NCBI GenBank assembly: GCA_902624195.1
Contig: CACNWV010000001.1
Coordinates: forward strand, 1 to 64,000
DNA from: an uncultured Pelagibacteraceae bacterium
GTDB taxonomy: Bacteria; Pseudomonadota; Alphaproteobacteria; Pelagibacterales; Pelagibacteraceae
Direction: 5' to 3'
DNA length: 64,000 bases
The translations under genes were made by a program, and so were the position numbers. The notes under the pieces were generated by a model. That model had not been told where the DNA came from. It made no database searches and saw nothing but the letters and a program-made list of their open reading frames with translations. Shown piece after piece: positions 1 to 64,000 of this stretch (the stretch's first letter is position 1; every line of letters begins with the position of its first letter).

Positions 1-734
1 GTGTAAGTCATCCCGCATTTGATCTGTTTATTATGAATCTTTTTCGTTAAGAAAGAAAAATAATAATGATCATCATCTGCAGGCTGCATTTCCAAGTCAT
101 CATAATTAATTGTATCTCCGTTTAATCTAGGAGGGGTTCCTGTTTTTAATCTTCCAATCTGCATTTTATATTTTGACAACTGTTCACTCAAACCGGTGGA
201 CGGTTTTTCATCATACCTACCTGCTGGTATCTGCTTTTCACCTATATGTATCAAACCATTTAAAAAAGTTCCCGTAGTTAATATTAATTCTTTAGTCCTT
301 ATTTCTTTGCCACTTTGACAAATGAATCCTATGATTTCATTTTTCTCAAACAAGAATTTTACCACTGGATCGGCAATAACTTCTAAGTTTTTGTAATTTA
401 ATAATATTTTTTGCATATGCTCTTTGTAAAGAGCTCTATCTGACTGAGTTCTTGGCCCTTGCACTGCTGGACCCCGACTTCTATTTAATAATCTAAATTG
501 AATACCTGATTTATCAGCTACAACACCCATTACTCCATCTAAAGCATCGATTTCTCTCACAAGATGCCCTTTTCCAAGTCCTCCGATAGCAGGATTACAT
601 GACATTTCGCCAATTGTCTCTATCTTATGGGTAAAAAGAGCTGTATTTACGCCCATTCTAGCGGAAGCTGCTGCTGCCTCACATCCGGCATGTCCTCCAC
701 CTATAACTACTACATCATAGCTTTGTTTTGTCAT
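1..734 (-). CDS. mnmG: tRNA U34 carboxymethylaminomethyl synthesis enzyme MnmG, 3' end cut by window
   Basis: FAD-binding partner of MnmE in modifying wobble uridine 34 of several tRNAs. About 244 N-terminal residues are visible; the C-terminal half lies outside the window. Residues 8-20 hold the dinucleotide motif [13 protein letters not shown], and residues 45-62 carry the family signature [18 protein letters not shown]. The start ATG (732-734) gives the family N-terminus directly. It lies 42 bases downstream of mnmE on the same strand, so the two modification partners are probably cotranscribed. The family assignment is secure; the enzyme's role is known from the family. Confidence 0.97.
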
Positions 735-776
735 TCTTTAAATGTAAACGTCTTAATTGAGAATACAAGAAGTATT

Positions 777-2105
777 TTATTTACCGATACAGAAGTCTTT
801 GAATATAGATCCAAGTATTTCTTCCACATCTACCTTACCGACGATACTACCAAGATGTCGTGTGGCCATTCTTAGATCTTCAGCTGCTAACTCTAGGTCT
901 TTGTTTTGATCCTTTTTAAGAAACTTTTCAATTTCTTTTAAGCAGTCATTAAGCTTAACTCTGTGCCTTTCTCTAGTAATTAAAGCACTATTATTAAACG
1001 TAAATTTTTTGCTTAATTTAGCTTTAATCAAATCTATTAGTTTATCGATATTTTTATTGTTTTTTACTGAAGCTAAAACAGTATCAACTTTAAATTTATG
1101 ATTTTGTTTATCTGAAACATCTGATTTATTTAAAAAAATTATAGTATCTTTTTTAATCATATTCTGTATTTCGTTGTTAATTTTTTTTGATGAATTATCA
1201 ATGACAATTATATTTAAATCTGCTTCTTTTGATTTGCCAAGAGCTAATAAAATTCCTTTTTTCTCTACTTCATTTTTTGTATCTCTAATACCAGCAGTGT
1301 CAGCTAAGAGAACAGGATATCCATCTAGGTTTAAATAGGTTTCTATAACATCTCTTGTTGTGCCGGCTTCATCTGAAACAATTGCTACTTCTCTTTTTGA
1401 AAGTAAATTTAATAATGATGATTTACCTGCATTAACTTCTCCTGTAATTGAAACCCTAAAACCTTCTCTAATTTTTTCTCCAACTTTATTATCCTCAACA
1501 ATTCTAGTAATTTCTGAGTGAATTTCTTTGATTGTTTTGTGGGCATCTTTTAATACTTTTTCTGGAAGATCTTCCTCTGCAAAATCAATTTTAGCTTCTA
1601 TAAAAGCAAGAGATTTTATTATTTTTTCCCTCAAATTATTATAATAATTTGATGCGTTTCCCTGAACTAATTTTATTGCTTGCTGTCTTTGTAATTCTGT
1701 CTCTGAATGGATAAGATCTCCTATGCTTTCTGCTTTTAACAAATCGATCTTATCATTTTGAAAAGCTATTTTTGTGAACTCGCCTGGTTCAGCTAATCTG
1801 CAGTTTTTTTGCTCTGACAAAACTCTCAATAAAGCGTTTATTACCGCATTGCTTCCATGGATCTGTAATTCTGCTAAGTCTTCACCAGTGTAGCTATTTG
1901 GCCCAGGAAACCACAATAATAGGGCTTCCGGATCTATTACATTACCGTTGTTAGGGTCATAGAACTTACAAAAATTAACTTCGTTCGACTTTATTTCTTT
2001 GGACTTAGTCAAATTTTGACAAATCTTTAGAGTTTCACTGCCTGATATTCTAACGATAGCTATTCCAGAGGGCCCTCTACCCGAAGATAAAGCATAAATG
2101 TTCAT
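777..2105 (-). CDS. mnmE: tRNA modification GTPase MnmE
   Basis: Works with MnmG to build the cmnm5/mnm5 group on tRNA uridine 34. The 442 residues have the usual order: an N-terminal folate-binding domain (about 1-115), a helical domain, and an inserted Ras-like G domain. The G motifs are visible: GEVNAGKSS at 222-230 (the family usually has PNAGKSS, so Val replaces Pro), TTRD at 249-252, DTAG at 269-272 and NKSD at 326-329. The protein ends in CIGK, the C-terminal motif needed for catalysis. It lies just upstream of mnmG and 4 bases from the monooxygenase gene before it. Confidence 0.97.
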   Translation of the reverse strand: MNIYALSSGRGPSGIAIVRISGSETLKICQNLTKSKEIKSNEVNFCKFYDPNNGNVIDPEALLLWFPGPNSYTGEDLAELQIHGSNAVINALLRVLSEQKNCRLAEPGEFTKIAFQNDKIDLLKAESIGDLIHSETELQRQQAIKLVQGNASNYYNNLREKIIKSLAFIEAKIDFAEEDLPEKVLKDAHKTIKEIHSEITRIVEDNKVGEKIREGFRVSITGEVNAGKSSLLNLLSKREVAIVSDEAGTTRDVIETYLNLDGYPVLLADTAGIRDTKNEVEKKGILLALGKSKEADLNIIVIDNSSKKINNEIQNMIKKDTIIFLNKSDVSDKQNHKFKVDTVLASVKNNKNIDKLIDLIKAKLSKKFTFNNSALITRERHRVKLNDCLKEIEKFLKKDQNKDLELAAEDLRMATRHLGSIVGKVDVEEILGSIFKDFCIGK

Positions 2106-2109
2106 TGAA

Positions 2110-3219
2110 TTATAATGATAAACCTCGATTAGAGATTATTTTACTAAATTTTTTTAATGTCTCGTTGTTCTTGATTTTTTTTACAATTATTTCTTTAAAT
2201 GGGTCTAAATATTTATTTTGTTTAAAGAAGCTATGTGTGGCGTCAACACCTAAACTCATGACAGTATTTTCGGGTTTTCTGCTATTATAAAAATCGTTTA
2301 ACGCATAGCTGTTTTTTATAGATATACCTAAGCCCACATAATATTTAATAATTTCTTTTAATTTTTTAATATCCCTTAGAACAAGATTAAAACCTTGTCC
2401 AGCCACAGGATGAATAGTGTGCAAACCCTCTCCGAGAATTAATATATTTTTTTGATGATACTGTCTTCTTAAAGTTAGTGAGATCGGATAAGACTGGATA
2501 TTGCTAATAGTTATATCTTGTTTACACTTTAGTAACTCTATTATTTTTTCTTTAACTAAATTCGTAATTTTTTTAGAATTATTCACGATGAAATTTTTTT
2601 TTACGCTCCAAACAAATGAGAAATAATTTTTTGAAAAAGGGAGTATAGCTAATGGTCCTTCTTTTAAAAAGAATTGGCTTGTGTTTAGAGTTTTGAAATT
2701 GTGCCTTGCATAGCCTGTTATAGCTATTTCTTTATAATTCTTCTTAATAGATCTTGTCTTAATTATTTTATCATATATTTTAGATTGTCCGCCTATACAG
2801 AGTATAATTAAGTCATAATTTTTTAACTCTTCTAGATTTTTTACATCCTTTCTTATTAATCTAATTTTATTTTTTGAAATTTCTTTCAATAATAAACTTT
2901 TAACTTTGTCATTTTCAAAGACATACATAAGATTTGAGTTAGTTTCGTTAAGATTCAAAAAATTTATTTTTTCTTTAGAAGTTTCGTAAAAAAGCTCAAT
3001 TTTTTTTGAGGGCCAGAACAATTTTTGTCCTAAGGTAGTGATATTTTGATTGATGAACTTGAAATTTGTATCTGAAATAGCAGTAGTCCTTTTATCTACG
3101 TTTTTTGTGCCTTTTTTTGCTATTAAATTTACCTCTATACCTGGTACTTTAGCTAAAACTGCAGCTGTCATTAAGCCTGAAAGACCGTCTCCGACAATGC
3201 ATATTCTCTGTTTTATCAT
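2110..3219 (-). CDS. FAD-dependent ubiquinone-biosynthesis-type hydroxylase (UbiH/UbiF/Coq6 family)
   Basis: Flavoprotein monooxygenase family that hydroxylates the aromatic ring of ubiquinone intermediates. Residues 7-15 show the FAD Rossmann motif IVGDGLSGL, and a late motif GEGLHTIHPVAGQGFNLVLRD matches the family's second FAD signature, where the family usually has GDAAH. At 369 residues it is slightly short for the family (about 390-410). Transcribed in the same direction as mnmE, 4 bases before it, and divergently from ftsK. Which ring position it acts on cannot be read from the sequence, so I give no specific symbol. Confidence 0.85.
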   Translation of the reverse strand: MIKQRICIVGDGLSGLMTAAVLAKVPGIEVNLIAKKGTKNVDKRTTAISDTNFKFINQNITTLGQKLFWPSKKIELFYETSKEKINFLNLNETNSNLMYVFENDKVKSLLLKEISKNKIRLIRKDVKNLEELKNYDLIILCIGGQSKIYDKIIKTRSIKKNYKEIAITGYARHNFKTLNTSQFFLKEGPLAILPFSKNYFSFVWSVKKNFIVNNSKKITNLVKEKIIELLKCKQDITISNIQSYPISLTLRRQYHQKNILILGEGLHTIHPVAGQGFNLVLRDIKKLKEIIKYYVGLGISIKNSYALNDFYNSRKPENTVMSLGVDATHSFFKQNKYLDPFKEIIVKKIKNNETLKKFSKIISNRGLSL

Positions 3220-3274
3220 ATAACAATTTTTAACACTTTCATAAAAATGGTAAAAAGTACGTAATCGATTCGTA

Positions 3275-5356
3275 ATGAATACAAACTTTTTAGATAGTGT
3301 AACAAATTTTTTGAAAAAGCGAACCTTTGAATTACTAGGTTTAATCTTAGTTTTATCAAGTGTCGCACTTGCAATCGCCTTTACAACATATTCTCCGGAA
3401 GATCCTTCATTTATTTATGGAGATAGAAGTTTTGAGATCCAGAATTTTTTTGGAATTTATGGAAGCAGCATTGCAGATTTCTTATTACAAAGTTTTGGAT
3501 TGGCCTCTTTTTTATTATTACTTAACTTTTTATTTTGGGGATTAGATTTGATAATAAAGAAGGAATTAAGAAGAATAATCTTAAAATTGTTTTTAGTTGT
3601 AGCTTATTTGACTGTAGGTACAGTTTTTATCTATTTAACATTCGATAATTCTTTTTGGTTAATTGATAATGGTAATTCGGGCTTTGTAGGAAAAATAACA
3701 TACAACTTTATTAATACTTGGGCTCCGTGGATTGATAATACATATTCAATTTATGGACTTCTTTTATTAACTATAATTTTTTTTTCATTTTCAGCTGATA
3801 TAAATTATAAAAAAGTATTCTCAGTAATTATTTCACTTTTTAGGAGAAAACCTGTGGAAAGTATTGAGCCAGATTTTACTAAAATTAATATTGAAGATCA
3901 GCCACAGACTTTAGAAAAACCACAGCAATCTTTTTCGTTTGATACTGACACAAGTCCTAAAACAGAGCAAGTTACTACAAAAACTAAATATAAATTACCG
4001 GATATAAATTATTTAGAAAAGAATTTATCTAATCTTAGTTCTGATGGAAATAAAAATCGGCCAGATGGTGGATTTATGGAAAAAATATTATTAGACTTTG
4101 GTATAGATGGAAAAATTAAAACAATTAATAATGGCCCTGTAGTAAGCCTATATGAATTCGAGCCTGCACCAGGTGTGAAAGTGTCAAAAATTATTAATTT
4201 ATCTGAGGATTTAGCAAGAAATACCAGTTCAACTTCTACAAGAGTTTCGGTCATTCCAGGAAAAAACACTGTTGGAATTGAAATTCCAAACGAGGAAAGA
4301 GAGGGCGTATCACTTAGAGAAATTATTTCTTACGATAAATTTCAAAAAAAAGATGTAAGACTTCCGATCGCATTAGGTAAAAGTATTTCGGGAATGCCAA
4401 TTGTTGGTGATTTAACATCAATGCCTCATCTGTTAATTGCTGGTACTACTGGTTCAGGAAAGTCTGTTTGTATTAACACAATTATCGTTTCTTTACTTTA
4501 CAAATTAAGTCCTGATCTTTGCAAATTTATTTTAATTGATCCAAAAATGTTAGAGTTATCAACTTACGAAGGAATACCTCATTTATTAACTCCAGTTATA
4601 ACTGATGCTAAAAAGGCAACATCAGCTTTATCTTGGACAGTCAAAGAAATGAACAGCAGATATAAATTAATGAGCAAGGTAGGAGTAAGGAACATTGATG
4701 GTTATAATGCTAAGCACAAGCTTAAAATGCCTTACATCGTTGTAGTCGTTGATGAGATGTCAGACTTAATGCTTGTAGCTGGAAAAGAAATTGAAAACTA
4801 CATTCAAAAATTATCACAAATGGCAAGAGCTGCAGGAATTCATATCATCATGGCTACACAAAGACCAAGTGTTGATGTAATAACAGGAACAATAAAAGCG
4901 AATTTTCCTACAAGAATATCTTTTCAAGTAAGTTCCAAGATTGATAGTAGAACAATTTTGGGGGAGCAGGGTGCTGAACAATTACTTGGTAAAGGAGATA
5001 TGTTATTTATGTCCTCTGCAAACAGAATAGTTAGAATTCATGGTCCTTATGTTTCTGAACAAGAAATTGAGAAAATTACGAACTCATTAAGAGCACAAGG
5101 AGAGCCAGATTATATGGAAGAAATTACCTCTCAAGAAACAACTGAAAGCACATTAACTCCTGGGAGTGAGGGAGAAGAAGATGAATTATTTAATCAGGCA
5201 GTAGAAATCATAAAAGCTGAAGGAAAAGCTTCCACAAGCTTTCTGCAGAGAAAATTACAAATCGGATATAACAGAGCTGCTAGAATTATTGATATGATGG
5301 AAGAAAAAGGTATTGTTAGTAAAGCAAATCATGTTGGTAAACGTGAAGTTCTTTAA
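3275..5356 (+). CDS. ftsK: DNA translocase FtsK
   Basis: Septum-anchored motor that pumps chromosome ends and activates XerCD at dif during division. The N-terminus (about 1-175) has four or five hydrophobic membrane segments, followed by a short Gln/Thr-rich linker (about 190-240), much shorter than in E. coli. The motor domain carries Walker A GTTGSGKS at residues 390-397 and Walker B VVVVDEMSDL further on. The C-terminus (about 630-693) is the winged-helix gamma domain that reads KOPS sites. Length 693 is typical for a short alphaproteobacterial FtsK. The gene end overlaps the start of lolA. Confidence 0.97.
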   Translation: MNTNFLDSVTNFLKKRTFELLGLILVLSSVALAIAFTTYSPEDPSFIYGDRSFEIQNFFGIYGSSIADFLLQSFGLASFLLLLNFLFWGLDLIIKKELRRIILKLFLVVAYLTVGTVFIYLTFDNSFWLIDNGNSGFVGKITYNFINTWAPWIDNTYSIYGLLLLTIIFFSFSADINYKKVFSVIISLFRRKPVESIEPDFTKINIEDQPQTLEKPQQSFSFDTDTSPKTEQVTTKTKYKLPDINYLEKNLSNLSSDGNKNRPDGGFMEKILLDFGIDGKIKTINNGPVVSLYEFEPAPGVKVSKIINLSEDLARNTSSTSTRVSVIPGKNTVGIEIPNEEREGVSLREIISYDKFQKKDVRLPIALGKSISGMPIVGDLTSMPHLLIAGTTGSGKSVCINTIIVSLLYKLSPDLCKFILIDPKMLELSTYEGIPHLLTPVITDAKKATSALSWTVKEMNSRYKLMSKVGVRNIDGYNAKHKLKMPYIVVVVDEMSDLMLVAGKEIENYIQKLSQMARAAGIHIIMATQRPSVDVITGTIKANFPTRISFQVSSKIDSRTILGEQGAEQLLGKGDMLFMSSANRIVRIHGPYVSEQEIEKITNSLRAQGEPDYMEEITSQETTESTLTPGSEGEEDELFNQAVEIIKAEGKASTSFLQRKLQIGYNRAARIIDMMEEKGIVSKANHVGKREVL

Positions 5357-5900
5357 AAAAAAATTTTTAATCTCGTTTTTTCTACTAATAACATCAAGTT
5401 TATTAGCTAATGAAAAAAATCAAATAGTTGCTCAATTAAATAACTTAAACTCTTTAGAATTTACATTTGATCAATTAATTAATGAAAAAACAGAAAAAGG
5501 TAGTTGTCTTTTAGAGTTTCCTGGAAAATTAAAATGCAATTATTTTGATGATAAGAAAAAAGAACTAGTTATTAACAATAAAAGGTTAGCAATAACACAA
5601 AAAAGATATAATAAAACTTACCATTATCCTATTTCAAAATCACCGTTCTTAAATATTTTATATAAAGATAAACTTTTAGAAATTGTGCAATCAGGGGAAT
5701 TAGAGTTAACTGATAAAATAATTAAACTTATTTATTTTGGTGATAACGAAATTACAGTTTTTTTTGACAAAAAAAATTTAGATTTGAAGGGATGGGAGAT
5801 TAAAGATCAATACAACAATAGTATAAATTTCTCCCTAAATATTGTTGCTAAAAATGACGTTTTTAAAAAAGGTACCTTTAAAGTACCTGAAATAAACTAA
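5331..5900 (+). CDS. lolA: Outer-membrane lipoprotein carrier LolA-like protein
   Basis: Periplasmic chaperone family that ferries lipoproteins from LolCDE to the outer membrane. I chose ATG 5331 because it gives a clean signal peptide: basic KFFKKK, a hydrophobic run, and a cleavage site near SLLANE. An in-frame upstream ATG at 5313 lies inside ftsK. The mature part has the LolA pattern (an early F-T-F-x-Q strand, a G-S/L-x-F-x-P-G-K-L hairpin, then the central DPF-like region replaced by KSPF). It overlaps the 3' end of ftsK by 26 bases, the usual alphaproteobacterial order. It converges on the next gene with interlocked stop codons at 5897-5900. Confidence 0.82.
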   Translation: MLVNVKFFKKKFLISFFLLITSSLLANEKNQIVAQLNNLNSLEFTFDQLINEKTEKGSCLLEFPGKLKCNYFDDKKKELVINNKRLAITQKRYNKTYHYPISKSPFLNILYKDKLLEIVQSGELELTDKIIKLIYFGDNEITVFFDKKNLDLKGWEIKDQYNNSINFSLNIVAKNDVFKKGTFKVPEIN

Positions 5901-6403
5901 GCTACAAAATCGATTTCTTCTTCTTTAAAAATTTCAAAACCTTTTGACTTGTAATTTTGCAGCGCATGTTTGTGATCTAAGCTACAAGTATGAACCCACA
6001 TTCTCTTAGGATTTTTTCTTGATGCACTTGCAATGGCATGATTTACAAGTGTTGAGCCAAGCTTCAAACCTCTAAATTCTTTTAGTACCCCTAGATTAAT
6101 AAGCTCTACTTCATTTGATCCAGGATGATATTCTTGTTCGTAATATCCTACTAAATCTTCACCTTTTTTTAGAACATGTGTTTCTAAATTTTTATTTGTA
6201 ACATACTTTACCCATTCGCTATCAGACCAAAGTAATCTATCTCTCCAGTAATGATCTACGCCTATTTGTTTATAAAAAAATCTATTTAAATGAAAATTAT
6301 CTTTATCATCCAAAATAATTTGAAAATTTTCTGGGAGATTTAAATCAACTGTTTTTGAAAAATCTCTAATTTCTAAAAAATATCTTTTTACTCTCGAAAC
6401 CAT
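5897..6403 (-). CDS. GNAT-family N-acetyltransferase
   Basis: Probable acyl-CoA-dependent acetyltransferase of unknown substrate. The 168 residues contain the GNAT core: strand VELINLGVL followed by the acetyl-CoA loop FRGLKLGSTLVNHAI (a variant of the R-x-x-G-x-A/G pattern) and a late helix-strand with HALQNYKSKGFEIF, typical of motif B. It starts at the stop of the HIT gene (shared base 6403) and is the last gene of the his-containing minus-strand run. No sequence feature indicates its substrate. Confidence 0.82.
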   Translation of the reverse strand: MVSRVKRYFLEIRDFSKTVDLNLPENFQIILDDKDNFHLNRFFYKQIGVDHYWRDRLLWSDSEWVKYVTNKNLETHVLKKGEDLVGYYEQEYHPGSNEVELINLGVLKEFRGLKLGSTLVNHAIASASRKNPKRMWVHTCSLDHKHALQNYKSKGFEIFKEEEIDFVA

Positions 6404-6759
6404 CAGCTAACCATCTTTCCGATCTTTTCACCTGCAAATATATGAAAGTGTAAATGAGGAACCTCTTGCCCACCATCACTTCCAATATTAGTTAAAGTTC
6501 GATATCCTTTATCTTTTGCGCCCACTAAGTTTGCGACATGCGTCACTGCTTTGTTTAACTCTACAATCTCTTTATCTGAAGCTTTGTTGTTGAAATCATT
6601 AAGATCTACGTACTCACCTTTAGGAATAACTAAAACATGAACTTTCTTTTGAGGATTAATATCATGAAAAGCTAAAACATGATCATTTTCATAAACTTTT
6701 TTACACGGAATTTCTCCCCTTAAAATTTTAGCAAATATATTATTTTTGTCGTAACTCAT
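6403..6759 (-). CDS. HIT-family (Hint-like) nucleotide-binding protein
   Basis: Histidine-triad phosphoramidase family that hydrolyses AMP-lysine-type or other nucleotide phosphoramidates. The active-site triad HLHFHIF is visible near residues 102-108, and the N-terminal IFAKILRGEIPCKKVYEND motif is typical of bacterial Hint (118 residues, normal length). Its start overlaps the hisE stop by 4 bases, so it is translationally linked to the histidine operon, as in many alphaproteobacteria. The physiological substrate is not known from the sequence. Confidence 0.93.
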   Translation of the reverse strand: MSYDKNNIFAKILRGEIPCKKVYENDHVLAFHDINPQKKVHVLVIPKGEYVDLNDFNNKASDKEIVELNKAVTHVANLVGAKDKGYRTLTNIGSDGGQEVPHLHFHIFAGEKIGKMVS

Positions 6760-7028
6760 TTCTGTCTCTTCTTAAGTTCGCTCATCACATCTTCAATTTT
6801 TATGTTGTTAGCTTCTAAGTAAACCATCAAATGATAAACCACATCAGCAGCTTCGTGTATCTTATTTGAATTTTTTTCCACAGATTCTATTAACTCGCCT
6901 ATTTCTTCTTTTACTTTTGAAACACTTAGGTTCTTATCGTTCAAAAGTTTATTGGTATAAGACTTATCAGGAGAAGAATTTTTTCTCTCTCTGATTGTTT
7001 TAATTAATTGTTCTAAGTTTTCAAACAT
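6756..7028 (-). CDS. hisE: Phosphoribosyl-ATP pyrophosphohydrolase HisE
   Basis: Second step of histidine synthesis: removes pyrophosphate from phosphoribosyl-ATP. The protein is a 90-residue all-alpha MazG-like fold with the metal-binding motif E-x-x-E in VKEEIGELIES and the later helix KIHEAADVVYHLMVYL. It is a free-standing HisE, not fused to HisI. It lies one base after hisF and overlaps the HIT gene by 4 bases. Confidence 0.95.
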   Translation of the reverse strand: MFENLEQLIKTIRERKNSSPDKSYTNKLLNDKNLSVSKVKEEIGELIESVEKNSNKIHEAADVVYHLMVYLEANNIKIEDVMSELKKRQK

Positions 7029-7029
7029 T

Positions 7030-7788
7030 TTATAACCTTACCGATACATTTTTAGAATTCAAATATTCTTTAGCATCTTTAATTTTATATTCGCCATAAT
7101 GAAAAATAGAGGCCGCTAAAACTGCACTTGCTCCACCTTTGACTATGCCATCATATAAATGATCTAGAGTTCCAACTCCACCGGAAGCTATTACAGGAAT
7201 ATTGGTGTTATTCGTAACTGTTTTTAATAAATCAACGTCGTAACCGGATTTAGTTCCATCTTTATCCATTGAAGTTAATAAAATTTCTCCAGCTCCATTT
7301 TCTTCTACTTTTTTAGCAAAATCTACTGCATCGATACCAGTTTTATTTCTTCCACCATGTGTAAATACTTCCCATTTATTATCTGAAACTTTTTTTGCAT
7401 CGATCGCAACAACAATGCATTGAGATCCAAATTTTTTTGAAGCTTCCTTAACCAAGTCGACATTTTTTACAGCAGCAGTATTAATAGAAACTTTATCTGC
7501 ACCTGCTAACAATAAATCGGTAATATTTTGAATAGTTCTAACTCCACCTCCAACAGTTAAAGGAACAAAACATTCTTTTGCAGTTTTTCTCACAATATCA
7601 ATAATTGTTTCTCTATTTTCATTTGATGCTGTTATATCTAAGAAACAAATCTCATCCGCGCCTCCATCACTATAAATCTTAGCTTGTTCAACTGGATCTC
7701 CGGCATCTTTTAATTCAACAAAGTTAATACCTTTAACAACTCTTCCATTCTTAACATCAAGACAAGGTATAATTCTATTTTTAAGCAT
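7030..7788 (-). CDS. hisF: Imidazole glycerol phosphate synthase cyclase subunit HisF
   Basis: Beta/alpha barrel subunit that takes ammonia from HisH and makes imidazole glycerol phosphate plus AICAR. Catalytic Asp11 lies in RIIPCLDV and Asp130 in VVAIDAK, both at the canonical positions. The phosphate-binding loops TVGGGVRT (about 78-85) and IASGGVGTL are present. At 252 residues it is normal length. It overlaps the hisA stop by 8 bases, so the two are probably translationally coupled. The AICAR by-product is the substrate of purH, encoded at 23110-24660. Confidence 0.98.
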
Positions 7789-8506
7789 TAATCTCCTTTG
7801 CTAACTCATCAAGCTTAATATCACCATCGTAAATAGCTTTACCAACAATAATACCTTCAATGTTTTTATTATTAAATTCTTTAGCTTTCTTAATATCACT
7901 TATTGAAGAAACACCACCTGAAATCACTACAGGGCAATTAGAAAGCTCTGCAATTTTAACAGTCTCGTCTAAATTAGGGCTGGTTTTCATTCCATCTCTG
8001 TTAATATCTGTATAAATAATTCTACTTACTCCATAATTATTTACTTCCTTAAGAAAGTCTATGGTTTTGACATTTAGATTTTCTTTCCAACCAGATACAG
8101 AAAGATTTCCATTTTTTGCATCTAATCCTAAAGCAATTTGACCTTTAAATTTTTCACAGGCCTCTTTTAAAAATTCTTTATTTTTAATCGCACCGCTTCC
8201 TAGAATTACTTTTTCAACACCTGCATCAATGTATTGCTTAATGCTATCAAAAGATCTTACACCACCGCCTATTTCAATTTTTAAATCATATTTACTTACT
8301 ATTTTTTGAATAATATTTATATTAACTGTCTTACCAGTTAGCGCTCCATCTAAATCAATAATGTGTAAATTTTTAAAACCATAATCTTTATATTTACCAG
8401 CTTGATCAATGGGTGAAGTTTCGTATTCGGTTTTATTTTCAAAGTCTCCTTTGATTAATCTTACACATTTTTTATCTTTGATATCTATTGCTGGAAATAT
8501 CTTCAT
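7781..8506 (-). CDS. hisA: ProFAR isomerase HisA
   Basis: Converts ProFAR to PRFAR by an Amadori rearrangement; a beta/alpha barrel paralogous to HisF. Asp8 in FPAIDIK is the catalytic base, and YTDINRDGM carries the second catalytic Asp. Phosphate loops EIGGGVRS and VISGGVSS are visible. Length 241 is normal. It shares one base with hisH and overlaps hisF by 8 bases inside the his operon. Confidence 0.97.
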
Positions 8507-9135
8507 TACAGTTTTATAAAGTTATCAATTATTTTTAATCCAGTTTTATCACTTTTCTCAGGGTGAAACTGTGTTCCAAATAAATTATCTTTTTCAACAG
8601 AGCAAACAATTTTAGATGCATAATCTGTTGTTGATGAAATGACTGATTTATCCTCAGGAATAAATTCATAACTGTGAACGAAATACATATGAGATTTGTT
8701 TTTAATATTTTTAAATATTCTACTTTCTTTTTGAATTTCAATTTCATTCCAACCAATGTGTGGAAGTTTAAATTTTCCCTTTTGATTATCAATTTTAGAA
8801 ACTTTACCAGACATCCATCCTAGACCTTTTGTTTCCACTTCTTCATACCCAATATCAGCAAACATTTGTAAGCCCACGCAAATACCTAATAAAGGCTTCT
8901 TATTTGTTATTGCGAACTCTTTTAGCGTATCAACTAATCCGTTAATACTATTAAGAGAGTCTACACAGCTTTTAAATGAACCTTGTCCTGGTAAAACAAT
9001 CTTGTCACTAGATCTAATTTTATTAATATCTGAAGTTACCTCTAGATTAACTTTACCTTTAGCAACCTCTGTAAAAGAATTTATGACAGAGCTAATATTG
9101 CCCGATTGGTAGTCAACAATTGTGACGTTCATCAA
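8506..9135 (-). CDS. hisH: Imidazole glycerol phosphate synthase glutaminase subunit HisH
   Basis: Class I glutamine amidotransferase that feeds ammonia to HisF. The nucleophile Cys86 sits in LLGICVGLQMF, and the catalytic His191 and Glu193 sit in FGTQFHPEKS. Oxyanion-strand residues KIVLPGQGSF are at 45-54. Length 209 is typical. It lies two bases after hisB. Confidence 0.97.
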   Translation of the reverse strand: MMNVTIVDYQSGNISSVINSFTEVAKGKVNLEVTSDINKIRSSDKIVLPGQGSFKSCVDSLNSINGLVDTLKEFAITNKKPLLGICVGLQMFADIGYEEVETKGLGWMSGKVSKIDNQKGKFKLPHIGWNEIEIQKESRIFKNIKNKSHMYFVHSYEFIPEDKSVISSTTDYASKIVCSVEKDNLFGTQFHPEKSDKTGLKIIDNFIKL

Positions 9136-9137
9136 AT

Positions 9138-9728
9138 TTAAATAGAGCCTTTTGTCGAAGGTATTGAGTTTTTAATTCTTTTATCAATTGCTAAAGCATC
9201 TTTTAATGATCTAGCTAAACCTTTGTAACATGACTCAATCTTGTGGTGACTATTTTCACCATAAATATTTTCTATGTGTAAAGTAACTCCAGCTGATTGC
9301 GAAAAAGCTTGGAACCATTCTTTAAATAATTCTGTGTCCATCTCACCAAGTTTCTCAACCGGAAGATTTACTTTCCAAATTAAATAAGGCCTATTCGATA
9401 CATCAATCGAAACTCGACTTAAAGTTTCATCCATAGGAATCATTGTTGATGCGTATCGTGTAATTCCTTTTCGATTACCTGCTGCTTTTTTAATAGCTTC
9501 TCCTATAGCTATGCCTGAATCTTCCGTAGTGTGGTGTAAATCTATATGCGTATCACCTTTTGCTTTCACTTCTAGGTCTATTAGTGAGTGCTTTGATAAT
9601 TGCTCCAACATGTGGTCTAAGAAACCTATTCCAGTCTTAATTTTATACTTTCCTTTTCCGTCTAGATTGACCGCGACAGAAATACTGGTCTCTTTTGTTT
9701 TCCTAGTAATTTTTGCTTTTCTACTCAT
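9138..9728 (-). CDS. hisB: Imidazoleglycerol-phosphate dehydratase HisB
   Basis: Manganese enzyme that dehydrates imidazole glycerol phosphate. It is monofunctional (196 residues, no histidinol-phosphatase domain). Metal-binding signatures are visible: [29 protein letters not shown] and the late [13 protein letters not shown]. First gene of the minus-strand his operon; its promoter should be in the 96-base gap shared with hslV. hisG, hisD, hisC and hisI are not in this window. Confidence 0.97.
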
Positions 9729-9824
9729 AAACTATACATGATTTACCTTTGATATATATTTAAATGGTCATTTTATCAATAAATCACTATTGAAGATCCT
9801 AAAATAATCTCCACATATAACTCT

Positions 9825-10364
9825 ATGAATACAGCTGAAAAATGGCATGGTACTACAATTGTCCTTCTTAGAAAAGGAGGGGAGACCATTGTAGCAGGTG
9901 ATGGCCAAGTCAGTCTTGGTAATACAGTTTTAAAAAGCAAGGCTAAGAAAGTTAGAAAAATTGATAGCAGAGGTGTAATCGCAGGATTTGCCGGCTCAAC
10001 TGCAGACGCTTTAACTTTATTTGAAAGACTTGAAGCAAAATTAGAAAAACACGCCGGCAACTTACAAAGAGCAGCTGTTGAATTAGCAAAAGACTGGAGA
10101 AGTGATAAATTTTTAAGGAGACTTGAGGCTTTGATGGCAGTTGCAGACAAAAATCATAGCTTTATAATATCTGGTACTGGGGATGTATTAGAACCTGAAG
10201 ACGGAATAATTGGAATCGGGTCTGGTGGAAATTATGCTTTAGCTGCTGCAAAAGTTTTAATAGATACTGACATGAAAGCGGAAAATATAGCTAGAAAGGC
10301 ATTAAAGGTTGCTTCTGATATCTGTGTATTCACAAATAACAATATAACAATTGAGAAAATTTAA
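9825..10364 (+). CDS. hslV: ATP-dependent protease proteolytic subunit HslV (ClpQ)
   Basis: Threonine protease that forms a double hexamer and degrades proteins unfolded by HslU. The Met start is followed by a 9-residue propeptide, MNTAEKWHG. Removal exposes the catalytic Thr10 of [11 protein letters not shown], as in other alphaproteobacterial HslV. The GDGQVSLG and [17 protein letters not shown] motifs are conserved. The hslU start codon follows the stop directly, which fits coordinated synthesis of the two subunits. Confidence 0.97.
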
Positions 10365-11741
10365 ATGTCCAAATCAAAAAAAGAAACAAATCTAAAATTA
10401 GTAAAAGGCTCTAAAAACGACGGGTCTAAAGTTAGTGCCCTATCACCAAGAGAAATAGTTTCTGAATTAGATAGGTACGTTATTGGTCAAAAGGAAGCGA
10501 AAAAAGCTGTAGCGGTAGCACTGAGAAACAGGTGGAGAAGACAAGCTCTTACTGATGAAATGAGAGATGAAGTTCTACCAAAAAATATATTAATGATTGG
10601 ACCTACAGGAGTTGGAAAAACTGAAATCTCAAGAAGACTATCAAAATTAGCCGAGGCACCTTTTATCAAAGTAGAAGCAACAAGGTTTACAGAAGTTGGG
10701 TACGTCGGTAGAGATGTTGAGCAGATAATAAGGGACTTAATCGAAATTGCAATCGCTATGGAGAGAGAGAGAAAGAGAAAAGAGGTAAAAGCTAAAGCCG
10801 AGTTAAAAGCTGAAGAAAAAGTTTTAGATGCTCTTGTAGGTAGCAAAGCTAGTATAGCCACTAGAGAAAGTTTTAGAAAAAGATTAAGAAACGGTGACCT
10901 CGATGATAACGAAATCGAAATTGAGGTACAAGATGCCTCTTCCGGGCTGCAAAGCTTCGAAATACCAGGAATGCCTGGCGGAAACGTAGGGATGGTTAAC
11001 CTGGGAGATATTTTAGGTAAATCTTTAGGTAATAAAAAAGGTAAAAAGAAAAAAATGACAGTTAAAGAGTCTCACGGTATTTTGATTGCTCAAGAGTCGG
11101 ACAAAATGATTGAGGAGGATAAAATTATAAAAGAAGCCAAAAAGGCGACTGAGGAAAATGGTATCGTGTTTTTAGATGAAGTTGATAAAGTTTCTGCGAG
11201 AAGCGACAGAGTAGGCGGAGATGTTTCAAGAGAGGGAGTTCAGCGAGATTTATTGCCATTAATAGAAGGAACTACGGTAAGCACAAAGCACGGTCCGATA
11301 AAAACAGATCATATTTTATTTATTGCTTCAGGGGCTTTTCAATTAGCGAAGCCTTCAGATCTTTTACCGGAGCTTCAGGGAAGATTGCCGATAAGGGTAG
11401 AATTAAATGCTCTTAATGAAGATGATTTTAAAAGAATTTTAAAAGAACCTGATAATAGTTTAATTAAACAATACAAAGCTCTATTAAAAACTGAAGACGT
11501 TGATTTGGAATTTACTGAAGATGGTATAGATATGCTTGCTAAAATTTCTGCTGAGGTAAATGCTTCTGTAGAAAATATTGGAGCAAGAAGACTTCATACT
11601 ATCATAGAAAAAGTTCTAGATGACATTAGTTTTAATGCAACTGATAAAGCTGGAGAGAAAATTACTATTAACAGCAAATATGTTCGAGAAAATCTTGGTA
11701 ACCTTGTTAAAGATACTGATCTTTCAAAATTTATCCTTTAA
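10365..11741 (+). CDS. hslU: ATP-dependent unfoldase HslU (ClpY)
   Basis: AAA+ ring ATPase that unfolds substrates and threads them into HslV. Walker A GPTGVGKT is at residues 79-86, the pore-loop motif GYVGRDVE follows, then Walker [10 protein letters not shown] and sensor GARRLHTI. The C-terminus ends in DLSKFIL, the tail that docks into HslV. Compared with E. coli HslU (443 residues) there is an extra basic N-terminal stretch of about 20 residues before the conserved [16 protein letters not shown]. Its last 18 bases overlap the convergent Smr gene. Confidence 0.97.
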
Positions 11742-12155
11742 ATTTTTAAATTTAATTAAAATTGCACCTTCGCCACCATCTTTTTTTTCAGCATCTTGAA
11801 TAGAAATAATATATTTATTTAATTCTTCATGAGTTTTAATAAATTCAGGCACAGAATATTTTAATTTACCAAAATCTTTAGAAGTATATATATTTTTGTT
11901 TACATTAGAATGAATGCCTTTACCCGTAATTAATAAAAGTTCTCTAATCTTATTTTTTAAACAATGTTGAATTAAGACTCCAACTTTTTTATTAGCATCA
12001 TTTAAATTATATCCATGAAGATCAAATTTAAATCTTCTTGATTGTTTCTTTAATTCTAAATAACTAGCTTCCTTATCATGTACATCAGATGGATTTTTGA
12101 TATAATCTTGCCAAAGCTTCTCATCTTCTTTTGAAAGATTATTTTTTTTATTCAC
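11724..12155 (-). CDS. Smr-domain protein
   Basis: The C-terminal part (about 40-135) is a small MutS-related domain: [15 protein letters not shown] carries the LDLHG-type motif and [10 protein letters not shown] the TGKG motif. Stand-alone Smr proteins have been linked to nicking endonuclease activity and, in some bacteria, ribosome rescue; which applies here is not known. The N-terminus is charged and lacks a signal. It shares one base with the upstream Tim44-like gene and converges on hslU with 18 bases overlap. Confidence 0.88.
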
Positions 12156-12754
12156 TAGCTGTTTATTTTTGACAAGTACCAGTTGGGGCTAGTTTGATTC
12201 ACATTTTTAGTAAATAGCCAGTTATCAGTCACAAATTTTATCTTATCAGGATTTCCCTCGATTATTTTGTTATCTTTATCTCTTTTAACTGAAATTACCT
12301 CAGCTACAAATTTTACAGTAGCAAATAAATTATCCTTTATTTTTTCATAATTTTCAACTGAAGATTCTTTCACGCCTATAAATGTAAACTCTGATTTAAT
12401 GTTTTCTTTATTTCTAGATTTGATTGCTTCTGAGAAATTTGAAAACATATTTGATGTTAATAACGCTTTTAATTTTATTAGGTCACCTGTGGCAAAAGAA
12501 GTTAAAATACTCTCATATGCTATTTCTGCACCCTTCAAGAACTCTTTTTTATCTTTTCCCTCTAAGGTTTCTAAATTCTTCTTTACTGCTTTTGCGTCTT
12601 GCTGAGGAATACTAAATTTTTTTTCAGCAAAACTTGGGTAAACTTTGGAATCATGTCCTGTTTTTCTGCCTAATATACTTCTTAATCGCAGAATTATAAA
12701 ACCTGCTATCATCCCAAGTAAAATTATATCTAAATATCCAAAACTGTTACTCAT
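12155..12754 (-). CDS. Tim44/TimA-like membrane-anchored protein
   Basis: The protein has one N-terminal transmembrane helix (about IILLGMIAGFIILRL) and then a soluble Tim44-like domain with the family features LKALLTSNMFSNF and a final NWLFTKNVNQTSPNWYLSKI. Alphaproteobacterial relatives are bacterial counterparts of the mitochondrial import motor subunit Tim44; their bacterial role is poorly defined. I prefer ATG 12754 to an upstream in-frame ATG at 12772 because it gives the expected short N-terminus. Its neighbours (fxsA, secB, dnaQ) match the conserved alphaproteobacterial order around the origin. Confidence 0.85.
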   Translation of the reverse strand: MSNSFGYLDIILLGMIAGFIILRLRSILGRKTGHDSKVYPSFAEKKFSIPQQDAKAVKKNLETLEGKDKKEFLKGAEIAYESILTSFATGDLIKLKALLTSNMFSNFSEAIKSRNKENIKSEFTFIGVKESSVENYEKIKDNLFATVKFVAEVISVKRDKDNKIIEGNPDKIKFVTDNWLFTKNVNQTSPNWYLSKINS

Positions 12755-12798
12755 AATTTGATAAATATACATGAATAATATAATTTTGTATCAGACAA

Positions 12799-13218
12799 AT
12801 GAACACATTTTTTCTAATTTTAATAGGTTTACCAACGATTGAGATATTCTTGATGATTAAAATTGGAGCAGAAATTGGTGCTATAAACACAATTTCTCTC
12901 ATTTTTCTCACTGCGATTGTAGGAGTTTATTTTGCAAAAAAGCAAGGTCTACAAACTTTAAGATCCGGTTTGGTAAACTTATATCAAAATAAAGCTCCAA
13001 TTTATGAAATTATCTCTGGAGCCTCAATAGCATTAGCAGCTACTTTATTAATAATTCCAGGATTTTTTACTGACTTAATTGGGTTTTTATTATTAATTCC
13101 TTTTACAAGAAATATTTTTTTGAGGTTCACTTTAAGAATAAAGAAAGCAGAAAGTCCTCAAAAAGAAAAAGAAACCATAGATGGTGAAATAATCAACAAG
13201 AAAAAAGATGAATTATAA
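12799..13218 (+). CDS. fxsA: FxsA-family membrane protein
   Basis: Small polytopic inner-membrane protein. The 139 residues contain about three hydrophobic helices, with the family pattern LIGLPTIEIFLMIKIGAEIG at the N-terminus and LLIIPGFFTDLIGFLLLIPFTR in the middle. The charged C-terminal tail is cytosolic. E. coli FxsA was named for suppressing F-plasmid exclusion of phage T7; its normal job is unclear. The gene overlaps secB by 11 bases and is divergent from the Tim44-like gene. Confidence 0.92.
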   Translation: MNTFFLILIGLPTIEIFLMIKIGAEIGAINTISLIFLTAIVGVYFAKKQGLQTLRSGLVNLYQNKAPIYEIISGASIALAATLLIIPGFFTDLIGFLLLIPFTRNIFLRFTLRIKKAESPQKEKETIDGEIINKKKDEL

Positions 13219-13627
13219 AATTATAGGCAAGTATATTAAAAATTTGGAGTTCAGTATTCCAAATCCAAAAGTATTTTTCCTTCTCTCTAAGAATATTGCA
13301 AATTATAAAATTAACATTGATATAAAGAGCAATCAAATCGAGAAAGATATTATTGAAGTAATATTAACTCTTAGTTTGACTCCCACAAAGGATAACTTCG
13401 AAAAAATCAATACCAAAATTGAGTTTTCAACAATTGTACAATTAACAAAAGATGAAATTGCAAAAAATGAAATTGAGAAGATAGTTCTTATACATGTACC
13501 GTCGGAAGTTTATAGCGGTCTTAGAAAAATATTTATAAGTTTATTCGAAAGTTCGGGATTTAAAGATGTCAAGATTAATGAAAATATTGATTTTCAAAAG
13601 CTGTATAGCGAAAATAGAATTCAATAA
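13208..13627 (+). CDS. secB: Protein-export chaperone SecB
   Basis: Tetrameric cytosolic chaperone that keeps preproteins unfolded and delivers them to SecA. The 139 residues show the SecB pattern: N-terminal YIKNLEFSIPNPK, alternating strands with VILTLSLTPT, and HVPSEVYSGLRKIFISLFESSGF near the C-terminus, where the family has L-F-P-x-x-R-x-x-I-x-x-L-x-x-x-G-G-F-P. Divergent in sequence from E. coli SecB but in the conserved place next to fxsA and dnaQ. It converges on dnaQ with a 7-base overlap. Confidence 0.9.
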   Translation: MNYKIIGKYIKNLEFSIPNPKVFFLLSKNIANYKINIDIKSNQIEKDIIEVILTLSLTPTKDNFEKINTKIEFSTIVQLTKDEIAKNEIEKIVLIHVPSEVYSGLRKIFISLFESSGFKDVKINENIDFQKLYSENRIQ

Positions 13628-14280
13628 TAATTTTTTTTTATCTCTTTTTTTATAAAATTTTTATGTAAATTAATTTCTTCTTCTGGGATCTCTACTACAT
13701 TTTTATTATACCTGTGATTTTTTGTAAGTTTTTGGTCAGGGTTGTCGGATAACAAATTGAATTTTGGTTCTTTTGCGTCTAAGAGATTTATGTAAACTTC
13801 TCTTAACAGTTCACAATCTAATAATGCATTATGTTTAATTCTTTTTGACAAGTCGATGTTAAATTTTTTGCACAATGCGTCTAACGAGTTGGAACTACCA
13901 GGATACTTGTTTCTTGCGATCGTAAGAGTGTCTACTACTAAACTTTTATCAATGAGTTTTTTCTTTATTTGTTTAAGCTCGCCATTAAGAAAACCTAAAT
14001 CAAAAGGTGCATTATGAATAATTATTTTTTTTCCATCAATAAAATTTAAAAGCTCATCTGCTATTTTTTCAAAAATAGGTTCCTTAATTAAAGATTCTTG
14101 ACTAAAACCATGGATCTCGAAGGCCGCCTGAGGAACATCTCTTAATGGATTTATCAATTTATGAAACACATTACCAGTAGGGATTAAATCTCTTGTTTCA
14201 ATGCATGCAATTTCAACAATTTTATGGCCTTCTTTGAAGGATAAACCAGTTGTTTCGGTATCTAGAAAAACTTCACTCAT
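13621..14280 (-). CDS. dnaQ: DNA polymerase III epsilon (proofreading exonuclease) subunit
   Basis: 3'-5' exonuclease of the replicative polymerase. Exo I motif FLDTETTG carries Asp7 and Glu9, Exo II lies in IIHNAPFDLGFL, and Exo III-epsilon in KHNALLDCELL. The protein is 219 residues, short of E. coli DnaQ (243), with a reduced C-terminal alpha-binding tail. Its start overlaps the coaE stop by 4 bases, within the minus-strand cluster that leads away from the putative origin. Confidence 0.95.
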   Translation of the reverse strand: MSEVFLDTETTGLSFKEGHKIVEIACIETRDLIPTGNVFHKLINPLRDVPQAAFEIHGFSQESLIKEPIFEKIADELLNFIDGKKIIIHNAPFDLGFLNGELKQIKKKLIDKSLVVDTLTIARNKYPGSSNSLDALCKKFNIDLSKRIKHNALLDCELLREVYINLLDAKEPKFNLLSDNPDQKLTKNHRYNKNVVEIPEEEINLHKNFIKKEIKKNYY

Positions 14281-14840
14281 AATTTTTTAGACATATGTAA
14301 TATTTTTTTTTTTAAATACTCTAAATTTTTTTCATTTGTAATTGTATAATCTGAAAATTTTATTTTTTTTTTATCATTAAGTTGTTTGCTATTAAGTAAA
14401 TTAAAAAGCTTTGGGCTTCCTCCTTTTTTTTTGAACCTCTTAAGTCTTATACTTTTTTTTGCTTTTATAAAGATAATATAATCAAACTTTTTCATTAAAT
14501 TGTTCTCAATTAAAAGAGGTATTTCAAAAAATAAGAGTTTTTTATTCTTATTTGTGTTTATAAACTTATTCATTTCTTTCCTAACTAAAGGATGAAGAAT
14601 TTTTTCAAGCATTATTAAATTTGACTTGCTATTTAATACCTTTTCTCTCATCTCTTTTTTTAGGTTTAAGTTCTTTTTGATTTGAAATTTTTTATACAAA
14701 ATTTTTTTTAACAAGTTTTTTTTATACAATTGCTTGACGGATGAATCTGCGCTAAAAAATGGTCCCTTTTTATAGGACAAAAGTCTACACGCGGTTGTTT
14801 TTCCTGAGGCTAAAGATCCTGTTATACCAATTTTTTTCAT
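14277..14840 (-). CDS. coaE: Dephospho-CoA kinase CoaE
   Basis: Last step of coenzyme A synthesis: phosphorylates the 3'-hydroxyl of dephospho-CoA. The P-loop GSLASGKTT is at residues 8-16, followed by the family motifs FFSADSSVKQLY and LLIENNLMKKFD (substrate-binding region, usually PLLFE). At 187 residues it is close to the usual length. Very rich in Lys and Asn. Overlaps dnaQ and aroE by 4 bases on each side. Confidence 0.94.
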   Translation of the reverse strand: MKKIGITGSLASGKTTACRLLSYKKGPFFSADSSVKQLYKKNLLKKILYKKFQIKKNLNLKKEMREKVLNSKSNLIMLEKILHPLVRKEMNKFINTNKNKKLLFFEIPLLIENNLMKKFDYIIFIKAKKSIRLKRFKKKGGSPKLFNLLNSKQLNDKKKIKFSDYTITNEKNLEYLKKKILHMSKKL

Positions 14841-15658
14841 TTTAGTTTTGATACTAATAAGTCTATTAAATCCTGATCAATTTCAGGATTTATTTTGTTC
14901 CAAAGGTAAAATGCCTTCTGTCCTTGATAAATGAACATTTCTAGGCCATTAAAAACTTTAATATCTCGTCCTTTTAAAAATTTCAAAGTTTTTGTCTCAA
15001 GAGGATTATAAATTGTATCAATGTAAATTAAATCCTTTTTTGTATTCTCAAATTTAAAATTGAAATCTTGACCATTCTTGAGTCCTAAGCTTGTAGCATT
15101 TATTATGATATCAAATTTATTTAATTCCGATTTAATATTTTTCCATTCTAAAATATTTAAGAACTTAAACTTTCTTTTTAAAAATTTACACTTCTCTATT
15201 GTTCTATTAATTATTGAAATATTAGATACACCTGATTTTTGTAACGAAAGTATTACCGAAGGAGACACTCCGCCAGCGCCAATAATTAACGCCTTCATTC
15301 TCAAAGAGTTATCTAGTTCTTTTAAGTAAGCTGCTTGTAAACCAAAAACATCTGTGTTTTCTCCGATAACATACCCACGATCATCGATATGAAGTGTATT
15401 GACTGAATTAGTGATTTCAGCATCATTTACTAGAATATCTAAATACGGAACTATCTTCTGTTTATATGGAAGAGTTACATTAATTCCGCTTAAATTTTTA
15501 TTTTTTATATTTTCTACGATATTTTTCAAATCATCATTCTTAACATCAATAATAGAATATTCTGCGTCGATTTTATATTTTTTAAACCAGTAATTATGAA
15601 GAACTGGTGACAAAGAGTGTCTAATAGGGTTTCCGATTATTCCATATTTTTTTATCAT
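14837..15658 (-). CDS. aroE: Shikimate dehydrogenase AroE
   Basis: NADPH-dependent reduction of 3-dehydroshikimate in the aromatic amino acid pathway. The N-terminal domain begins YGIIGNPIRHSLSP with the shikimate-binding serines, and the catalytic Lys66 is in NVTLPYKQKI. GENTDVFGL and the NADP motif IGAGGVSPSV follow. Length 273 is standard. It is coupled by 4-base overlaps to maf and coaE. Confidence 0.97.
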   Translation of the reverse strand: MIKKYGIIGNPIRHSLSPVLHNYWFKKYKIDAEYSIIDVKNDDLKNIVENIKNKNLSGINVTLPYKQKIVPYLDILVNDAEITNSVNTLHIDDRGYVIGENTDVFGLQAAYLKELDNSLRMKALIIGAGGVSPSVILSLQKSGVSNISIINRTIEKCKFLKRKFKFLNILEWKNIKSELNKFDIIINATSLGLKNGQDFNFKFENTKKDLIYIDTIYNPLETKTLKFLKGRDIKVFNGLEMFIYQGQKAFYLWNKINPEIDQDLIDLLVSKLK

Positions 15659-16239
15659 GTTTTATAATGTTTAATATATTTTATAATTTCTTTTACAGGC
15701 AATCCCATTATAGAATCTCGGTCGCCTCTAATATACTCAAATAGTTCAAGACCATCAGCCTCTACTTGATATACTCCATAGGATAATAATGTTTTTGTGT
15801 CTATTTTTTTTAAATAAATACTTAGTTCATCTAATGAAAGGTTTTTCATTTTTAATTCTGAGGAGTCGGTATGATTCCAAATCATCGATCCGTTTTTAGA
15901 AATACATACAGAGCTAATTAAATAATGAACTGAATTATTTAATCTTTTTAAAATGCTCAAAGCATCTGCCCGGTCTAACGGTTTATTAATTAATTCTCCA
16001 TTCAATGAAATAACACTATCTGCTCCCAAAACAAGTCTATCAGGGTGCCTGCTGCTTACCTTAATAGATTTCATCTCTGCCAAATTCTTAGAGATAACAA
16101 GTGGATCTGCCCCTTCTGCGATAAGAGAAGACTTAACTTCGTCTTCGTCAACGTTTGAAATTATTACATCAGATTTAATATCATTTTCATCCAAAATTTT
16201 TTTTCTTACGCCGCTCTTGGAAGCTAAAATTAATTTCAT
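15655..16239 (-). CDS. maf: Maf-family nucleotide pyrophosphatase
   Basis: House-cleaning enzyme that hydrolyses non-canonical or excess NTPs to NMPs. The N-terminus LILASKSGVRKKIL is the Maf signature (usual form LASxSPRR), and LVLGADSVISLNG and SYGVYQVEADG with IMGLPV near the end match the family. At 194 residues it is normal. The substrate class (dTTP/UTP or m7GTP type) cannot be decided by eye. It overlaps ppsR by 4 bases. Confidence 0.93.
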   Translation of the reverse strand: MKLILASKSGVRKKILDENDIKSDVIISNVDEDEVKSSLIAEGADPLVISKNLAEMKSIKVSSRHPDRLVLGADSVISLNGELINKPLDRADALSILKRLNNSVHYLISSVCISKNGSMIWNHTDSSELKMKNLSLDELSIYLKKIDTKTLLSYGVYQVEADGLELFEYIRGDRDSIMGLPVKEIIKYIKHYKT

Positions 16240-17054
16240 TTATGTTTTTTTATTTCGATTATCTTTAAAATCGAGGCTGCAGTTTCTTCAACTGATCTTC
16301 TGGTAACATCGATAATTGGCCAATTATTTTGTTTAAAGAGATTTTTAGAATCATTCACTTCCTTTCTTATGGAGTCAAGATTTGTATAATCTTTTAGATT
16401 AGTATCTTTCATTATAGCAACTCTATTTCTCCTAATATCGGCCAACCTTTCAGGATCAGCAACCAAACCTATAACACATGTCTTTTTATTTGAAGTTAAA
16501 TCTTTTGGAATTTTCTGATCAAGCACTAAAGGAATGTTTATTGTTTTATAGCCTCTATTCGCCAAATATATTGAGGTAGGTGTTTTGCTCGTTCTGCTTA
16601 CACCTAATAAAATAACATCAGCGTCATTAATATCGTCAACTTTTTTTCCATCATCATGGGACATAGTAAACTGGATAGCTTCGATTCTCTTGTAATAATC
16701 TTCATCGAGGACATGTTGAGCGCTCGGTTTATGGATTGCTTTTTGATTTAATAATTTTGAGAAACTTAAAATAAGATTCCCTAGAATACCGAAACAAGGT
16801 AAATTGTTTTTTTCACTCAAACTTGAGATATATTTCGCTAGTTTTGTTTCAACTATTGTATATAAAATTAAAGCATTATTTACTTCATTACACTCCTTAA
16901 TTATTTTGTCTATCTGTTGCTCAGTTCTCACGAATGCGAATTCCTTTTTCTCATATTCGAAATTTGCGAATTGAGATTTTAAAGATAGAAATATTCTATC
17001 AAGAGTTTCCCCAGTGGAATCAGACACAAGGTATACATTGTATTTTTCGTTCAT
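16236..17054 (-). CDS. ppsR: PEP synthase/PPDK regulatory kinase-pyrophosphorylase (DUF299)
   Basis: Bifunctional ADP-dependent kinase and phosphorylase family that switches PEP synthetase or pyruvate phosphate dikinase off and on. The P-loop GVSRTSKTPT is at residues 151-160 and the N-terminal VYLVSDSTGETLD motif is complete. Length 272 is typical. This is the first gene on the minus strand left of the putative origin, the position of the RP001-type gene beside hemE in Caulobacter and Rickettsia. Which dikinase it controls is not decidable from this window. Confidence 0.95.
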   Translation of the reverse strand: MNEKYNVYLVSDSTGETLDRIFLSLKSQFANFEYEKKEFAFVRTEQQIDKIIKECNEVNNALILYTIVETKLAKYISSLSEKNNLPCFGILGNLILSFSKLLNQKAIHKPSAQHVLDEDYYKRIEAIQFTMSHDDGKKVDDINDADVILLGVSRTSKTPTSIYLANRGYKTINIPLVLDQKIPKDLTSNKKTCVIGLVADPERLADIRRNRVAIMKDTNLKDYTNLDSIRKEVNDSKNLFKQNNWPIIDVTRRSVEETAASILKIIEIKKHK

Positions 17055-17317
17055 ATATTTGTTAATAAATAAATGATAAACTAATCTTTTCCACTCTTTT
17101 TAAAAGGATTATGAAAAAGTTAACAGTAATTAACAAAAATTAAACATCTTATTCTATGTTAATAATGTTGTTTTACCGGTGTTTATAAGCCTAATAATAT
17201 CATCAAATAAAGAGTTTTTACGAGAATTTGACATGTATAAAATATGTATAAAAAGTTATATGTGTATTAAACAGAACCAAGTATCTAATCTATAATTATA
17301 AAATAATTTTTATTTAT
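17055..17317. other. Putative chromosomal replication origin region (ppsR-hemE intergenic)
   Basis: Longest non-coding gap in the window (263 bases) and very AT-rich, with divergent transcription on both sides. In Caulobacter crescentus and Rickettsia prowazekii the origin lies between hemE and the ppsR homologue, with maf, aroE, coaE and dnaQ following, exactly as here. Inside I see three TTAA(C) units spaced exactly 10 bases apart (17120, 17130, 17140), two ATGTATAAAA copies 11 bases apart (17233, 17244), and three weak 7-of-9 matches to the DnaA box TTATCCACA (17087-17095, 17180-17188 and 17261-17269, the last two on the minus strand). The assignment rests mainly on synteny. Confidence 0.6.
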
Positions 17318-18328
17318 ATGAGTGAACTTAAAAATATTTTAAAAAACAAGAAAACTTGCAAATCAATTTGGTTTATGAGACAAGCTGGAAGGTATCTTCC
17401 GGAATTTCGTAAAATCAGAGCTCAAAATCCAAATTTTATAAAAATATGTTTAAATAGTGAATTAAGCTCAGAAATAACACTTCAACCTATCAAAAGATTC
17501 AACCTTGACTCTGCGATTATATTCTCTGATATTTTAATGGTTCCCTACGCTTTAGGTCAAGAAGTAAACTTTGAAAAAAATCTAGGGCCTAAGTTAAGTG
17601 AGTTTAAGATGAGTGAACTTTTAATTAATAACGAAAAAAAATTTTCACAAAAACTAAGTCCAGTTTATAAAGCAATAGAAATTACTAGAAAAAAATTAGA
17701 TAAAAAGAAATCTTTAATATGTTTTATTGGCGCACCGTGGACGTTGATAATATATATGCTAAATATTAAGGGAAATAATTCTGATTTAAATATTGAAAAA
17801 CTAAAAATTTTTAATTCAAACATTAAACAGATTTTTGAAGAACTTCATGAATATTTGTGTATACACATAAAAAACCAAATTAATGCTGGTGCTGACGTTG
17901 TTCAAATTTTCGATTCTTGGGCAGGACTAGTACCAATCGATAATATGAACGATTATTGCTTTTTACCAAATAAAAAATTAGTCGATTTTTGTAAGAAGTC
18001 CCAAATTCCCAATATCTGCTTTCCCAAAGGAATTAATGAAAAATATAAAGAATTTAATGAAACTGTAAAACCAGATTGTATAAGTTTAGACAAAGACGTT
18101 GATCCATTATGGATTAGAGATAATTTAAAAGATGTGGTGTTTCAAGGCGGGTTGGATCCTAGAGTAATGTTAGATACTGAAGAAGAAATAAAGATAGCAG
18201 CGACGAAATACATAAAAATTTTTAAAGATATTCCTTATGTTTTTAACTTGGGACACGGGTTACTTCCGGAAACAGACCCTGCTAAGGTAGATAGTTTAAT
18301 AAAATTTTTTAGGAGTCATAATGGATAA
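17318..18328 (+). CDS. hemE: Uroporphyrinogen decarboxylase HemE
   Basis: Decarboxylates uroporphyrinogen III to coproporphyrinogen III in heme synthesis. The N-terminal substrate-binding signature FMRQAGRYLPEFR is at about residues 19-31, FSDILMVPYALGQ and FIGAPWTL follow, and FNLGHGLLPETDP is near the C-terminus. Length 336 is normal. It overlaps hemH by 8 bases, starting a hemE-hemH-hemJ-rho run that leads right from the putative origin. Confidence 0.97.
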   Translation: MSELKNILKNKKTCKSIWFMRQAGRYLPEFRKIRAQNPNFIKICLNSELSSEITLQPIKRFNLDSAIIFSDILMVPYALGQEVNFEKNLGPKLSEFKMSELLINNEKKFSQKLSPVYKAIEITRKKLDKKKSLICFIGAPWTLIIYMLNIKGNNSDLNIEKLKIFNSNIKQIFEELHEYLCIHIKNQINAGADVVQIFDSWAGLVPIDNMNDYCFLPNKKLVDFCKKSQIPNICFPKGINEKYKEFNETVKPDCISLDKDVDPLWIRDNLKDVVFQGGLDPRVMLDTEEEIKIAATKYIKIFKDIPYVFNLGHGLLPETDPAKVDSLIKFFRSHNG

Positions 18329-19313
18329 CAATCACCCAAAAGTTAACTTTGGCAAAACAGGTGTTTTAATCATAAATCTTGGAACACCGGACTCTACAGG
18401 TTGGTGGGATATTAGAAAGTATTTAAAAGAATTTCTTTCAGATAGAAGAGTAATTGAGCTAAATCCTTTTATTTGGCAAATTATATTGAATCTTTTCATT
18501 TTAACTTTTAGACCTTCTAAAACTGCAAAGGCTTATAAGGAAATTTGGAGAAAAGACACAAATGAATCCCCTTTATTATATTTTACGAGATGTCAATCAA
18601 ACAAACTTGACAGAAAAATTGGGAACAAAAACACTATTGTTGACTTTGCAATGAGATATGGAAATCCAAGCATCAAATCAAAGCTTATCAAACTTAAAGA
18701 TTTGGGTTGCGAGAATATTATTATATTGCCCTTATATCCTCAATATGCTGCAGCAACAACTGCAACAGTATGTGACGAGGTTTATAGAAGTTTAATGAAA
18801 ATGAGATGGCAACCAAGTTTACAAGTCATCCCACATTACGAAACTGAGCCGCTTTATATAAAGGCTTTAATAAATAGTATCAAAATAAAATTAAATGAAA
18901 TAGAATGGAAACCGGATTTAATTATTTCGTCATATCACGGGATTCCAAAATCTTATTTTGACAAAGGAGACCCATATCATTGTTATTGTCATAAAACCAC
19001 GAGACTAATGAAAGAAGAATTCCAAGAAATAGATATACAAACCACTTTTCAATCTAGATTTGGACCACAAGAATGGCTCACCCCATATACTGATAAAACA
19101 TTAGAATCCCTTCCCAAAAAAGGGATTAAAAAAATATTAGTTATATGTCCAGGATTTGCATCTGATTGTGTTGAAACTTTAGAAGAAATAAATATTCAAG
19201 GTAGAGAAAGCTTTATCAAAAACGGTGGAAAAAACTTCGATATGGTGCCCTGTTTAAATGATAGTTCAGACCATATAAAATTGTTTGAAAAGCTAGTCAG
19301 CAACTACTTATAG
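18321..19313 (+). CDS. hemH: Ferrochelatase HemH
   Basis: Inserts ferrous iron into protoporphyrin IX, the last step of heme synthesis. N-terminal GVLIINLGTPDS and the active-site motif ISSYHGIPKSYFDKGDPYHC (with the catalytic His) are present, as is CPGFASDCVETLEEI near the end. Length 330. It is translationally coupled to hemE and followed one base later by the hemJ-like gene, so the last steps of heme synthesis are encoded together. Confidence 0.97.
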   Translation: MDNNHPKVNFGKTGVLIINLGTPDSTGWWDIRKYLKEFLSDRRVIELNPFIWQIILNLFILTFRPSKTAKAYKEIWRKDTNESPLLYFTRCQSNKLDRKIGNKNTIVDFAMRYGNPSIKSKLIKLKDLGCENIIILPLYPQYAAATTATVCDEVYRSLMKMRWQPSLQVIPHYETEPLYIKALINSIKIKLNEIEWKPDLIISSYHGIPKSYFDKGDPYHCYCHKTTRLMKEEFQEIDIQTTFQSRFGPQEWLTPYTDKTLESLPKKGIKKILVICPGFASDCVETLEEINIQGRESFIKNGGKNFDMVPCLNDSSDHIKLFEKLVSNYL

Positions 19314-19314
19314 A

Positions 19315-19746
19315 ATGAATTTATATTTATTATTTAAATCACTTCATTTAATAGCAGTAATTTCTTGGATGGCAGGTCTACTTTATTTACCTAGGATCTT
19401 CGTTTACCATTCGCAAGCAGACCATCCTTCACAAAAAGAAATATTTAAAATAATGGAGAGAAAACTTTATAATTATATAATGATGCCCGCTATGTTATTG
19501 TCTTGGTTGTTTGGTTTGCTATTAGTTCACACACTTACTTTTACAATATTCTCTGAGCTCTGGTTTCAAATCAAAATCATACTGATGGTTCTTTTAACAT
19601 TCTATCATTTCAGCTTAGGCAAATATTTAAATGATTTTGCTTTAGATATTAATAAAAAATCGTCTAAATTTTTCAGAATATACAACGAAATACCCACAAT
19701 TATACTGATCGTAGTGATTTTTGTTGTTATATTTAAACCCTTGTAA
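19315..19746 (+). CDS. hemJ: HemJ-type protoporphyrinogen IX oxidase (UPF0093)
   Basis: Small four-helix membrane protein that oxidises protoporphyrinogen IX in bacteria lacking HemG/HemY. The N-terminus has the family signature LHLIAVISWMAGLLYLPRI with conserved His11 and Trp18, followed by VYHSQA. Length 143 is standard. Adjacency to hemE and hemH strongly supports this role over a generic CopD-like function. Confidence 0.92.
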   Translation: MNLYLLFKSLHLIAVISWMAGLLYLPRIFVYHSQADHPSQKEIFKIMERKLYNYIMMPAMLLSWLFGLLLVHTLTFTIFSELWFQIKIILMVLLTFYHFSLGKYLNDFALDINKKSSKFFRIYNEIPTIILIVVIFVVIFKPL

Positions 19747-19812
19747 TTAGGGGTTGAATTTTCCGAAAAAACTCATATATTTTAATAACATTCCTTTAAA
19801 AATAATAATCAC

Positions 19813-21087
19813 ATGAACTTACAAGAATTAAAGCAAAAAAATCCTGCAGAGCTTATTAATGAAGCTGAAAAATTAGGCATTGAGAATCCAAGTACATTAA
19901 GAAAGCAAGAGATATTATTTGCAATTTTAAAAAAACTTGCTGAAAAAAATGAGCAGATAACAGCCACTGGTGTTTTAGAGGTGCTTCAAGACGGCTTTGG
20001 TTTTTTAAGAGCTATTGAGTCAAATTATCTACCAGGTCCAGATGATATATATGTTAGTCCAAGTCAAATTAGAAGATTTGGATTAAGGACAGGAGATTCC
20101 GTAGAAGGCGAAATCAGAGGACCAAAAGATGCAGAGAGGTACTTTGCTCTCCTGAAAGTAAACAAAATTAATTTTGATGACCCAGATAAAGGAAAAAATA
20201 AAATCGCGTTTGATAACTTAACACCGCTTTATCCAAACGAAAGAATTAAGCTAGAAGTTGAAACAACTAAAATCGAGAAAAAACCAGATAACACTGCTAG
20301 ATTGATAGATTTGGTGAGCCCGATTGGAAAGGGGCAACGATCTTTGATTGTGTCACCACCAAGAGCTGGTAAGACAATAATCCTCCAAAATATTGCTCAA
20401 TCAATAACGGCTAATCATCCTGAATGTTATTTAATGGTCCTACTTATCGATGAAAGACCAGAAGAAGTTACTGATATGCAAAGATCAGTGAAAGGGGAGG
20501 TCGTAGCATCGACATTTGATGAACCTGCTTCAAGACACGTTGCAGTGGCAGAAATGGTAATCGAGAAGGCGAAAAGACTGGTGGAGCATAAAAAAGATGT
20601 CGTTATCTTATTAGATTCAATTACACGACTGGGAAGAGCATATAATGCAGTCATACCGAGTTCAGGAAAAGTATTGACTGGAGGCGTAGATGCAAACGCG
20701 TTGCAAAGGCCAAAGAGGTTCTTCGGAGCAGCTAGAAATGTAGAAGAGGGGGGCTCATTAACAATAATTTCGACAGCATTAATAGACACAGGGAGTCGTA
20801 TGGATGAGGTTATTTTTGAAGAATTCAAAGGAACCGGTAATTCTGAACTAATTCTTGATAGAAAAGTTGCAGATAAAAGAATTTACCCGGCATTGGATAT
20901 TACAAGATCGGGCACGAGAAGAGAAGAATTGTTATTTGCTAAAGATGAATTGTCTAAGATGAATGTGCTAAGAAGAATAATTAGCCCGATGGGCACAATG
21001 GATGGTATAGAATTTTTGATATCTAAATTAAAAAATACAAAGAACAATTCAGACTTTTTTGACTCTATGAACAAGTCTGCTAATTGA
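19813..21087 (+). CDS. rho: Transcription termination factor Rho
   Basis: Hexameric RNA helicase that ends transcription at non-intrinsic sites. Residues 1-45 are the Rho N-terminal helical domain, about 50-125 the cold-shock-like RNA-binding domain ([14 protein letters not shown]), and Walker A PPRAGKT is at 182-188, followed by [14 protein letters not shown] and the Q/R-loop region. Length 424 is normal. It matters here because almost no intrinsic terminators are visible in this window. It faces the LON-domain gene with only 4 bases between them. Confidence 0.98.
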
Positions 21088-21091
21088 TAAT

Positions 21092-21709
21092 TTACTGCAC
21101 GGTTTGATTATTAAAACCCACTTCGTGTAAATAAAAACTCATAATATTTTCTAAGGCATCAATTTTTTCCTCAATTGTTAATGACTCCAAAAGTTTTTGT
21201 TTTTCCTCATTGGTTACCGGTGAGATCATTGAAAGTGTATTTATCTTTTGAATCTCGTCCAATTTTTCAAGTTCTCTCCAATTAAGTAATAATCCATTAC
21301 GTTTAAAGAAAATCTTAGCCTTATTCATCAAACTTTCTGTATTTTGCGTGCTTGAAACGTCTTTAAGATCTATTTCAAAATTTTTATAGTCAACTTTAAA
21401 TTCTCTATATTTTTTCGTATTCTCAATTTCTTCAACAATTTTAAATCTTGTAATTCCAGTCAAGTTAATCAAAATTCTACCATCGTCACTTTTCTGCAAA
21501 TCACTTATTCGTCCTAAACATCCAACTTTATATACTCTTTCACCAGTTTTTTGCGACTGCACCATACCCATAAGTTTATCTTTTCCATAAGTATCATTCA
21601 CAAGATCAAGATATCTTTGCTCGAAAATATTTAGTGGAAGATTGGTCTTAGGAAAGTAGATTACACCACTTAAAGGAAAAATAGGTATTACATCGGGAAA
21701 AGCTTTCAT
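21092..21709 (-). CDS. LON N-terminal (substrate-binding) domain protein
   Basis: The 205-residue protein is a stand-alone LON substrate-binding domain with no AAA+ or protease part. It begins with the family pattern VIPIFPLSGVIYFPKTNLPLNIFEQRY, then KVGCLGRISDLQKSDDGRILINLTGITRF, and ends with a helical bundle (VTNEEKQKLLESLTIEEKIDALENIM). Such proteins are common beside thioredoxin-like genes in alphaproteobacteria, and their function is not established. Its gene starts 93 bases from the divergent tRNA gene. Confidence 0.9.
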   Translation of the reverse strand: MKAFPDVIPIFPLSGVIYFPKTNLPLNIFEQRYLDLVNDTYGKDKLMGMVQSQKTGERVYKVGCLGRISDLQKSDDGRILINLTGITRFKIVEEIENTKKYREFKVDYKNFEIDLKDVSSTQNTESLMNKAKIFFKRNGLLLNWRELEKLDEIQKINTLSMISPVTNEEKQKLLESLTIEEKIDALENIMSFYLHEVGFNNQTVQ

Positions 21710-21761
21710 ATATTTACTATATTAAAAATTTCATGTTTCTGGTAGTGACATTTTATTTATG

Positions 21762-21791
21762 TTGACCATTCTAGATACTCTATATTATAAT
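21762..21791 (+). promoter_or_regulatory. Sigma-70-type promoter of tRNA-Gly
   Basis: TTGACC (21762-21767) and a perfect TATAAT (21786-21791) are separated by 18 bases. Transcription would start about 5-8 bases after the -10, just upstream of the mature tRNA 5' end at 21803. This is one of the few near-consensus promoters I can recognise in the window. Confidence 0.7.
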
Positions 21792-21802
21792 TATTTTCAA
21801 TT

Positions 21803-21877
21803 GCGGGCATAGCTCAGTGGTAGAGCGTCTCGTTGCCAACGAGAAGGTCGAGGGTTCAAGTCCCTTTGCCCGCTCCA
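21803..21877 (+). tRNA. tRNA-Gly(GCC)
   Basis: A 75-nucleotide cloverleaf. The 7-bp acceptor stem GCGGGCA/TGCCCGC, a D arm with AGTGGTAGA, a 5-bp anticodon stem TCTCG/CGAGA around the loop TTGCCAA (anticodon GCC at 21835-21837), and a T arm with GGGTTCAAGTCCC are all visible. The 3' CCA is encoded (875-877 of the 21 kb block). The next coding sequence starts only four bases after it, so the tRNA is probably cut out of a longer transcript. Confidence 0.97.
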
Positions 21878-21881
21878 TATT

Positions 21882-22775
21882 ATGTTTTCAAATTTTAAAA
21901 AAGAAAAATTAACTGTTAAAAATCACGGCTTTGGACAAGCAGAAATTACGTTTAGACACGGCGGCTCAGGAGAACCATTATTATTATTACATGGAAATCC
22001 TATGTCGCATGTAACATGGCATAAAATAGCCAACGAACTAAAAAAAAACTTTTATATTGTAGCTGCTGATCTTAGAGGTTATGGAGAAAGTGTAGGTCCA
22101 GAGGATGGCGGAGAAAATCATTTGAATTATTCTTTCAGGGCAATGGCAAATGACCAGATCCATTTAATGAAGAGCCTAGGCTATGAAAAGTTTAACTTAG
22201 TTGGTCATGATCGAGGAGCAAGAGTAGCGCATAGAATGGCCTTAGATGCTCCTGAGAAAATAAAAAAATTAGCAGTTTTTGATATTATGCCAAATCGACA
22301 TATATGGACTGTTCAAAAAAAAGGTTGGTCTATCTCTAAATGGCATTGGCTTTTAATGATGCAACCTTACGATCTTCCAGAAAAAATGCTATCTTCAATA
22401 CCAGCTGATTATTATATGAAAAAAAAATTATCAAAAAGAGGAGCTAGTTTGGACTTTTGTAAGGAAACTTTCGACGAGTATGTTAAATGTTTTAATTATA
22501 AAACTATTAGGGGATCATGTGAGGATTATAGAGCATCACCTTCTTGTGACTTAGATATGGATAACGTTGATTATGAAAAAAATAATAAGATTAGTTGCCC
22601 TCTTCTAGTTTTATGGGGTAACAAAAGTGACACTGGAAAAGTCTGGGGCGATGTCTTGAATGTATGGAAGAATTATAGTACTTCAAAACCAGTCGGCGAG
22701 GGTCTTAATTGCGGACATTATTTGCAAGAGGAGAAACCGAAAGAAGTTGTCGACTGGTTAAGAAAATTTTTATAA
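21882..22775 (+). CDS. Alpha/beta hydrolase, fluoroacetate/haloacetate dehalogenase type
   Basis: Haloacetate dehalogenases displace halide with an aspartate nucleophile, then hydrolyse the ester. All the key residues of this subgroup can be seen at near-identical numbering: nucleophile Asp110 with Arg111 and Arg114 in GHDRGARV, acid Asp134 in VFDIMPN, halide-pocket His155 and Trp156 in KWHWLLMMQP, a Tyr in CEDYRA (216), and base His279 in NCGHYL. The oxyanion motif HGNP is at 37-40. Length 297 is typical. The reaction is inferred from these residues; the natural substrate in seawater is unknown. It starts four bases after tRNA-Gly and overlaps the pterin dehydratase start by one base. Confidence 0.85.
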   Translation: MFSNFKKEKLTVKNHGFGQAEITFRHGGSGEPLLLLHGNPMSHVTWHKIANELKKNFYIVAADLRGYGESVGPEDGGENHLNYSFRAMANDQIHLMKSLGYEKFNLVGHDRGARVAHRMALDAPEKIKKLAVFDIMPNRHIWTVQKKGWSISKWHWLLMMQPYDLPEKMLSSIPADYYMKKKLSKRGASLDFCKETFDEYVKCFNYKTIRGSCEDYRASPSCDLDMDNVDYEKNNKISCPLLVLWGNKSDTGKVWGDVLNVWKNYSTSKPVGEGLNCGHYLQEEKPKEVVDWLRKFL

Positions 22776-23113
22776 TGACCGATCTTTCAAAAAAAAAATG
22801 TATTGCATGTGATGGTAATATTCCACCATTTGATAAAAGTGAAATACACAAGTATTTAAAAAAAGTTGATGACTGGGAAGTTAAAAAAGGAGAACAAGAA
22901 AACTTTTACTTAACTAAAGAATTTAAATTTAAAAATTTTGAAGAAAGTCAAAAATTTGTAAACAAAGTAAGTCATATTGCAGAGACAGAAAACCATCACC
23001 CAGATATTCATTTTGGTTGGGGTTACTGTAAGGTAAAAATTTTTACACATGCTATTAAAGGTCTTGCCGAAAGTGATTTTATTTTAGCTGCCAAAATAGA
23101 TAAAATTAATTAA
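22775..23113 (+). CDS. Pterin-4a-carbinolamine dehydratase-like protein
   Basis: Family that dehydrates 4a-hydroxytetrahydrobiopterin after aromatic amino acid hydroxylation; widespread in bacteria, often without a hydroxylase. The active-site motif ETENHHPDIHFGWG is present in a 112-residue protein. I chose ATG 22775, which overlaps the previous stop (TAATG), over an upstream start inside the hydrolase gene. The N-terminus has an extra CIACDGNIPPF segment with a Cys pair, also seen in relatives. Its stop codon interlocks with that of purH at 23110-23113. Confidence 0.9.
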   Translation: MTDLSKKKCIACDGNIPPFDKSEIHKYLKKVDDWEVKKGEQENFYLTKEFKFKNFEESQKFVNKVSHIAETENHHPDIHFGWGYCKVKIFTHAIKGLAESDFILAAKIDKIN

Positions 23114-24660
23114 TGATTAAAATGTCTTACACCTGTAAATAACATTTTTATCTTTGCTTTATTAGCAAGATTTATTACTTCCTGGTCCCTAATTGATCCA
23201 CCAGGTTGAACTATTATTTTTATACCTGCTTTGATTAGTGCATGCACACCATCTTCAAATGGGAAAAAGGCATCTGAGGCGGCAACTGAGTTTCTAATTT
23301 TTCCTGGTTGAAATTGCTTTGCTTTTTGAATCGCTAATTTACAGCTATCAAGTCTACTAGGTTGGCCCGCTCCAATCCCGATAGTTGAAAAATTACTACA
23401 CAAAACGATTGCGTTAGATTTTACATATTTAGTCACATTAAAAGCAAATTTTATTTCTGCCAGTTCTTTCTTGTTAGGTTTTAGTTTTGTGACACATCTT
23501 ATTTTATTTTTATCCAAGATCACCTTATTTTTATTTTGTATTAGAAAAGATCCATCGAAAACTTTAAATGACATAATATTTTTAGGTTTGAATTTTGATA
23601 TATCTATTATTCTTAAGTTTTTTTTTTTCTTTAAAATTTTTAAAGATTCTTTATCGAAACCTTTACTAAGTATTACCTCGAGAAAATTTTTACTTATTTC
23701 TTGTGCTATTTTTTTGCTAATCTTATAATTGCAAGCAATTACTCCTCCAAAAGCGCTAATAGGATCACATGCATAAGCATTTCTAAATGATTCTATAGGA
23801 TCTTTATGTTCCGAAATACCACAAGGATTTGCATGTTTTATAATTACTGTAGCTGCCTTTCCTTTGATAGATTCAAGTATATCCAATGAAGAAAAAATAT
23901 CGTTAAAATTATTGTAACTCAATTCTTTACCGTGAATTTGAATAAACCCAAGTTTCTTATCTTCATAATCATTTATATATATAGAACTTTTTTGATGTGG
24001 GTTTTCACCGTATCTTAAACTTTTTAGTTTTCTTCCGAAAATAGTTTTTCTTTCTGGGAATTGAATGTTTAACTTGCTATTAAACCAATTAGCAATCATA
24101 GCATCATAGTATGCAGTTAAACCAAATGCTTTAGAGGACATAATTTCTCTAAATTTTAAGGAAGTCCTTCCATTATTTTTCTCTAATTCTGCTATAAGAG
24201 AGGAATAATCATTCTTATTGGTAATTATTGTTACATTTTTAAAATTTTTAGCAGCGGCACGAACCATTGTTGGTCCACCTATATCTATATTTTCAATTAT
24301 TTCATTTGAATTTTTGGTTCCTGTAACCACTTTTTGGAAAGGATAAAAATTAACTACAATTAAATCTATTGAAGGAAAATTTTGCTTAGACATTTCACCT
24401 CTGTGTATCCTGTTCTTTCTATCATGTAAAATTCCAGCATGAATTTTTGGGTGAAGAGTTTTAACTCTGCCATCAAGCATTTCTTTAAATCCAGTATATC
24501 GAGATAATTCAATACAATCGTATCCAAGTTTTTTTATAGATTTATAAGTTCCACCAGAGCTAATAATTTTTATATTGTGTTTTTTTAAACACCTTAATAA
24601 AGAGGGAATACTTTCTTTATCAAATACAGAAATTAAGGCGTTTTTAATTTTTAAATTCAT
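23110..24660 (-). CDS. purH: Bifunctional AICAR formyltransferase/IMP cyclohydrolase PurH
   Basis: Last two steps of de novo IMP synthesis. The N-terminal MGS-like cyclohydrolase domain (about 1-195) starts ALISVFDKESI and includes SSGGTYKSIKKLG. The formyltransferase domain carries LRYGENPHQKSS, the catalytic KHANPCGISE and, near the C-terminus, AASDAFFPFEDGV and QPGGSIRDQEVI. Length 516 is standard. It sits two bases after the heparinase-like gene in an alphaproteobacterial order also containing rpe. Confidence 0.97.
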   Translation of the reverse strand: MNLKIKNALISVFDKESIPSLLRCLKKHNIKIISSGGTYKSIKKLGYDCIELSRYTGFKEMLDGRVKTLHPKIHAGILHDRKNRIHRGEMSKQNFPSIDLIVVNFYPFQKVVTGTKNSNEIIENIDIGGPTMVRAAAKNFKNVTIITNKNDYSSLIAELEKNNGRTSLKFREIMSSKAFGLTAYYDAMIANWFNSKLNIQFPERKTIFGRKLKSLRYGENPHQKSSIYINDYEDKKLGFIQIHGKELSYNNFNDIFSSLDILESIKGKAATVIIKHANPCGISEHKDPIESFRNAYACDPISAFGGVIACNYKISKKIAQEISKNFLEVILSKGFDKESLKILKKKKNLRIIDISKFKPKNIMSFKVFDGSFLIQNKNKVILDKNKIRCVTKLKPNKKELAEIKFAFNVTKYVKSNAIVLCSNFSTIGIGAGQPSRLDSCKLAIQKAKQFQPGKIRNSVAASDAFFPFEDGVHALIKAGIKIIVQPGGSIRDQEVINLANKAKIKMLFTGVRHFNH

Positions 24661-24662
24661 TA

Positions 24663-26306
24663 CTAAATCTTTTTTTTAATTTCCCAATTAAAAAACTTAT
24701 CTTTATTAACTAGATTACCAGAAATAGTTATACAAGTATTATCTAATATTTTATCGCCTCCTAAATAAATGCTCTTCTCTATATCAAGATTTTCATCTTT
24801 AACTGTAAAAATAAGTGATTTGTTCTTTGATAATTGTATCAAAGCACTATTTCCACTTATAGTTTTGACTGCAGAGAGTTCAGGACTTAAGTGGAATCTT
24901 ATTGCATATCTTATAGGAATTCCATCTTTCTTTTTAAAAATATGATCAATCCCGTTCAACTTATTACTATTTTGATCTAGATAAATTTCTCTCTTATGAA
25001 TACAATTAAAGTCTTTTTCATACCCATTATGTGATGCTGAACAACCAACTAAATCTTTGTTATTTTTAAATTTTTGAGCACTTATTTTAAAAGTGTTTTT
25101 AATTGAATTTCCAAATACTCTGTTAATAAGCTTATTTCTCTCGAACCTTGTTATACTAGTATCATTAATAGTCAATGTAGACTGACTAGCAGTTAATCGA
25201 CTAATAAGTTCTGCCTTGGGAGAGATATTATTTCCAAACCCGCAATTAGTAATTATTTTTATTCCATCCAAAAAATATTCAAAAGAAAGAGGGCCTGATT
25301 GGTAATTTTTTGAGAAACCTTTGCTAGGTGGACCACCAATGTCAAAATATAGAACTTGTTGTTTAGATTTTGCATGGAATATACCACCAATTGCTTCCTT
25401 TTTATCTTTTTTACTAACTTTTAAATTTTCAAGGTATTTTTCATAATGATTAAGCATTTTTTCAGAAGCTCCGTTAAAAAGTGGCATCTGGTTATTTGGG
25501 GTTTTGAAGAATTTAATACATATTAAATTTTTTTTTATAATTTCATCAAGGAATTCAGGTATATACTGTTGAGCATCTTTTATGTTTTCATAACATAATA
25601 AAAGATATTTAGTGAAAAATATTAGGTCATTAGGACTTCTGGTTAATGGGAACCCATCATCGTCAAAATATGAATTAACAAATTTTTCTAACGCTTTAAT
25701 ACCGATATTATAATTTTCCTCATATTCTTTAAAAATTATTCCTGATAATATTAGCGCGGATAACGCCTCAATTTTTTTAATAGGATTCTTTTCAAATTTT
25801 ATATTTTTTTTTAAATGGTTACATTGTAAAATTATATTCTGGAAAAAATTTTTTTTAAAATCAAAGGTACCGTTATTAATAATAATATCAATGTTAAGTA
25901 TCCAACTAATAATTCTATTACTTAAGGTTGAATTTTCCCAAATTTTTCTTTTAAATTTTGAATATTTCAGCATCCATAAATAAATAATTTTTTGTATATT
26001 TTTGCCGTCTATTTTTCTATCAATTAAATCTAGCCATAAAAAATTGTGGTGATCCTTAACATTCTTATTTTTACTTTCTAACCAGAAGTCATTGACATTA
26101 ATTTCATTAATTCTAAAGGATTTTTTTTTAAAAGGAGAAATAAGAGATAATAAAAAAGGATTTGGATTAAAATAAACTTGTGTCGGTATTTTTGACTTTA
26201 AAGATTTATTATAATGATCAGATAGGAAATAAATTTTTTTAAAAAATTTGATAAAAGTTATTTGAACTGCAACTAAATAAAAATAGGCAACTTTTAAGCC
26301 AAACAT
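24663..26306 (-). CDS. Heparinase II/III-family protein
   Basis: The 547-residue protein has an N-terminal alpha/alpha toroid (about 60-300; FLWLDLIDRKIDGKNIQKIIYLWM, TLSNRIISWILNIDI) and a C-terminal beta-sandwich of the heparinase II/III type (YFDIGGPPSKGF, SFEYFLDGIKIITNCGFG, ASQSTLTINDTS). There is no clear signal peptide. Homologues occur next to rsmB, rpe and purH across alphaproteobacteria, so a role in cell-envelope polysaccharide turnover is more likely than heparin degradation, but this is inference. It lies 2-3 bases from both neighbours. Confidence 0.85.
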   Translation of the reverse strand: MFGLKVAYFYLVAVQITFIKFFKKIYFLSDHYNKSLKSKIPTQVYFNPNPFLLSLISPFKKKSFRINEINVNDFWLESKNKNVKDHHNFLWLDLIDRKIDGKNIQKIIYLWMLKYSKFKRKIWENSTLSNRIISWILNIDIIINNGTFDFKKNFFQNIILQCNHLKKNIKFEKNPIKKIEALSALILSGIIFKEYEENYNIGIKALEKFVNSYFDDDGFPLTRSPNDLIFFTKYLLLCYENIKDAQQYIPEFLDEIIKKNLICIKFFKTPNNQMPLFNGASEKMLNHYEKYLENLKVSKKDKKEAIGGIFHAKSKQQVLYFDIGGPPSKGFSKNYQSGPLSFEYFLDGIKIITNCGFGNNISPKAELISRLTASQSTLTINDTSITRFERNKLINRVFGNSIKNTFKISAQKFKNNKDLVGCSASHNGYEKDFNCIHKREIYLDQNSNKLNGIDHIFKKKDGIPIRYAIRFHLSPELSAVKTISGNSALIQLSKNKSLIFTVKDENLDIEKSIYLGGDKILDNTCITISGNLVNKDKFFNWEIKKKI

Positions 26307-26309
26307 CTA

Positions 26310-26972
26310 TTAATTTTTTCTAAGAATTTCTATATTTTTTTTAAGGTCGCCTTTGTTCTCTTTAAAGATGGTTGATCCTGAAACAAGAATATTTGCCCCT
26401 GCTTGTTTTGCTAGAGCGCAATTTTGAAAATTTATTCCCCCATCTATTTCAAGGTCAACTTTGTGGCCTTTTGACTCTATTATTTCTCTAAGTTGTTTTG
26501 TTTTTTCTAGTACTTCTGGCATAAACTTTTGTCCTCCAAATCCAGGTTCCACACTCATTATTAGAGCCAGATCAATTTCACTTAGATAATCTTTTATCAA
26601 ATCAATACTTGATTTTGGTTTAAGAGAAATTCCAACTTTTTTATTTTCTTTTTTTATTAACTCTATAGTTTTAGAAGTGTCTGTTGTAGCTTCAGGATGA
26701 AAAGTAATGATATCCGCTCCTGCATTTGCGTAGTCTTTGATAAAATTATCTACTGGAGAAATCATTAAATGAACATCGAATATTTTTTTTGTAAGGGGTC
26801 TTAGTTTTTTAATAACTTCTGGTCCAATAGTGAGATTTGGCACAAAATGACCGTCCATTACATCTATATGAATATAATCAGCGCCCGCCTTTTCCAGAGA
26901 AATAACTTCTGCACCTAATTTACTAAAATCAGCAGATAAAATAGACGGTGAGATTTTGATTAGACTGTCCAT
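26310..26972 (-). CDS. rpe: Ribulose-phosphate 3-epimerase Rpe
   Basis: Interconverts ribulose 5-phosphate and xylulose 5-phosphate. The beta/alpha barrel shows ISPSILSADFSKLG at the N-terminus, metal and catalytic residues in YIHIDVMDGHFVPN and FDVHLMI, SVEPGFGGQKF, and the final LEIDGGIN and VSGSTIF phosphate loops. Length 220 is normal. It precedes the heparinase-like gene by 3 bases. Confidence 0.97.
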   Translation of the reverse strand: MDSLIKISPSILSADFSKLGAEVISLEKAGADYIHIDVMDGHFVPNLTIGPEVIKKLRPLTKKIFDVHLMISPVDNFIKDYANAGADIITFHPEATTDTSKTIELIKKENKKVGISLKPKSSIDLIKDYLSEIDLALIMSVEPGFGGQKFMPEVLEKTKQLREIIESKGHKVDLEIDGGINFQNCALAKQAGANILVSGSTIFKENKGDLKKNIEILRKN

Positions 26973-27016
26973 TCTATATTTATATTTTAATCTTAAATTT
27001 TGTCAAAAAAATAAGA

Positions 27017-27352
27017 TTAATTAAACAGTTGATATAATTGTCTTGAAAAATCACTTTCTAATGGAAATGCAAGCATCCCCCAAACATCATAGCCGAGAAT
27101 ATAAGGCATTGCGTAAAATCTGAATAAATAAAAAAACCAAGCTACATATAAGGCTATGAAAGGTCCATAAAGGAAACTTGGTGTAATGAACTTAAATAGA
27201 TTTATTATAGGATTTGTAGTTTTTACAAATATTCTCATGAAAAAGAAGGTGGAGTCTTCTCTTTGAAAAATATTCATGAATGCACGACCAATTAAAGTCC
27301 ACATTATTGTTCCGAGAGTATAATCTAAAATTATTGCCCAAGTTGGTATCAT
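27017..27352 (-). CDS. Small polytopic membrane protein, unknown function (YggT-like layout)
   Basis: I do not recognise a firm family. The 111 residues have a hydrophobic N-terminus (AIILDYTLGTIMWTLIGRAF), a polar stretch QREDSTFFFMR, then TNPIINLFKFITP followed by two hydrophobic helices rich in Phe and Tyr. The order helix, short polar segment, T-x-P-x-I-x-x-x-x-x-I-x-P, helix resembles YggT proteins, but similarity is weak. It stands alone on the minus strand between the symporter terminator and rpe. Confidence 0.6.
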   Translation of the reverse strand: MIPTWAIILDYTLGTIMWTLIGRAFMNIFQREDSTFFFMRIFVKTTNPIINLFKFITPSFLYGPFIALYVAWFFYLFRFYAMPYILGYDVWGMLAFPLESDFSRQLYQLFN

Positions 27353-27382
27353 ATTTCTAAATTACCATGATTTAGGTAAAAA

Positions 27383-27409
27383 AAAAGGGGCGAATAAATC
27401 GCCCCTTTT
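27383..27409 (-). terminator. Intrinsic terminator of the symporter operon
   Basis: An 11-bp perfect stem (AAAAGGGGCGA with its complement) around a 5-base loop, followed on the minus strand by eight or so T residues. It lies 20 bases after the symporter stop codon. It is one of only two clear intrinsic terminators in the window. Confidence 0.9.
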
Positions 27410-27428
27410 AATTTTAAATAATTACTTA

Positions 27429-29285
27429 TTAGTGTTGCTTACCAAGAATAGCCTTACCTGTTGGTATTCTCGTATCGTCTACTAATTTTTGTGTAGCTGG
27501 ACTTGGTTCTTTAGTCATTAAACTGACTACCACCATTACAACTAAACAAATTGGTGCTCCAATTAAACCAAATCTTAAGTGGTCAATACCTAAGAATGGA
27601 GTATTTACACCGCCCCATATTGGTACAGAGAATTTAGGGAACACCCACGTTAAGTAAACTGTTCCTGAAATAATTCCCGCCAATATACCAGCGATTGCAC
27701 CTTCTCTAGTAGCCCTCTTCCACCATACACCAAGTACAAGTGGGAAGAATAAGCCTGACATTGCAAAGTCGAATGCCCAAGCAACCGAACCTAAGATACT
27801 TGTTAGCCTGAAAGAGGCTATGTAAGCACCAGCAGCTCCGATTATTACTAGAAGTGTACGAGCAACTAATAGTCTTTTAGCAGTTTCCGCTTTTGGATTA
27901 ATGATCTTGTAGTAAATGTCGTGTGATAACGCATTTGAGATCGCTAAAACTAATCCATCAGCAGTTGACATGGCAGCAGCCATACCACCAGCAAAAACTA
28001 GTCCTGAGATTACAAACGGTAGACCCGCTACTTCTGGAGTAGCTAATACTACAACGTCACCTCTCATGAACCATTCGTTCAACTGAAGTATTCCGTCACC
28101 ATTAAAGTCTGCGATAAATACTTGTTTTACTTCAGACCATCTTTGTACCCATTCTATTGACTGAACTTCAGAAATAGATTTTCCGATAATTCCAGTTGGT
28201 AGATTTGGATCCATTAATGCTAATTTAGACAATGTCGCTAACATAGGTGCTGAAGAGTAAAGTAAGAAAATAAAGAATAGCGACCAAGCTACTGATTTTC
28301 TTGCTGCTCTTACTGTAGGAGTTGTAAAGTATCTCATTAAGATATGAGGTAACGATGCAGTTCCTACCATCATACAAATCGCTAGCGATAAGTATTTCCA
28401 GACAGCCATTCCACCTTCAGGTACTCCAGAGTGAGTTCCAGAGATGTATTTCAATCCTCCTGGTACCCCAGCTGCTTTCATATCTGCGGCGCTGTTTTTA
28501 ACTAGTCCAAATTGTTGTTCAAGTTCGCCAAGTCTTGCAACTTCATCACCTAACATCAAGTGAGGGAAAATTCCTCCACCTACGTTAGAACTAATCCAGA
28601 ATACTGGTATTAAATATGCGATGATTAATACAATGTACTGAGCAACCTGTGTCCAAGTTACGGCTCTCATTCCACCAAGCATTGAACAGATAAGGATACT
28701 TATTAATCCTACCCATACACCTGCTTCGAACGGAATTCCAAGAGCTCTAGAAGCAATTGTTCCCGTAGCATTAATTTGAGCTGTTACGTAAGTAAATGAT
28801 GCTATGAAAAGCACGAATACAGAGCAAGCTCTTACAAGATTACCGCCGTATCGTGTTCCGATAAAATCAGGAACTGTGTAACATCCAAACTTTCTTAGGT
28901 ACGGAGCCATTAAAGTTGCAACAAGTACGTATCCACCTGTCCAACCTACTAAGAAGGCCATATAAGTATAGCCACCAAAGTAAACTCCACCCGCTAAAGC
29001 TACGAATGATGCACCTGACATCCAGTCAGCTGCTGTTGCCATTCCGTTAAATACGGTTGGCACTTGTCTTCCCGCAACATAGTAGGCATCTACTTGAACG
29101 GTTCTTGATAAATATCCGATTAAGGCATAAATCAATACCGTGAAAGCTACGAACATCACTCCGATGTTTTTAGCTGACACACCTGCTTGCTCTGCTAATG
29201 CCATCAGTATGATGAACACTATAAAGCCACCAGTGTAGGTACCATATATTTTAGGAAGGTTTTGTATAAAATCTCCTTTAAACAT
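27429..29285 (-). CDS. Sodium:solute symporter, acetate/monocarboxylate type (ActP-like)
   Basis: Secondary transporter of the SSS family with about 13 membrane helices over 618 residues. Features include YYVAGRQVPTVFNGMATAADWMSGASF (sodium-site and substrate region), GGYVLVATLMAPYLRKFG, and AGGMAAAMSTADGLVLAISNALSHD, as in ActP. A loop at about 345-410 contains FIADFNGDGILQLNEWF, an EF-hand-like insert seen in relatives with a DUF4212 partner. It overlaps the small subunit gene by one base. The acetyl-CoA synthetase gene nearby supports acetate or a similar short acid as substrate; this is inference. Confidence 0.9.
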   Translation of the reverse strand: MFKGDFIQNLPKIYGTYTGGFIVFIILMALAEQAGVSAKNIGVMFVAFTVLIYALIGYLSRTVQVDAYYVAGRQVPTVFNGMATAADWMSGASFVALAGGVYFGGYTYMAFLVGWTGGYVLVATLMAPYLRKFGCYTVPDFIGTRYGGNLVRACSVFVLFIASFTYVTAQINATGTIASRALGIPFEAGVWVGLISILICSMLGGMRAVTWTQVAQYIVLIIAYLIPVFWISSNVGGGIFPHLMLGDEVARLGELEQQFGLVKNSAADMKAAGVPGGLKYISGTHSGVPEGGMAVWKYLSLAICMMVGTASLPHILMRYFTTPTVRAARKSVAWSLFFIFLLYSSAPMLATLSKLALMDPNLPTGIIGKSISEVQSIEWVQRWSEVKQVFIADFNGDGILQLNEWFMRGDVVVLATPEVAGLPFVISGLVFAGGMAAAMSTADGLVLAISNALSHDIYYKIINPKAETAKRLLVARTLLVIIGAAGAYIASFRLTSILGSVAWAFDFAMSGLFFPLVLGVWWKRATREGAIAGILAGIISGTVYLTWVFPKFSVPIWGGVNTPFLGIDHLRFGLIGAPICLVVMVVVSLMTKEPSPATQKLVDDTRIPTGKAILGKQH

Positions 29286-29542
29286 TAGTCATCCTCTCTT
29301 TCTGAGAAACCATGTTCTTCGTCGATTTTTTCTTGTTTATTTGCAGTCCAAAACAAAATTATCACAAAGGCAAGAAGCGAACCTTGCGCAGTCATGTAAT
29401 ATGCTAGTGGATAGCCAAGAAAAGACATCGTGTTCAGTTCAGAACCAAACATGAAGATCACTAATGAGAAGAAAGCCCAAAGAACCAATGTTACTATCAT
29501 ATGGTTTTTGGTCTTATTCCAATATGCGTCTTTATTTGACAT
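29285..29542 (-). CDS. DUF4212 small subunit of the sodium:solute symporter
   Basis: An 85-residue membrane protein with two hydrophobic helices (MIVTLVLWAFFSLVIFMFG and the region around GSLLAFVIILFWTAN), the N-terminal YWNKTKN segment and a charged C-terminus, matching the DUF4212 family. Such proteins are always encoded just before an SSS permease and are thought to be an accessory subunit. A strong AGGGGG ribosome site (29547-29552) precedes the ATG. Overlaps the permease start by one base. Confidence 0.92.
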   Translation of the reverse strand: MSNKDAYWNKTKNHMIVTLVLWAFFSLVIFMFGSELNTMSFLGYPLAYYMTAQGSLLAFVIILFWTANKQEKIDEEHGFSEREDD

Positions 29543-29565
29543 ATTTCCCCCTGTTTATTTTTTTA

Positions 29566-29583
29566 ACTTTTTACGTAAAAAGT
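29566..29583. promoter_or_regulatory. 18-bp perfect palindrome, putative operator of the symporter operon
   Basis: ACTTTTTACGTAAAAAGT reads the same on both strands with no spacer. It lies 24-41 bases upstream of the DUF4212 start codon, just before its ribosome site, inside the 156-base gap shared with the divergent unknown gene. No loop and no GC-rich stem argue against a terminator and for a dimeric regulator site. The regulator is unknown. Confidence 0.55.
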
Positions 29584-29698
29584 ACTCGTATTGTTGCGGA
29601 GCATACTGATTATGAGTTGAATTTAAAGAGAAAAAAGGACCCCAAAACCAAATTGAAATGCTATAAGACAAGTAAACAAAGGGTTTTTTAAATACAAC

Positions 29699-30340
29699 GT
29701 GAAATTGAATCTAAATAAATTGCGAAACACTCTTAGAACCACTCTAATTGACATTTGGGATTACGTCATCCCAATTTGGAAAATTTCAGGACTATTTAAA
29801 AGTATTAAATCAAAAAAAGATTTAGAAAATTTCATTCAGGAGAGATCTGCTCATGTTAGTCAAACAACTCTATACGGTTATTTAAAAACAAGAATTGGAG
29901 TGAAGTATATTGCCATGATGGAGGATGAAGTTTTTTTAAAGTCTATCAATATTGCGAAATGGAATATTTATGTGGTTGCTTTAGCAGATTGCGCTTTTTA
30001 TGTTTTCTCCTACCTAATTTCAGAAAAAAATTTAAAAGAGAATGATTGTAAAGAAATTTATTTAAATATTTTAGAAAATGAGAAAAAAAATGGTCTAAGT
30101 GATGAAATTTTTGATAGAGGTAAAAAAAATTTTTTAGAAAGAATAGAGAAAATAAATTTTTCTAAATATTATTTAAATGATCCTTTTAAAGAGAGCGGCC
30201 AAGCTTTATACTATTGGTCGCCAATTGCAGACGAATTGAAATCACTAGATAAAAAAATAGTTTTAAATTCTATTCATTTAAAATGGGGATTGATGAAGGA
30301 TGAATTTAAAAAATTAACAAAAAATTTGAAATTTAATTAA
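29699..30340 (+). CDS. Conserved-looking protein of unknown function in the acetate locus
   Basis: I do not recognise the family. The 213 residues are soluble apart from one moderately hydrophobic stretch ([20 protein letters not shown], about 81-100), with many charged helices. The predicted start is GTG 29699 with only a weak upstream purine tract, so the start is uncertain. It is divergent from the symporter operon and convergent with acetyl-CoA synthetase, with interlocked stop codons at 30337-30340. A shared role with these acetate genes is possible but only from position. Confidence 0.75.
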
Positions 30341-32472
30341 CTTTTATTTTGTCTATTTTCTACTAAGGATGCAACAACGCTAGGATCTGCAAGAGTGGTT
30401 GTATCTCCCAAATTATCTGGCTCATTGGCAGCTATTTTTCTTAAAATTCTTCTCATAATTTTACCAGACCTAGTTTTCGGAAGACCTGGTGCGAATTGAA
30501 TAACATCTGGTGTTGCGATTGGACCAATCTGTTTTCGAACCCAAAGTTTTAAGTCTCTTTCAAGATCTCCAGTTGGATTTTCACCTGCGTTTAAAGTTAC
30601 ATAACAATAAAGGCCATTACCTTTTATACTATGTGGAAAACCTACTACCGCTGCCTCTGCAACTTTTGGATGGGCCACAAAAGCGCTTTCTATCTCAGCA
30701 GTTCCTAAATTGTGCCCTGATACGATAATTACATCATCTACTCTTCCAGTAATCCAATAGTATCCGTCTTTATCTCTTCGACAACCATCACCGGTAAAAT
30801 ATTTACCATCAAACTGTGAAAAATATGTATCAATAAACCGTTGGTGGTCACCGTAAACCGTCCTCATTTGTCCTGGCCAAGAAGCCGCCATGCAAAGTCG
30901 TCCTTTACCCTCACCTTTTATAATTTTTCCATCTTTATCAACTAGAACAGGTTTTATACCGTAGAAAGGTTTTGTTGCCGATCCAGGCTTCAAATCTATC
31001 GCCCCAGGCTGAGGAGCAATCAAAATTCCACCAGTTTCGGTCTGCCACCAGGTATCAACTATAGGACACCTTGAGTCCCCAACAGTTTTATAATACCACA
31101 TCCAAGCTTCAGGATTTATTGGCTCTCCAACAGTGCCTAACAATTTTAATGTTTTTCTACTAGTTTTTTTAACTGGTTTATCTCCCTCTCTCATCAAGGA
31201 TCTAATTGCCGTAGGAGCCGTATAAAATATATTTACTTTAAATTTATCGACTATTTGCCACCATCTTGAGCTATCAGGATAATTTGGAACTCCCTCAAAC
31301 ATAATTGTTGTAGCGCCATTTGAAAGTGGACCGTAAATTATGTAGCTATGACCAGTTACCCAACCAATATCGGCTGTACACCAGTAAACATCATTAGATT
31401 TATAGTCAAAAATATACTGGTGTGTCATTGAAGCGTAAACCATGTAACCACCTGTGGTGTGAAGAACACCCTTCGGTTTTCCTGTTGAACCTGAAGTGTA
31501 AAGTATAAACAATGGGTCCTCAGCATTCATTTCCTCTGGTTCACATTTTGTGGACACAGACGAAATTAGTTCTTTGTAAGACACGTCTCTTTCATTGTTC
31601 CAGTCGACTTGGTTGCCCGTTCTTTCCACCACTACACATTTCTTTACGCCAGGACATTGATCTAAAGCTTCATCGGCAATTTTTTTGAGTGGAATAATTT
31701 TTCCACCTCTTACGCCTTCGTCAGCTGTGATCAAATACTCTGACTCACAATCTGTTATTCTTGTTGCTATAGAGTCCGGAGAAAAACCACCAAAAATAAT
31801 CGAGTGAACTGCACCTATTCTAGCACAAGCTAACATAATGTAGGCCAGCTCTGGTATCATAGTAAGGTAAATTGTTACTCTATCACCTTTTTGTATTCCT
31901 AAACTCTTCAGTCCGTTTGCAGCCTTACAAACATTTTGATGTAATTCTTTGTAAGAAATCTTTTTTGTATCAGCAGGATCGTCACCAACCCATATGATGG
32001 CGGTTTTACTTGGATTTTTCTTTAGATGTCTATCTATACAATTAGCAGAAGCATTTAAAGTTCCATCATAATACCACTTTATTTTAACCTCATCTTTGCT
32101 GTACTTAACATCTTTAATTTTGGTATACTTTTTCATCCAAGTAATTCTTTTTCCCTCTTTAGCCCAAAATTTATCGTTTTCTTTTATGGACATTTTATAT
32201 TTCTTTTTATATTTTGAGTCGTTCACGTAGGCATGATTTGCCCAACTATCTGACACTCTTATAACTGAATTACCGTCACTGTCTTTAGAGTACGTAGGAG
32301 CTTTAAAGATAATTCGTCTTGTTTTTTTAGCTTTTTTTCTGGATTTTTTCCTTTTCCTGGATTTCTTATTTTTCTTCCTAGGTCTGCTAACTTTTTTAGA
32401 CTTTTTTACTTTTCTAGATTTCTTTCTAGACTTTTTTACTTTTGATTTTTTCTTTTTTTTCTTTTTAGCCAC
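30337..32472 (-). CDS. acsA: Acetyl-CoA synthetase with Lys/Arg-rich N-terminal extension
   Basis: AMP-forming ligase converting acetate, ATP and CoA to acetyl-CoA. The ATP loop [19 protein letters not shown], and the C-terminal [14 protein letters not shown] with the acetylatable lysine are all present. The body (about 74-711) aligns with E. coli Acs. Residues 1-53 are an added tail with 28 Lys and 9 Arg in KKSRK-like repeats. The start is GTG 32470-32472, supported by an AGGGG ribosome site (32478-32482) five bases upstream. The next in-frame ATG (codon 94, base 32193) has no such site and would remove conserved residues. Together with the nearby symporter it forms an acetate uptake and activation locus. 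Confidence 0.96.
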
Positions 32473-32477
32473 AAATA

Positions 32478-32482
32478 CCCCT
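32478..32482 (-). promoter_or_regulatory. Ribosome binding site deciding the acsA GTG start
   Basis: The minus strand reads AGGGG, then five bases (TATTT), then GTG. This is a good Shine-Dalgarno site by the standards of this window and is the main evidence that the basic tail of acetyl-CoA synthetase is translated. Confidence 0.7.
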
Positions 32483-32489
32483 AATTTTT

Positions 32490-32903
32490 TTATACTTTAC
32501 CCATGTTACAAATAATTTTCCAGCTTTTATAATCTATTGGCATTACTGACAACCTGCTCTGTTTTATCAACGCTAAATGAGAAATTTTCTTGTTTTTTTT
32601 AATTTTTTCCAAAGAAATAGCCCTTTTAAATTTACTTACAAACCTAACTTGAACGGCCACAAACCTCTTTTTCTTATCAGTTTTATCGATAAACGCTGAT
32701 TTAATTACTTTAACTATACCAACAATTTCTTTTCCAATATTTGAATGATAAAAAAAACATAAATCATTATTTTTCATTTTTCTCAAATTGTTTGCAGCTT
32801 GATAATTTCTTACTCCATCCCAGGCAGCACCTTTTATGCCAGCTTTTTTTTGCTGTTCAATCGACCAGACATCGGGTTCAGATTTAAGTAACCAATAATT
32901 CAT
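32490..32903 (-). CDS. EVE-domain protein
   Basis: The 137-residue protein is a single EVE (PUA-like) domain: [18 protein letters not shown] at the N-terminus, [19 protein letters not shown], and [23 protein letters not shown] domains belong to the modified-base-binding PUASH group, and stand-alone ones are common next to tsaD-type genes. Its ligand is unknown. It shares one base with tsaD. Confidence 0.93.
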
Positions 32904-33979
32904 TATAACTTTAAACCTGGCCCTTTCATGTAGGGTGCATTTCTATCTAAAGGCCATCTAGATTTAGCTTCAACATCTATATTATTTAATAAATTTTTTT
33001 TAAATCTTTGAATACCGGCCCAGGCAATCATAGCAGCATTATCACCACAAAATTTTAAATTAGGATAAACAGTTTTAAATCCCATTTCGTCTGAAAGTTT
33101 TTTTAAATTTTCTCTTATCGAAATATTAGCAGCCACACCTCCAGCTACGACTAAATTTATATTCGATGTATTTATTTTTTCTTTAAACATTTCAATTGCA
33201 ATTTTTGTTTTTTTATAAAGAATTTTGTTTATGGTATTTTGAAAAGACGCTGCAAGATTAAATTTTAATTTATCGCTACCATTTATCTTTTTTGACTCTC
33301 TTAAAACAGCAGTTTTAAGCCCAGCAAATGATAAATTACATCCTGCTTTATTTATTATTGGTTCAGGAAGTTTAAAAAAGTTTTTGTCTCCTAATTTTGC
33401 AAATTTCTCAACGCTCGGCCCTCCTGGATATCCTAGATCAAGCATTTTTGCAGTTTTATCAAACGCTTCGCCTAAAGCGTCGTCGATTGTGGTTCCTAAT
33501 TGTTCGTATTCATTAATATCTTTCACAATTAAAAATTGGGAGTGACCTCCGGAGATTAATAAAAGTAAATAAGGGAATTTAATATTATTTTCTAGTCCTG
33601 GACTAAGAGCATGACCCTCTAAATGATTGACCGCAACAAATGGCTTACTTGAAAATGCAGCGATTGATTTACCTATGTTTAATCCAACTGTTAAGCATAC
33701 AATTAAACCTGGTCCCGCAGTAGCTGCAATTCCGTTTATTTCATTTAAAGAAACTTTACTTTCCTCTAAAGCAGTTTTGATTATATATTCAATATTTTCT
33801 AAATGCGCTCTAGCAGCTAATTCAGGTACTACTCCTCCAAATTTTTTATGCTCTGAAATCTGACTTGAAACGATATTTGATAAAATATCTGCAGTGCCTT
33901 TATCGTTTTCCCTAATTACAGCAGCTGCAGTTTCATCACAACTTGTTTCAATTCCTAAAAATGTAATCTTTTTTGTCAT
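32903..33979 (-). CDS. tsaD: tRNA N6-adenosine threonylcarbamoyltransferase TsaD
   Basis: Transfers threonylcarbamoyl to A37 of ANN-decoding tRNAs with TsaB and TsaE. The ASKHA-fold protein starts ITFLGIETSCDETAAAV. The metal-binding HLEGH motif (in VAVNHLEGHALSPG) and the late VAGGVAANISIREN and DNAAMIAW motifs are intact. Length 358 is slightly longer than E. coli (337). It is divergent from hemC, a common alphaproteobacterial arrangement. Confidence 0.97.
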   Translation of the reverse strand: MTKKITFLGIETSCDETAAAVIRENDKGTADILSNIVSSQISEHKKFGGVVPELAARAHLENIEYIIKTALEESKVSLNEINGIAATAGPGLIVCLTVGLNIGKSIAAFSSKPFVAVNHLEGHALSPGLENNIKFPYLLLLISGGHSQFLIVKDINEYEQLGTTIDDALGEAFDKTAKMLDLGYPGGPSVEKFAKLGDKNFFKLPEPIINKAGCNLSFAGLKTAVLRESKKINGSDKLKFNLAASFQNTINKILYKKTKIAIEMFKEKINTSNINLVVAGGVAANISIRENLKKLSDEMGFKTVYPNLKFCGDNAAMIAWAGIQRFKKNLLNNIDVEAKSRWPLDRNAPYMKGPGLKL

Positions 33980-34034
33980 CTCTTTTTAAAATTAAAATAG
34001 TATAAAATATTTTTATCAAATATATAATCAATTA

Positions 34035-34952
34035 ATGACAAAAATTACAATTGGAGCTCGAGGTAGTAAACTTTCATTAGCCTATGTGAAAAAAGTTAAG
34101 GAGCTATTAATAAAAAACAATAATGACCTTAAAGAGGAAAATATTAATTTTAAAGCTATAAAAACATCAGGTGATTTAAATTTAAATAAGAACATCTCAG
34201 AAATAGGTGGAAAAAATTTATTTTGTAAGGAAATTGAAGAAAGTTTATTAAAAAAAGAAATAGATATTGCTGTCCATTCCCTAAAAGATATGGAGGCCAA
34301 TGAGAATGAGAATCTTTTGATTGGAGCATATGTTAAACGGAATGATTACCGAGATGCAATCATTAGTGAAAAAATTAAAAATATTTCAGATTTAAAAGAT
34401 GGTGTAAAAATCGGCTCAAGTTCAAAAAGGAGAGAGCTTCAATTAAAAAAAATCAATAATAAAATTTCTGTAATTAATATTCGAGGAAATATTGACACTA
34501 GAATAAATAAAATCAACGAGAACAACTTAGACGGAATCATCCTTGCGGCCGCTGGAATAAAATCACTTAAACTCCATAAAAAGATTAGCTTCATATTTAA
34601 TGTCGAACGTATTTTACCAGCAGTGGGACAAGGAATAATTGCTGTGCAATGTAGAAAAGAGGATGAAATTAAAAATTTAATAAAAAAAATAAACGATAAT
34701 ACAACTAGTTTATGCGCAATAGCTGAAAGAAAAATGCTTCAAACAATTGGAGGTGATTGTGATACTGCAATAGGCGGGCTAGCAGAAATTGAAAACCATA
34801 ATTTAAAACTAAAAGCTCAGCTTTTTTCCGATAGTGGTCAAGAAAGTTTTGAATACGAACTAACAGGAAGAGAGGCTGATGCTTCTTTTATAGGAAAAAG
34901 TGTCGGGAAAAAATTATTAGATTTAGCTGGGGAAAAATTTAAAAAAAAATGA
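34035..34952 (+). CDS. hemC: Hydroxymethylbilane synthase HemC
   Basis: Polymerises four porphobilinogens into hydroxymethylbilane. N-terminal ITIGARGSKLSLAY, AVHSLKDME with the catalytic Asp region, and the dipyrromethane-cofactor Cys in IGGDCDTAIGG are visible. Length 305 is normal. The hemD start overlaps its stop by 4 bases, linking two consecutive steps of tetrapyrrole synthesis. Confidence 0.97.
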   Translation: MTKITIGARGSKLSLAYVKKVKELLIKNNNDLKEENINFKAIKTSGDLNLNKNISEIGGKNLFCKEIEESLLKKEIDIAVHSLKDMEANENENLLIGAYVKRNDYRDAIISEKIKNISDLKDGVKIGSSSKRRELQLKKINNKISVINIRGNIDTRINKINENNLDGIILAAAGIKSLKLHKKISFIFNVERILPAVGQGIIAVQCRKEDEIKNLIKKINDNTTSLCAIAERKMLQTIGGDCDTAIGGLAEIENHNLKLKAQLFSDSGQESFEYELTGREADASFIGKSVGKKLLDLAGEKFKKK

Positions 34953-35647
34953 ATATTATAATAACAAGGCCCTTAATAGACTCCGAGGATTTAATGGGCA
35001 AACTATTTTCTTTAGGTCATAAAATTATTCATGTGCCCACTTTAAAAATCTCTAAAGCAGAACTTGATCCTATTGATCCTGATAAATATAATGCATTTAT
35101 ATTTACTAGTGCTAATGCAATAAGAAGTCTTAAATTATTAAAATCAGATAGAAATAAACTTTGTTTCTGCGTAGGAGCAATTACAGAAAAGATTGTAAGA
35201 CAACACGGCTATAACAATACAATTTCTGCTGGCGGAACGATAAATGCTTTAAAGAATATTATTATTAATTCAGGTGACTTAGATAAAAAAAAAGCTTTAG
35301 CGTATGTGTGCGGAGATAATATTACTTCAGACTTAGATCTAGAGCTGAAAAAAGAGGGTTTTTTAATAGAAAAAATCATTAATTACACTTCAGAAAAGAT
35401 TAAAGAATTAAATATAGATACGAATAATTTAATTAACGATCATCCTCCTGACATAATTTTTGTTTACTCAAAAAGGAGCGCAGAAAGCTTTATTGATCTT
35501 ATGAAAAAATATTCACTTAAAGGGCTGATGACAGACTCAAAAGTTATGTGTATAAGTGAGAAAGTTTTAAATGTATTTAAGCAGACTGGTTGGAAAAGGC
35601 TGGAAATATTCGAAGCCGGAGAAGAATTAACAAAGTTAAAGAAATAA
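34949..35647 (+). CDS. hemD: Uroporphyrinogen-III synthase HemD
   Basis: Cyclises hydroxymethylbilane to uroporphyrinogen III. The sequence is divergent, as usual for this family, but has the two-domain pattern IIITRPLIDSEDLMGKL, NAFIFTSANAIRSL, LCFCVGAITEKIV and IIFVYSKRSAESFIDLM. Length 232 and coupling to hemC support the call. It is followed four bases later by the mechanosensitive channel gene. Confidence 0.92.
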   Translation: MNIIITRPLIDSEDLMGKLFSLGHKIIHVPTLKISKAELDPIDPDKYNAFIFTSANAIRSLKLLKSDRNKLCFCVGAITEKIVRQHGYNNTISAGGTINALKNIIINSGDLDKKKALAYVCGDNITSDLDLELKKEGFLIEKIINYTSEKIKELNIDTNNLINDHPPDIIFVYSKRSAESFIDLMKKYSLKGLMTDSKVMCISEKVLNVFKQTGWKRLEIFEAGEELTKLKK

Positions 35648-35651
35648 TTGA

Positions 35652-36743
35652 ATGGAAGTATTAGAAAATTTTAAAAATTTGTTTTTTGATGTTTGGAACA
35701 AAGGAATATCTGGAGTTAATATTTCCGAAATCGTTATAGCCTTGTTAATATTCCTTTTTTTTCTTTTTTTGAGAGGTATTTTCTCAAAATTTGTCATTAA
35801 GCGATTAGAAAAATACGTGTCGAAAACTACAAATAATTTTGACAATTCGTTAGTTTTTTCTATGGAAGGACCTGCAAAATTCTTTCCAATCGTTTTAGGG
35901 TTTTTTGTTTCCACAAGTTATTTAACTATTGAAAATCAAGCAGCCGAATTTCTTGAAACTATTAATCGTTCTTTGATCACAATTTTAATTTTTTGGACTT
36001 TTCACCAAATAATTGGCCCACTTTCAGTTGTCATAAAATCAATAGGAGATCTTATTTCTCGGGATCTTGTGAACTGGATTATAAAAGCAATTAAAGTTCT
36101 AATTTTTATATTAGGAGTAGCTGCGGTATTAGAACTTTGGGGAATTAAAATTGGCCCAATCATAGCTGGTCTAGGCTTATTCGGTGTTGCAGTTGCATTA
36201 GGTGCACAAGACCTGTTTAAGAATCTTATTTCAGGAATTTTAGTTTTAGTCGAAAGGAGATTCCAAGTTGGTGATTGGATTTTTGTAGAGGATGTTATAG
36301 AGGGAACAGTTGAGTCTATTGGCTTTAGATCTACTGTTGTAAGAAGATTTGACAAATCCTTAGCTACAATACCTAATTTTCAGTTCGCTGAGAAAGCAGT
36401 AATAAATAATTCTCAAATCACTAATAGGAGAATTAACTGGATTATAGGTCTTGAATATAGAACAACTAGCAAGCAACTTTCTGATATTAAAAAAGAAATT
36501 GAAGAATATATTAAAAAAAGTGAACATTTCACTACTTCTGATAAGACTATTCTTTCTGTGAAAATTGATCAGTTTGCAGCAAGCTCTATAGATATTAAAT
36601 TAATATGTTTTACCAAAACTAAACATTATCTCGAATGGATGAAAGTAAAAGATATTCTTGCTATCGAAATAAAAAATATTGTTGAAAAACATAGAGCATC
36701 TTTTGCATTTCCAAGCACATCAATTTACGTGGAGAAAAATTAA
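35652..36743 (+). CDS. MscS-family mechanosensitive ion channel
   Basis: Inner-membrane channel family that releases solutes on hypo-osmotic shock. About five hydrophobic segments precede the pore-helix region (AGLGLFGVAVALGAQDLFKNLISGI, with the small-residue packing typical of MscS TM3). The beta domain follows (QVGDWIFVEDVIEGTVESIGFRSTVVRRFD), then an alpha/beta C-terminal domain. Length 363, a medium-size MscS. It shares one base with the YggT gene. Confidence 0.94.
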   Translation: MEVLENFKNLFFDVWNKGISGVNISEIVIALLIFLFFLFLRGIFSKFVIKRLEKYVSKTTNNFDNSLVFSMEGPAKFFPIVLGFFVSTSYLTIENQAAEFLETINRSLITILIFWTFHQIIGPLSVVIKSIGDLISRDLVNWIIKAIKVLIFILGVAAVLELWGIKIGPIIAGLGLFGVAVALGAQDLFKNLISGILVLVERRFQVGDWIFVEDVIEGTVESIGFRSTVVRRFDKSLATIPNFQFAEKAVINNSQITNRRINWIIGLEYRTTSKQLSDIKKEIEEYIKKSEHFTTSDKTILSVKIDQFAASSIDIKLICFTKTKHYLEWMKVKDILAIEIKNIVEKHRASFAFPSTSIYVEKN

Positions 36744-37039
36744 TGAAATCGATATTGATTCTGTTTGACAACATAGTGAGTCTTTATATCTGGGTATTAA
36801 TTATTCACGTAATATTCAGTTGGCTAGTTGCCTTTAATGTTTTAAATACAAGTAATCGTTTTGTTTATTCTATTTTAGACATTTCCTATAAATTGACAGC
36901 ACCACCTCTTAATTTTATCAGAAGATTTTTACCTAACTTAGGTTCTATAGATATTTCTCCAGTAATACTTATTTTAGGATTAATGTTTTTTAGAAATTTA
37001 GTTTTTGAAATGCTTGCACCAGGATTATTTTTAAGATGA
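36743..37039 (+). CDS. YggT-family membrane protein
   Basis: The 98-residue protein has two hydrophobic helices flanking the family motif YKLTAPPLNFIRRFLPNLGSIDISPV. YggT (CCB3 or Ycf19 in plastids) has been linked to cytochrome b6 heme attachment or osmotic stress in other systems; its role here is not known. It overlaps folD by 4 bases and shares one base with the MscS gene. Confidence 0.93.
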   Translation: MKSILILFDNIVSLYIWVLIIHVIFSWLVAFNVLNTSNRFVYSILDISYKLTAPPLNFIRRFLPNLGSIDISPVILILGLMFFRNLVFEMLAPGLFLR

Positions 37040-37878
37040 TTATTGATGGAAAAAAAGAAGCAGAGATTATTAGAAATGAAATTAAAACAGAAATTTCAGA
37101 TTTAAAGAAAAAGAACGGCAAAATACCCGGCTTGACAGTTATTTTAATCGGAGATTTTGCGCCTAGTTTAATATATGTAAAGAATAAAGAAAAAAGCGCT
37201 AGAGAGGTTGGAATTAACTCTGAAATAATTAGATATCCAAAAAATGTTAGCGAAAAAGATATTCTAGAAAAAATTAAAGAACTAAATAAAAACGATGAAA
37301 TTTCTGGTATCTTAGTTCAGCTTCCTCTACCGAGCCAAATAAGTAAAGAAAAAATTATCAATGCAATTAATCCATCCAAAGATGTAGACGGTTTTAACCC
37401 AATAAATGTAGGTAATCTTTCCTCAGGTTATAACTCAATCGTTCCTTGCACCCCTTTGGGATGTCTTTTATTGATAAAAAAAATAGAACCAAATTTAGCT
37501 GGCAAACATGCAGTTATAATAGGAAGATCAAATTTAAATGGTAAACCAATGGCTCAATTATTATTAAAAGAAAATTGTACAGTAACTATAGTTCATTCAA
37601 AAACAAATGATTTACGAAATGAATGCCTTAAAGCAGATATTCTTGTAGCAGCTGTTGGGGTTCCTAATTTAGTTAAAAAAGATTGGGTAAAAAAAAACGC
37701 AATTGTTATAGATGTCGGTATTAATAAAGTAGGAGAAAAAATAGTAGGAGATGTTAACTTTGATGAATTAAAAGATAATGTTAAAGCAATAACCCCTGTT
37801 CCTGGAGGCGTAGGACCAATGACAATCGCATGTTTATTAAAGAATACATTAATTTGTTTTAAAGCTCGCTTGACTTAG
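37036..37878 (+). CDS. folD: Methylenetetrahydrofolate dehydrogenase/cyclohydrolase FolD
   Basis: Bifunctional C1 enzyme interconverting methylene- and formyl-tetrahydrofolate. Visible motifs: YVKNKEKSAREVGI with the catalytic Lys, GILVQLPLPSQI, KDVDGFNPINVG, VIIGRSNLNGKPMAQLLL, and the final TPVPGGVGPMTIACLL. Length 280 is standard. C1 metabolism through folate is prominent in SAR11. Its 3' end overlaps the convergent PsiE-like gene by 20 bases. Confidence 0.97.
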   Translation: MIIDGKKEAEIIRNEIKTEISDLKKKNGKIPGLTVILIGDFAPSLIYVKNKEKSAREVGINSEIIRYPKNVSEKDILEKIKELNKNDEISGILVQLPLPSQISKEKIINAINPSKDVDGFNPINVGNLSSGYNSIVPCTPLGCLLLIKKIEPNLAGKHAVIIGRSNLNGKPMAQLLLKENCTVTIVHSKTNDLRNECLKADILVAAVGVPNLVKKDWVKKNAIVIDVGINKVGEKIVGDVNFDELKDNVKAITPVPGGVGPMTIACLLKNTLICFKARLT

Positions 37879-38245
37879 ATCTTTCGATTTTCAAATACTT
37901 ACTATTTCTAAATCTTATAATAACCGTAGCAATTGCAACTATTAAAATAGCGAGAGAAATATAAATAAGGTTGGCAGGGTCACTCTCCTTATCTTGTAAT
38001 ATTATGAACCGAGCTAGCGCTGTAATAGCTATGATTAAAGGATATGTAATTCTTACTGATTGAGTTTCCCAATAAGATCTGACTAGACCTATTACTTCAA
38101 TATAGATGAACATTAAAAGTAGATCAGCTAATGTAATATCTTTGTTTTCGTACATTTCTCTCATTTCTAAAAAGAAAGCGATAATAGTTGATATAAGAAC
38201 AACTATAACTGCAACTAGCTGAATATTTCGAATCGAACTGTTCAT
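37859..38245 (-). CDS. PsiE-like (phosphate-starvation-inducible E family) membrane protein
   Basis: The 128 residues hold four hydrophobic helices. The pattern ADLLLMFIYIEVIGLVRSYWETQSVRITYPLIIAITALARFIIL matches the PsiE family. E. coli psiE is induced by phosphate starvation; function is unknown. The gene lies between argG (same strand, 22 bases apart) and folD, whose end it overlaps by 20 bases. Confidence 0.85.
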   Translation of the reverse strand: MNSSIRNIQLVAVIVVLISTIIAFFLEMREMYENKDITLADLLLMFIYIEVIGLVRSYWETQSVRITYPLIIAITALARFIILQDKESDPANLIYISLAILIVAIATVIIRFRNSKYLKIERSKSSEL

Positions 38246-38267
38246 TTATTATTAATCTATCAAAAAT

Positions 38268-39452
38268 TTAGGCTTTATTTAACTGTTTAGAATGAAATTT
38301 TATAAAATTTTCAACTTTTCTTTTATTAAAGGTTTTATTTTCCTCAAAAGAAACTTTTTTCAGCGAATAAGCTTTATTTTTTGTCCTTCTTGACAGAATA
38401 GTTATATTCCCCTTGCATAAACTTAAAACAATATCTCCAGACACTTTACTTCTTTTTTGATCGATTAATTTTTGTAATTTTAACCTTTTTTTCGAAAACC
38501 AGTAACCGTTATATACCAGCTCAGCATACTCAGGCATTATTCTCTCTTTTTTATGAGCGGTTTCTTTATCAAGAGTAACAGACTCTATGGCTCTATGTGC
38601 AGTATACAACAAAGTACCACCTGGAGTTTCGTAAACACCTCTAGATTTTATCCCAATGAATCTATTTTCAACTAGATCAACTCTCCCTATTCCATTTTTT
38701 CCAGCCAAAATATTTAATTTACTTAAAAGCTTTTCAGGACTTAATTTTTTTCCATTTACCGCAATTGGGTCACTGTTTTTAAAAGTAATTTTTACTTTTG
38801 TAGGTCTGTTAGGAGCTTTTTGTGGCGATATTGTTCTCTGATAAATAAATTCAGGAGCAGAGTTTTTTGGGTTCTCTAAAACTTTACCCTCTGTTGAGGT
38901 ATGAAAAATATTATCATCTACAGAAAATGGTGGGGCACCCTTTTTGTCTTTAGGAATAGGTATATTGTTTTTTTTAGCATATTTAATTAAATCTGCTCTT
39001 GATTGTAATTTCCATTCTCTCCACGGCGCTATAGTTTTAATTTTATTTTTACCAAAATATGCGTAACCAAGCTCAAATCTTACTTGATCGTTGCCTTTTC
39101 CAGTTGCACCATGAGACACTGCAAAAGCCTTAAATTTTTTTGCAATCTCAACTTGTCTTTTTGCAATTAATGGCCTGGCAATAGATGTACCTAATAAATA
39201 TACTCCTTCGTAAACTGCATGAGCTCTCATCATTGGAAAAACATAATCTTTAACAAAGATATTTTTTAAATTTTCAATAATTATTTTTTTAACGCCTAAT
39301 CTTTTAGCGTTTTTGATAATTTTTTTTTTATCTAAAACTTGTCCAATATCAGATGTGTAAGCTATTATCTCAGCATTATAATTTTCTTGTAACCATCTTA
39401 AAATTATAGATGTATCTAAACCGCCTGAGTAGGCTAAAACAATTTTTTTCAT
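38268..39452 (-). CDS. argG: Argininosuccinate synthase ArgG
   Basis: Joins citrulline and aspartate at the cost of ATP to AMP. The P-loop LAYSGGLDTSIILRWL is at the N-terminus. SHGATGKGNDQVRFE, PWREWKLQSR, and GIGRVDLVENRFIGIKSRGVYETPGG are conserved. Length 394 is normal. It starts where the IalB-like gene ends and is on the same strand as its neighbours. Confidence 0.97.
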   Translation of the reverse strand: MKKIVLAYSGGLDTSIILRWLQENYNAEIIAYTSDIGQVLDKKKIIKNAKRLGVKKIIIENLKNIFVKDYVFPMMRAHAVYEGVYLLGTSIARPLIAKRQVEIAKKFKAFAVSHGATGKGNDQVRFELGYAYFGKNKIKTIAPWREWKLQSRADLIKYAKKNNIPIPKDKKGAPPFSVDDNIFHTSTEGKVLENPKNSAPEFIYQRTISPQKAPNRPTKVKITFKNSDPIAVNGKKLSPEKLLSKLNILAGKNGIGRVDLVENRFIGIKSRGVYETPGGTLLYTAHRAIESVTLDKETAHKKERIMPEYAELVYNGYWFSKKRLKLQKLIDQKRSKVSGDIVLSLCKGNITILSRRTKNKAYSLKKVSFEENKTFNKRKVENFIKFHSKQLNKA

Positions 39453-39953
39453 TTAGTTGCAAGTCTTTTTTGCCGTGTTGTATGCTTTTGTGAAACCCAT
39501 CATTGAATAGTGATCAGTAGTTTCAGCTCCTTTTGTAGTTCTTGCTTTAACAATTATATCTGTTGCTTTTTTCATAAGTTGAATAAACTTTTTTTCTTCT
39601 TGATCGTCTAATAACCAAGCAAATTCTTTTTGAGTAAAAAATGAGTACTTTCTTTTCCCAGATCTTGCAGTTACGCTAGAGGTCTTGTAATCGTGACCAC
39701 TTGTTAAACTTACTTCATCTTTAACATCCTCTGATGGTCTAAAAGTTACAAATAATTTAGATTCATTTCTTTTTACTGCTGCCGGTGCTCTTTTTGTAGG
39801 AACAGTTTGAGCGAAACAAATTTTTCCTTTATCGGTCTCTGCTACAAAACTTTCCCAGTTTTTATATTTTCCAGTTGATCTAGGTGTAACGGCAAGAGCA
39901 TTAGAGGAAAAAACAACTAAAATCAGCAATATAAAAATTTTTTTTAATAGCAT
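39453..39953 (-). CDS. Secreted invasion-associated-locus-B (IalB)-like protein
   Basis: A signal peptide is clear (KKIFILLILVVFSSNALA). The mature part shows the IalB pattern YKNWESFVAETDKGKICFAQT, FVTFRPSEDVKDEVSLTSG, and AWLLDDQEEKKFIQLMKKATDIIVKARTTKG, ending in a conserved Cys. IalB proteins are widespread periplasmic proteins of alphaproteobacteria; the name comes from Bartonella, and a role in invasion is not implied. Length 166. It abuts argG. Confidence 0.85.
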   Translation of the reverse strand: MLLKKIFILLILVVFSSNALAVTPRSTGKYKNWESFVAETDKGKICFAQTVPTKRAPAAVKRNESKLFVTFRPSEDVKDEVSLTSGHDYKTSSVTARSGKRKYSFFTQKEFAWLLDDQEEKKFIQLMKKATDIIVKARTTKGAETTDHYSMMGFTKAYNTAKKTCN

Positions 39954-39996
39954 GTTTTATTTTTATACTAAAAATAATCTATTTCAATGCTTTGAA

Positions 39997-41034
39997 TTAA
40001 GGAGATGGGTTTGGATTATTGTTATGAATGATGTTAATCTTTTCCATTATTTCGTCAGACAGCTCAATATTAACACTATCTATATTTTCTTTTAATTGGT
40101 CCATCGTTGTTGCTCCTATAATATTACTAGTAACAAAAGGCCTTGAGTTAACAAATGCTTGAGCTAGTTGCGCCATTGTCATACCGTATTCATTAGCAAG
40201 CTTATAGTACTCTTCGTAAGCTCTCATAGCTAAAGGATTTAGATGTCTTTCCCATCCTTTAAATAAAGCTTGTCTTGAACCTTTAGGCATTTGACCATTT
40301 CTATACTTTCCAGATAGAGCACCTGTTGCTAGCGGGTAGTAAACTAAAAGGCCACATTTTTCTCTAATTGAAATTTCTGACATTCCAATTTCATAAGTTC
40401 TGTTTACTAAATTATAAGGGTTTTGTACCGACATCATTCTAGGTAATTTTTTACTTTTTGATAATTCAATATACTTTGAGAGACCATATGGAGTTTCATT
40501 AGACATACCGATGTACCTAATTTTCCCAATCTTAATGAATTTTTCTAAGGCCTCAAGAACATTTTCAAAGCTGTTCCATTCTCCTTCATCACTATCAACT
40601 GTATAATCTCTTTTTCCAAAGTAATTAGTTGATCTTTCTGGCCAATGTAACTGATATAAATCTATGTAATCTGTTTTAAGTCTTTTTAAGCTTCCATCAA
40701 TGGCTTTACCAATTGTTTTTTCATCAAAACTATTTTTACCCCCTCTTATCCAGTTGCATCCAGGACCAGCTACTTTTGAAGCGAGAATTATTTTTTTTCT
40801 ATTTTTTCTTTTTTCAAACCAATTACCAATCATAGTTTCTGTTTTACCGTAAGAATCTGAGTTAGGAGGAACCGAGTAAAGTTCTGCTGTATCAAAAAAA
40901 TTTACTCCTTCCTCTACGGCATATTCCATTTGATCAAATGCATCTTTTTCAGTATTTTGTGTGCCCCATGTCATAGTTCCTAAACATATTAAGCTCACTT
41001 CCAAATCTGTAGTGCCCAATTTTTTAAATTTCAT
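39997..41034 (-). CDS. Aldo/keto reductase (Tas-like)
   Basis: NADPH-dependent reductase with a beta/alpha barrel. The N-terminus LGTTDLEVSLICLGTMTWG, catalytic FFDTAELYSVPP (Asp and Tyr), catalytic Lys in IILASKVAGPG, and His in IDLYQLHWPER are visible. Late NIIGATTMDQLKENI binds the nicotinamide cofactor. Length 345 and the long loop after the Tyr are typical of the Tas/YhdN group. The substrate cannot be inferred. Confidence 0.93.
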   Translation of the reverse strand: MKFKKLGTTDLEVSLICLGTMTWGTQNTEKDAFDQMEYAVEEGVNFFDTAELYSVPPNSDSYGKTETMIGNWFEKRKNRKKIILASKVAGPGCNWIRGGKNSFDEKTIGKAIDGSLKRLKTDYIDLYQLHWPERSTNYFGKRDYTVDSDEGEWNSFENVLEALEKFIKIGKIRYIGMSNETPYGLSKYIELSKSKKLPRMMSVQNPYNLVNRTYEIGMSEISIREKCGLLVYYPLATGALSGKYRNGQMPKGSRQALFKGWERHLNPLAMRAYEEYYKLANEYGMTMAQLAQAFVNSRPFVTSNIIGATTMDQLKENIDSVNIELSDEIMEKINIIHNNNPNPSP

Positions 41035-41114
41035 AAAAACTTAATAATTATAACAGTTTTTTAGGTCAATTTTTGCCTATTGAAAAGTATTTAAAAAAAC
41101 TTATATATTTACGT

Positions 41115-41867
41115 ATGGAAATTAATAAACAAAGATCAACAATCCGTTCGTCAGCTTCTGAAGCAATTATAGATCAGGGTTTACGTTCATACATGCTTAA
41201 AGTTTACAACTATATGGCATCTGGCGTGCTTTTAACTGGATTTGTAGCTTTATTATTTTTTAAAATGGCCGTCGTAACTTCTACAGAGGGTCAGATAGTA
41301 GGATTAACAAGTTTTGGTAACTCTATTTATGCTTCAGGCTTAAAATGGGTTATAATGTTAGCTCCCCTTGCAATAGTTTTCTACATGAGTTTTGGAATTG
41401 CAAAAATGTCTGCCGCAAAAGCACAAACTACTTTTTGGATCTTTGCAGCTTTAATGGGAGCATCACTCTCATCAATATTTTTAATTTACACTGGCGCTAG
41501 TATAACTAGAGTTTTCTTTATAACTGCAGGTACCTTTGGTGCGATGAGTATTTATGGATATACAACTAAAAGAGATTTAACAAAACTAGGATCATTTTTA
41601 ATGATGGGTCTTTTTGGAATAATAATTGCCTCTTTAGTTAATATCTTCATGAAATCTTCAATGATGTATTTTGTTATATCAATTATTGGAGTTTTAGTTT
41701 TTGTAGGCTTAACTGCTTACGATACTCAAAAAATTAAGAATATGTATCTAGTGAGTGACAGCGGTGAATTAATGGGTAAAAAAGCTGTAATGGGTGCTTT
41801 GACACTTTATCTTGATTTTATAAATCTTTTCATAATGCTTTTAAGACTTTTCGGTCAAAGAAGATAA
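41115..41867 (+). CDS. Bax inhibitor-1 family (YccA/YbhL) membrane protein
   Basis: Seven hydrophobic helices span residues about 35-245. GLRSYMLKVYNYMASGVLLTGF is the N-terminal family signature, and the C-terminal VFVGLTAYDTQKIKNMY motif carries the conserved aspartate of the BI-1 calcium-leak site. I chose ATG 41115; an upstream TTG at 41073 would add 14 residues without family support. E. coli homologues interact with FtsH. It ends directly against the DUF2794 gene, which points the other way. Confidence 0.95.
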   Translation: MEINKQRSTIRSSASEAIIDQGLRSYMLKVYNYMASGVLLTGFVALLFFKMAVVTSTEGQIVGLTSFGNSIYASGLKWVIMLAPLAIVFYMSFGIAKMSAAKAQTTFWIFAALMGASLSSIFLIYTGASITRVFFITAGTFGAMSIYGYTTKRDLTKLGSFLMMGLFGIIIASLVNIFMKSSMMYFVISIIGVLVFVGLTAYDTQKIKNMYLVSDSGELMGKKAVMGALTLYLDFINLFIMLLRLFGQRR

Positions 41868-42215
41868 TTATTTTATAAGTCTTAGCTTATTCCAACTAGT
41901 TCTATTTATTAAAAGATTCAAACTCTCCGATTTTTTAATCACTTTTCCATCTTTATCTTTAATAAAATACTTTTCATTAAAATAATTGGGCCTCAGATTT
42001 TTAGTAATTCTAAGAACAGGTTTTTCCGACGCCCTTTGGTAGACATCAAATGAAACTTCTTTTACTCCAGTTGAAAAAGAATAATCTTTCCAAGATCCAT
42101 TGGAAACCATTTTTGCATAAAGATTTAAAATACATTGGAGTTCTTTCTTAATAAAAAATTTCTCCTTATCATTTTTTTTTAAATCATTATTTATAATTAA
42201 TTTAATTTTTTTCAT
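41868..42215 (-). CDS. DUF2794-type conserved protein
   Basis: The 115 residues match the alphaproteobacterial DUF2794 layout: ELQCILNLYAKMVSNGSWKDYSF at the centre, then VSFDVYQRASEKPVLRITKNL, and a C-terminal GKVIKKSESLNLLINRTSW. Its function is not known. The start overlaps the septation protein gene by 4 bases. Confidence 0.8.
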   Translation of the reverse strand: MKKIKLIINNDLKKNDKEKFFIKKELQCILNLYAKMVSNGSWKDYSFSTGVKEVSFDVYQRASEKPVLRITKNLRPNYFNEKYFIKDKDGKVIKKSESLNLLINRTSWNKLRLIK

Positions 42216-42757
42216 ATCTTATACTTATTTATCAGGGGCACTTGAAAAGCTGTAAATATAAAAGTTATTGGTAAAATGCCCCACACCTTGAAGTTTACCC
42301 AAGTAGTTTCTGGTTGTGTTCTCCAAACAATTTCATTTAATATAGCTAAAAAAATAAAAAAATAAGCCCATCTGAAGTTCAATTTATCCCACCCAGTATC
42401 ATTTAATTGAAAAGCAGTTTGTAAAAAAAGTTTTAGAAAGTTTCTTTGAAAAAAAACCTTACTAATAATTAATATTCCGGCAAAAATGATATTTACAATT
42501 GTTGGCTTCATGTAAATAAATACTGGATTATTAAAGTATAAAGTTAATCCCCCGAAAAGACTTATAATAACAGCTCCTATTAATGGAACATATGGAATTT
42601 TTCTTTCTACAAAATAAGTAATTCCAACAGCTATTACCGTTGCAATTATCAAAGGTGGAATAGCTAGAATTAAGTTGTTGTCGTTTTTATAATAGATAGT
42701 AAAAAAAATTAATAATGGGCCGAAGTCTGTGATAAATTTTAATAGTGACTTATTCAC
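42212..42757 (-). CDS. yciB: Inner-membrane septation protein (YciB/IspZ family)
   Basis: The polytopic protein (181 residues, about five helices) starts FITDFGPLLIFFTIYYKND and contains the conserved WDKLNFRWAYFFIFLAILNEIVWRT and the region ending FTAFQVPLINKY. In enterobacteria YciB affects cell-envelope and septum synthesis. In many alphaproteobacteria it sits next to ftsY, but here ftsY is about 19 kb away at 61793-62713. Confidence 0.92.
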   Translation of the reverse strand: MNKSLLKFITDFGPLLIFFTIYYKNDNNLILAIPPLIIATVIAVGITYFVERKIPYVPLIGAVIISLFGGLTLYFNNPVFIYMKPTIVNIIFAGILIISKVFFQRNFLKLFLQTAFQLNDTGWDKLNFRWAYFFIFLAILNEIVWRTQPETTWVNFKVWGILPITFIFTAFQVPLINKYKI

Positions 42758-42834
42758 AATAAATAGACTAACATATATTCAAATTTAAATAAATTAGATA
42801 TTGATTTTAACAAAAAAATTATTAACTATATGTT

Positions 42835-43158
42835 ATGGCAATAAGAAATAATGCAAAATTTTCAATCGGCGAAGTAGTCAAACATCGTCATTTCGACTTT
42901 AGAGGAGTCATCTACGATGTAGATTTTGAATTTAATAATTCCGAGGAATGGTATCAATCTATTCCTAAAGAGGTTAGACCAAGAAAAGATCAACCTTTCT
43001 ACCATCTATTAGCCGAGAGTAATGACGTTACCTATGAGGCTTATGTTTCAGAGCAAAATTTATTGTTAGATAAATCCAAAGAGCCAGTTAAACACCCCCT
43101 AATAGAGGAAATTTTCTCTGGTAAAAAAGGCTCTAGTTACCTCAAAATTTCAAACTAA
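42835..43158 (+). CDS. hspQ: Heat shock protein HspQ
   Basis: Hemimethylated-DNA-binding YccV fold; in E. coli HspQ is a heat-shock protein that acts as a Lon protease specificity factor. The 107 residues include FSIGEVVKHRHFDFRGVIYDVD, QPFYHLLAES and YVSEQNLLLD, all family marks. It is a single gene between the divergent yciB gene and a structured non-coding gap before ccmC. Confidence 0.93.
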   Translation: MAIRNNAKFSIGEVVKHRHFDFRGVIYDVDFEFNNSEEWYQSIPKEVRPRKDQPFYHLLAESNDVTYEAYVSEQNLLLDKSKEPVKHPLIEEIFSGKKGSSYLKISN

Positions 43159-43232
43159 TAAATAATCGCCCAAAATAAAACATTATTTATTCAAATCTGC
43201 GACACACATGCATGGTAGTTTTTACCTGTTTT

Positions 43233-43285
43233 AGCCCAATTGAGAATAACTTTTTATATTACTCCCTCCCTTTCTCAGTTGGGCT
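43233..43285 (+). ncRNA. Candidate structured RNA: 14-bp hairpin with C-rich, anti-Shine-Dalgarno-like loop
   Basis: AGCCCAATTGAGAA (43233-43246) pairs with TTCTCAGTTGGGCT (43272-43285) over 14 bp with one U-G pair. The 25-base loop ends in ACTCCCTCCC (43261-43270), complementary to GGGAGGGAG. No T-run follows on either strand, so it is not a standard terminator. A small hairpin GGTA/TACC lies just before it. It could be a small RNA, or a leader or attenuator of the ccm operon, whose first ATG is at 43332. No such RNA is known to me at this locus. Confidence 0.45.
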
Positions 43286-43331
43286 TATAATTAAACTTCA
43301 CAATAAAAAATTATTATAGTAGTTAGAGCTA

Positions 43332-44039
43332 ATGCTTAATTTTTTTTACAACAGCAACCTGTTTAACTGGATTGAAAAGTTGATTAAATTCATTAATTCA
43401 ATTTTTTTTGTTTTACTCCTAATCTCTCTTTCTTTCGCACTAATATTTTCTCCACCTGATTATTTACAAGGTGATAGTGTGAGAATTATGTACGTGCATG
43501 TACCCTCTTCATGGATAGGTCTCGCATCATTTACTTTTTTAGCCATATCATCCATCTTGAGTTTTATCTTTAAAATTAAAAATTTAAAATTAATAATTAA
43601 AAGTATTGCTCCTATAGGTTTAATGTTTACTTGTATATCAATTGTAACTGGATCTATCTGGGGTCGGCCTACTTGGGGAACCTTTTGGGTATGGGATGCA
43701 AGATTAACCTCGATGCTTATATTAGCTCTATTTTACATTATAATCATAGCCATACATAAATATATTTATGATGAGGAAAAAGCTAATAAGATTTCGAGTA
43801 TAATAGCGTCAGTAGGATTAATAAATATACCTATAATTAAATATTCCGTCGAGTGGTGGAGCACACTTCATCAACCTGCTAGTATTAAAATAATGGGCAA
43901 TACCACTATACACTCTTCAATGCTAATGCCGTTATTACTCATGTTTTTTGTATTAATTCTATATTGTGCGTTAATTTTTCTAATGAAATACAAGACAGAA
44001 ATCATTAGAATTAAGAAAAAAAATTTGAAAAGATTATGA
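43332..44039 (+). CDS. ccmC: Heme exporter/handling protein CcmC
   Basis: Membrane protein that loads heme onto CcmE in system I cytochrome c maturation. The tryptophan-rich WWD motif is present as WGTFWVWDARLTSML, with flanking conserved histidines in MYVHVPSSW and WWSTLHQPASI. Six helices in 235 residues. First gene of the ccm run and overlapping ccmD by 4 bases. Confidence 0.96.
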   Translation: MLNFFYNSNLFNWIEKLIKFINSIFFVLLLISLSFALIFSPPDYLQGDSVRIMYVHVPSSWIGLASFTFLAISSILSFIFKIKNLKLIIKSIAPIGLMFTCISIVTGSIWGRPTWGTFWVWDARLTSMLILALFYIIIIAIHKYIYDEEKANKISSIIASVGLINIPIIKYSVEWWSTLHQPASIKIMGNTTIHSSMLMPLLLMFFVLILYCALIFLMKYKTEIIRIKKKNLKRL

Positions 44040-44269
44040 TAAAAAATTTAATTTTGATGAATGGTTATGGTATTTTCGTATGGTCATCTTTTTTAATCAC
44101 TTTCTTAGTTTGCGGAGCTTTTTATTATAAGACTCGCAGAACGCTAAAAAAGTACGAAAAAGATTTTGCTAAAGAAATTAAAGAACTTTCTGCTGAAAAG
44201 AAAAAGTTAGCTTTGGAAAATTCTGAAATTGCCTCAAAAGTTTTATCATCTTTTAATAAAACTATCTAA
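44036..44269 (+). CDS. ccmD: Small heme-handling membrane protein CcmD-like
   Basis: The 77-residue protein has one helix (YGIFVWSSFLITFLVCGAFYY) and a long charged coiled tail. The position between ccmC and ccmE and the motif GYGIFVWSSF followed by a basic segment identify it as CcmD, which releases holo-CcmE from CcmC. It is longer than E. coli CcmD mainly through the C-terminal Lys/Glu-rich tail. Confidence 0.88.
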   Translation: MIKNLILMNGYGIFVWSSFLITFLVCGAFYYKTRRTLKKYEKDFAKEIKELSAEKKKLALENSEIASKVLSSFNKTI

Positions 44270-44277
44270 AGCAGTTA

Positions 44278-44709
44278 ATGCTTCCAAAAAAAGTAAAAAA
44301 AAGAGCATCTCTCTTCACAGTATTTTTATCTATTTCTGTAATTGGAGTTTTTTTAATTCTAAGTGCTCTAAACGATAATATTTTATATTTTAATTCTCCC
44401 ACAGATATCAAAATTAAACAAGATATTGACTATGAAAAAAAAATAAGAGTTGGCGGAATGGTTAAAAAAAATACATTAAATATTAATGATCAAGAAATAA
44501 AGTTTATTATCACAGATTTTAAAAATGAGATAAGTGTGAGTTTTAAGGGGACAATTCCAAATTTATTTGCCGAAGGTAAAGGCGTAGTAGCCGAAGGTAA
44601 GTTAAAAGATAAAAAATTTTTTGTAGCAGATAGAATTTTGGCAAAACATGATGAAAATTATATGCCCCCAGAACTAAAAAAAATAATGGAAGATAGTAAT
44701 GCTAAGTAA
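44278..44709 (+). CDS. ccmE: Heme chaperone CcmE
   Basis: Periplasmic, membrane-anchored carrier that binds heme covalently. One N-terminal helix (about 12-32) precedes an OB-fold with RVGGMVKKNTL. The heme-binding His124 and Tyr128 lie in LAKHDENYMPPEL. Length 143. It is 8 bases after ccmD and overlaps ccmF by 11 bases. Confidence 0.96.
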   Translation: MLPKKVKKRASLFTVFLSISVIGVFLILSALNDNILYFNSPTDIKIKQDIDYEKKIRVGGMVKKNTLNINDQEIKFIITDFKNEISVSFKGTIPNLFAEGKGVVAEGKLKDKKFFVADRILAKHDENYMPPELKKIMEDSNAK

Positions 44710-46573
44710 TGTAGGTAATTTTCTATTGTGCTTAAATATTTTTTTAAGTAGCTTAATAATCCATTATTCTTTCAAATTTCTAAAATCATCCAGCGCTGTA
44801 ATTTTTAGGAATGTTTATCAAATAACTGTAATACAAAGTACACTAGTTTTAATTTGTTTTTTTACACTTGTTAGTGCCTTTTTAATTTCTGATTTTTCAT
44901 TAATTACTGTTTATCAAAATTCTCATACACTAAAACCAATTTTTTATAAAATTTCAGGGACCTGGGGGAATCATGAAGGAAGTTTATTGTTATGGGTAAT
45001 CGTTTTAACAATTTTTTCATTTTTGTTTTTAATTTCCAGCAAAAATCATCCAAAAAATTACAGAATATACACACTAATTATTCAAAACTTTTTAATATTA
45101 GGTTTCTTATTATTTATATTTTTCAATTCAAATCCTTTTAGTATTGTAATCCCTACTCCAAGTGAGGGTCTTGGTTTAAATCCAATTTTACAAGACCCTG
45201 CCTTAGCAATTCATCCACCATTACTTTATGTAGGTTTTGTTGGTTCATCTATATATTTTTCAGCAGCTTTGGCTTCTATGATTACAGACTATTCTGACAA
45301 ATCTTTTGCGCAGTCAATAAAAAGTTGGGTTTTAATTTCTTGGATTTTCCAAACCCTTGGTATTTTAGTTGGATCTATCTGGGCATATTATGAATTAGGA
45401 TGGGGTGGATTTTGGTTTTGGGATCCTGTTGAAAATGCATCACTCTTACCCTGGTTTGCTATGACAGCTTTGTTGCACTCCTTATTAGTTTTAGAGAAAA
45501 GGAACACCCTTTATTTTTGGACAATTGTGCTTTGTCTTCTTACATTTACTTTGAGTGTAACAGGAACTTTTTTAGTAAGATCGGGAATATTAAATTCCGT
45601 TCACACCTTTGCAAATGATCCTAGTAGAGGTATTTTTATTTTAATTTTTTTAAGTTTAATGATTATTGGATCGATTTGCCTTCTTTTCAATAAATATAAA
45701 CCCACAAAAGACAATTTTAACTCTAACAGTAAAGAGACTTTCATTTTAATTAATAATTGGTTCATGATGTTTTATTTAGCAACAGTTCTTTTAGGTACAT
45801 TATATCCAATTTTTACTGATGCTCTTTCCGAAAACAAAATTTCTGTTGGGCCACCATTTTATAATTCTGTAATAATACCAGTTGTGATTATTTTTTTATT
45901 TTTTATGGCATTTGGGCCACAAGCAAGGTGGATCAAAAGTAAATTTTCTAATTACAGAATTTCATTACTTATTATTACAGGGGCAATTCTTATAAATTTT
46001 ATTATTTCCTTTTTTTTCAAAAGTTACAGCTTAATTTCAAATTTAATTATGATTTCCTCAGTGTTTCTTATTATATCATCATTTTTAGATATTTTTAAAA
46101 AATCTAATTATAATTTTTCAAGAATAATTTCTCATTTATCTTTTGGCTTTTTGATTTTTTTCATTGGACTTAATCACAATTTCTCTATCGAAAAAGATTT
46201 TAATTTAAAGCTGGGGCAAACAAAAAAAATTGAAAACTACAATTTTATTCTTGAAGATTTAAAGCTTGATCAGAAGTCTAATTATAAATCTGTTATTGGA
46301 GAACTTTATATTAAAAATCTTGTTACTGACGAAAAGAAAATTTTGAAACCAGAGATAAGAATTTATAATAATCCGTCAACTTTAACTTACGAAGCCTCTA
46401 TAAAAACAAGTTTTTTTAGAGATTATTATATTACAATGAGCAACATAGATCGCTCAGAGTATTATAATATTAAGTATCAAGAAAAACCATTTATGATTTG
46501 GATTTGGATATCTGTTGTGACACTGTCTTTAGGGGGATGTCTAAGCTTATTTAGAAATGCAAAAAATAACTAA
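44699..46573 (+). CDS. ccmF: Cytochrome c heme lyase subunit CcmF
   Basis: Large membrane protein that attaches heme to apocytochrome c with CcmH. About 15 helices. Motifs: GTWGNHEGSLLLWV, NPILQDPALAIHPPLLYVGFVG, and the WWD domain GWGGFWFWDPVENASLLPW. Length 624 is slightly short of the usual 640-660. It overlaps ccmE and the thioredoxin gene on either side. Confidence 0.97.
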   Translation: MLSNVGNFLLCLNIFLSSLIIHYSFKFLKSSSAVIFRNVYQITVIQSTLVLICFFTLVSAFLISDFSLITVYQNSHTLKPIFYKISGTWGNHEGSLLLWVIVLTIFSFLFLISSKNHPKNYRIYTLIIQNFLILGFLLFIFFNSNPFSIVIPTPSEGLGLNPILQDPALAIHPPLLYVGFVGSSIYFSAALASMITDYSDKSFAQSIKSWVLISWIFQTLGILVGSIWAYYELGWGGFWFWDPVENASLLPWFAMTALLHSLLVLEKRNTLYFWTIVLCLLTFTLSVTGTFLVRSGILNSVHTFANDPSRGIFILIFLSLMIIGSICLLFNKYKPTKDNFNSNSKETFILINNWFMMFYLATVLLGTLYPIFTDALSENKISVGPPFYNSVIIPVVIIFLFFMAFGPQARWIKSKFSNYRISLLIITGAILINFIISFFFKSYSLISNLIMISSVFLIISSFLDIFKKSNYNFSRIISHLSFGFLIFFIGLNHNFSIEKDFNLKLGQTKKIENYNFILEDLKLDQKSNYKSVIGELYIKNLVTDEKKILKPEIRIYNNPSTLTYEASIKTSFFRDYYITMSNIDRSEYYNIKYQEKPFMIWIWISVVTLSLGGCLSLFRNAKNN

Positions 46574-47078
46574 AATAACAATATCGATATTTTTTATTTT
46601 TATATTAACAATATTTTTTATCTCATTAGATAAAAGTTCTAACTATGATACGGAATATTTGGTTGGTAATAAATTACAAAATTTTAAGCTAGAAAATTTC
46701 CAAAATGATGATTATTTAACTATTAGTAACCTGAAAAAAAATAATTATACTCTAATAAACTTTTGGGCTTCATGGTGCGCTCCATGTCGTTTGGAGCATT
46801 CTATTTTAATGAAATTGTCAAAAGAAAAGAATTTAAAAATTTTAGGTATAAATTTTAAAGATAAAGATAATAATGCTTTAAAATTTTTAAACGATCTTGG
46901 AAATCCTTATCATTATATCGCAAAAGATGAGCTAGGGAAACAATCAGTGAATTTTGGTATTTATGGTATTCCAGAAAGTATTTTGATAAATAAGCAATCT
47001 ATCATTATTAAAAAATTCGTCGGACCTTTAAACAAGGATGACCTGAAAAAAATTAAGGAGATTACTAATACTTTATGA
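46557..47078 (+). CDS. ccmG: Thiol:disulfide interchange protein CcmG (DsbE)
   Basis: Membrane-anchored thioredoxin that reduces the CXXCH heme site. An N-terminal helix (TISIFFIFILTIFFISL) is followed by FINFWASWCAPCRLEH-type sequence (here LINFWASWCAPCRLEH) with the active CAPC and, later, the cis-Pro in YGIPESILI. Length 173. It overlaps ccmF by 17 bases and ccmH by 4 bases. Confidence 0.96.
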   Translation: MQKITKITISIFFIFILTIFFISLDKSSNYDTEYLVGNKLQNFKLENFQNDDYLTISNLKKNNYTLINFWASWCAPCRLEHSILMKLSKEKNLKILGINFKDKDNNALKFLNDLGNPYHYIAKDELGKQSVNFGIYGIPESILINKQSIIIKKFVGPLNKDDLKKIKEITNTL

Positions 47079-47449
47079 TGATAAAAAAAAAATTAATACT
47101 TGTTTTATTTTTCTTAAATTTTTATCATTTTGCTTTTTCTAATGAAAAAATAGATGAGAGCAAAATTCACAAAAATTTAAGGTGTTTAGTTTGTCAAGGT
47201 CAATCAGTAGCAGACTCTAATTCAGATTTTGCATTAACTTTAAAAATAGTAGTGAAAGATCTCATTAATAAAGGAAAGTCGGAGGACGAAATTTACGAAT
47301 TCCTGTCGGATAAATATGGGGACTGGATTTTATATAAACCAAAATTAAATTTAGGAAACTCTTTGCTTTGGATTCTGCCCTATCTAGTTTTGCTTATTGG
47401 AGGGCTAATAATCCTTTATTTAATTAGAAAAAACGATAAAAAAATTTAA
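47075..47449 (+). CDS. ccmH: Apocytochrome c reductase CcmH
   Basis: Presents reduced apocytochrome to CcmF. A signal peptide (LILVLFFLNFYHFAFS), the redox motif LRCLVCQGQSVADS, and a single C-terminal helix (LLWILPYLVLLIGGLIILYLI) form the short CcmH/CcmL type of 124 residues. No ccmI-like tail or neighbour is present. It ends the ccm run here, and ccmA and ccmB are not adjacent. Confidence 0.95.
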   Translation: MMIKKKLILVLFFLNFYHFAFSNEKIDESKIHKNLRCLVCQGQSVADSNSDFALTLKIVVKDLINKGKSEDEIYEFLSDKYGDWILYKPKLNLGNSLLWILPYLVLLIGGLIILYLIRKNDKKI

Positions 47450-47493
47450 ATTGCCAACTGTACATGTTAACCATTTAGTTGTATTTTTTGAAA

Positions 47494-48003
47494 ATGAAAT
47501 TTAATTTTTTTATTGTCATATTGAGTCTACTAACTTTTTCTTCGCCAAATTTTGCTGACGAAGTTGAAGTCAATGCCGACATATCATTTTATACTGGAAC
47601 TTTTGATGTGATAGACGAGGAAGGCGATGATCAAACCACATTGTTTGGAATTGAGCACAAAAATCCAGATTTATTTCGAGATACATTTTTAGGAACTTTT
47701 AAACCTATAACAGGAGCATTTATTACAGGCAATAGTTCAATATATTTCTACACAGGGGTGGAAGGTCAGTATGGCTTAGGACCTTTAAAAATTATGCCAA
47801 GTTTTTCTCCGGGATACTATGAGAAAGGTGACGGCAAAGATCTTGGAAGCGCCTTAGAATTTAAAAGTGAAATTAAATTTGGCTTAGATATTTTTGAAAA
47901 TTCTAAATTTAGTTATAGTTATAGTCATATATCTAATAATGATTGGGGCGATACAAATCCTGGTACAGATAACCAACAGATTACCTTTTCAAAAAATTTT
48001 TAA
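47494..48003 (+). CDS. PagL-like outer-membrane lipid A 3-O-deacylase (acyloxyacyl hydrolase family)
   Basis: ATG 47494 gives a signal peptide (FNFFIVILSLLTFSSPNFADE); an upstream TTG at 47479 would spoil it. The mature protein is a small beta-barrel of about 145 residues with alternating hydrophobic strands and a C-terminal aromatic strand ending in Phe. Near the end, YSHISNNDWGDTNPG carries His145 and Ser147, the HxS catalytic pair of PagL. The acidic third member may be Asp159 instead of the usual Glu. In other bacteria PagL trims lipid A. Function here is inferred from the motif. It follows ccmH by 44 bases. Confidence 0.72.
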   Translation: MKFNFFIVILSLLTFSSPNFADEVEVNADISFYTGTFDVIDEEGDDQTTLFGIEHKNPDLFRDTFLGTFKPITGAFITGNSSIYFYTGVEGQYGLGPLKIMPSFSPGYYEKGDGKDLGSALEFKSEIKFGLDIFENSKFSYSYSHISNNDWGDTNPGTDNQQITFSKNF

Positions 48004-48008
48004 TAACA

Positions 48009-49157
48009 ATGAATTTAAATAATTGTTATAATTTTGAAGATTTTAGAAAATTAGCTAAAAAAAATTTACCTGCACCAATTTTTCATTATATAGATGGAGG
48101 AGCAGACGATGAAACCACACTAAAAAGAAATACAGAGTCTTTTTTAAAGTGCGATTTAGTGCCAAATATTTTGGCTAGCGTCGGAGAACCAGATCTTTCC
48201 ACAGAAGTTTTCGGCCAAAAAATTGATCTTCCAATTTTTTTATCTCCGACTGCAATGCAAAGACTTTATCATCACGACGGGGATAAAGCATCAGCAAGAG
48301 CAGCAGAGAAGTTCGGAACTTTTTATAGCATGTCAACTATGGCTACTTCTTCTATTGAAGAAATAGCAAATGTATCAGGTGGTCCAAAACTCTTTCAATT
48401 GTACATTCACAAAGATCAAGGATTAACAGATAATCTTATTGATAGATGTAAAAGCTCCGGGTTTAAAGCGATGTGTCTTACAGTTGATACTGTAGTTGCA
48501 GGTAATAGAGAAAGGGATCATAAATGGGGTTTTACAACTCCACCAAAACTTACATTAAAAAGTTTAATGAGTTTTGCAATGCATCCTAGATGGGCATTTA
48601 ATTATTTGACGCATGAGAAATTTCAGCTAGCGAATGTTTCTCATTGGACAAAAAAAGGATCTAGTATTGCTAAAGGTGTTATGGAATATATTAATGAGCA
48701 ATATGATCCAGCCATGAGCTGGGAAGATGCAGAGTATGTAGTAAAAAAATGGGGCGGACCATTTGCTTTAAAAGGTGTAATGTCTGTGGAAGATGCGAAA
48801 AGAGCTGTAGAAATTGGAGCTTCTGCTATAATGCTTTCAAATCATGGTGGTAGGCAATTGGATGGATCAAGATCGCCATTCGATCAACTACCAGCAATCG
48901 CAGATGCAGTAGGAGGTAAAATAGAAATAATTTTGGATGGAGGCGTTAGAAGAGGTACACACGTTCTTAAAGCTCTTTCTCTTGGCGCAACTGCTTGCAG
49001 TTTTGGAAAAGGTTTTTTATTTGCTCTTGGCGCAGGGGGACAAAGGGGTGTTGAACAAATTCTTTTAAGAATGAGAGATGAAATTAGAAGAGACATGATT
49101 TTATTAGGATGTAAGAGCATAAAAGAGCTAAATAAAACGAAAATTGCATATAGGTGA
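48009..49157 (+). CDS. lldD: FMN-dependent alpha-hydroxy acid dehydrogenase (L-lactate dehydrogenase-like)
   Basis: Oxidises an L-2-hydroxy acid such as L-lactate to the keto acid. N-terminal FRKLAKKNLPAPIFHYIDGGADDETTL, FLSPTAMQRLYHHDGD, and catalytic His279 in SNHGGRQLDG with following Arg are all present, with the FMN phosphate motif LDGGVRRGTHVLKAL. Length 382. The substrate could also be glycolate or another 2-hydroxy acid. It leads the hydroxy-acid gene run and is separated by 49 bases from the aminotransferase. Confidence 0.92.
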   Translation: MNLNNCYNFEDFRKLAKKNLPAPIFHYIDGGADDETTLKRNTESFLKCDLVPNILASVGEPDLSTEVFGQKIDLPIFLSPTAMQRLYHHDGDKASARAAEKFGTFYSMSTMATSSIEEIANVSGGPKLFQLYIHKDQGLTDNLIDRCKSSGFKAMCLTVDTVVAGNRERDHKWGFTTPPKLTLKSLMSFAMHPRWAFNYLTHEKFQLANVSHWTKKGSSIAKGVMEYINEQYDPAMSWEDAEYVVKKWGGPFALKGVMSVEDAKRAVEIGASAIMLSNHGGRQLDGSRSPFDQLPAIADAVGGKIEIILDGGVRRGTHVLKALSLGATACSFGKGFLFALGAGGQRGVEQILLRMRDEIRRDMILLGCKSIKELNKTKIAYR

Positions 49158-49166
49158 TGCAAAAAA

Positions 49167-49198
49167 ACTAATATGCAAAAGTAACAATTAATATTAGT
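49167..49198. promoter_or_regulatory. Inverted repeat before the aminotransferase/glc run
   Basis: ACTAATAT (49167-49174) and ATATTAGT (49191-49198) are perfect 8-base arms with a 16-base spacer, ending 8 bases before the aminotransferase ATG. Spacing of about two helical turns between arm centres fits a dimeric regulator site, or a weak hairpin in the 5' leader. AT-rich content makes chance possible. Confidence 0.3.
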
Positions 49199-49206
49199 CT
49201 TAATAT

Positions 49207-50370
49207 ATGAAATTAGCAAAAAATTTAGAAAGACTCGGTACAGAAACTGCATTTAGTGTTTTGGCAGAGGCAAAAAAACTTGAGGCTCAGGGAAAAGAAA
49301 TGATCCATCTTGGTTTAGGCCAACCTGATTTTAAAACACCTAAACATATCATGGATGCTGCGAAAAAAGCTATTGATGACGGTCATCATGGATATGTTTT
49401 AGCTAACGGAATAACGGAATGTAGACAAGCTGTCTCTAGAAAAATAAAAAGTCTTTACAAAAAAGATGTAGACCCTGAAAGAATTATGATCATGCCTGGT
49501 GGAAAACCTACAATGTATTTTGCAATTCAAATGATTGGTGAACCAGGTTCAGAGATCGTACATCCTACCCCTGGATTTCCAATTTATGAGTCAATGATTA
49601 ATTATACAGGTGCAAAAGCAGTTTCTTACGATTTAACCAAAGAAAAAGATTTAAAGTTTGACCCAGAAAAAATTTTATCTTTGATTACAGATAAAACTCG
49701 ATTAGTGATTTTAATTAATCCTAACAATCCAACAGGGAGTTTTGTAGAAAAACCTGCAATAGATTTTCTTGCTGAAGGTTTAAAGAAACATCCTCATGTT
49801 ACAATACTAAGTGATGAAATTTATAGTCGACAAATTTTTGACGGGAAAGAGATGCCAACCTTTTTTAATTACCCTGATTTACAGGATAGGCTAATAGTTT
49901 TAGATGGTTGGAGTAAAGCTTATTCTATGACTGGTTGGAGAATGGGCTGGAGTGTTTGGCCTGAAAAATTAATTCCACATGTTACCAAATTAGCAATTAA
50001 TAGTTTCTCTTGTGTAAATGCACCGTCTCAATTTGCAGGAATTGCTGCATTAGATGGGCCAGATGATTCTATTCATCACATGATGGAAAAATTCGATCAA
50101 AGAAGAAAGTTAATACATAAAGGACTAAACGAATTGCCTGGTGTAACATGTAGCATGCCTGGCGGTGCTTTTTATGCCTTTCCGAATGTGAAAGATACTG
50201 GAATGAGTGGGAGCGAATTTTCAAAGAAATGTATGCATGAGGCTGGTGTGGCAATTGTACCTGGAACAGCTTTCGGCAAAACATCGACGGATTATGTCCG
50301 TTTTAGTTTTGCAGCTTCTAGGGATAACATTCAAAAAGCACTAGAAAAAATTTCAAAAATGCTTAAGTAG
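49207..50370 (+). CDS. Class I/II PLP-dependent aminotransferase
   Basis: PLP fold type I enzyme (aspartate aminotransferase superfamily). PLP lysine Lys237 is in GWSKAYSMTGWRMGW; the motifs GLGQPDFKTP, NPNNPTGS, and SDEIYSRQ are conserved, with the final Arg in DYVRFSFAAS. Length 387. Its place between an FMN hydroxyacid dehydrogenase and glycolate oxidase suggests it may transaminate the resulting 2-keto acid, for example glyoxylate to glycine; this is inference from position. Confidence 0.93.
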   Translation: MKLAKNLERLGTETAFSVLAEAKKLEAQGKEMIHLGLGQPDFKTPKHIMDAAKKAIDDGHHGYVLANGITECRQAVSRKIKSLYKKDVDPERIMIMPGGKPTMYFAIQMIGEPGSEIVHPTPGFPIYESMINYTGAKAVSYDLTKEKDLKFDPEKILSLITDKTRLVILINPNNPTGSFVEKPAIDFLAEGLKKHPHVTILSDEIYSRQIFDGKEMPTFFNYPDLQDRLIVLDGWSKAYSMTGWRMGWSVWPEKLIPHVTKLAINSFSCVNAPSQFAGIAALDGPDDSIHHMMEKFDQRRKLIHKGLNELPGVTCSMPGGAFYAFPNVKDTGMSGSEFSKKCMHEAGVAIVPGTAFGKTSTDYVRFSFAASRDNIQKALEKISKMLK

Positions 50371-50379
50371 GTTTAAATT

Positions 50380-51876
50380 ATGAGTAGTTTACAAATGCCA
50401 AAAGTAGATAGTTCAATTTTATCCAAAAAGGAAAAAATTGTCTCAGATTTTAAAAAGATTATAAACACTAAAAATGTACTTCATCATCCTGACGAATTGA
50501 GACCCTTCGAAACAGATGCTTTGACAGCGTATAGGCAAATGCCCCTTGTTGTGGTTATGCCTGAAACAGTTGAAGAAGTTAGCAAGATATTGAAATACTG
50601 TAATGAAAATAAGGTAAAAGTAGTTCCTAGAGGAGCTGGAACAGGATTGTCAGGTGGCTCCTTACCTTTAAAAGATTGCGTTCTAATGGCAATGGGCAAA
50701 TTTAACAAAATTATTGAAATTGATTATGAAAATAGATGTGTAGTTACTCAACCTTGTGTAACAAACTTAGCAATCACTCATGCTGTCCAAGATAAGGGTT
50801 TTTACTACGCTCCAGATCCATCTAGTCAGATCGCTTGTTCTATTGGAGGAAATGTTGCCGAAAATTCTGGGGGCGTACATTCTTTAAAATATGGAGCAAC
50901 TACGAATAATCTTTTAGGTATCGAAGTTGTTTTGATGGACGGTACTATTACTAAATTCGGGGGCAAAGCTATGGATGCCGAAGGTTATGACTTTTTGGGC
51001 TTGATGACAGGTTCAGAGGGCTTATTAGGGGTAATCACAGAAGTTACTGTAAAAATTTTAAAGTCTCCTGAGGTTGTAAAAGCAGCTTTAATAGGCTTTC
51101 CAACTATTGAAGATGCAGGTAATTGCGTTGCAGAAATAATTGCTAAAGGTTGCATACCTGCTGGCTGTGAAATAATGGATAAGGCTTTAACGAAAGCTAC
51201 CAACGACTATTCTAAAGCTGGTTATCCAACAGATGCTGAAGCAATAATGATTATAGAATTTGATGGAACAGAACATGAAGTCGAAGCTTATATTCAAAAG
51301 GTAAAAGAGATTGCAGAAAAAAATAATTCTTCTAGCCTTAAAGTAAATAAAACAAAAGAAGAAAGATTAAAATTCTGGGCAGGAAGAAAAGCAGCTTTTC
51401 CAGCTTGCGGTGTTTTGGCACCTGATTACATGTGTATGGACGGATCAATACCTAGAGGAAAACTAGCAGAGGTTTTAAATGAAATCACAAGATTATCTAA
51501 AAAATATAATTTACCAGTCGCTAACGCTTTTCACGCAGGTGATGGAAACCTTCATCCCTTAATAATGTTCGATGCAAACGACAATGAGTCTTTAAGGAAA
51601 TGTGAGGAGTTTGGAGCAGATATACTAAAATACTGTGTTAAAGTTGGAGGAGCACTTACAGGAGAACATGGTGTTGGCATAGAGAAAAGAGAATTAATGT
51701 GTGAAGCTTTCAATGATAAAGATATCCAGCAACAATTGACAATTAAGATAGCTTTAGATCCAAATTCATTGTTAAATCCGGGCAAAGTTTATCCAATACT
51801 TAGAAAATGTGCTGAGGAAGGAAGAGTTCATGTCCATGGAGGAAAAACAAAATTCCCAGACATTCCTAGATTTTAA
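50380..51876 (+). CDS. glcD: Glycolate oxidase FAD subunit GlcD
   Basis: FAD-linked subunit that oxidises glycolate (or D-lactate) to the keto acid. PCMH-type FAD domain VVPRGAGTGLSGGSLPL and NVAENSGGVHSLKYGATTNNLLG, and C-terminal NAFHAGDGNLHPL and GEHGVGIEKRELM. Length 498 matches E. coli GlcD (499). It overlaps glcE by 47 bases. Confidence 0.95.
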   Translation: MSSLQMPKVDSSILSKKEKIVSDFKKIINTKNVLHHPDELRPFETDALTAYRQMPLVVVMPETVEEVSKILKYCNENKVKVVPRGAGTGLSGGSLPLKDCVLMAMGKFNKIIEIDYENRCVVTQPCVTNLAITHAVQDKGFYYAPDPSSQIACSIGGNVAENSGGVHSLKYGATTNNLLGIEVVLMDGTITKFGGKAMDAEGYDFLGLMTGSEGLLGVITEVTVKILKSPEVVKAALIGFPTIEDAGNCVAEIIAKGCIPAGCEIMDKALTKATNDYSKAGYPTDAEAIMIIEFDGTEHEVEAYIQKVKEIAEKNNSSSLKVNKTKEERLKFWAGRKAAFPACGVLAPDYMCMDGSIPRGKLAEVLNEITRLSKKYNLPVANAFHAGDGNLHPLIMFDANDNESLRKCEEFGADILKYCVKVGGALTGEHGVGIEKRELMCEAFNDKDIQQQLTIKIALDPNSLLNPGKVYPILRKCAEEGRVHVHGGKTKFPDIPRF

Positions 51877-53089
51877 CCAAAACATTTTTAAACCATCATC
51901 TAGAGATGAGATAATTGAAATAGTGAAGAACTGTTTCAAAAAAAATATTCCCCTGGAGATTAATGGTTTAAAGTCTAAAAACAAAATTGGTAGAAATTTT
52001 CAATCTGAAAAAACATTAGACCTTTCAAATTACAGTGGCATAATCGAATATAAACCTGAAGAATTGTATATAAAAGTTAAAGCAGGAACTCCAATAAAAG
52101 AAATTGTAGAGCAATTGGATAAACATAATCAACAATTAGCATTTGAGCCTAATGATTTTGGTTTTTTATTCACTGGAGAAAGCAATAGTGGCTCTATTGG
52201 TGGTGTTGTTTCTTGTAACTTTGCTGGACCAAGAAGATTTAAAGTCGGAAGTGTCAGAGATCACGTATTAGGTTTTCAAGGATTAAACGGAAAAGGTGAA
52301 ACTATAAAATCTGGAGGAACTGTAGTAAAAAATGTTACTGGATATGATCTATGTAAGCTTTTATCAGGATCATTCGGAACACTATCTATACTAACAGAGC
52401 TTTCAATAAAAGTTTTACCAAAACCAGAAACAAGTAAAACTTTAGTAATAAAAAATCCTCACCTTAAAAAAGCTCTAAGCTACCTCGGCCAATCTCTTTC
52501 TTCTTCAACTGATCCATCTGGTGGTATATTTTATCCAGATTATTTTGGAAAAAATTTTATTTTGAATGATCTTACTCATGAAGGTGGCTTAACAGCTATA
52601 AGGATTGAGGGGCCAACAAACTCGGTTGATCAAAGAATTGATAGGCTATCCAAAGAACTTGGCCTTTTAAGTCAGGAAATTTCAATTTTAGACACCGAAC
52701 AAAGCAATATTTTTTGGAATAGAACTAAAAATTTAGAAGTATTTAAGAATTTAAAAAGTAATTTGCTCAGATTAGTCGTTCCAATAAGTGAGACTTTACA
52801 GGTAATTCAAAAGCTTAAGAGTAAAGATATAACTTATTTTATTGATTGGGGAGGAAGCTTAGTTTGGGTTTCTTTTAATGAGATAAATAATAAAATACTC
52901 AATGAAATCAAACAATTAATGAAACATCATCATGGTTATTACACAGTCATTAAAATTGAAGAAGACTTGAAAGCTTCCGCAGATGTTTTTACAATAGATC
53001 CAATTAAGTATAAAATAAGTGAAAAAATAAAAAAGAGTTTCGATCCTAAAAGAATTTTTAACCCGGGGAAAATGTATACAGGAATTTAA
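51830..53089 (+). CDS. glcE: Glycolate oxidase FAD-binding subunit GlcE
   Basis: Second flavin-fold subunit of glycolate oxidase. The PCMH domain is in the N-terminal half (IVKNCFKKNIPLEINGLKSK, FTGESNSGSIGGVVSCNFAGPRRF, KNVTGYDLCKLLSGSFGTL), and the end is FDPKRIFNPGKMY. I chose ATG 51830 because GGAAGGAAG (51816-51824) lies just before it; an in-frame ATG at 51809 is possible. At about 419 residues it is longer than E. coli GlcE (350). It lies directly before glcF. Confidence 0.93.
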   Translation: MSMEEKQNSQTFLDFNQNIFKPSSRDEIIEIVKNCFKKNIPLEINGLKSKNKIGRNFQSEKTLDLSNYSGIIEYKPEELYIKVKAGTPIKEIVEQLDKHNQQLAFEPNDFGFLFTGESNSGSIGGVVSCNFAGPRRFKVGSVRDHVLGFQGLNGKGETIKSGGTVVKNVTGYDLCKLLSGSFGTLSILTELSIKVLPKPETSKTLVIKNPHLKKALSYLGQSLSSSTDPSGGIFYPDYFGKNFILNDLTHEGGLTAIRIEGPTNSVDQRIDRLSKELGLLSQEISILDTEQSNIFWNRTKNLEVFKNLKSNLLRLVVPISETLQVIQKLKSKDITYFIDWGGSLVWVSFNEINNKILNEIKQLMKHHHGYYTVIKIEEDLKASADVFTIDPIKYKISEKIKKSFDPKRIFNPGKMYTGI

Positions 53090-54388
53090 ATGCAGACATC
53101 ATTTACTGATAATCAACTTCTAAATAAAGATAATAAAACGAGTGAAACAATTATAAGAAAATGTGTTCATTGTGGAATGTGTAACGCAACATGCCCAACT
53201 TATGGCGTCAATGGGGAGGAGCTTGAAGGTCCAAGAGGCAGAATTTATCTAATAAAAGACATGTTGGAAAACAAAAAACCTGCTACTAAAGAAATTGCAA
53301 AACATATAGATAGTTGTCTGTCTTGTTACTCTTGCATGACCACTTGCCCATCAGGTGTTAATTATATGCATTTAATAGATCATGGAAGAAATTATGTAGA
53401 GGAAACATATAAAAGACCTTTCTTAGATAGATTATTTAGAAATGTCCTTTCTTTTGTATTACCTAGGCCAAATATATTCTTATTGATGGCTCTTTCATCA
53501 AAGATTATTAAACCATTTAGCTTTTTGTTTCCGAAATTTTTAAGAAATGCATTAAATTTAATGCCAGATAAAATTCCAAGAAAAAAATTGAAGGAAAAAA
53601 AAGTTTATGAAGTTATGGAGGGTAAAAAAGTTTCGAGAGTAGCTTTATTAACTGGATGCGTCCAAAGAGTAATTTCACCAGAAATTAATGAGGCTACCAT
53701 TAGGCTTTTAAATAGACACAAAGTTGAGGTTGTTGTAATGCCGGATATAAATTGTTGTGGATCTTTAAATCATCATTTAGGTAAAAAAAAATTAGCTCAT
53801 GATTCTTTTAAAAAAAATATTGAAAGTTGGCATGAAGAATATCTTAAGAATGGTTTAGATGCGATAATAAGCAATACATCTGGATGTGGTACTACTTTGA
53901 AAGACTACGGTCACATTTTTAAAGATGATAAAGACTTAAAGAAGAAAGCAAAAAAAATTTCTGAGTTAACAAAAGACATAACTGAGTATTTAGACGAAAA
54001 TCTTATATTGAATATCAACGTCCATACTGATAAAAAGTATAAAATAGCCTACCATTCAGCTTGTTCGATGCAACATGGACAAAGAGTTCATCAACAACCA
54101 AAAGATTTGATTTCAAAAACTGGTAATGAAGTTCTAGATATACCAGAAGGACATTTATGTTGTGGTTCTGCAGGAACATACAATATCTTACATCAAAAAA
54201 TGGCAAAAACGCTTTTGAAAAATAAAGTAAAAAATATCGAAAAAATCTCACCCGACTTCATATCAACTGGAAATATTGGTTGTATGACACAAATTTCTGC
54301 TGGCACCAGAATACCTATCATACATACCGTAGAATTACTTGATTGGTTTACTGGAGGTCCTAAGCCTTATAAATTAAATAATTTTTAA
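53090..54388 (+). CDS. glcF: Glycolate oxidase iron-sulfur subunit GlcF
   Basis: Electron-transfer subunit passing glycolate electrons to the quinone pool. Two 4Fe-4S motifs are visible: CVHCGMCNATCP and CLSCYSCMTTCPSG, followed by two CCG domains (INCCGSLNHHLG and HLCCGSAGTYNI). Length 432 is close to E. coli GlcF (407). It starts on the base after the glcE stop codon and completes the glcDEF complex. Confidence 0.96.
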   Translation: MQTSFTDNQLLNKDNKTSETIIRKCVHCGMCNATCPTYGVNGEELEGPRGRIYLIKDMLENKKPATKEIAKHIDSCLSCYSCMTTCPSGVNYMHLIDHGRNYVEETYKRPFLDRLFRNVLSFVLPRPNIFLLMALSSKIIKPFSFLFPKFLRNALNLMPDKIPRKKLKEKKVYEVMEGKKVSRVALLTGCVQRVISPEINEATIRLLNRHKVEVVVMPDINCCGSLNHHLGKKKLAHDSFKKNIESWHEEYLKNGLDAIISNTSGCGTTLKDYGHIFKDDKDLKKKAKKISELTKDITEYLDENLILNINVHTDKKYKIAYHSACSMQHGQRVHQQPKDLISKTGNEVLDIPEGHLCCGSAGTYNILHQKMAKTLLKNKVKNIEKISPDFISTGNIGCMTQISAGTRIPIIHTVELLDWFTGGPKPYKLNNF

Positions 54389-54389
54389 A

Positions 54390-55346
54390 ATGAAAAAAAA
54401 GATATTTGTAACTAGAAGACTTCTTAAAGAAAATGAGGAGAAGCTTAAAGAAATGTTTGAAGTTACTTTAAATAAAGATGACAAAATTTATAAAGCCCAG
54501 GAAATTATTGAAAATACTAAAGACTTTGATGGAATATTAAGTTCTGTTTCAGATCCTATTAATGCTGACACAATATCTAAACTTTCCAGTTCTATTAAAA
54601 TCATTGCTAATGGTGCGGTTGGTTTTGGGAACATAGATATTAAAGCTGCGAAAGAAAAAGGCATAACTGTAACAAATACACCAGATGTATTAACGGATGC
54701 GACTGCTGATATTCAGATTTTACTTTTATTAGGAGCATCGAGAAAAGCTTATGAGGGAAGGCTAGCCGCAGAAACTCAAAGTTGGAAGTGGTCTTGGGAT
54801 TTTTTATTAGGTAAACAAATGTCTAATAAAAGACTTGGCATACTTGGAATGGGAAGAATAGGCAGAGCAGTTGCTAAAAGAGCGAAAGCTTTTAACATGG
54901 AGATCCACTATCACAATAGATCTAAACTTTCATCTGATTTAGAAGATGGTGCAATTTATCATAAGGATTTAAAAGGCTTATTTGAAAAAAGTGAATTTTT
55001 ATCTATTAATTGTCCAGCCACTCCAGAAACAACAAAGTTAGTAAACAAAGAAACCTTAGGTTATTTAGAAGAAAATACTGTCATAGGAAATGCAGCTAGA
55101 GGAGATATAGTTGATGACGATGCAATGATAGAAGCTTTAAAAAATGGAAAAGTTTTTGCCTATGGTTTAGACGTATATAACGGCGAGCCAAAAATTCATC
55201 CAGAATATTTAAAGTTAAAAAATATTTTTTTGTTACCGCATTTAGGTAGCGCTACAAAAAGAACTAGATGGGATATGGCGTATAGGGCTACAAAAAATTT
55301 GGAGGATTTTTTTTCTGGCAAGAAACCACAAGATCAGGTGAATTAG
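54390..55346 (+). CDS. D-isomer-specific 2-hydroxyacid dehydrogenase (glyoxylate/hydroxypyruvate reductase-like)
   Basis: NAD(P)H-dependent reductase of 2-keto acids. The NAD-binding motif GMGRIGRAVAKR is central; catalytic Arg (NAARGDIVDD), Glu (LDVYNGEPKIHP) and His (LPHLGSAT) are all present. Length 318. It follows glcF by one base, so glycolate oxidation and glyoxylate reduction seem to be encoded together. Preference for glyoxylate, hydroxypyruvate or another acid is not decided by the sequence. Confidence 0.9.
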   Translation: MKKKIFVTRRLLKENEEKLKEMFEVTLNKDDKIYKAQEIIENTKDFDGILSSVSDPINADTISKLSSSIKIIANGAVGFGNIDIKAAKEKGITVTNTPDVLTDATADIQILLLLGASRKAYEGRLAAETQSWKWSWDFLLGKQMSNKRLGILGMGRIGRAVAKRAKAFNMEIHYHNRSKLSSDLEDGAIYHKDLKGLFEKSEFLSINCPATPETTKLVNKETLGYLEENTVIGNAARGDIVDDDAMIEALKNGKVFAYGLDVYNGEPKIHPEYLKLKNIFLLPHLGSATKRTRWDMAYRATKNLEDFFSGKKPQDQVN

Positions 55347-55354
55347 TACACTCA

Positions 55355-55367
55355 CAGATTGAATCTG
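55355..55367. promoter_or_regulatory. Short palindrome CAGATT-G-AATCTG before dctP
   Basis: Six-base arms around a single central base, 98 bases before dctP and 8 bases after the dehydrogenase stop. Form and position suit a regulator site for the transporter, but an AT-rich half makes chance plausible. The 106-base gap also holds a stem-loop (55397-55430) and a strong ribosome site. Confidence 0.25.
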
Positions 55368-55396
55368 CAAATTAAAATAATTCCAAAAAAGACGAG

Positions 55397-55430
55397 ACTC
55401 TGATTTAAGATTATGTTTAAATCTTTGAGT
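55397..55430 (+). promoter_or_regulatory. Stem-loop in the dctP leader
   Basis: Arms ACTC (55397-55400) and GATTTAA (55402-55408) pair with TTAAATC (55417-55423) and GAGT (55427-55430). It has no following T-run, so it is not a normal terminator. It could fold in the 5' leader of the dctP mRNA and shield or stabilise it. Confidence 0.3.
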
Positions 55431-55441
55431 TAATTAACAAT

Positions 55442-55449
55442 AGGGAGGA
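55442..55449 (+). promoter_or_regulatory. Strong ribosome binding site of dctP
   Basis: AGGGAGGA lies three bases before ATG 55453 and contains a full AGGAGG-like core with one G extra. Most genes in this window have weak or no Shine-Dalgarno sites, so this marks dctP for unusually high translation, as expected of a periplasmic binding protein. Confidence 0.75.
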
Positions 55450-55452
55450 CAT

Positions 55453-56622
55453 ATGTCTAAAGAGAAAAAGAACATAAAGAAAAAATCTCCTTCAAGACGA
55501 AAATTTTTCAAAGTTGCTGGAGCAGTAGCAGCTGGTGGAATATTGGCGGCTTGTAAACCTCAAGGAGGCGCTGGTGGCGGCGGCGGAGGAAAATCAGTAA
55601 CACTTAAAATGCAAGCAGCATGGCCAAGTGGTGCAAATATTTTCTTCGAAATGGCTGGAGACTACGCGCGTATGGTTGAGGAGATGTCTGGCGGTTCACT
55701 TAAGATTGATTTACAACCGGTCGGTTCAGTTGTTAAAACTTCTGAAATTGGTCAAGCTGTAAGTTCAGGATCACTTGATATGGGCCACTGGGTAACAGCT
55801 TACTGGTATGGAAAAAATCCAGCTGCATCACTTTTTGGAACTGGACCGTCTTACGGTTTATCTTCACAAGAAGTAATGGGATGGATTGAGTACGGTGGAG
55901 GAAGAAAACTGTATGAGGAAACTTTGAAGAAAGTTGGCTTCGATTACGTAGGTTTTTTCCATATGCCGATGCCAGCACAACCTTTTGGTTGGTTTAAGAA
56001 GAACGTTACACAAGTTTCAGATGTTACAGGTATGAAATACAGAACAGTTGGACTTGCAACAAACGTTTTAACTGCAATGGGAATGGTCGTAAGACAATTA
56101 CCAGGCGGTGAAATTCAACCAGCAATGAAAACTGGACTAATCGAAGCAGCAGAGTTCAACAACCCTACATCGGACTCTCAATTTGGAATGCAAGATGTTT
56201 CTAAGCATTACCATCTAGGTAGCTTCCATCAGTCACAAGAAATGTTCGAGATACCTATAAATAAAAAAAGGTATCAAAGTTTATCACCAGAGCACCAAGC
56301 TATATTAAAGTATGCAGCTTATAGTGCAAACAGTGATAACTATTTTAAAGCATTAGTAAGATACTCAGCTGATTTGAGCAAACTAATGAACGAGCATAAG
56401 GTTAATGTATATCAAACTTCAGATGCAATTTTAGCTCAACAACTTAAAGGTTGGGACCAAGTTATCGGAGAATTTTCTGGTAAGGATCCTTTCTTCAAGA
56501 AAATTGTAGATTCGCAAAAAACTTATGCGAAAAGAGTTATGAAATACTTACTGATGAATCAACCAAATTACAGGCTCGCTTATGAGAATGAATTTGGAAA
56601 ACTTTCTGACGTTAAAATTTAA
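55453..56622 (+). CDS. dctP: TRAP transporter substrate-binding protein (DctP family), Tat-type lipoprotein signal
   Basis: Binds the solute in the periplasm and hands it to DctQM. The N-terminus has the twin-arginine motif SRRKFFK (14-20), a hydrophobic run and a lipobox LAAC ending at Cys34. A Gly/Ala linker then joins the DctP domain, which begins VTLKMQAAWPSG. The family's conserved Arg region is YRTVGLATNVLTAMG, and EAAEFNNPTSD marks the second lobe. It resembles the TakP/FcbT1 subgroup for 2-keto or hydroxy acids. The neighbouring genes favour a short organic acid as ligand; this is inference. Confidence 0.92.
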   Translation: MSKEKKNIKKKSPSRRKFFKVAGAVAAGGILAACKPQGGAGGGGGGKSVTLKMQAAWPSGANIFFEMAGDYARMVEEMSGGSLKIDLQPVGSVVKTSEIGQAVSSGSLDMGHWVTAYWYGKNPAASLFGTGPSYGLSSQEVMGWIEYGGGRKLYEETLKKVGFDYVGFFHMPMPAQPFGWFKKNVTQVSDVTGMKYRTVGLATNVLTAMGMVVRQLPGGEIQPAMKTGLIEAAEFNNPTSDSQFGMQDVSKHYHLGSFHQSQEMFEIPINKKRYQSLSPEHQAILKYAAYSANSDNYFKALVRYSADLSKLMNEHKVNVYQTSDAILAQQLKGWDQVIGEFSGKDPFFKKIVDSQKTYAKRVMKYLLMNQPNYRLAYENEFGKLSDVKI

Positions 56623-56633
56623 TTATTCATAAA

Positions 56634-56664
56634 AAAAAGGGGGATATTTACAATCCCCCTTTTT
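56634..56664 (+). terminator. Intrinsic terminator/attenuator between dctP and dctQ
   Basis: A 12-bp perfect stem (AAAAAGGGGGAT with its complement) around a 7-base loop, with its 3' arm itself a T-run. It lies 12 bases after the dctP stop codon and 17 bases before dctQ. It probably lets most transcripts stop after dctP and some read into the permease genes, giving more binding protein than membrane subunits. Confidence 0.85.
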
Positions 56665-56681
56665 CAATTTAAAAATAGTAC

Positions 56682-57260
56682 ATGGATAAATATATAAAAT
56701 TTGCAGACAGTTTAAGTGTGGCAGTTGGTAAAGCTTTCTCATGGTGTATTGTTATTCTATGCTTAGGTACGTGCTACGAGGTAGTAATGGCTTATTTGTT
56801 TAACAAGCCAACTTTATGGAATTTTGATTTCAGTTTACAAATGTATGGAGCTATATTCATGATGGCTGGAGCTTATACCCTTTCGACTCAGGCTCACGTA
56901 CGAGGAGACGTTTTATACAGATTAATGAAAACTAAAACACAAGCAAAACTTGATTTGATACTTTATTTAATATTTTTTTTCCCTGGCGTTTTAGCTTTAA
57001 CGTTTTACGGTTTCGATTATGCTGCTTTAGCATGGAAGATTAAAGAAACTAGCTGGAATAGCCCGGCACAGATACAAATCTACATGGCAAAATCTTTAAT
57101 ACCTCTCTCTGGTTTGCTCTTAACTTTACAAGGAGTTGCAGAAGTTTTTAGATGTTTAAATTGTTTGAAAACAGGAGAGTGGGAAATGCGAGAAGATGAA
57201 GATCAAGAGACAGAAAAGATATTAATTAAAGCTTCACAAAACGAAGCAAAGGAAAATTAA
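56682..57260 (+). CDS. dctQ: TRAP transporter small permease subunit DctQ
   Basis: Four-helix membrane subunit of the TRAP carrier. Helices are near WCIVILCLGTCYEVVMAYLF, YGAIFMMAGAYTLSTQAHV, LILYLIFFFPGVLALTFYGF and LIPLSGLLLTLQGVAEVF. VRGDVLY after helix 2 is the family signature. The C-terminus is acidic. Length 192. It follows the dctP terminator and precedes dctM by one base. Confidence 0.94.
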   Translation: MDKYIKFADSLSVAVGKAFSWCIVILCLGTCYEVVMAYLFNKPTLWNFDFSLQMYGAIFMMAGAYTLSTQAHVRGDVLYRLMKTKTQAKLDLILYLIFFFPGVLALTFYGFDYAALAWKIKETSWNSPAQIQIYMAKSLIPLSGLLLTLQGVAEVFRCLNCLKTGEWEMREDEDQETEKILIKASQNEAKEN

Positions 57261-57261
57261 A

Positions 57262-58623
57262 ATGTATTTTTATATTCCAGATCCAGTAGTAGCAATGATC
57301 ATGATGTTTGTCTTCCTTGGAGCTGTGCTCCTAGGTTTCCCAATTGCTTTTACTCTAATGGCTATGGGTATTGGATTCGGGTATTACGCATATTTTGACT
57401 GGCGTTTGATGGATCATATATTCGATAACAGGATATTTGGTCTTTTTGTTCAGAATACCTATACTGTAATGGATAACACCGTGCTTACTGCGGTTCCATT
57501 ATTTTTATTCATGGGTTATTTAGTAGAAAGGGCTGGAATAGTTTCAAGATTATTTTTTGCAATAAGGCTTGCTTCGCACAAATTACCGGCCTCGATGGCG
57601 GTAGCAGCTTTGATTACTTGCGCTTTGTTTTCAACAGCCACAGGAATTATTGGCGCGGTAGTAACACTGATGGGTTTATTAGCTTGGCCAGCCATGATCA
57701 AAGCAGGCTATGATAAGAAGTTTTCTTCTGGCGTTATATGTGCTGGTGGTTGTTTGGGAATTTTAATTCCACCAAGTATAATGTTAATAGTTTATTCTGT
57801 AATTGCGCAACTATCACCTTTAAGATTATTTGCTGCTGCGATTTTTCCTGGATTATTATTAGCTGGACTTTATATAACATACTCAATCGTACTGGCTTAT
57901 CTTAATCCAAAGATAGCCCCTAAACCACCTAAGGAAGAAATTCCAGCACCCTCAATAATTGTAAAAGAAATACTTGTTTCTTTTGTACCTTTGTTTTCAT
58001 TAATACTGCTCGTATTAGGATCAATACTTGGAGGCCTAGCAACACCAGCAGAAGCTGCAGCTGTTGGCGCTTTCGGGGCATTAATTTTATCGTACGTTTA
58101 TAAATCGCTAAAATGGAAAAATTTTAAAGAATCGGTTTTTTTAACAGCAAAAACTTCAGCAATGATTATGTGGTTATTTGTTGGTTCCTGGACATTTTCG
58201 TCAGTATTTTCATATTTAGGAGGACATGAGGTTTTTGAACATTTTTTTAAATCAATGAATCTAGCTCCTTGGCAATTTCTCGTTATAACCCAAATAATTA
58301 TTTTTATCCTTGGATGGCCCCTTGAGTGGACTGAGATCTTAATTATATTTGTACCTATATTCTTGCCACTATTAGATTTATTTGGCGTCAATCCGTATTT
58401 ATTTGCAATGCTAATAGCTTTAAATTTGCAGACTTCATTCTTAACACCTCCAATGGCCATGTCGGCTTATTATCTTAAAGGAGTTCAATCAAAAAATGTT
58501 GAGTTATTAGAAATTTTTAAAGGTATAATTCCATTTTTAGGAATTGTCATATTTGCAATGTTCTTAATGTATATTTTTCCTGGAATTGCTTTATGGTTAC
58601 CTGAAACTTTATTTGCGAATTAA
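57262..58623 (+). CDS. dctM: TRAP transporter large permease subunit DctM
   Basis: Sodium-coupled carrier subunit with about 12 helices and the elevator fold. The family marks LGFPIAFTLMAMGIGFGYYAY, TVMDNTVLTAVPLFLFMGYLVERAGI, and GGCLGILIPPSIMLIVYSVIAQ with the hairpin motif are present, as is the second half GGLATPAEAAAVGAFGALI and LNLQTSFLTPPMAMSAYYLKGV. Length 453. Starts one base after dctQ. Confidence 0.95.
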   Translation: MYFYIPDPVVAMIMMFVFLGAVLLGFPIAFTLMAMGIGFGYYAYFDWRLMDHIFDNRIFGLFVQNTYTVMDNTVLTAVPLFLFMGYLVERAGIVSRLFFAIRLASHKLPASMAVAALITCALFSTATGIIGAVVTLMGLLAWPAMIKAGYDKKFSSGVICAGGCLGILIPPSIMLIVYSVIAQLSPLRLFAAAIFPGLLLAGLYITYSIVLAYLNPKIAPKPPKEEIPAPSIIVKEILVSFVPLFSLILLVLGSILGGLATPAEAAAVGAFGALILSYVYKSLKWKNFKESVFLTAKTSAMIMWLFVGSWTFSSVFSYLGGHEVFEHFFKSMNLAPWQFLVITQIIIFILGWPLEWTEILIIFVPIFLPLLDLFGVNPYLFAMLIALNLQTSFLTPPMAMSAYYLKGVQSKNVELLEIFKGIIPFLGIVIFAMFLMYIFPGIALWLPETLFAN

Positions 58624-58629
58624 ATTTAA

Positions 58630-59961
58630 ATGATAGATGTTTCATCTTTAAGTGCTTACGAATTATCATTAAGACTTAAATCAGGAGAAATTTCATCTGT
58701 AGATCTTTGTAAATCGTATATTAATAGAATAAAAAAATTTGAAAAAGATGTACATGCGTGGCAATTTTTCGATGAGAAAATATTGTTAGAAAAAGCTGAA
58801 GCAGCGGACGACTATAGAAAATCAGGAAAACCTTTAGGCCCTTTACACGGTATCCCGGTTGCAATCAAAGATATTATTGGAACTTACGATATGCCTACAG
58901 AGTGTGGAACTATATTTAGAAAAAAACAGTCTAGCTCTCAAGACTCAGAAATCGTAAACTTACTCAAAAATGCTGGAGCGATTGTTATGGGTAAAACCGT
59001 TACGTGTGAGCTGGCCTATATTCACCCATCTAAAACAACAAACCCTCATGACTACACTAGAACACCAGGCGGTTCCTCAAGTGGCTCTGCAGCAGTGGTA
59101 GCCTCATACATGGCTCATTTGTCAATAGGGTCTCAAACGGGAGGATCGGTCATCCGGCCAGCTTCTTACTGCGGAGTTGTTGGGTATAAACCTTCTTATG
59201 GTTTAATTTCAAGGAACGGTGTTTTGAAAGTATCAGATAAATTGGACACCATTGGTGTTTTTGGAAGAACAGTCAAAGATGTAGCTTTGTTAGCAAAATC
59301 TCTAATTAGGAAAGATTTATATGATGCAAGCACCATATATTTTTCCTCAGACAAAATGTTAGAAGTCTGCGAAGAAAAGTTAGAATTTGAACCAAAATTC
59401 ATTTTCTACAAGACTAAAAATTGGAAAAATATTAATAAAAAATCTCAAGAGGCCTTCGAGTTTCTCATAAAGTCATTTAAAAAAAATATAGAGACACATG
59501 ATGAACCATCGTATTTCAATGATATTCCAAAATATCATAAAATAATTCACGAAGTTGATATGTCTAATAATTTTCAAGTTTATTATAAAAAAGATAAAAC
59601 CAAACTATCAAAAGAGATGAGAGAGGCAATATCAAGAGGTCTTAAATACACTGCAAAGGAATATACAGATGCTATAGATTTTATGAAACAAAGTTATGAA
59701 TCATATAAAGAAGTATTTGATGATTATTATGGTATTTTAACTCCTTCAACAAGCGGAGTGGCTGATAAAGGACTACAGTCGACAGGAAGCGCAGACTTCC
59801 AAAAAATTTGGACTTATTTAGGTTTACCCGCAATTTCTCTGCCTTTACTTACAGGAGAAAATGACTTACCTTTGGGGTTGCAATTAGTTGGTAACAAATT
59901 CGACGATTTAAGATTATTAGGAACAGCTAAATGGCTGGAGGATAATTGTAAAGATGAATAA
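58630..59961 (+). CDS. Amidase-signature family hydrolase
   Basis: Hydrolyses an amide or related C-N bond with a Ser-cisSer-Lys triad. Lys80 is in VAIKDIIGT, the cis-Ser is Ser149 in PGGSSSGS, and the nucleophile is Ser173 in GSQTGGSVIRPAS; spacing matches malonamidase. Length 443. It is 6 bases after dctM, so the TRAP system may import an amide or the acid released. The substrate cannot be named. No GatB or GatC neighbour is present, so it is not GatA. Confidence 0.92.
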   Translation: MIDVSSLSAYELSLRLKSGEISSVDLCKSYINRIKKFEKDVHAWQFFDEKILLEKAEAADDYRKSGKPLGPLHGIPVAIKDIIGTYDMPTECGTIFRKKQSSSQDSEIVNLLKNAGAIVMGKTVTCELAYIHPSKTTNPHDYTRTPGGSSSGSAAVVASYMAHLSIGSQTGGSVIRPASYCGVVGYKPSYGLISRNGVLKVSDKLDTIGVFGRTVKDVALLAKSLIRKDLYDASTIYFSSDKMLEVCEEKLEFEPKFIFYKTKNWKNINKKSQEAFEFLIKSFKKNIETHDEPSYFNDIPKYHKIIHEVDMSNNFQVYYKKDKTKLSKEMREAISRGLKYTAKEYTDAIDFMKQSYESYKEVFDDYYGILTPSTSGVADKGLQSTGSADFQKIWTYLGLPAISLPLLTGENDLPLGLQLVGNKFDDLRLLGTAKWLEDNCKDE

Positions 59962-60136
59962 AAATACTTCAAAGATAATAGGCTGTTCTTTAGCAGTAAC
60001 TTTTTTAGTTGGTTTAGCAACTACTTTAACAAGATCTTCAATGATTGGTTTTTTTGATGTACTGCCGGTATTTATTGTAATGACACTTGCAATAGGTATG
60101 ATGCTATATGAAGCATTCTTTACCAACAAAAAATAA
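59954..60136 (+). CDS. Small membrane protein of unknown function
   Basis: The 60 residues hold two hydrophobic helices (KIIGCSLAVTFLVGLATTL and FFDVLPVFIVMTLAIGMMLYEAFF) separated by a short RSSMIG linker. I do not recognise the family. It overlaps the amidase by 8 bases and the next transporter by 29 bases, which fits a real, translationally coupled gene. A role with either neighbour is possible. Confidence 0.65.
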   Translation: MNKNTSKIIGCSLAVTFLVGLATTLTRSSMIGFFDVLPVFIVMTLAIGMMLYEAFFTNKK

Positions 60137-61010
60137 TTTAGCTCCTTATATTCTTTTATTTGTCCAGCCGATCTTCATGGCTACTAATACTATAGTTGCA
60201 AGAGGCGGTGTAGAGTCAGTTCCGCCTATATCTTTGGCGTTCTGGAGATGGTTTACAGTATTTATCATATTATTCCCCTTTTTTTATAATGAAATTATAA
60301 AAAATAAAAAGGAGTTTACTAAAGAATTTTTCAAGCTATTTTTTTTAGGTTCTATGGGTTGTGGCATCTGTGGAGCCTTCCCAAATCTCGCAGGTATGAC
60401 AACCACTATGGCAAATATTGGAATTATTTATACATCTTCACCAGTAATAATAATTTTTTTTTCAATTTTGTTCTTCAACGAAAAAATTAATCTTTTTAGA
60501 ATATTAGGTCTATTAATTTGTATAGCAGGAGTTTTTACAATTATATCTAAGGGAAATTTGGATTTTTTAATCAACTTTAATTTCACAATAGGAGATTTAT
60601 GGGTTTTGGGAGCAGCTTTAGGTTGGGCTCTTTATTCAATTTACCTGTTGAACTGGAAATCTAAATTTGGCTTAATGGCTCGATTTACTTTAATCGCAAT
60701 GTTCGGATTTGTATCACTTTTCCCTTTTTTCATTTTAGAAAATATTTATTTTGCTAAGACAAATTATAATCAGACATTTTTGTTGTGGATTTTATTTGCT
60801 GCAATTTCGCCAAGTATCATAGCCTTTTCTTTGTACACTAGATTACAAAAATATGTGGGGGCATCGTTAGCTGGATTTTCTTTATACTTATTTGCAGTTT
60901 ACGGATCTATATTTGGAATTATAATTTTCGAAGAACCATTATTAAACTTTCATTATTTAGGCGGGCTGCTAGTTTTTGCTGGAGTTTATCTCGCTAGAAA
61001 AAAAATATGA
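60108..61010 (+). CDS. DMT-superfamily (EamA-type) transporter
   Basis: Ten hydrophobic helices arranged as two EamA repeats: the first includes FMATNTIVARGG and PISLAFWRWFTVFIILFPFF, the second GDLWVLGAALGWALYSIYLLNWKS. Length 300 is standard. Members export or import metabolites such as amino acids or nucleotides; the substrate is unknown. It overlaps the following hydrolase by 4 bases. Confidence 0.92.
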   Translation: MKHSLPTKNNLAPYILLFVQPIFMATNTIVARGGVESVPPISLAFWRWFTVFIILFPFFYNEIIKNKKEFTKEFFKLFFLGSMGCGICGAFPNLAGMTTTMANIGIIYTSSPVIIIFFSILFFNEKINLFRILGLLICIAGVFTIISKGNLDFLINFNFTIGDLWVLGAALGWALYSIYLLNWKSKFGLMARFTLIAMFGFVSLFPFFILENIYFAKTNYNQTFLLWILFAAISPSIIAFSLYTRLQKYVGASLAGFSLYLFAVYGSIFGIIIFEEPLLNFHYLGGLLVFAGVYLARKKI

Positions 61011-61810
61011 AATATCTTTATATAGTTTTGTCATCAATTTTATTAGCCTATCTTATAATAGTACTTTTCACCTATCTATATCAAAGAAAATTACTCTATC
61101 ATCCTAGTGAAAATAATTACACCGGAGATGAAATTAAATTTGAATATAAAGAAGTTTTCATCGAAGTTGACAAAGATATAAAACTTAAATCGTGGTTTTT
61201 AGAAAAAGACTTAAAAAAATATAAAACAATTTTATATTTTCATGGTAATGCAGGTGATTTAACAAATAGAGTTCATAAGTTGAATGAACTAAAAAAATTA
61301 AATGTAAATATTCTTATAATCTCATGGAGAGGATTCAGCGGTAATCCCGGCAAACCAACTGAAAAAAATTTGTATAGTGATGCTAGAAAATCAGTCGAGT
61401 GGCTTAATTATTCTGGAATTGAAAACAAAAATATAGTTTTGTATGGAGAGTCATTAGGTACTGGTGTTGCTACAGAATTGGGCCAGGATAATTCTTTTTC
61501 AAGTATCGTTTTAGAGTCACCTTTTACCTCAATTGCTGCTGCAGCAAAAATTTATTATCCATACTTACCAATCGATTTACTCATAAAAGATAGATATGAC
61601 TCTCTTAAAAAAATTAAAAATATAAATACACCTATCTTAATTATGCACGGCAAGAAAGATGACGTTGTTCCTTTCAAAATGGGGCTAGAATTATTTGAAA
61701 AAGCAAACGATCCTAAATTTAGTTACTTTTCTGAGGACGATGATCACATGATGAAATTCAACGATCAACTAATGAATTCCTTAAAAGAGTTTTTAGATTT
61801 CAATACCTAA
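61007..61810 (+). CDS. Alpha/beta hydrolase (BEM46/YfhR-like), membrane-anchored
   Basis: One N-terminal helix (IVLSSILLAYLIIVLFTYLY) anchors a hydrolase domain. The oxyanion motif YFHGNAGD, nucleophile elbow GESLGTGVA (Ser), acid in MHGKKDDVVP and His in DDDHMMKF form the usual triad. Length 267. The substrate is unknown. The last 18 bases overlap the convergent ftsY gene. Confidence 0.9.
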   Translation: MKYLYIVLSSILLAYLIIVLFTYLYQRKLLYHPSENNYTGDEIKFEYKEVFIEVDKDIKLKSWFLEKDLKKYKTILYFHGNAGDLTNRVHKLNELKKLNVNILIISWRGFSGNPGKPTEKNLYSDARKSVEWLNYSGIENKNIVLYGESLGTGVATELGQDNSFSSIVLESPFTSIAAAAKIYYPYLPIDLLIKDRYDSLKKIKNINTPILIMHGKKDDVVPFKMGLELFEKANDPKFSYFSEDDDHMMKFNDQLMNSLKEFLDFNT

Positions 61811-62713
61811 TAAAGCTTTTGAAAAATATTCAGCATTGAAAGGTTGTAAGTCATCTTCTTTTTCTCCCATTCCAATAGCAACAATAGGTAAATTATATTT
61901 TTTACAAATAGCAAGGACTACTCCACCTTTGGCCGTGCTATCAAGTTTTGTGATTATAAGACCTGTGAGATTATGAATTTTACTAAATTCTTCAACTTGA
62001 TTTAATGCATTTTGACCAGTAGTTGCATCAAGAACAAGAATTACCTCGTTTGGAAAAGAATTATCAATTTTTTTTAATACATTAATTATTTTTTTGTATT
62101 CTTCCATTAAATTTTTTTTATTTTGCAGTCTTCCTGCTGTATCTATTAAAGCAACATCAATTTCATTTTTTTTTGCAAATTCAGCAGTTTTAAAAGCAAC
62201 AGAGGCTGGATCACTATTAATTTCAGATTTGATGATATCTACTTTTACTTTTGCAGCCCAAACCTGCAATTGATCTATAGCAGCCGCCCTAAAAGTATCT
62301 GCAGCTCCAAAAACAACAGATCTATTATTATCTTTAAAATACTTTCCGAGTTTTCCTATACTAGTTGTTTTTCCAACACCGTTTACACCAGATACAACAA
62401 TTACAGCAGATTTAGCATTTCCCATCAGACTTAAATCTTTTTCATACTTTTGAAGATTTATTGCTAACTTGTCAGCTAACAATTTTAAAATTTCTTTGTG
62501 ATCATCCAACTTTTTATCAATCTTTAAGCTTTCAAAATCTTTTCTAAGTTCTTTAGCCACATCAACACCAGCATCAGACGAAATGATTAATTCCTCAAAT
62601 TCTTCTAGAATATTTGAATCAATTTTTTTTTTCGAAAAAATATTTTTAAATCCCAAAGATAATTCATTAGAACTTTTACCTAACCCTATCTTAAATTTAT
62701 CAAATAAACCCAT
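61793..62713 (-). CDS. ftsY: Signal recognition particle receptor FtsY
   Basis: Membrane-associated SRP GTPase that docks ribosome-SRP complexes on the translocon. The N domain (about 1-95) is followed by the G domain with SGVNGVGKTTS at 108-118, DTAGRLQNK, and TKLDSTAKGG. The acidic A domain of E. coli FtsY is absent; only a short amphipathic MGLFDKFKIGLGKSS precedes the N domain. Length 306. It lies one base after dapF and near its partner gene ffh (63711). Confidence 0.97.
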   Translation of the reverse strand: MGLFDKFKIGLGKSSNELSLGFKNIFSKKKIDSNILEEFEELIISSDAGVDVAKELRKDFESLKIDKKLDDHKEILKLLADKLAINLQKYEKDLSLMGNAKSAVIVVSGVNGVGKTTSIGKLGKYFKDNNRSVVFGAADTFRAAAIDQLQVWAAKVKVDIIKSEINSDPASVAFKTAEFAKKNEIDVALIDTAGRLQNKKNLMEEYKKIINVLKKIDNSFPNEVILVLDATTGQNALNQVEEFSKIHNLTGLIITKLDSTAKGGVVLAICKKYNLPIVAIGMGEKEDDLQPFNAEYFSKALLGIEI

Positions 62714-63544
62714 TTAGATTTCAAGTTTAGTATGTTTTATTCCTGAAACTGGACCACTCATAAATATGTTAAGACTTGAATCTATTTTAATATTTAAACT
62801 TCCTTCTTCAAATTTAATATTGATATCATTTTTAGTTAATTTCTTTATTAATGCTGCCACAGCAGTTGCGCAAGCAGCTGTTCCACATGCTTTTGTTAAT
62901 CCAGCACCACGTTCCCAAACATTTACTATAATTTTATTTTCATTATCTACTTGAGCAAAAGTAACATTAGTTCTTTCTGGAAATAATTCATGATTTTCTA
63001 TTTTAGGTCCTAATATTTTTAGATCATATTCAAAACAATTTTTGACAAAAAAAATTATATGTGGATTTCCTACATTAAGACTAAATCCATCAGTAAATTC
63101 TTTACCATCAACATTTATAGTTATATTTTTGTGATCTAATTTTTCTTTTAATGGAATTTTATGCCATTCAAATTCAGGCTTTCCCATTTCTAGCTGAACA
63201 TCATAGTCCCCAACAATTTTTGCATTTAGTAATCTGTTATTAGTTCTTAATTTAATTTCTTTATTATTTAAATCTTTACTTAATAAATAAGCTACACACC
63301 TGCTTCCATTTCCACACGCACTTACTTCACCACCATCTGAATTAAAAATAGTTATTGGAAATGTATTATTAATTTCTTTTTCAATAAATATCATTTGGTC
63401 AAATTCGATATTACGGTGAAAAGACTTGAGTTTTCCTAAATGAATTATTTTTTCTTTGGGTATATTTATTGAGTTTTTTCTTCTATCTATAATAATAAAC
63501 CTATTACCTAGACCGTCCATTCTAAAAGCATTAATCAAAGGCAT
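62714..63544 (-). CDS. dapF: Diaminopimelate epimerase DapF
   Basis: Interconverts LL- and meso-diaminopimelate for lysine and peptidoglycan. The two catalytic cysteines are Cys77 in ACGNGSRC and Cys220 in KACGTAAC. NAFRMDGLGNRFIIID at the N-terminus and NVGNPHIIFFV are conserved. Length 276. It is divergent from ffh and lies directly before ftsY. Confidence 0.97.
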   Translation of the reverse strand: MPLINAFRMDGLGNRFIIIDRRKNSINIPKEKIIHLGKLKSFHRNIEFDQMIFIEKEINNTFPITIFNSDGGEVSACGNGSRCVAYLLSKDLNNKEIKLRTNNRLLNAKIVGDYDVQLEMGKPEFEWHKIPLKEKLDHKNITINVDGKEFTDGFSLNVGNPHIIFFVKNCFEYDLKILGPKIENHELFPERTNVTFAQVDNENKIIVNVWERGAGLTKACGTAACATAVAALIKKLTKNDINIKFEEGSLNIKIDSSLNIFMSGPVSGIKHTKLEI

Positions 63545-63600
63545 AATAATAGATTAGTATAATTATTCATTGACTTTTAAAACCCCAAATTGTAGTTTTC

Positions 63601-63700
63601 ACTAACTTTCCGCAAATACACATGTTTTTGCGGTGCTCTTGAAACAAGAGTGTCGACACTAGTCAGCGAAGGTTCGCCCACTAGTGCAATAGGTGTTAGT
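63601..63700 (+). ncRNA. Candidate structured leader RNA of ffh (four-stem junction)
   Basis: A closing stem ACTAAC (63601-63606) with GTTAGT (63695-63700) encloses three hairpins: CCGCAAA/TTTGCGG (63610-63616 with 63627-63633), CTCTTG/CAAGAG with an AAA loop (63636-63650), and CACTAGT/ACTAGTG (63657-63663 with 63680-63686) capped by GCGA/TCGC. All stems are perfect. The last arm ends 10 bases before the ffh ATG, so it could control ffh translation. It does not show the SRP RNA core. Identity is unknown to me. Confidence 0.6.
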
Positions 63701-63710
63701 TGATATAAAA

Positions 63711-64000
63711 ATGTTTGAAAATTTAACAAATAAATTAGAAAGTATTTTTTCTAAGCTTAAAAATGCTCCTTCATTGACTGAAGAACAGGTAGACTCTGGT
63801 TTAAAAGAGATACGACTAGCTTTATTAGAGGCTGATGTAGCTCTTCCTGTTACCAAAGAATTTTTAGCCAATGTAAAACCGAAAGCCATTGGTAAAGAAA
63901 TTATCAAATCAACTTCTGCCGGCCAGATGATTGTTAAAATTGTCTACGATGAACTAGTAAACATTTTAGGCTCTAAAAACGAGGAACTTAACTTTAAAGC
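63711..64000 (+). CDS. ffh: Signal recognition particle protein Ffh, cut by window end
   Basis: The first 96 residues of the SRP GTPase are visible: the N-domain four-helix bundle with MFENLTNKLESIFSKLKN and the family motif SGLKEIRLALLEADVALPVTKEF. The G and M domains lie outside. The ATG has no good ribosome site in front; AGGTG (63691-63695) is 15 bases upstream and lies inside the leader structure. Its receptor FtsY is encoded about 1 kb to the left on the other strand. Confidence 0.96.
   Translation, partial: MFENLTNKLESIFSKLKNAPSLTEEQVDSGLKEIRLALLEADVALPVTKEFLANVKPKAIGKEIIKSTSAGQMIVKIVYDELVNILGSKNEELNFK

What the first reader, a model, noticed from the sequence alone, without database searches (positions are those of the whole stretch)
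63601..63700. Four-stem junction in the ffh leader
Within 100 bases, one 6-bp closing stem encloses three perfect hairpins (7, 6 and 7+4 bp). This is far more structure than expected by chance in such AT-rich DNA, and it abuts the start codon with no free ribosome site. The layout is that of a riboswitch or autoregulatory leader; Ffh or SRP RNA level could be the signal. It may match an already described SAR11 or alphaproteobacterial motif that I cannot recall.
Basis: partly seen in the sequence, partly recalled or inferred. Interest (0 to 1): 0.75.

Follow-up and report, generated by a model that had tools for sequence, protein, structure and literature searches.

The report
S16 ribosomal-protein leader, misnamed ffh
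The 100 bases before the ffh gene encode a known alphaproteobacterial RNA element (Rfam 'ffh') that has two more conserved hairpins than its database model, and because the same element sits directly before the ribosomal-protein gene rpsP in a marine clade where no SRP genes could be found, it likely senses ribosomal protein S16 rather than Ffh.

Summary
Its 3' half is Rfam RF01793, 'ffh' (42.5 bits, cut-off 35), published in 2009 as a single hairpin of unknown function (PMC2704228). Hairpins 1 and 2 also recur across Alphaproteobacteria; the second has a 4-bp extension with clear compensatory changes. The closing stem is not clearly conserved. In 14 of 14 leader-bearing genomes of family f51 (PS1/OCS116 clade, named through contig lengths) the leader lies directly before rpsP with no ffh between. 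None of the 18 f51 genomes gives an SRP54-domain match over cut-off or a 4.5S RNA match. There both hairpins still change in a compensatory way. Elsewhere trmD and/or rplS have left the operon while the leader stays. rpsP is the one gene common to all arrangements seen, one doubtful contig (G524) apart. Best reading: a predicted autoregulatory leader for S16, whose operon a 2024 review calls one without known regulation (PMC10931766). Binding and repression are untested.

The parts
63570..63598 (+). possible promoter (TTGACT, then a weak -10 such as TAGTTT or TTGTAG); TTGAC recurs at this place in all 30 genus leaders listed
   Evidence: read by eye; the consensus scan found no sigma-70-like site
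63601..63606 (+). P0, 5' strand of the closing stem (ACUAAC)
   Evidence: hypervariable in relatives; partner-shuffle test p 0.060 (genus), 0.0035 (rest of family), 0.97 (f2) and 0.30 (class)
63610..63633 (+). hairpin P1 (CCGCAAA/UUUGCGG)
   Evidence: present in relatives of the own order and in 19 class leaders in which the script found it; fourth pair C-G (once U-G) in the own order, G-C, A-U or G-U in the class
63631..63634 (+). CGGU, 5' strand of the P2 extension; overlaps the 3' base of P1, so the two pairings exclude each other
   Evidence: pairing probability in this leader alone at most 0.28, 0.001-0.015 for the three pairs shared with P1
63636..63650 (+). hairpin P2 (CUCUUG/CAAGAG)
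   Evidence: 8 of 10 pairs of P2 plus extension show changes on both sides among 52 leaders, 87.1% of cells paired
63652..63655 (+). GUCG, 3' strand of the P2 extension, linker to P3
63657..63686 (+). hairpin P3, the published ffh motif, with the conserved C..C mismatch
   Evidence: 9 of 11 pairs with changes on both sides, 100% of cells paired
63642..63694 (+). match to Rfam RF01793 (ffh sRNA)
   Evidence: 42.5 bits, cut-off 35
63631..63692 (+). match to model R1 (P2 with extension plus P3), built here; this sequence is one of its 52 rows
   Evidence: 69 bits
63695..63700 (+). P0, 3' strand (GUUAGU), 10 nt upstream of the ffh start codon
63711..64000 (+). ffh, first gene of ffh-rpsP-trmD-rplS-leuC-leuD-leuB...; continues beyond the window
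62714..63544 (-). dapF, divergent neighbour, also found beside the leader in f51 where ffh is gone

Best explanation
This is the 5' leader of the ffh-rpsP operon, and it likely works as an autoregulatory switch: free ribosomal protein S16, made from rpsP, is predicted to bind the P2-P3 part of the leader and so lower translation of the first gene and of the operon. Shown here: the recurring hairpins P1, P2 and P3, the compensatory changes, the position before ffh-rpsP or before rpsP alone, and the absence of any detectable SRP in a clade that keeps the leader. Inferred: that the ligand is S16, that binding stabilises the leader and shuts the ribosome entry region before the start codon (in the own family perhaps with help of P0), and that the strand CGG, which can pair either in P1 or in the P2 extension, is the moving part.
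For: (1) Family f51: leader directly before rpsP in 14 of 14 genomes with a match, no Ffh in 4 of 4 searched, no SRP54-domain match over cut-off in 18 of 18 and no 4.5S match in 18 of 18; the same searches find Ffh, FtsY and 4.5S in the own genome. (2) There the structure is still maintained: P3 100% paired with 2 pairs changed on both sides; P2 pair 2 G-C in 10 and A-U in 4 of 14, pair 5 C-G in 8, U-A in 5 and U-G in 1. (3) rpsP is the common gene: rplS lies about 2 Mb away in G577 and on the other strand in G613; trmD and rplS were not found within 13.5 and 7.2 kb past rpsP in G309 and G441; ffh is missing in f51. (4) rpsP follows on the same strand in 92 of 96 other class genomes fetched with long flanks and in 63 of 64 loci of the own family. 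(5) Strong covariation. (6) Precedent: an S16 leader is proposed in Flavobacteria (PMC7247131, passages), and E. coli S16 is reported to bind cruciform DNA (PMC10931766, passages).
Against: No binding or expression data for S16 here. A search of the own 16S locus with the leader model found no resemblance to an rRNA site (best 9.3 bits, E 0.16, outside the rRNA). The distance from the end of the Rfam match to the first start codon ranges from 13 to 283 nt, so one simple start-site block cannot serve all lineages. P0 lacks support in family f2 and in the class. In f51 the leader could in principle have been kept with the shared promoter. In f51 S16 is not separable from TrmD and L19 by context. 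G524 has the motif and a match to only the first 137 residues of Ffh, with no rpsP in 12.5 kb. The 4.5S model rings in 12 of 14 control genomes, over its cut-off in 9, so a divergent RNA could be missed. Four f51 genomes had no motif match and were not examined further.
Confidence: 0.55

Rival explanations
1. The leader binds Ffh (or senses free 4.5S RNA) and autoregulates ffh, cautiously, the 2009 paper suggested.
For: ffh is the next gene in 64 of 64 loci of the own family and in 101 of 102 class genomes outside f51.
Against: The leader persists and covaries before rpsP in f51, where no Ffh, FtsY or 4.5S was found. R1 finds nothing in the own 4.5S RNA, and RF00169 does not match the window.
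Confidence: 0.07
2. The ligand is another product of the operon, L19 or TrmD.
For: trmD and rplS follow rpsP in most class genomes fetched with long flanks and, where the stretch reaches, in f51 (trmD in 9 of 14, the other five stretches end within 260 nt of rpsP). L19 leaders are known in Firmicutes and Flavobacteria (PMC7247131, passages).
Against: rplS is elsewhere in G577 and G613; trmD and rplS were not found near the leader in G309 and G441 (the leader matches there are weak, E 1.4e-4 and 2.4e-4).
Confidence: 0.1
3. The RNA is a structured 5' cap against decay, or the source of a processed small RNA, with no specific operon-encoded ligand.
For: Reported as a small transcript: metatranscriptomes cited in PMC2704228 (passages), 'ffH leader RNA' in Bartonella RNA-seq (PMC7717549, passage in its abstract); Rfam types it as sRNA; variable distance to the gene.
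Against: The near-invariant C..C mismatch and linker and the tie to ffh/rpsP argue for a specific partner.
Confidence: 0.17
4. A metabolite riboswitch.
For: Junction-like layout; two mutually exclusive pairings.
Against: The first genes are for ribosome and SRP parts; no riboswitch family matches; conserved residues are mostly in helices and one mismatch.
Confidence: 0.05

Closest known systems
Rfam RF01793 / 'ffh motif' (Meyer et al. 2009, PMC2704228)
   Same: P3 with its conserved cytosines, position before ffh, Alphaproteobacteria; this locus scores above the cut-off
   Different: Published as one bulged hairpin of unknown function; here P1, P2 and the P2 extension are added, C..G or G..U stands for the A..C of the bulge in many genomes (A..A in some), and the leader is found before rpsP without ffh
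Predicted S16 ribosomal leader of Flavobacteria (PMC7247131)
   Same: Leader of an operon containing rpsP, S16 proposed as ligand
   Different: Other phylum, rpsP directly downstream there; its structure could not be compared here
Autoregulatory ribosomal-protein leaders in general (S15, L20, L19 and others; names from PMC7247131)
   Same: Cis-acting structured leader of a ribosomal-protein operon
   Different: No binding test; no rRNA mimicry detected; a non-ribosomal gene (ffh) comes first in most genomes
Bacterial SRP RNA (RF00169)
   Same: Context with ffh only
   Different: No match of the leader model to the 4.5S RNA

Membership tests
RF01793 ffh motif | score at or above the gathering cut-off | tested here: met
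   42.5 against 35 bits
RF01793 ffh motif | bulged hairpin with two near-invariant cytosines | tested here: met
   alignment
RF01793 ffh motif | precedes ffh in Alphaproteobacteria | tested here: met
   ATG of ffh at 63711; the same place between ffh and dapF as in PMC2704228's table for 'Cand. P. ubique' (passage). No call names the window's own organism
Ribosomal-protein autoregulatory leader | cis position upstream of the gene of the ligand in all lineages | tested here: met
   rpsP downstream in every arrangement seen except G524, four contig ends and six genomes with flanks too short to tell
Ribosomal-protein autoregulatory leader | conserved structure with covariation | tested here: met
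   94.4% of cells paired, 203 cells changed on both sides, 0 of 500 shuffles as high on either
Ribosomal-protein autoregulatory leader | resemblance to the ligand's rRNA site (frequent, not required) | tested here: inconclusive
   R1 against the 16S locus: nothing better than 9.3 bits, and that outside the rRNA; a looser mimicry would be missed
Ribosomal-protein autoregulatory leader | the protein binds the leader and represses expression | not testable with these tools
   needs the bench
S16 leader of Flavobacteria | same structure and conserved residues | not tested
   the published alignment was not available here; no second Rfam family reached its cut-off at the locus
SRP RNA mimic bound by Ffh | helix-8-like loops | tested here: not met
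   the 2009 paper also says there is no resemblance (passage)
Metabolite riboswitch | match to a known class or to metabolic genes | tested here: not met
   no match; the next genes are ffh, rpsP, trmD and rplS, with metabolic genes (leuC and on) only further down

The most novel reading that the evidence does not exclude
The orphan 'ffh motif' is the S16 autoregulatory switch of Alphaproteobacteria: S16 moves the strand CGG from P1 into the P2 extension of its own messenger, tying production of the SRP protein Ffh to 30S assembly, and the switch outlived the complete loss of SRP in the marine PS1/OCS116 clade.
Probability: 0.25. Interest if true: 0.78.

Novelty: new member of a known kind. 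Interest (0 to 1): 0.6.

Why it matters
If true, a widespread RNA element without a function since 2009 gets a ligand, and the rpsP (trmD) operon, described for E. coli in a 2024 review as a rare ribosomal-protein operon without information on its regulation (PMC10931766, passage), gets a candidate regulator in one bacterial class. It would also mean that synthesis of the SRP protein is set by ribosome assembly. The SRP-less clade makes the question directly testable: swap leaders between f51 and other alphaproteobacteria and add S16 or Ffh. The apparent lack of SRP in a clade of marine bacteria is of interest in itself.

Tried and rejected
Ffh/SRP as ligand: rejected on f51. L19: disfavoured by G577 and G613. 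Mimicry of 4.5S or 16S: searched with R1, nothing found. P0 as a conserved closing stem: the partner-shuffle test was significant only in the own family outside the genus (p 0.0035, 26 pairs), not in family f2 (0.97, 6) or the class (0.30, 19); the genus gave 0.060 (26). That test dropped the leaders in which the script found no P1 (listed there: 1 genus, 1 family, 20 class, some of these mis-located) and others that failed its filters without being listed. Sigma-70 promoter and intrinsic terminator scans: none found. P2 extension as the ground state: in this leader alone P1 wins by about 4 kcal/mol, so the switch needs a partner. The count uses 52 of the 99 distinct cores that I count in the listing; cores whose P2 limits I could not place by eye were left out along with near-duplicates, which flatters P2, and five f51 rows are misaligned on the 5' side (most of their extension cells were set aside as gaps). 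R1, built from those rows, gained 29 class genomes over RF01793 but lost 5. Four of the 16 hits are records labelled Gammaproteobacteria, Acidobacteria, Clostridia or plain Alphaproteobacteria and were not examined. Literature: in the listings and passages seen no paper gives this motif a ligand; most listed papers were not opened. One search found no paper holding both 'PS1 clade' and 'signal recognition particle'. Papers were seen as passages only (PMC2704228, PMC7247131, PMC10931766, PMC5596092, PMC8321541; PMC7717549 one passage, in its abstract).

Full report
What is there. The ffh start codon is 63711-63713. The gene order beyond the window is ffh-rpsP-trmD-rplS-leuC-leuD-leuB and on, with no rimM between rpsP and trmD (names other than ffh and rplS are my reading of the translations, ffh and rplS are confirmed by model). 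dapF is divergent. P. ubique' in PMC2704228, so below I write 'own genus, family (f1), order' (f2 is the other family of the order).

It is a known element. Rfam finds RF01793 at 63642-63694, 42.5 bits against a cut-off of 35. The source paper (PMC2704228, passages) describes one bulged hairpin before ffh, widespread in Alphaproteobacteria, not resembling 4.5S RNA, function unknown. In my samples RF01793 is found in 267 of 297 genomes of the order, 47 of 61 of the genus and 106 of 385 of the class at E 0.001, 81 of them over the cut-off.

It is larger than its model. Relatives show hairpins P1 and P2 upstream of the Rfam hairpin P3. P2 continues through four more pairs, CGGU with AUCG. On 52 cores from the own order, other alphaproteobacteria and f51, chosen from 99 distinct ones, 94.4% of cells pair (P2 with extension 87.1%, P3 100%). 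17 of 21 pairs change on both sides (4 of 500 shuffles reach that), and no shuffle of 500 reaches the covariation score. Sliding the partners by 1 to 3 columns drops pairing to 35-43%. In the extension the first pair is C-G in 33, U-A in 8, A-U in 1 and U-G in 1, and unpaired in 4; the fourth is U-A in 35, U-G in 6 and C-G in 5. The A..C of the P3 bulge is C..G in 29 of the 40 loci, G..U in 2, A..C in 4 and A..A in 3, the neighbouring C..C staying in 38; so the bulge is better seen as one C..C mismatch next to a mostly pair-like position. Model R1, built from these 52, finds 130 of 385 class genomes against 106 with RF01793; 29 are gained and 5 lost. All 29 gained were fetched, and in all 29 the match lies before ffh.

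Two pairings compete. The CGG at 63631-63633 closes P1 (CCG/CGG) and also opens the P2 extension. In six leaders of the own family (L054, L055, L164-L167) the C is U, and both partners are A (the P1 partner of L054 and L055 read by eye). These may be one or two events on the tree. Outside the order the second match is not always kept (L106, by eye). One genus leader (L075) departs from both. Energetically P1 wins by about 4 kcal/mol. That this is a switch is inference.

The closing stem is the weak point. Its strands lie at the likely RNA start and just before the start codon and vary between close species. Pairing cognate against shuffled partners gave p 0.060, 0.0035, 0.97 and 0.30 for genus, rest of family, f2 and class. 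Of five f51 leaders folded singly, all form P3, four form P2 (not L184), and three (L123, L188, L190) show some helix enclosing P2 and P3, each a different one, while L180 shows none.

Who is the ligand. Gene order was read in three sets. Own family: ffh next in 64 of 64 loci, rpsP on the same strand in 63 (the miss, L011, is at a contig end). Class genomes outside f51: 102, ffh next in 101 (L129 ends at the contig edge). rpsP on the same strand in 92 of the 96 fetched with long flanks; misses are three contig ends (L116, L129, L266) and G524, whose Ffh match covers only residues 1-137 and which has no rpsP in 12.5 kb; the other 6 had flanks too short to tell. f51: 14 of 18 genomes have the motif, and in 14 of 14 rpsP follows directly, with no ffh match in the stretch; trmD follows in 9, the other five stretches ending within 260 nt of rpsP. 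L123 shows the full order dapF, leader, rpsP, trmD, rplS, leuC. Ffh was sought in four f51 genomes with TIGR00959 and not found. SRP54-domain proteins, which in the own genome include both Ffh and FtsY, were sought in all 18 and none passed the cut-off; seven had matches of at most 20.5 bits, below the cut-off of 22.7, and all 14 control genomes rang. 4.5S RNA was sought in all 18 and not found; 12 of 14 controls rang, 9 over the cut-off. Six of the 18 are at least 90% complete with little contamination. Four f51 contigs have the exact lengths of records named PS1 clade, OCS116 cluster, Hyphomicrobiales bacterium and MED-G09. So the SRP seems lost there, and the leader, kept before rpsP, still shows compensatory changes in P3 (2 pairs, 9 cells) and P2.

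The other genes can also be separated. rplS is about 2 Mb away in G577 and on the opposite strand about 6 kb past trmD in G613. In G309 and G441 the leader (weak matches, E 1.4e-4 and 2.4e-4, right position) is followed by ffh and rpsP, with no trmD or rplS found in the 13.5 and 7.2 kb that follow. In family f24 extra sequence of 2 kb or more stands between ffh and rpsP, but rpsP is still downstream on the same strand in the four genomes seen. G524 apart, the gene common to all arrangements is rpsP.

Likely mechanism. Predicted: excess S16 binds the P2-linker-P3 core, the leader closes, and 30S entry at the first start codon falls. Where the leader lies up to 283 nt from the first gene another step, such as early termination or decay, would be needed. 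Supporting but indirect: an S16 leader is proposed in Flavobacteria (PMC7247131, passages). E. coli S16 is reported to bind cruciform DNA, and the regulation of its operon is unknown (PMC10931766, passages); [quoted passage not shown] Against: no rRNA likeness was found and nothing has been tested at the bench.

Verdict.

Noticed in passing
L180-L193 and genomes G345, G469, G564, G640 and the other f51 members: No SRP54-domain protein over cut-off (so neither Ffh nor FtsY) and no 4.5S RNA match in 18 of 18 genomes of a marine alphaproteobacterial family: apparent loss of the whole SRP.
   Followed up: partly
L062:1675-2211 (just beyond the window): S16 of this genome has a long Lys/Glu-rich repetitive C-terminal tail (178 aa in all).
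   Followed up: no
L216:2569-5195: In G546 five successive plus-strand ORFs of 181-200 codons, possibly a tandem family, lie between ffh and rpsP.
   Followed up: no
L300:1595-2281: In G613 rplS lies on the other strand beside a fragment matching the end of TrmD, as if an inversion had split the operon.
   Followed up: no
window 63650-63659: GTGTCGACAC, a 10-base palindrome spanning the end of P2 and the start of P3, offers a further competing pairing.
   Followed up: no
window 21803-21874: tRNA gene, the only other Rfam match over a cut-off in the window.
   Followed up: no
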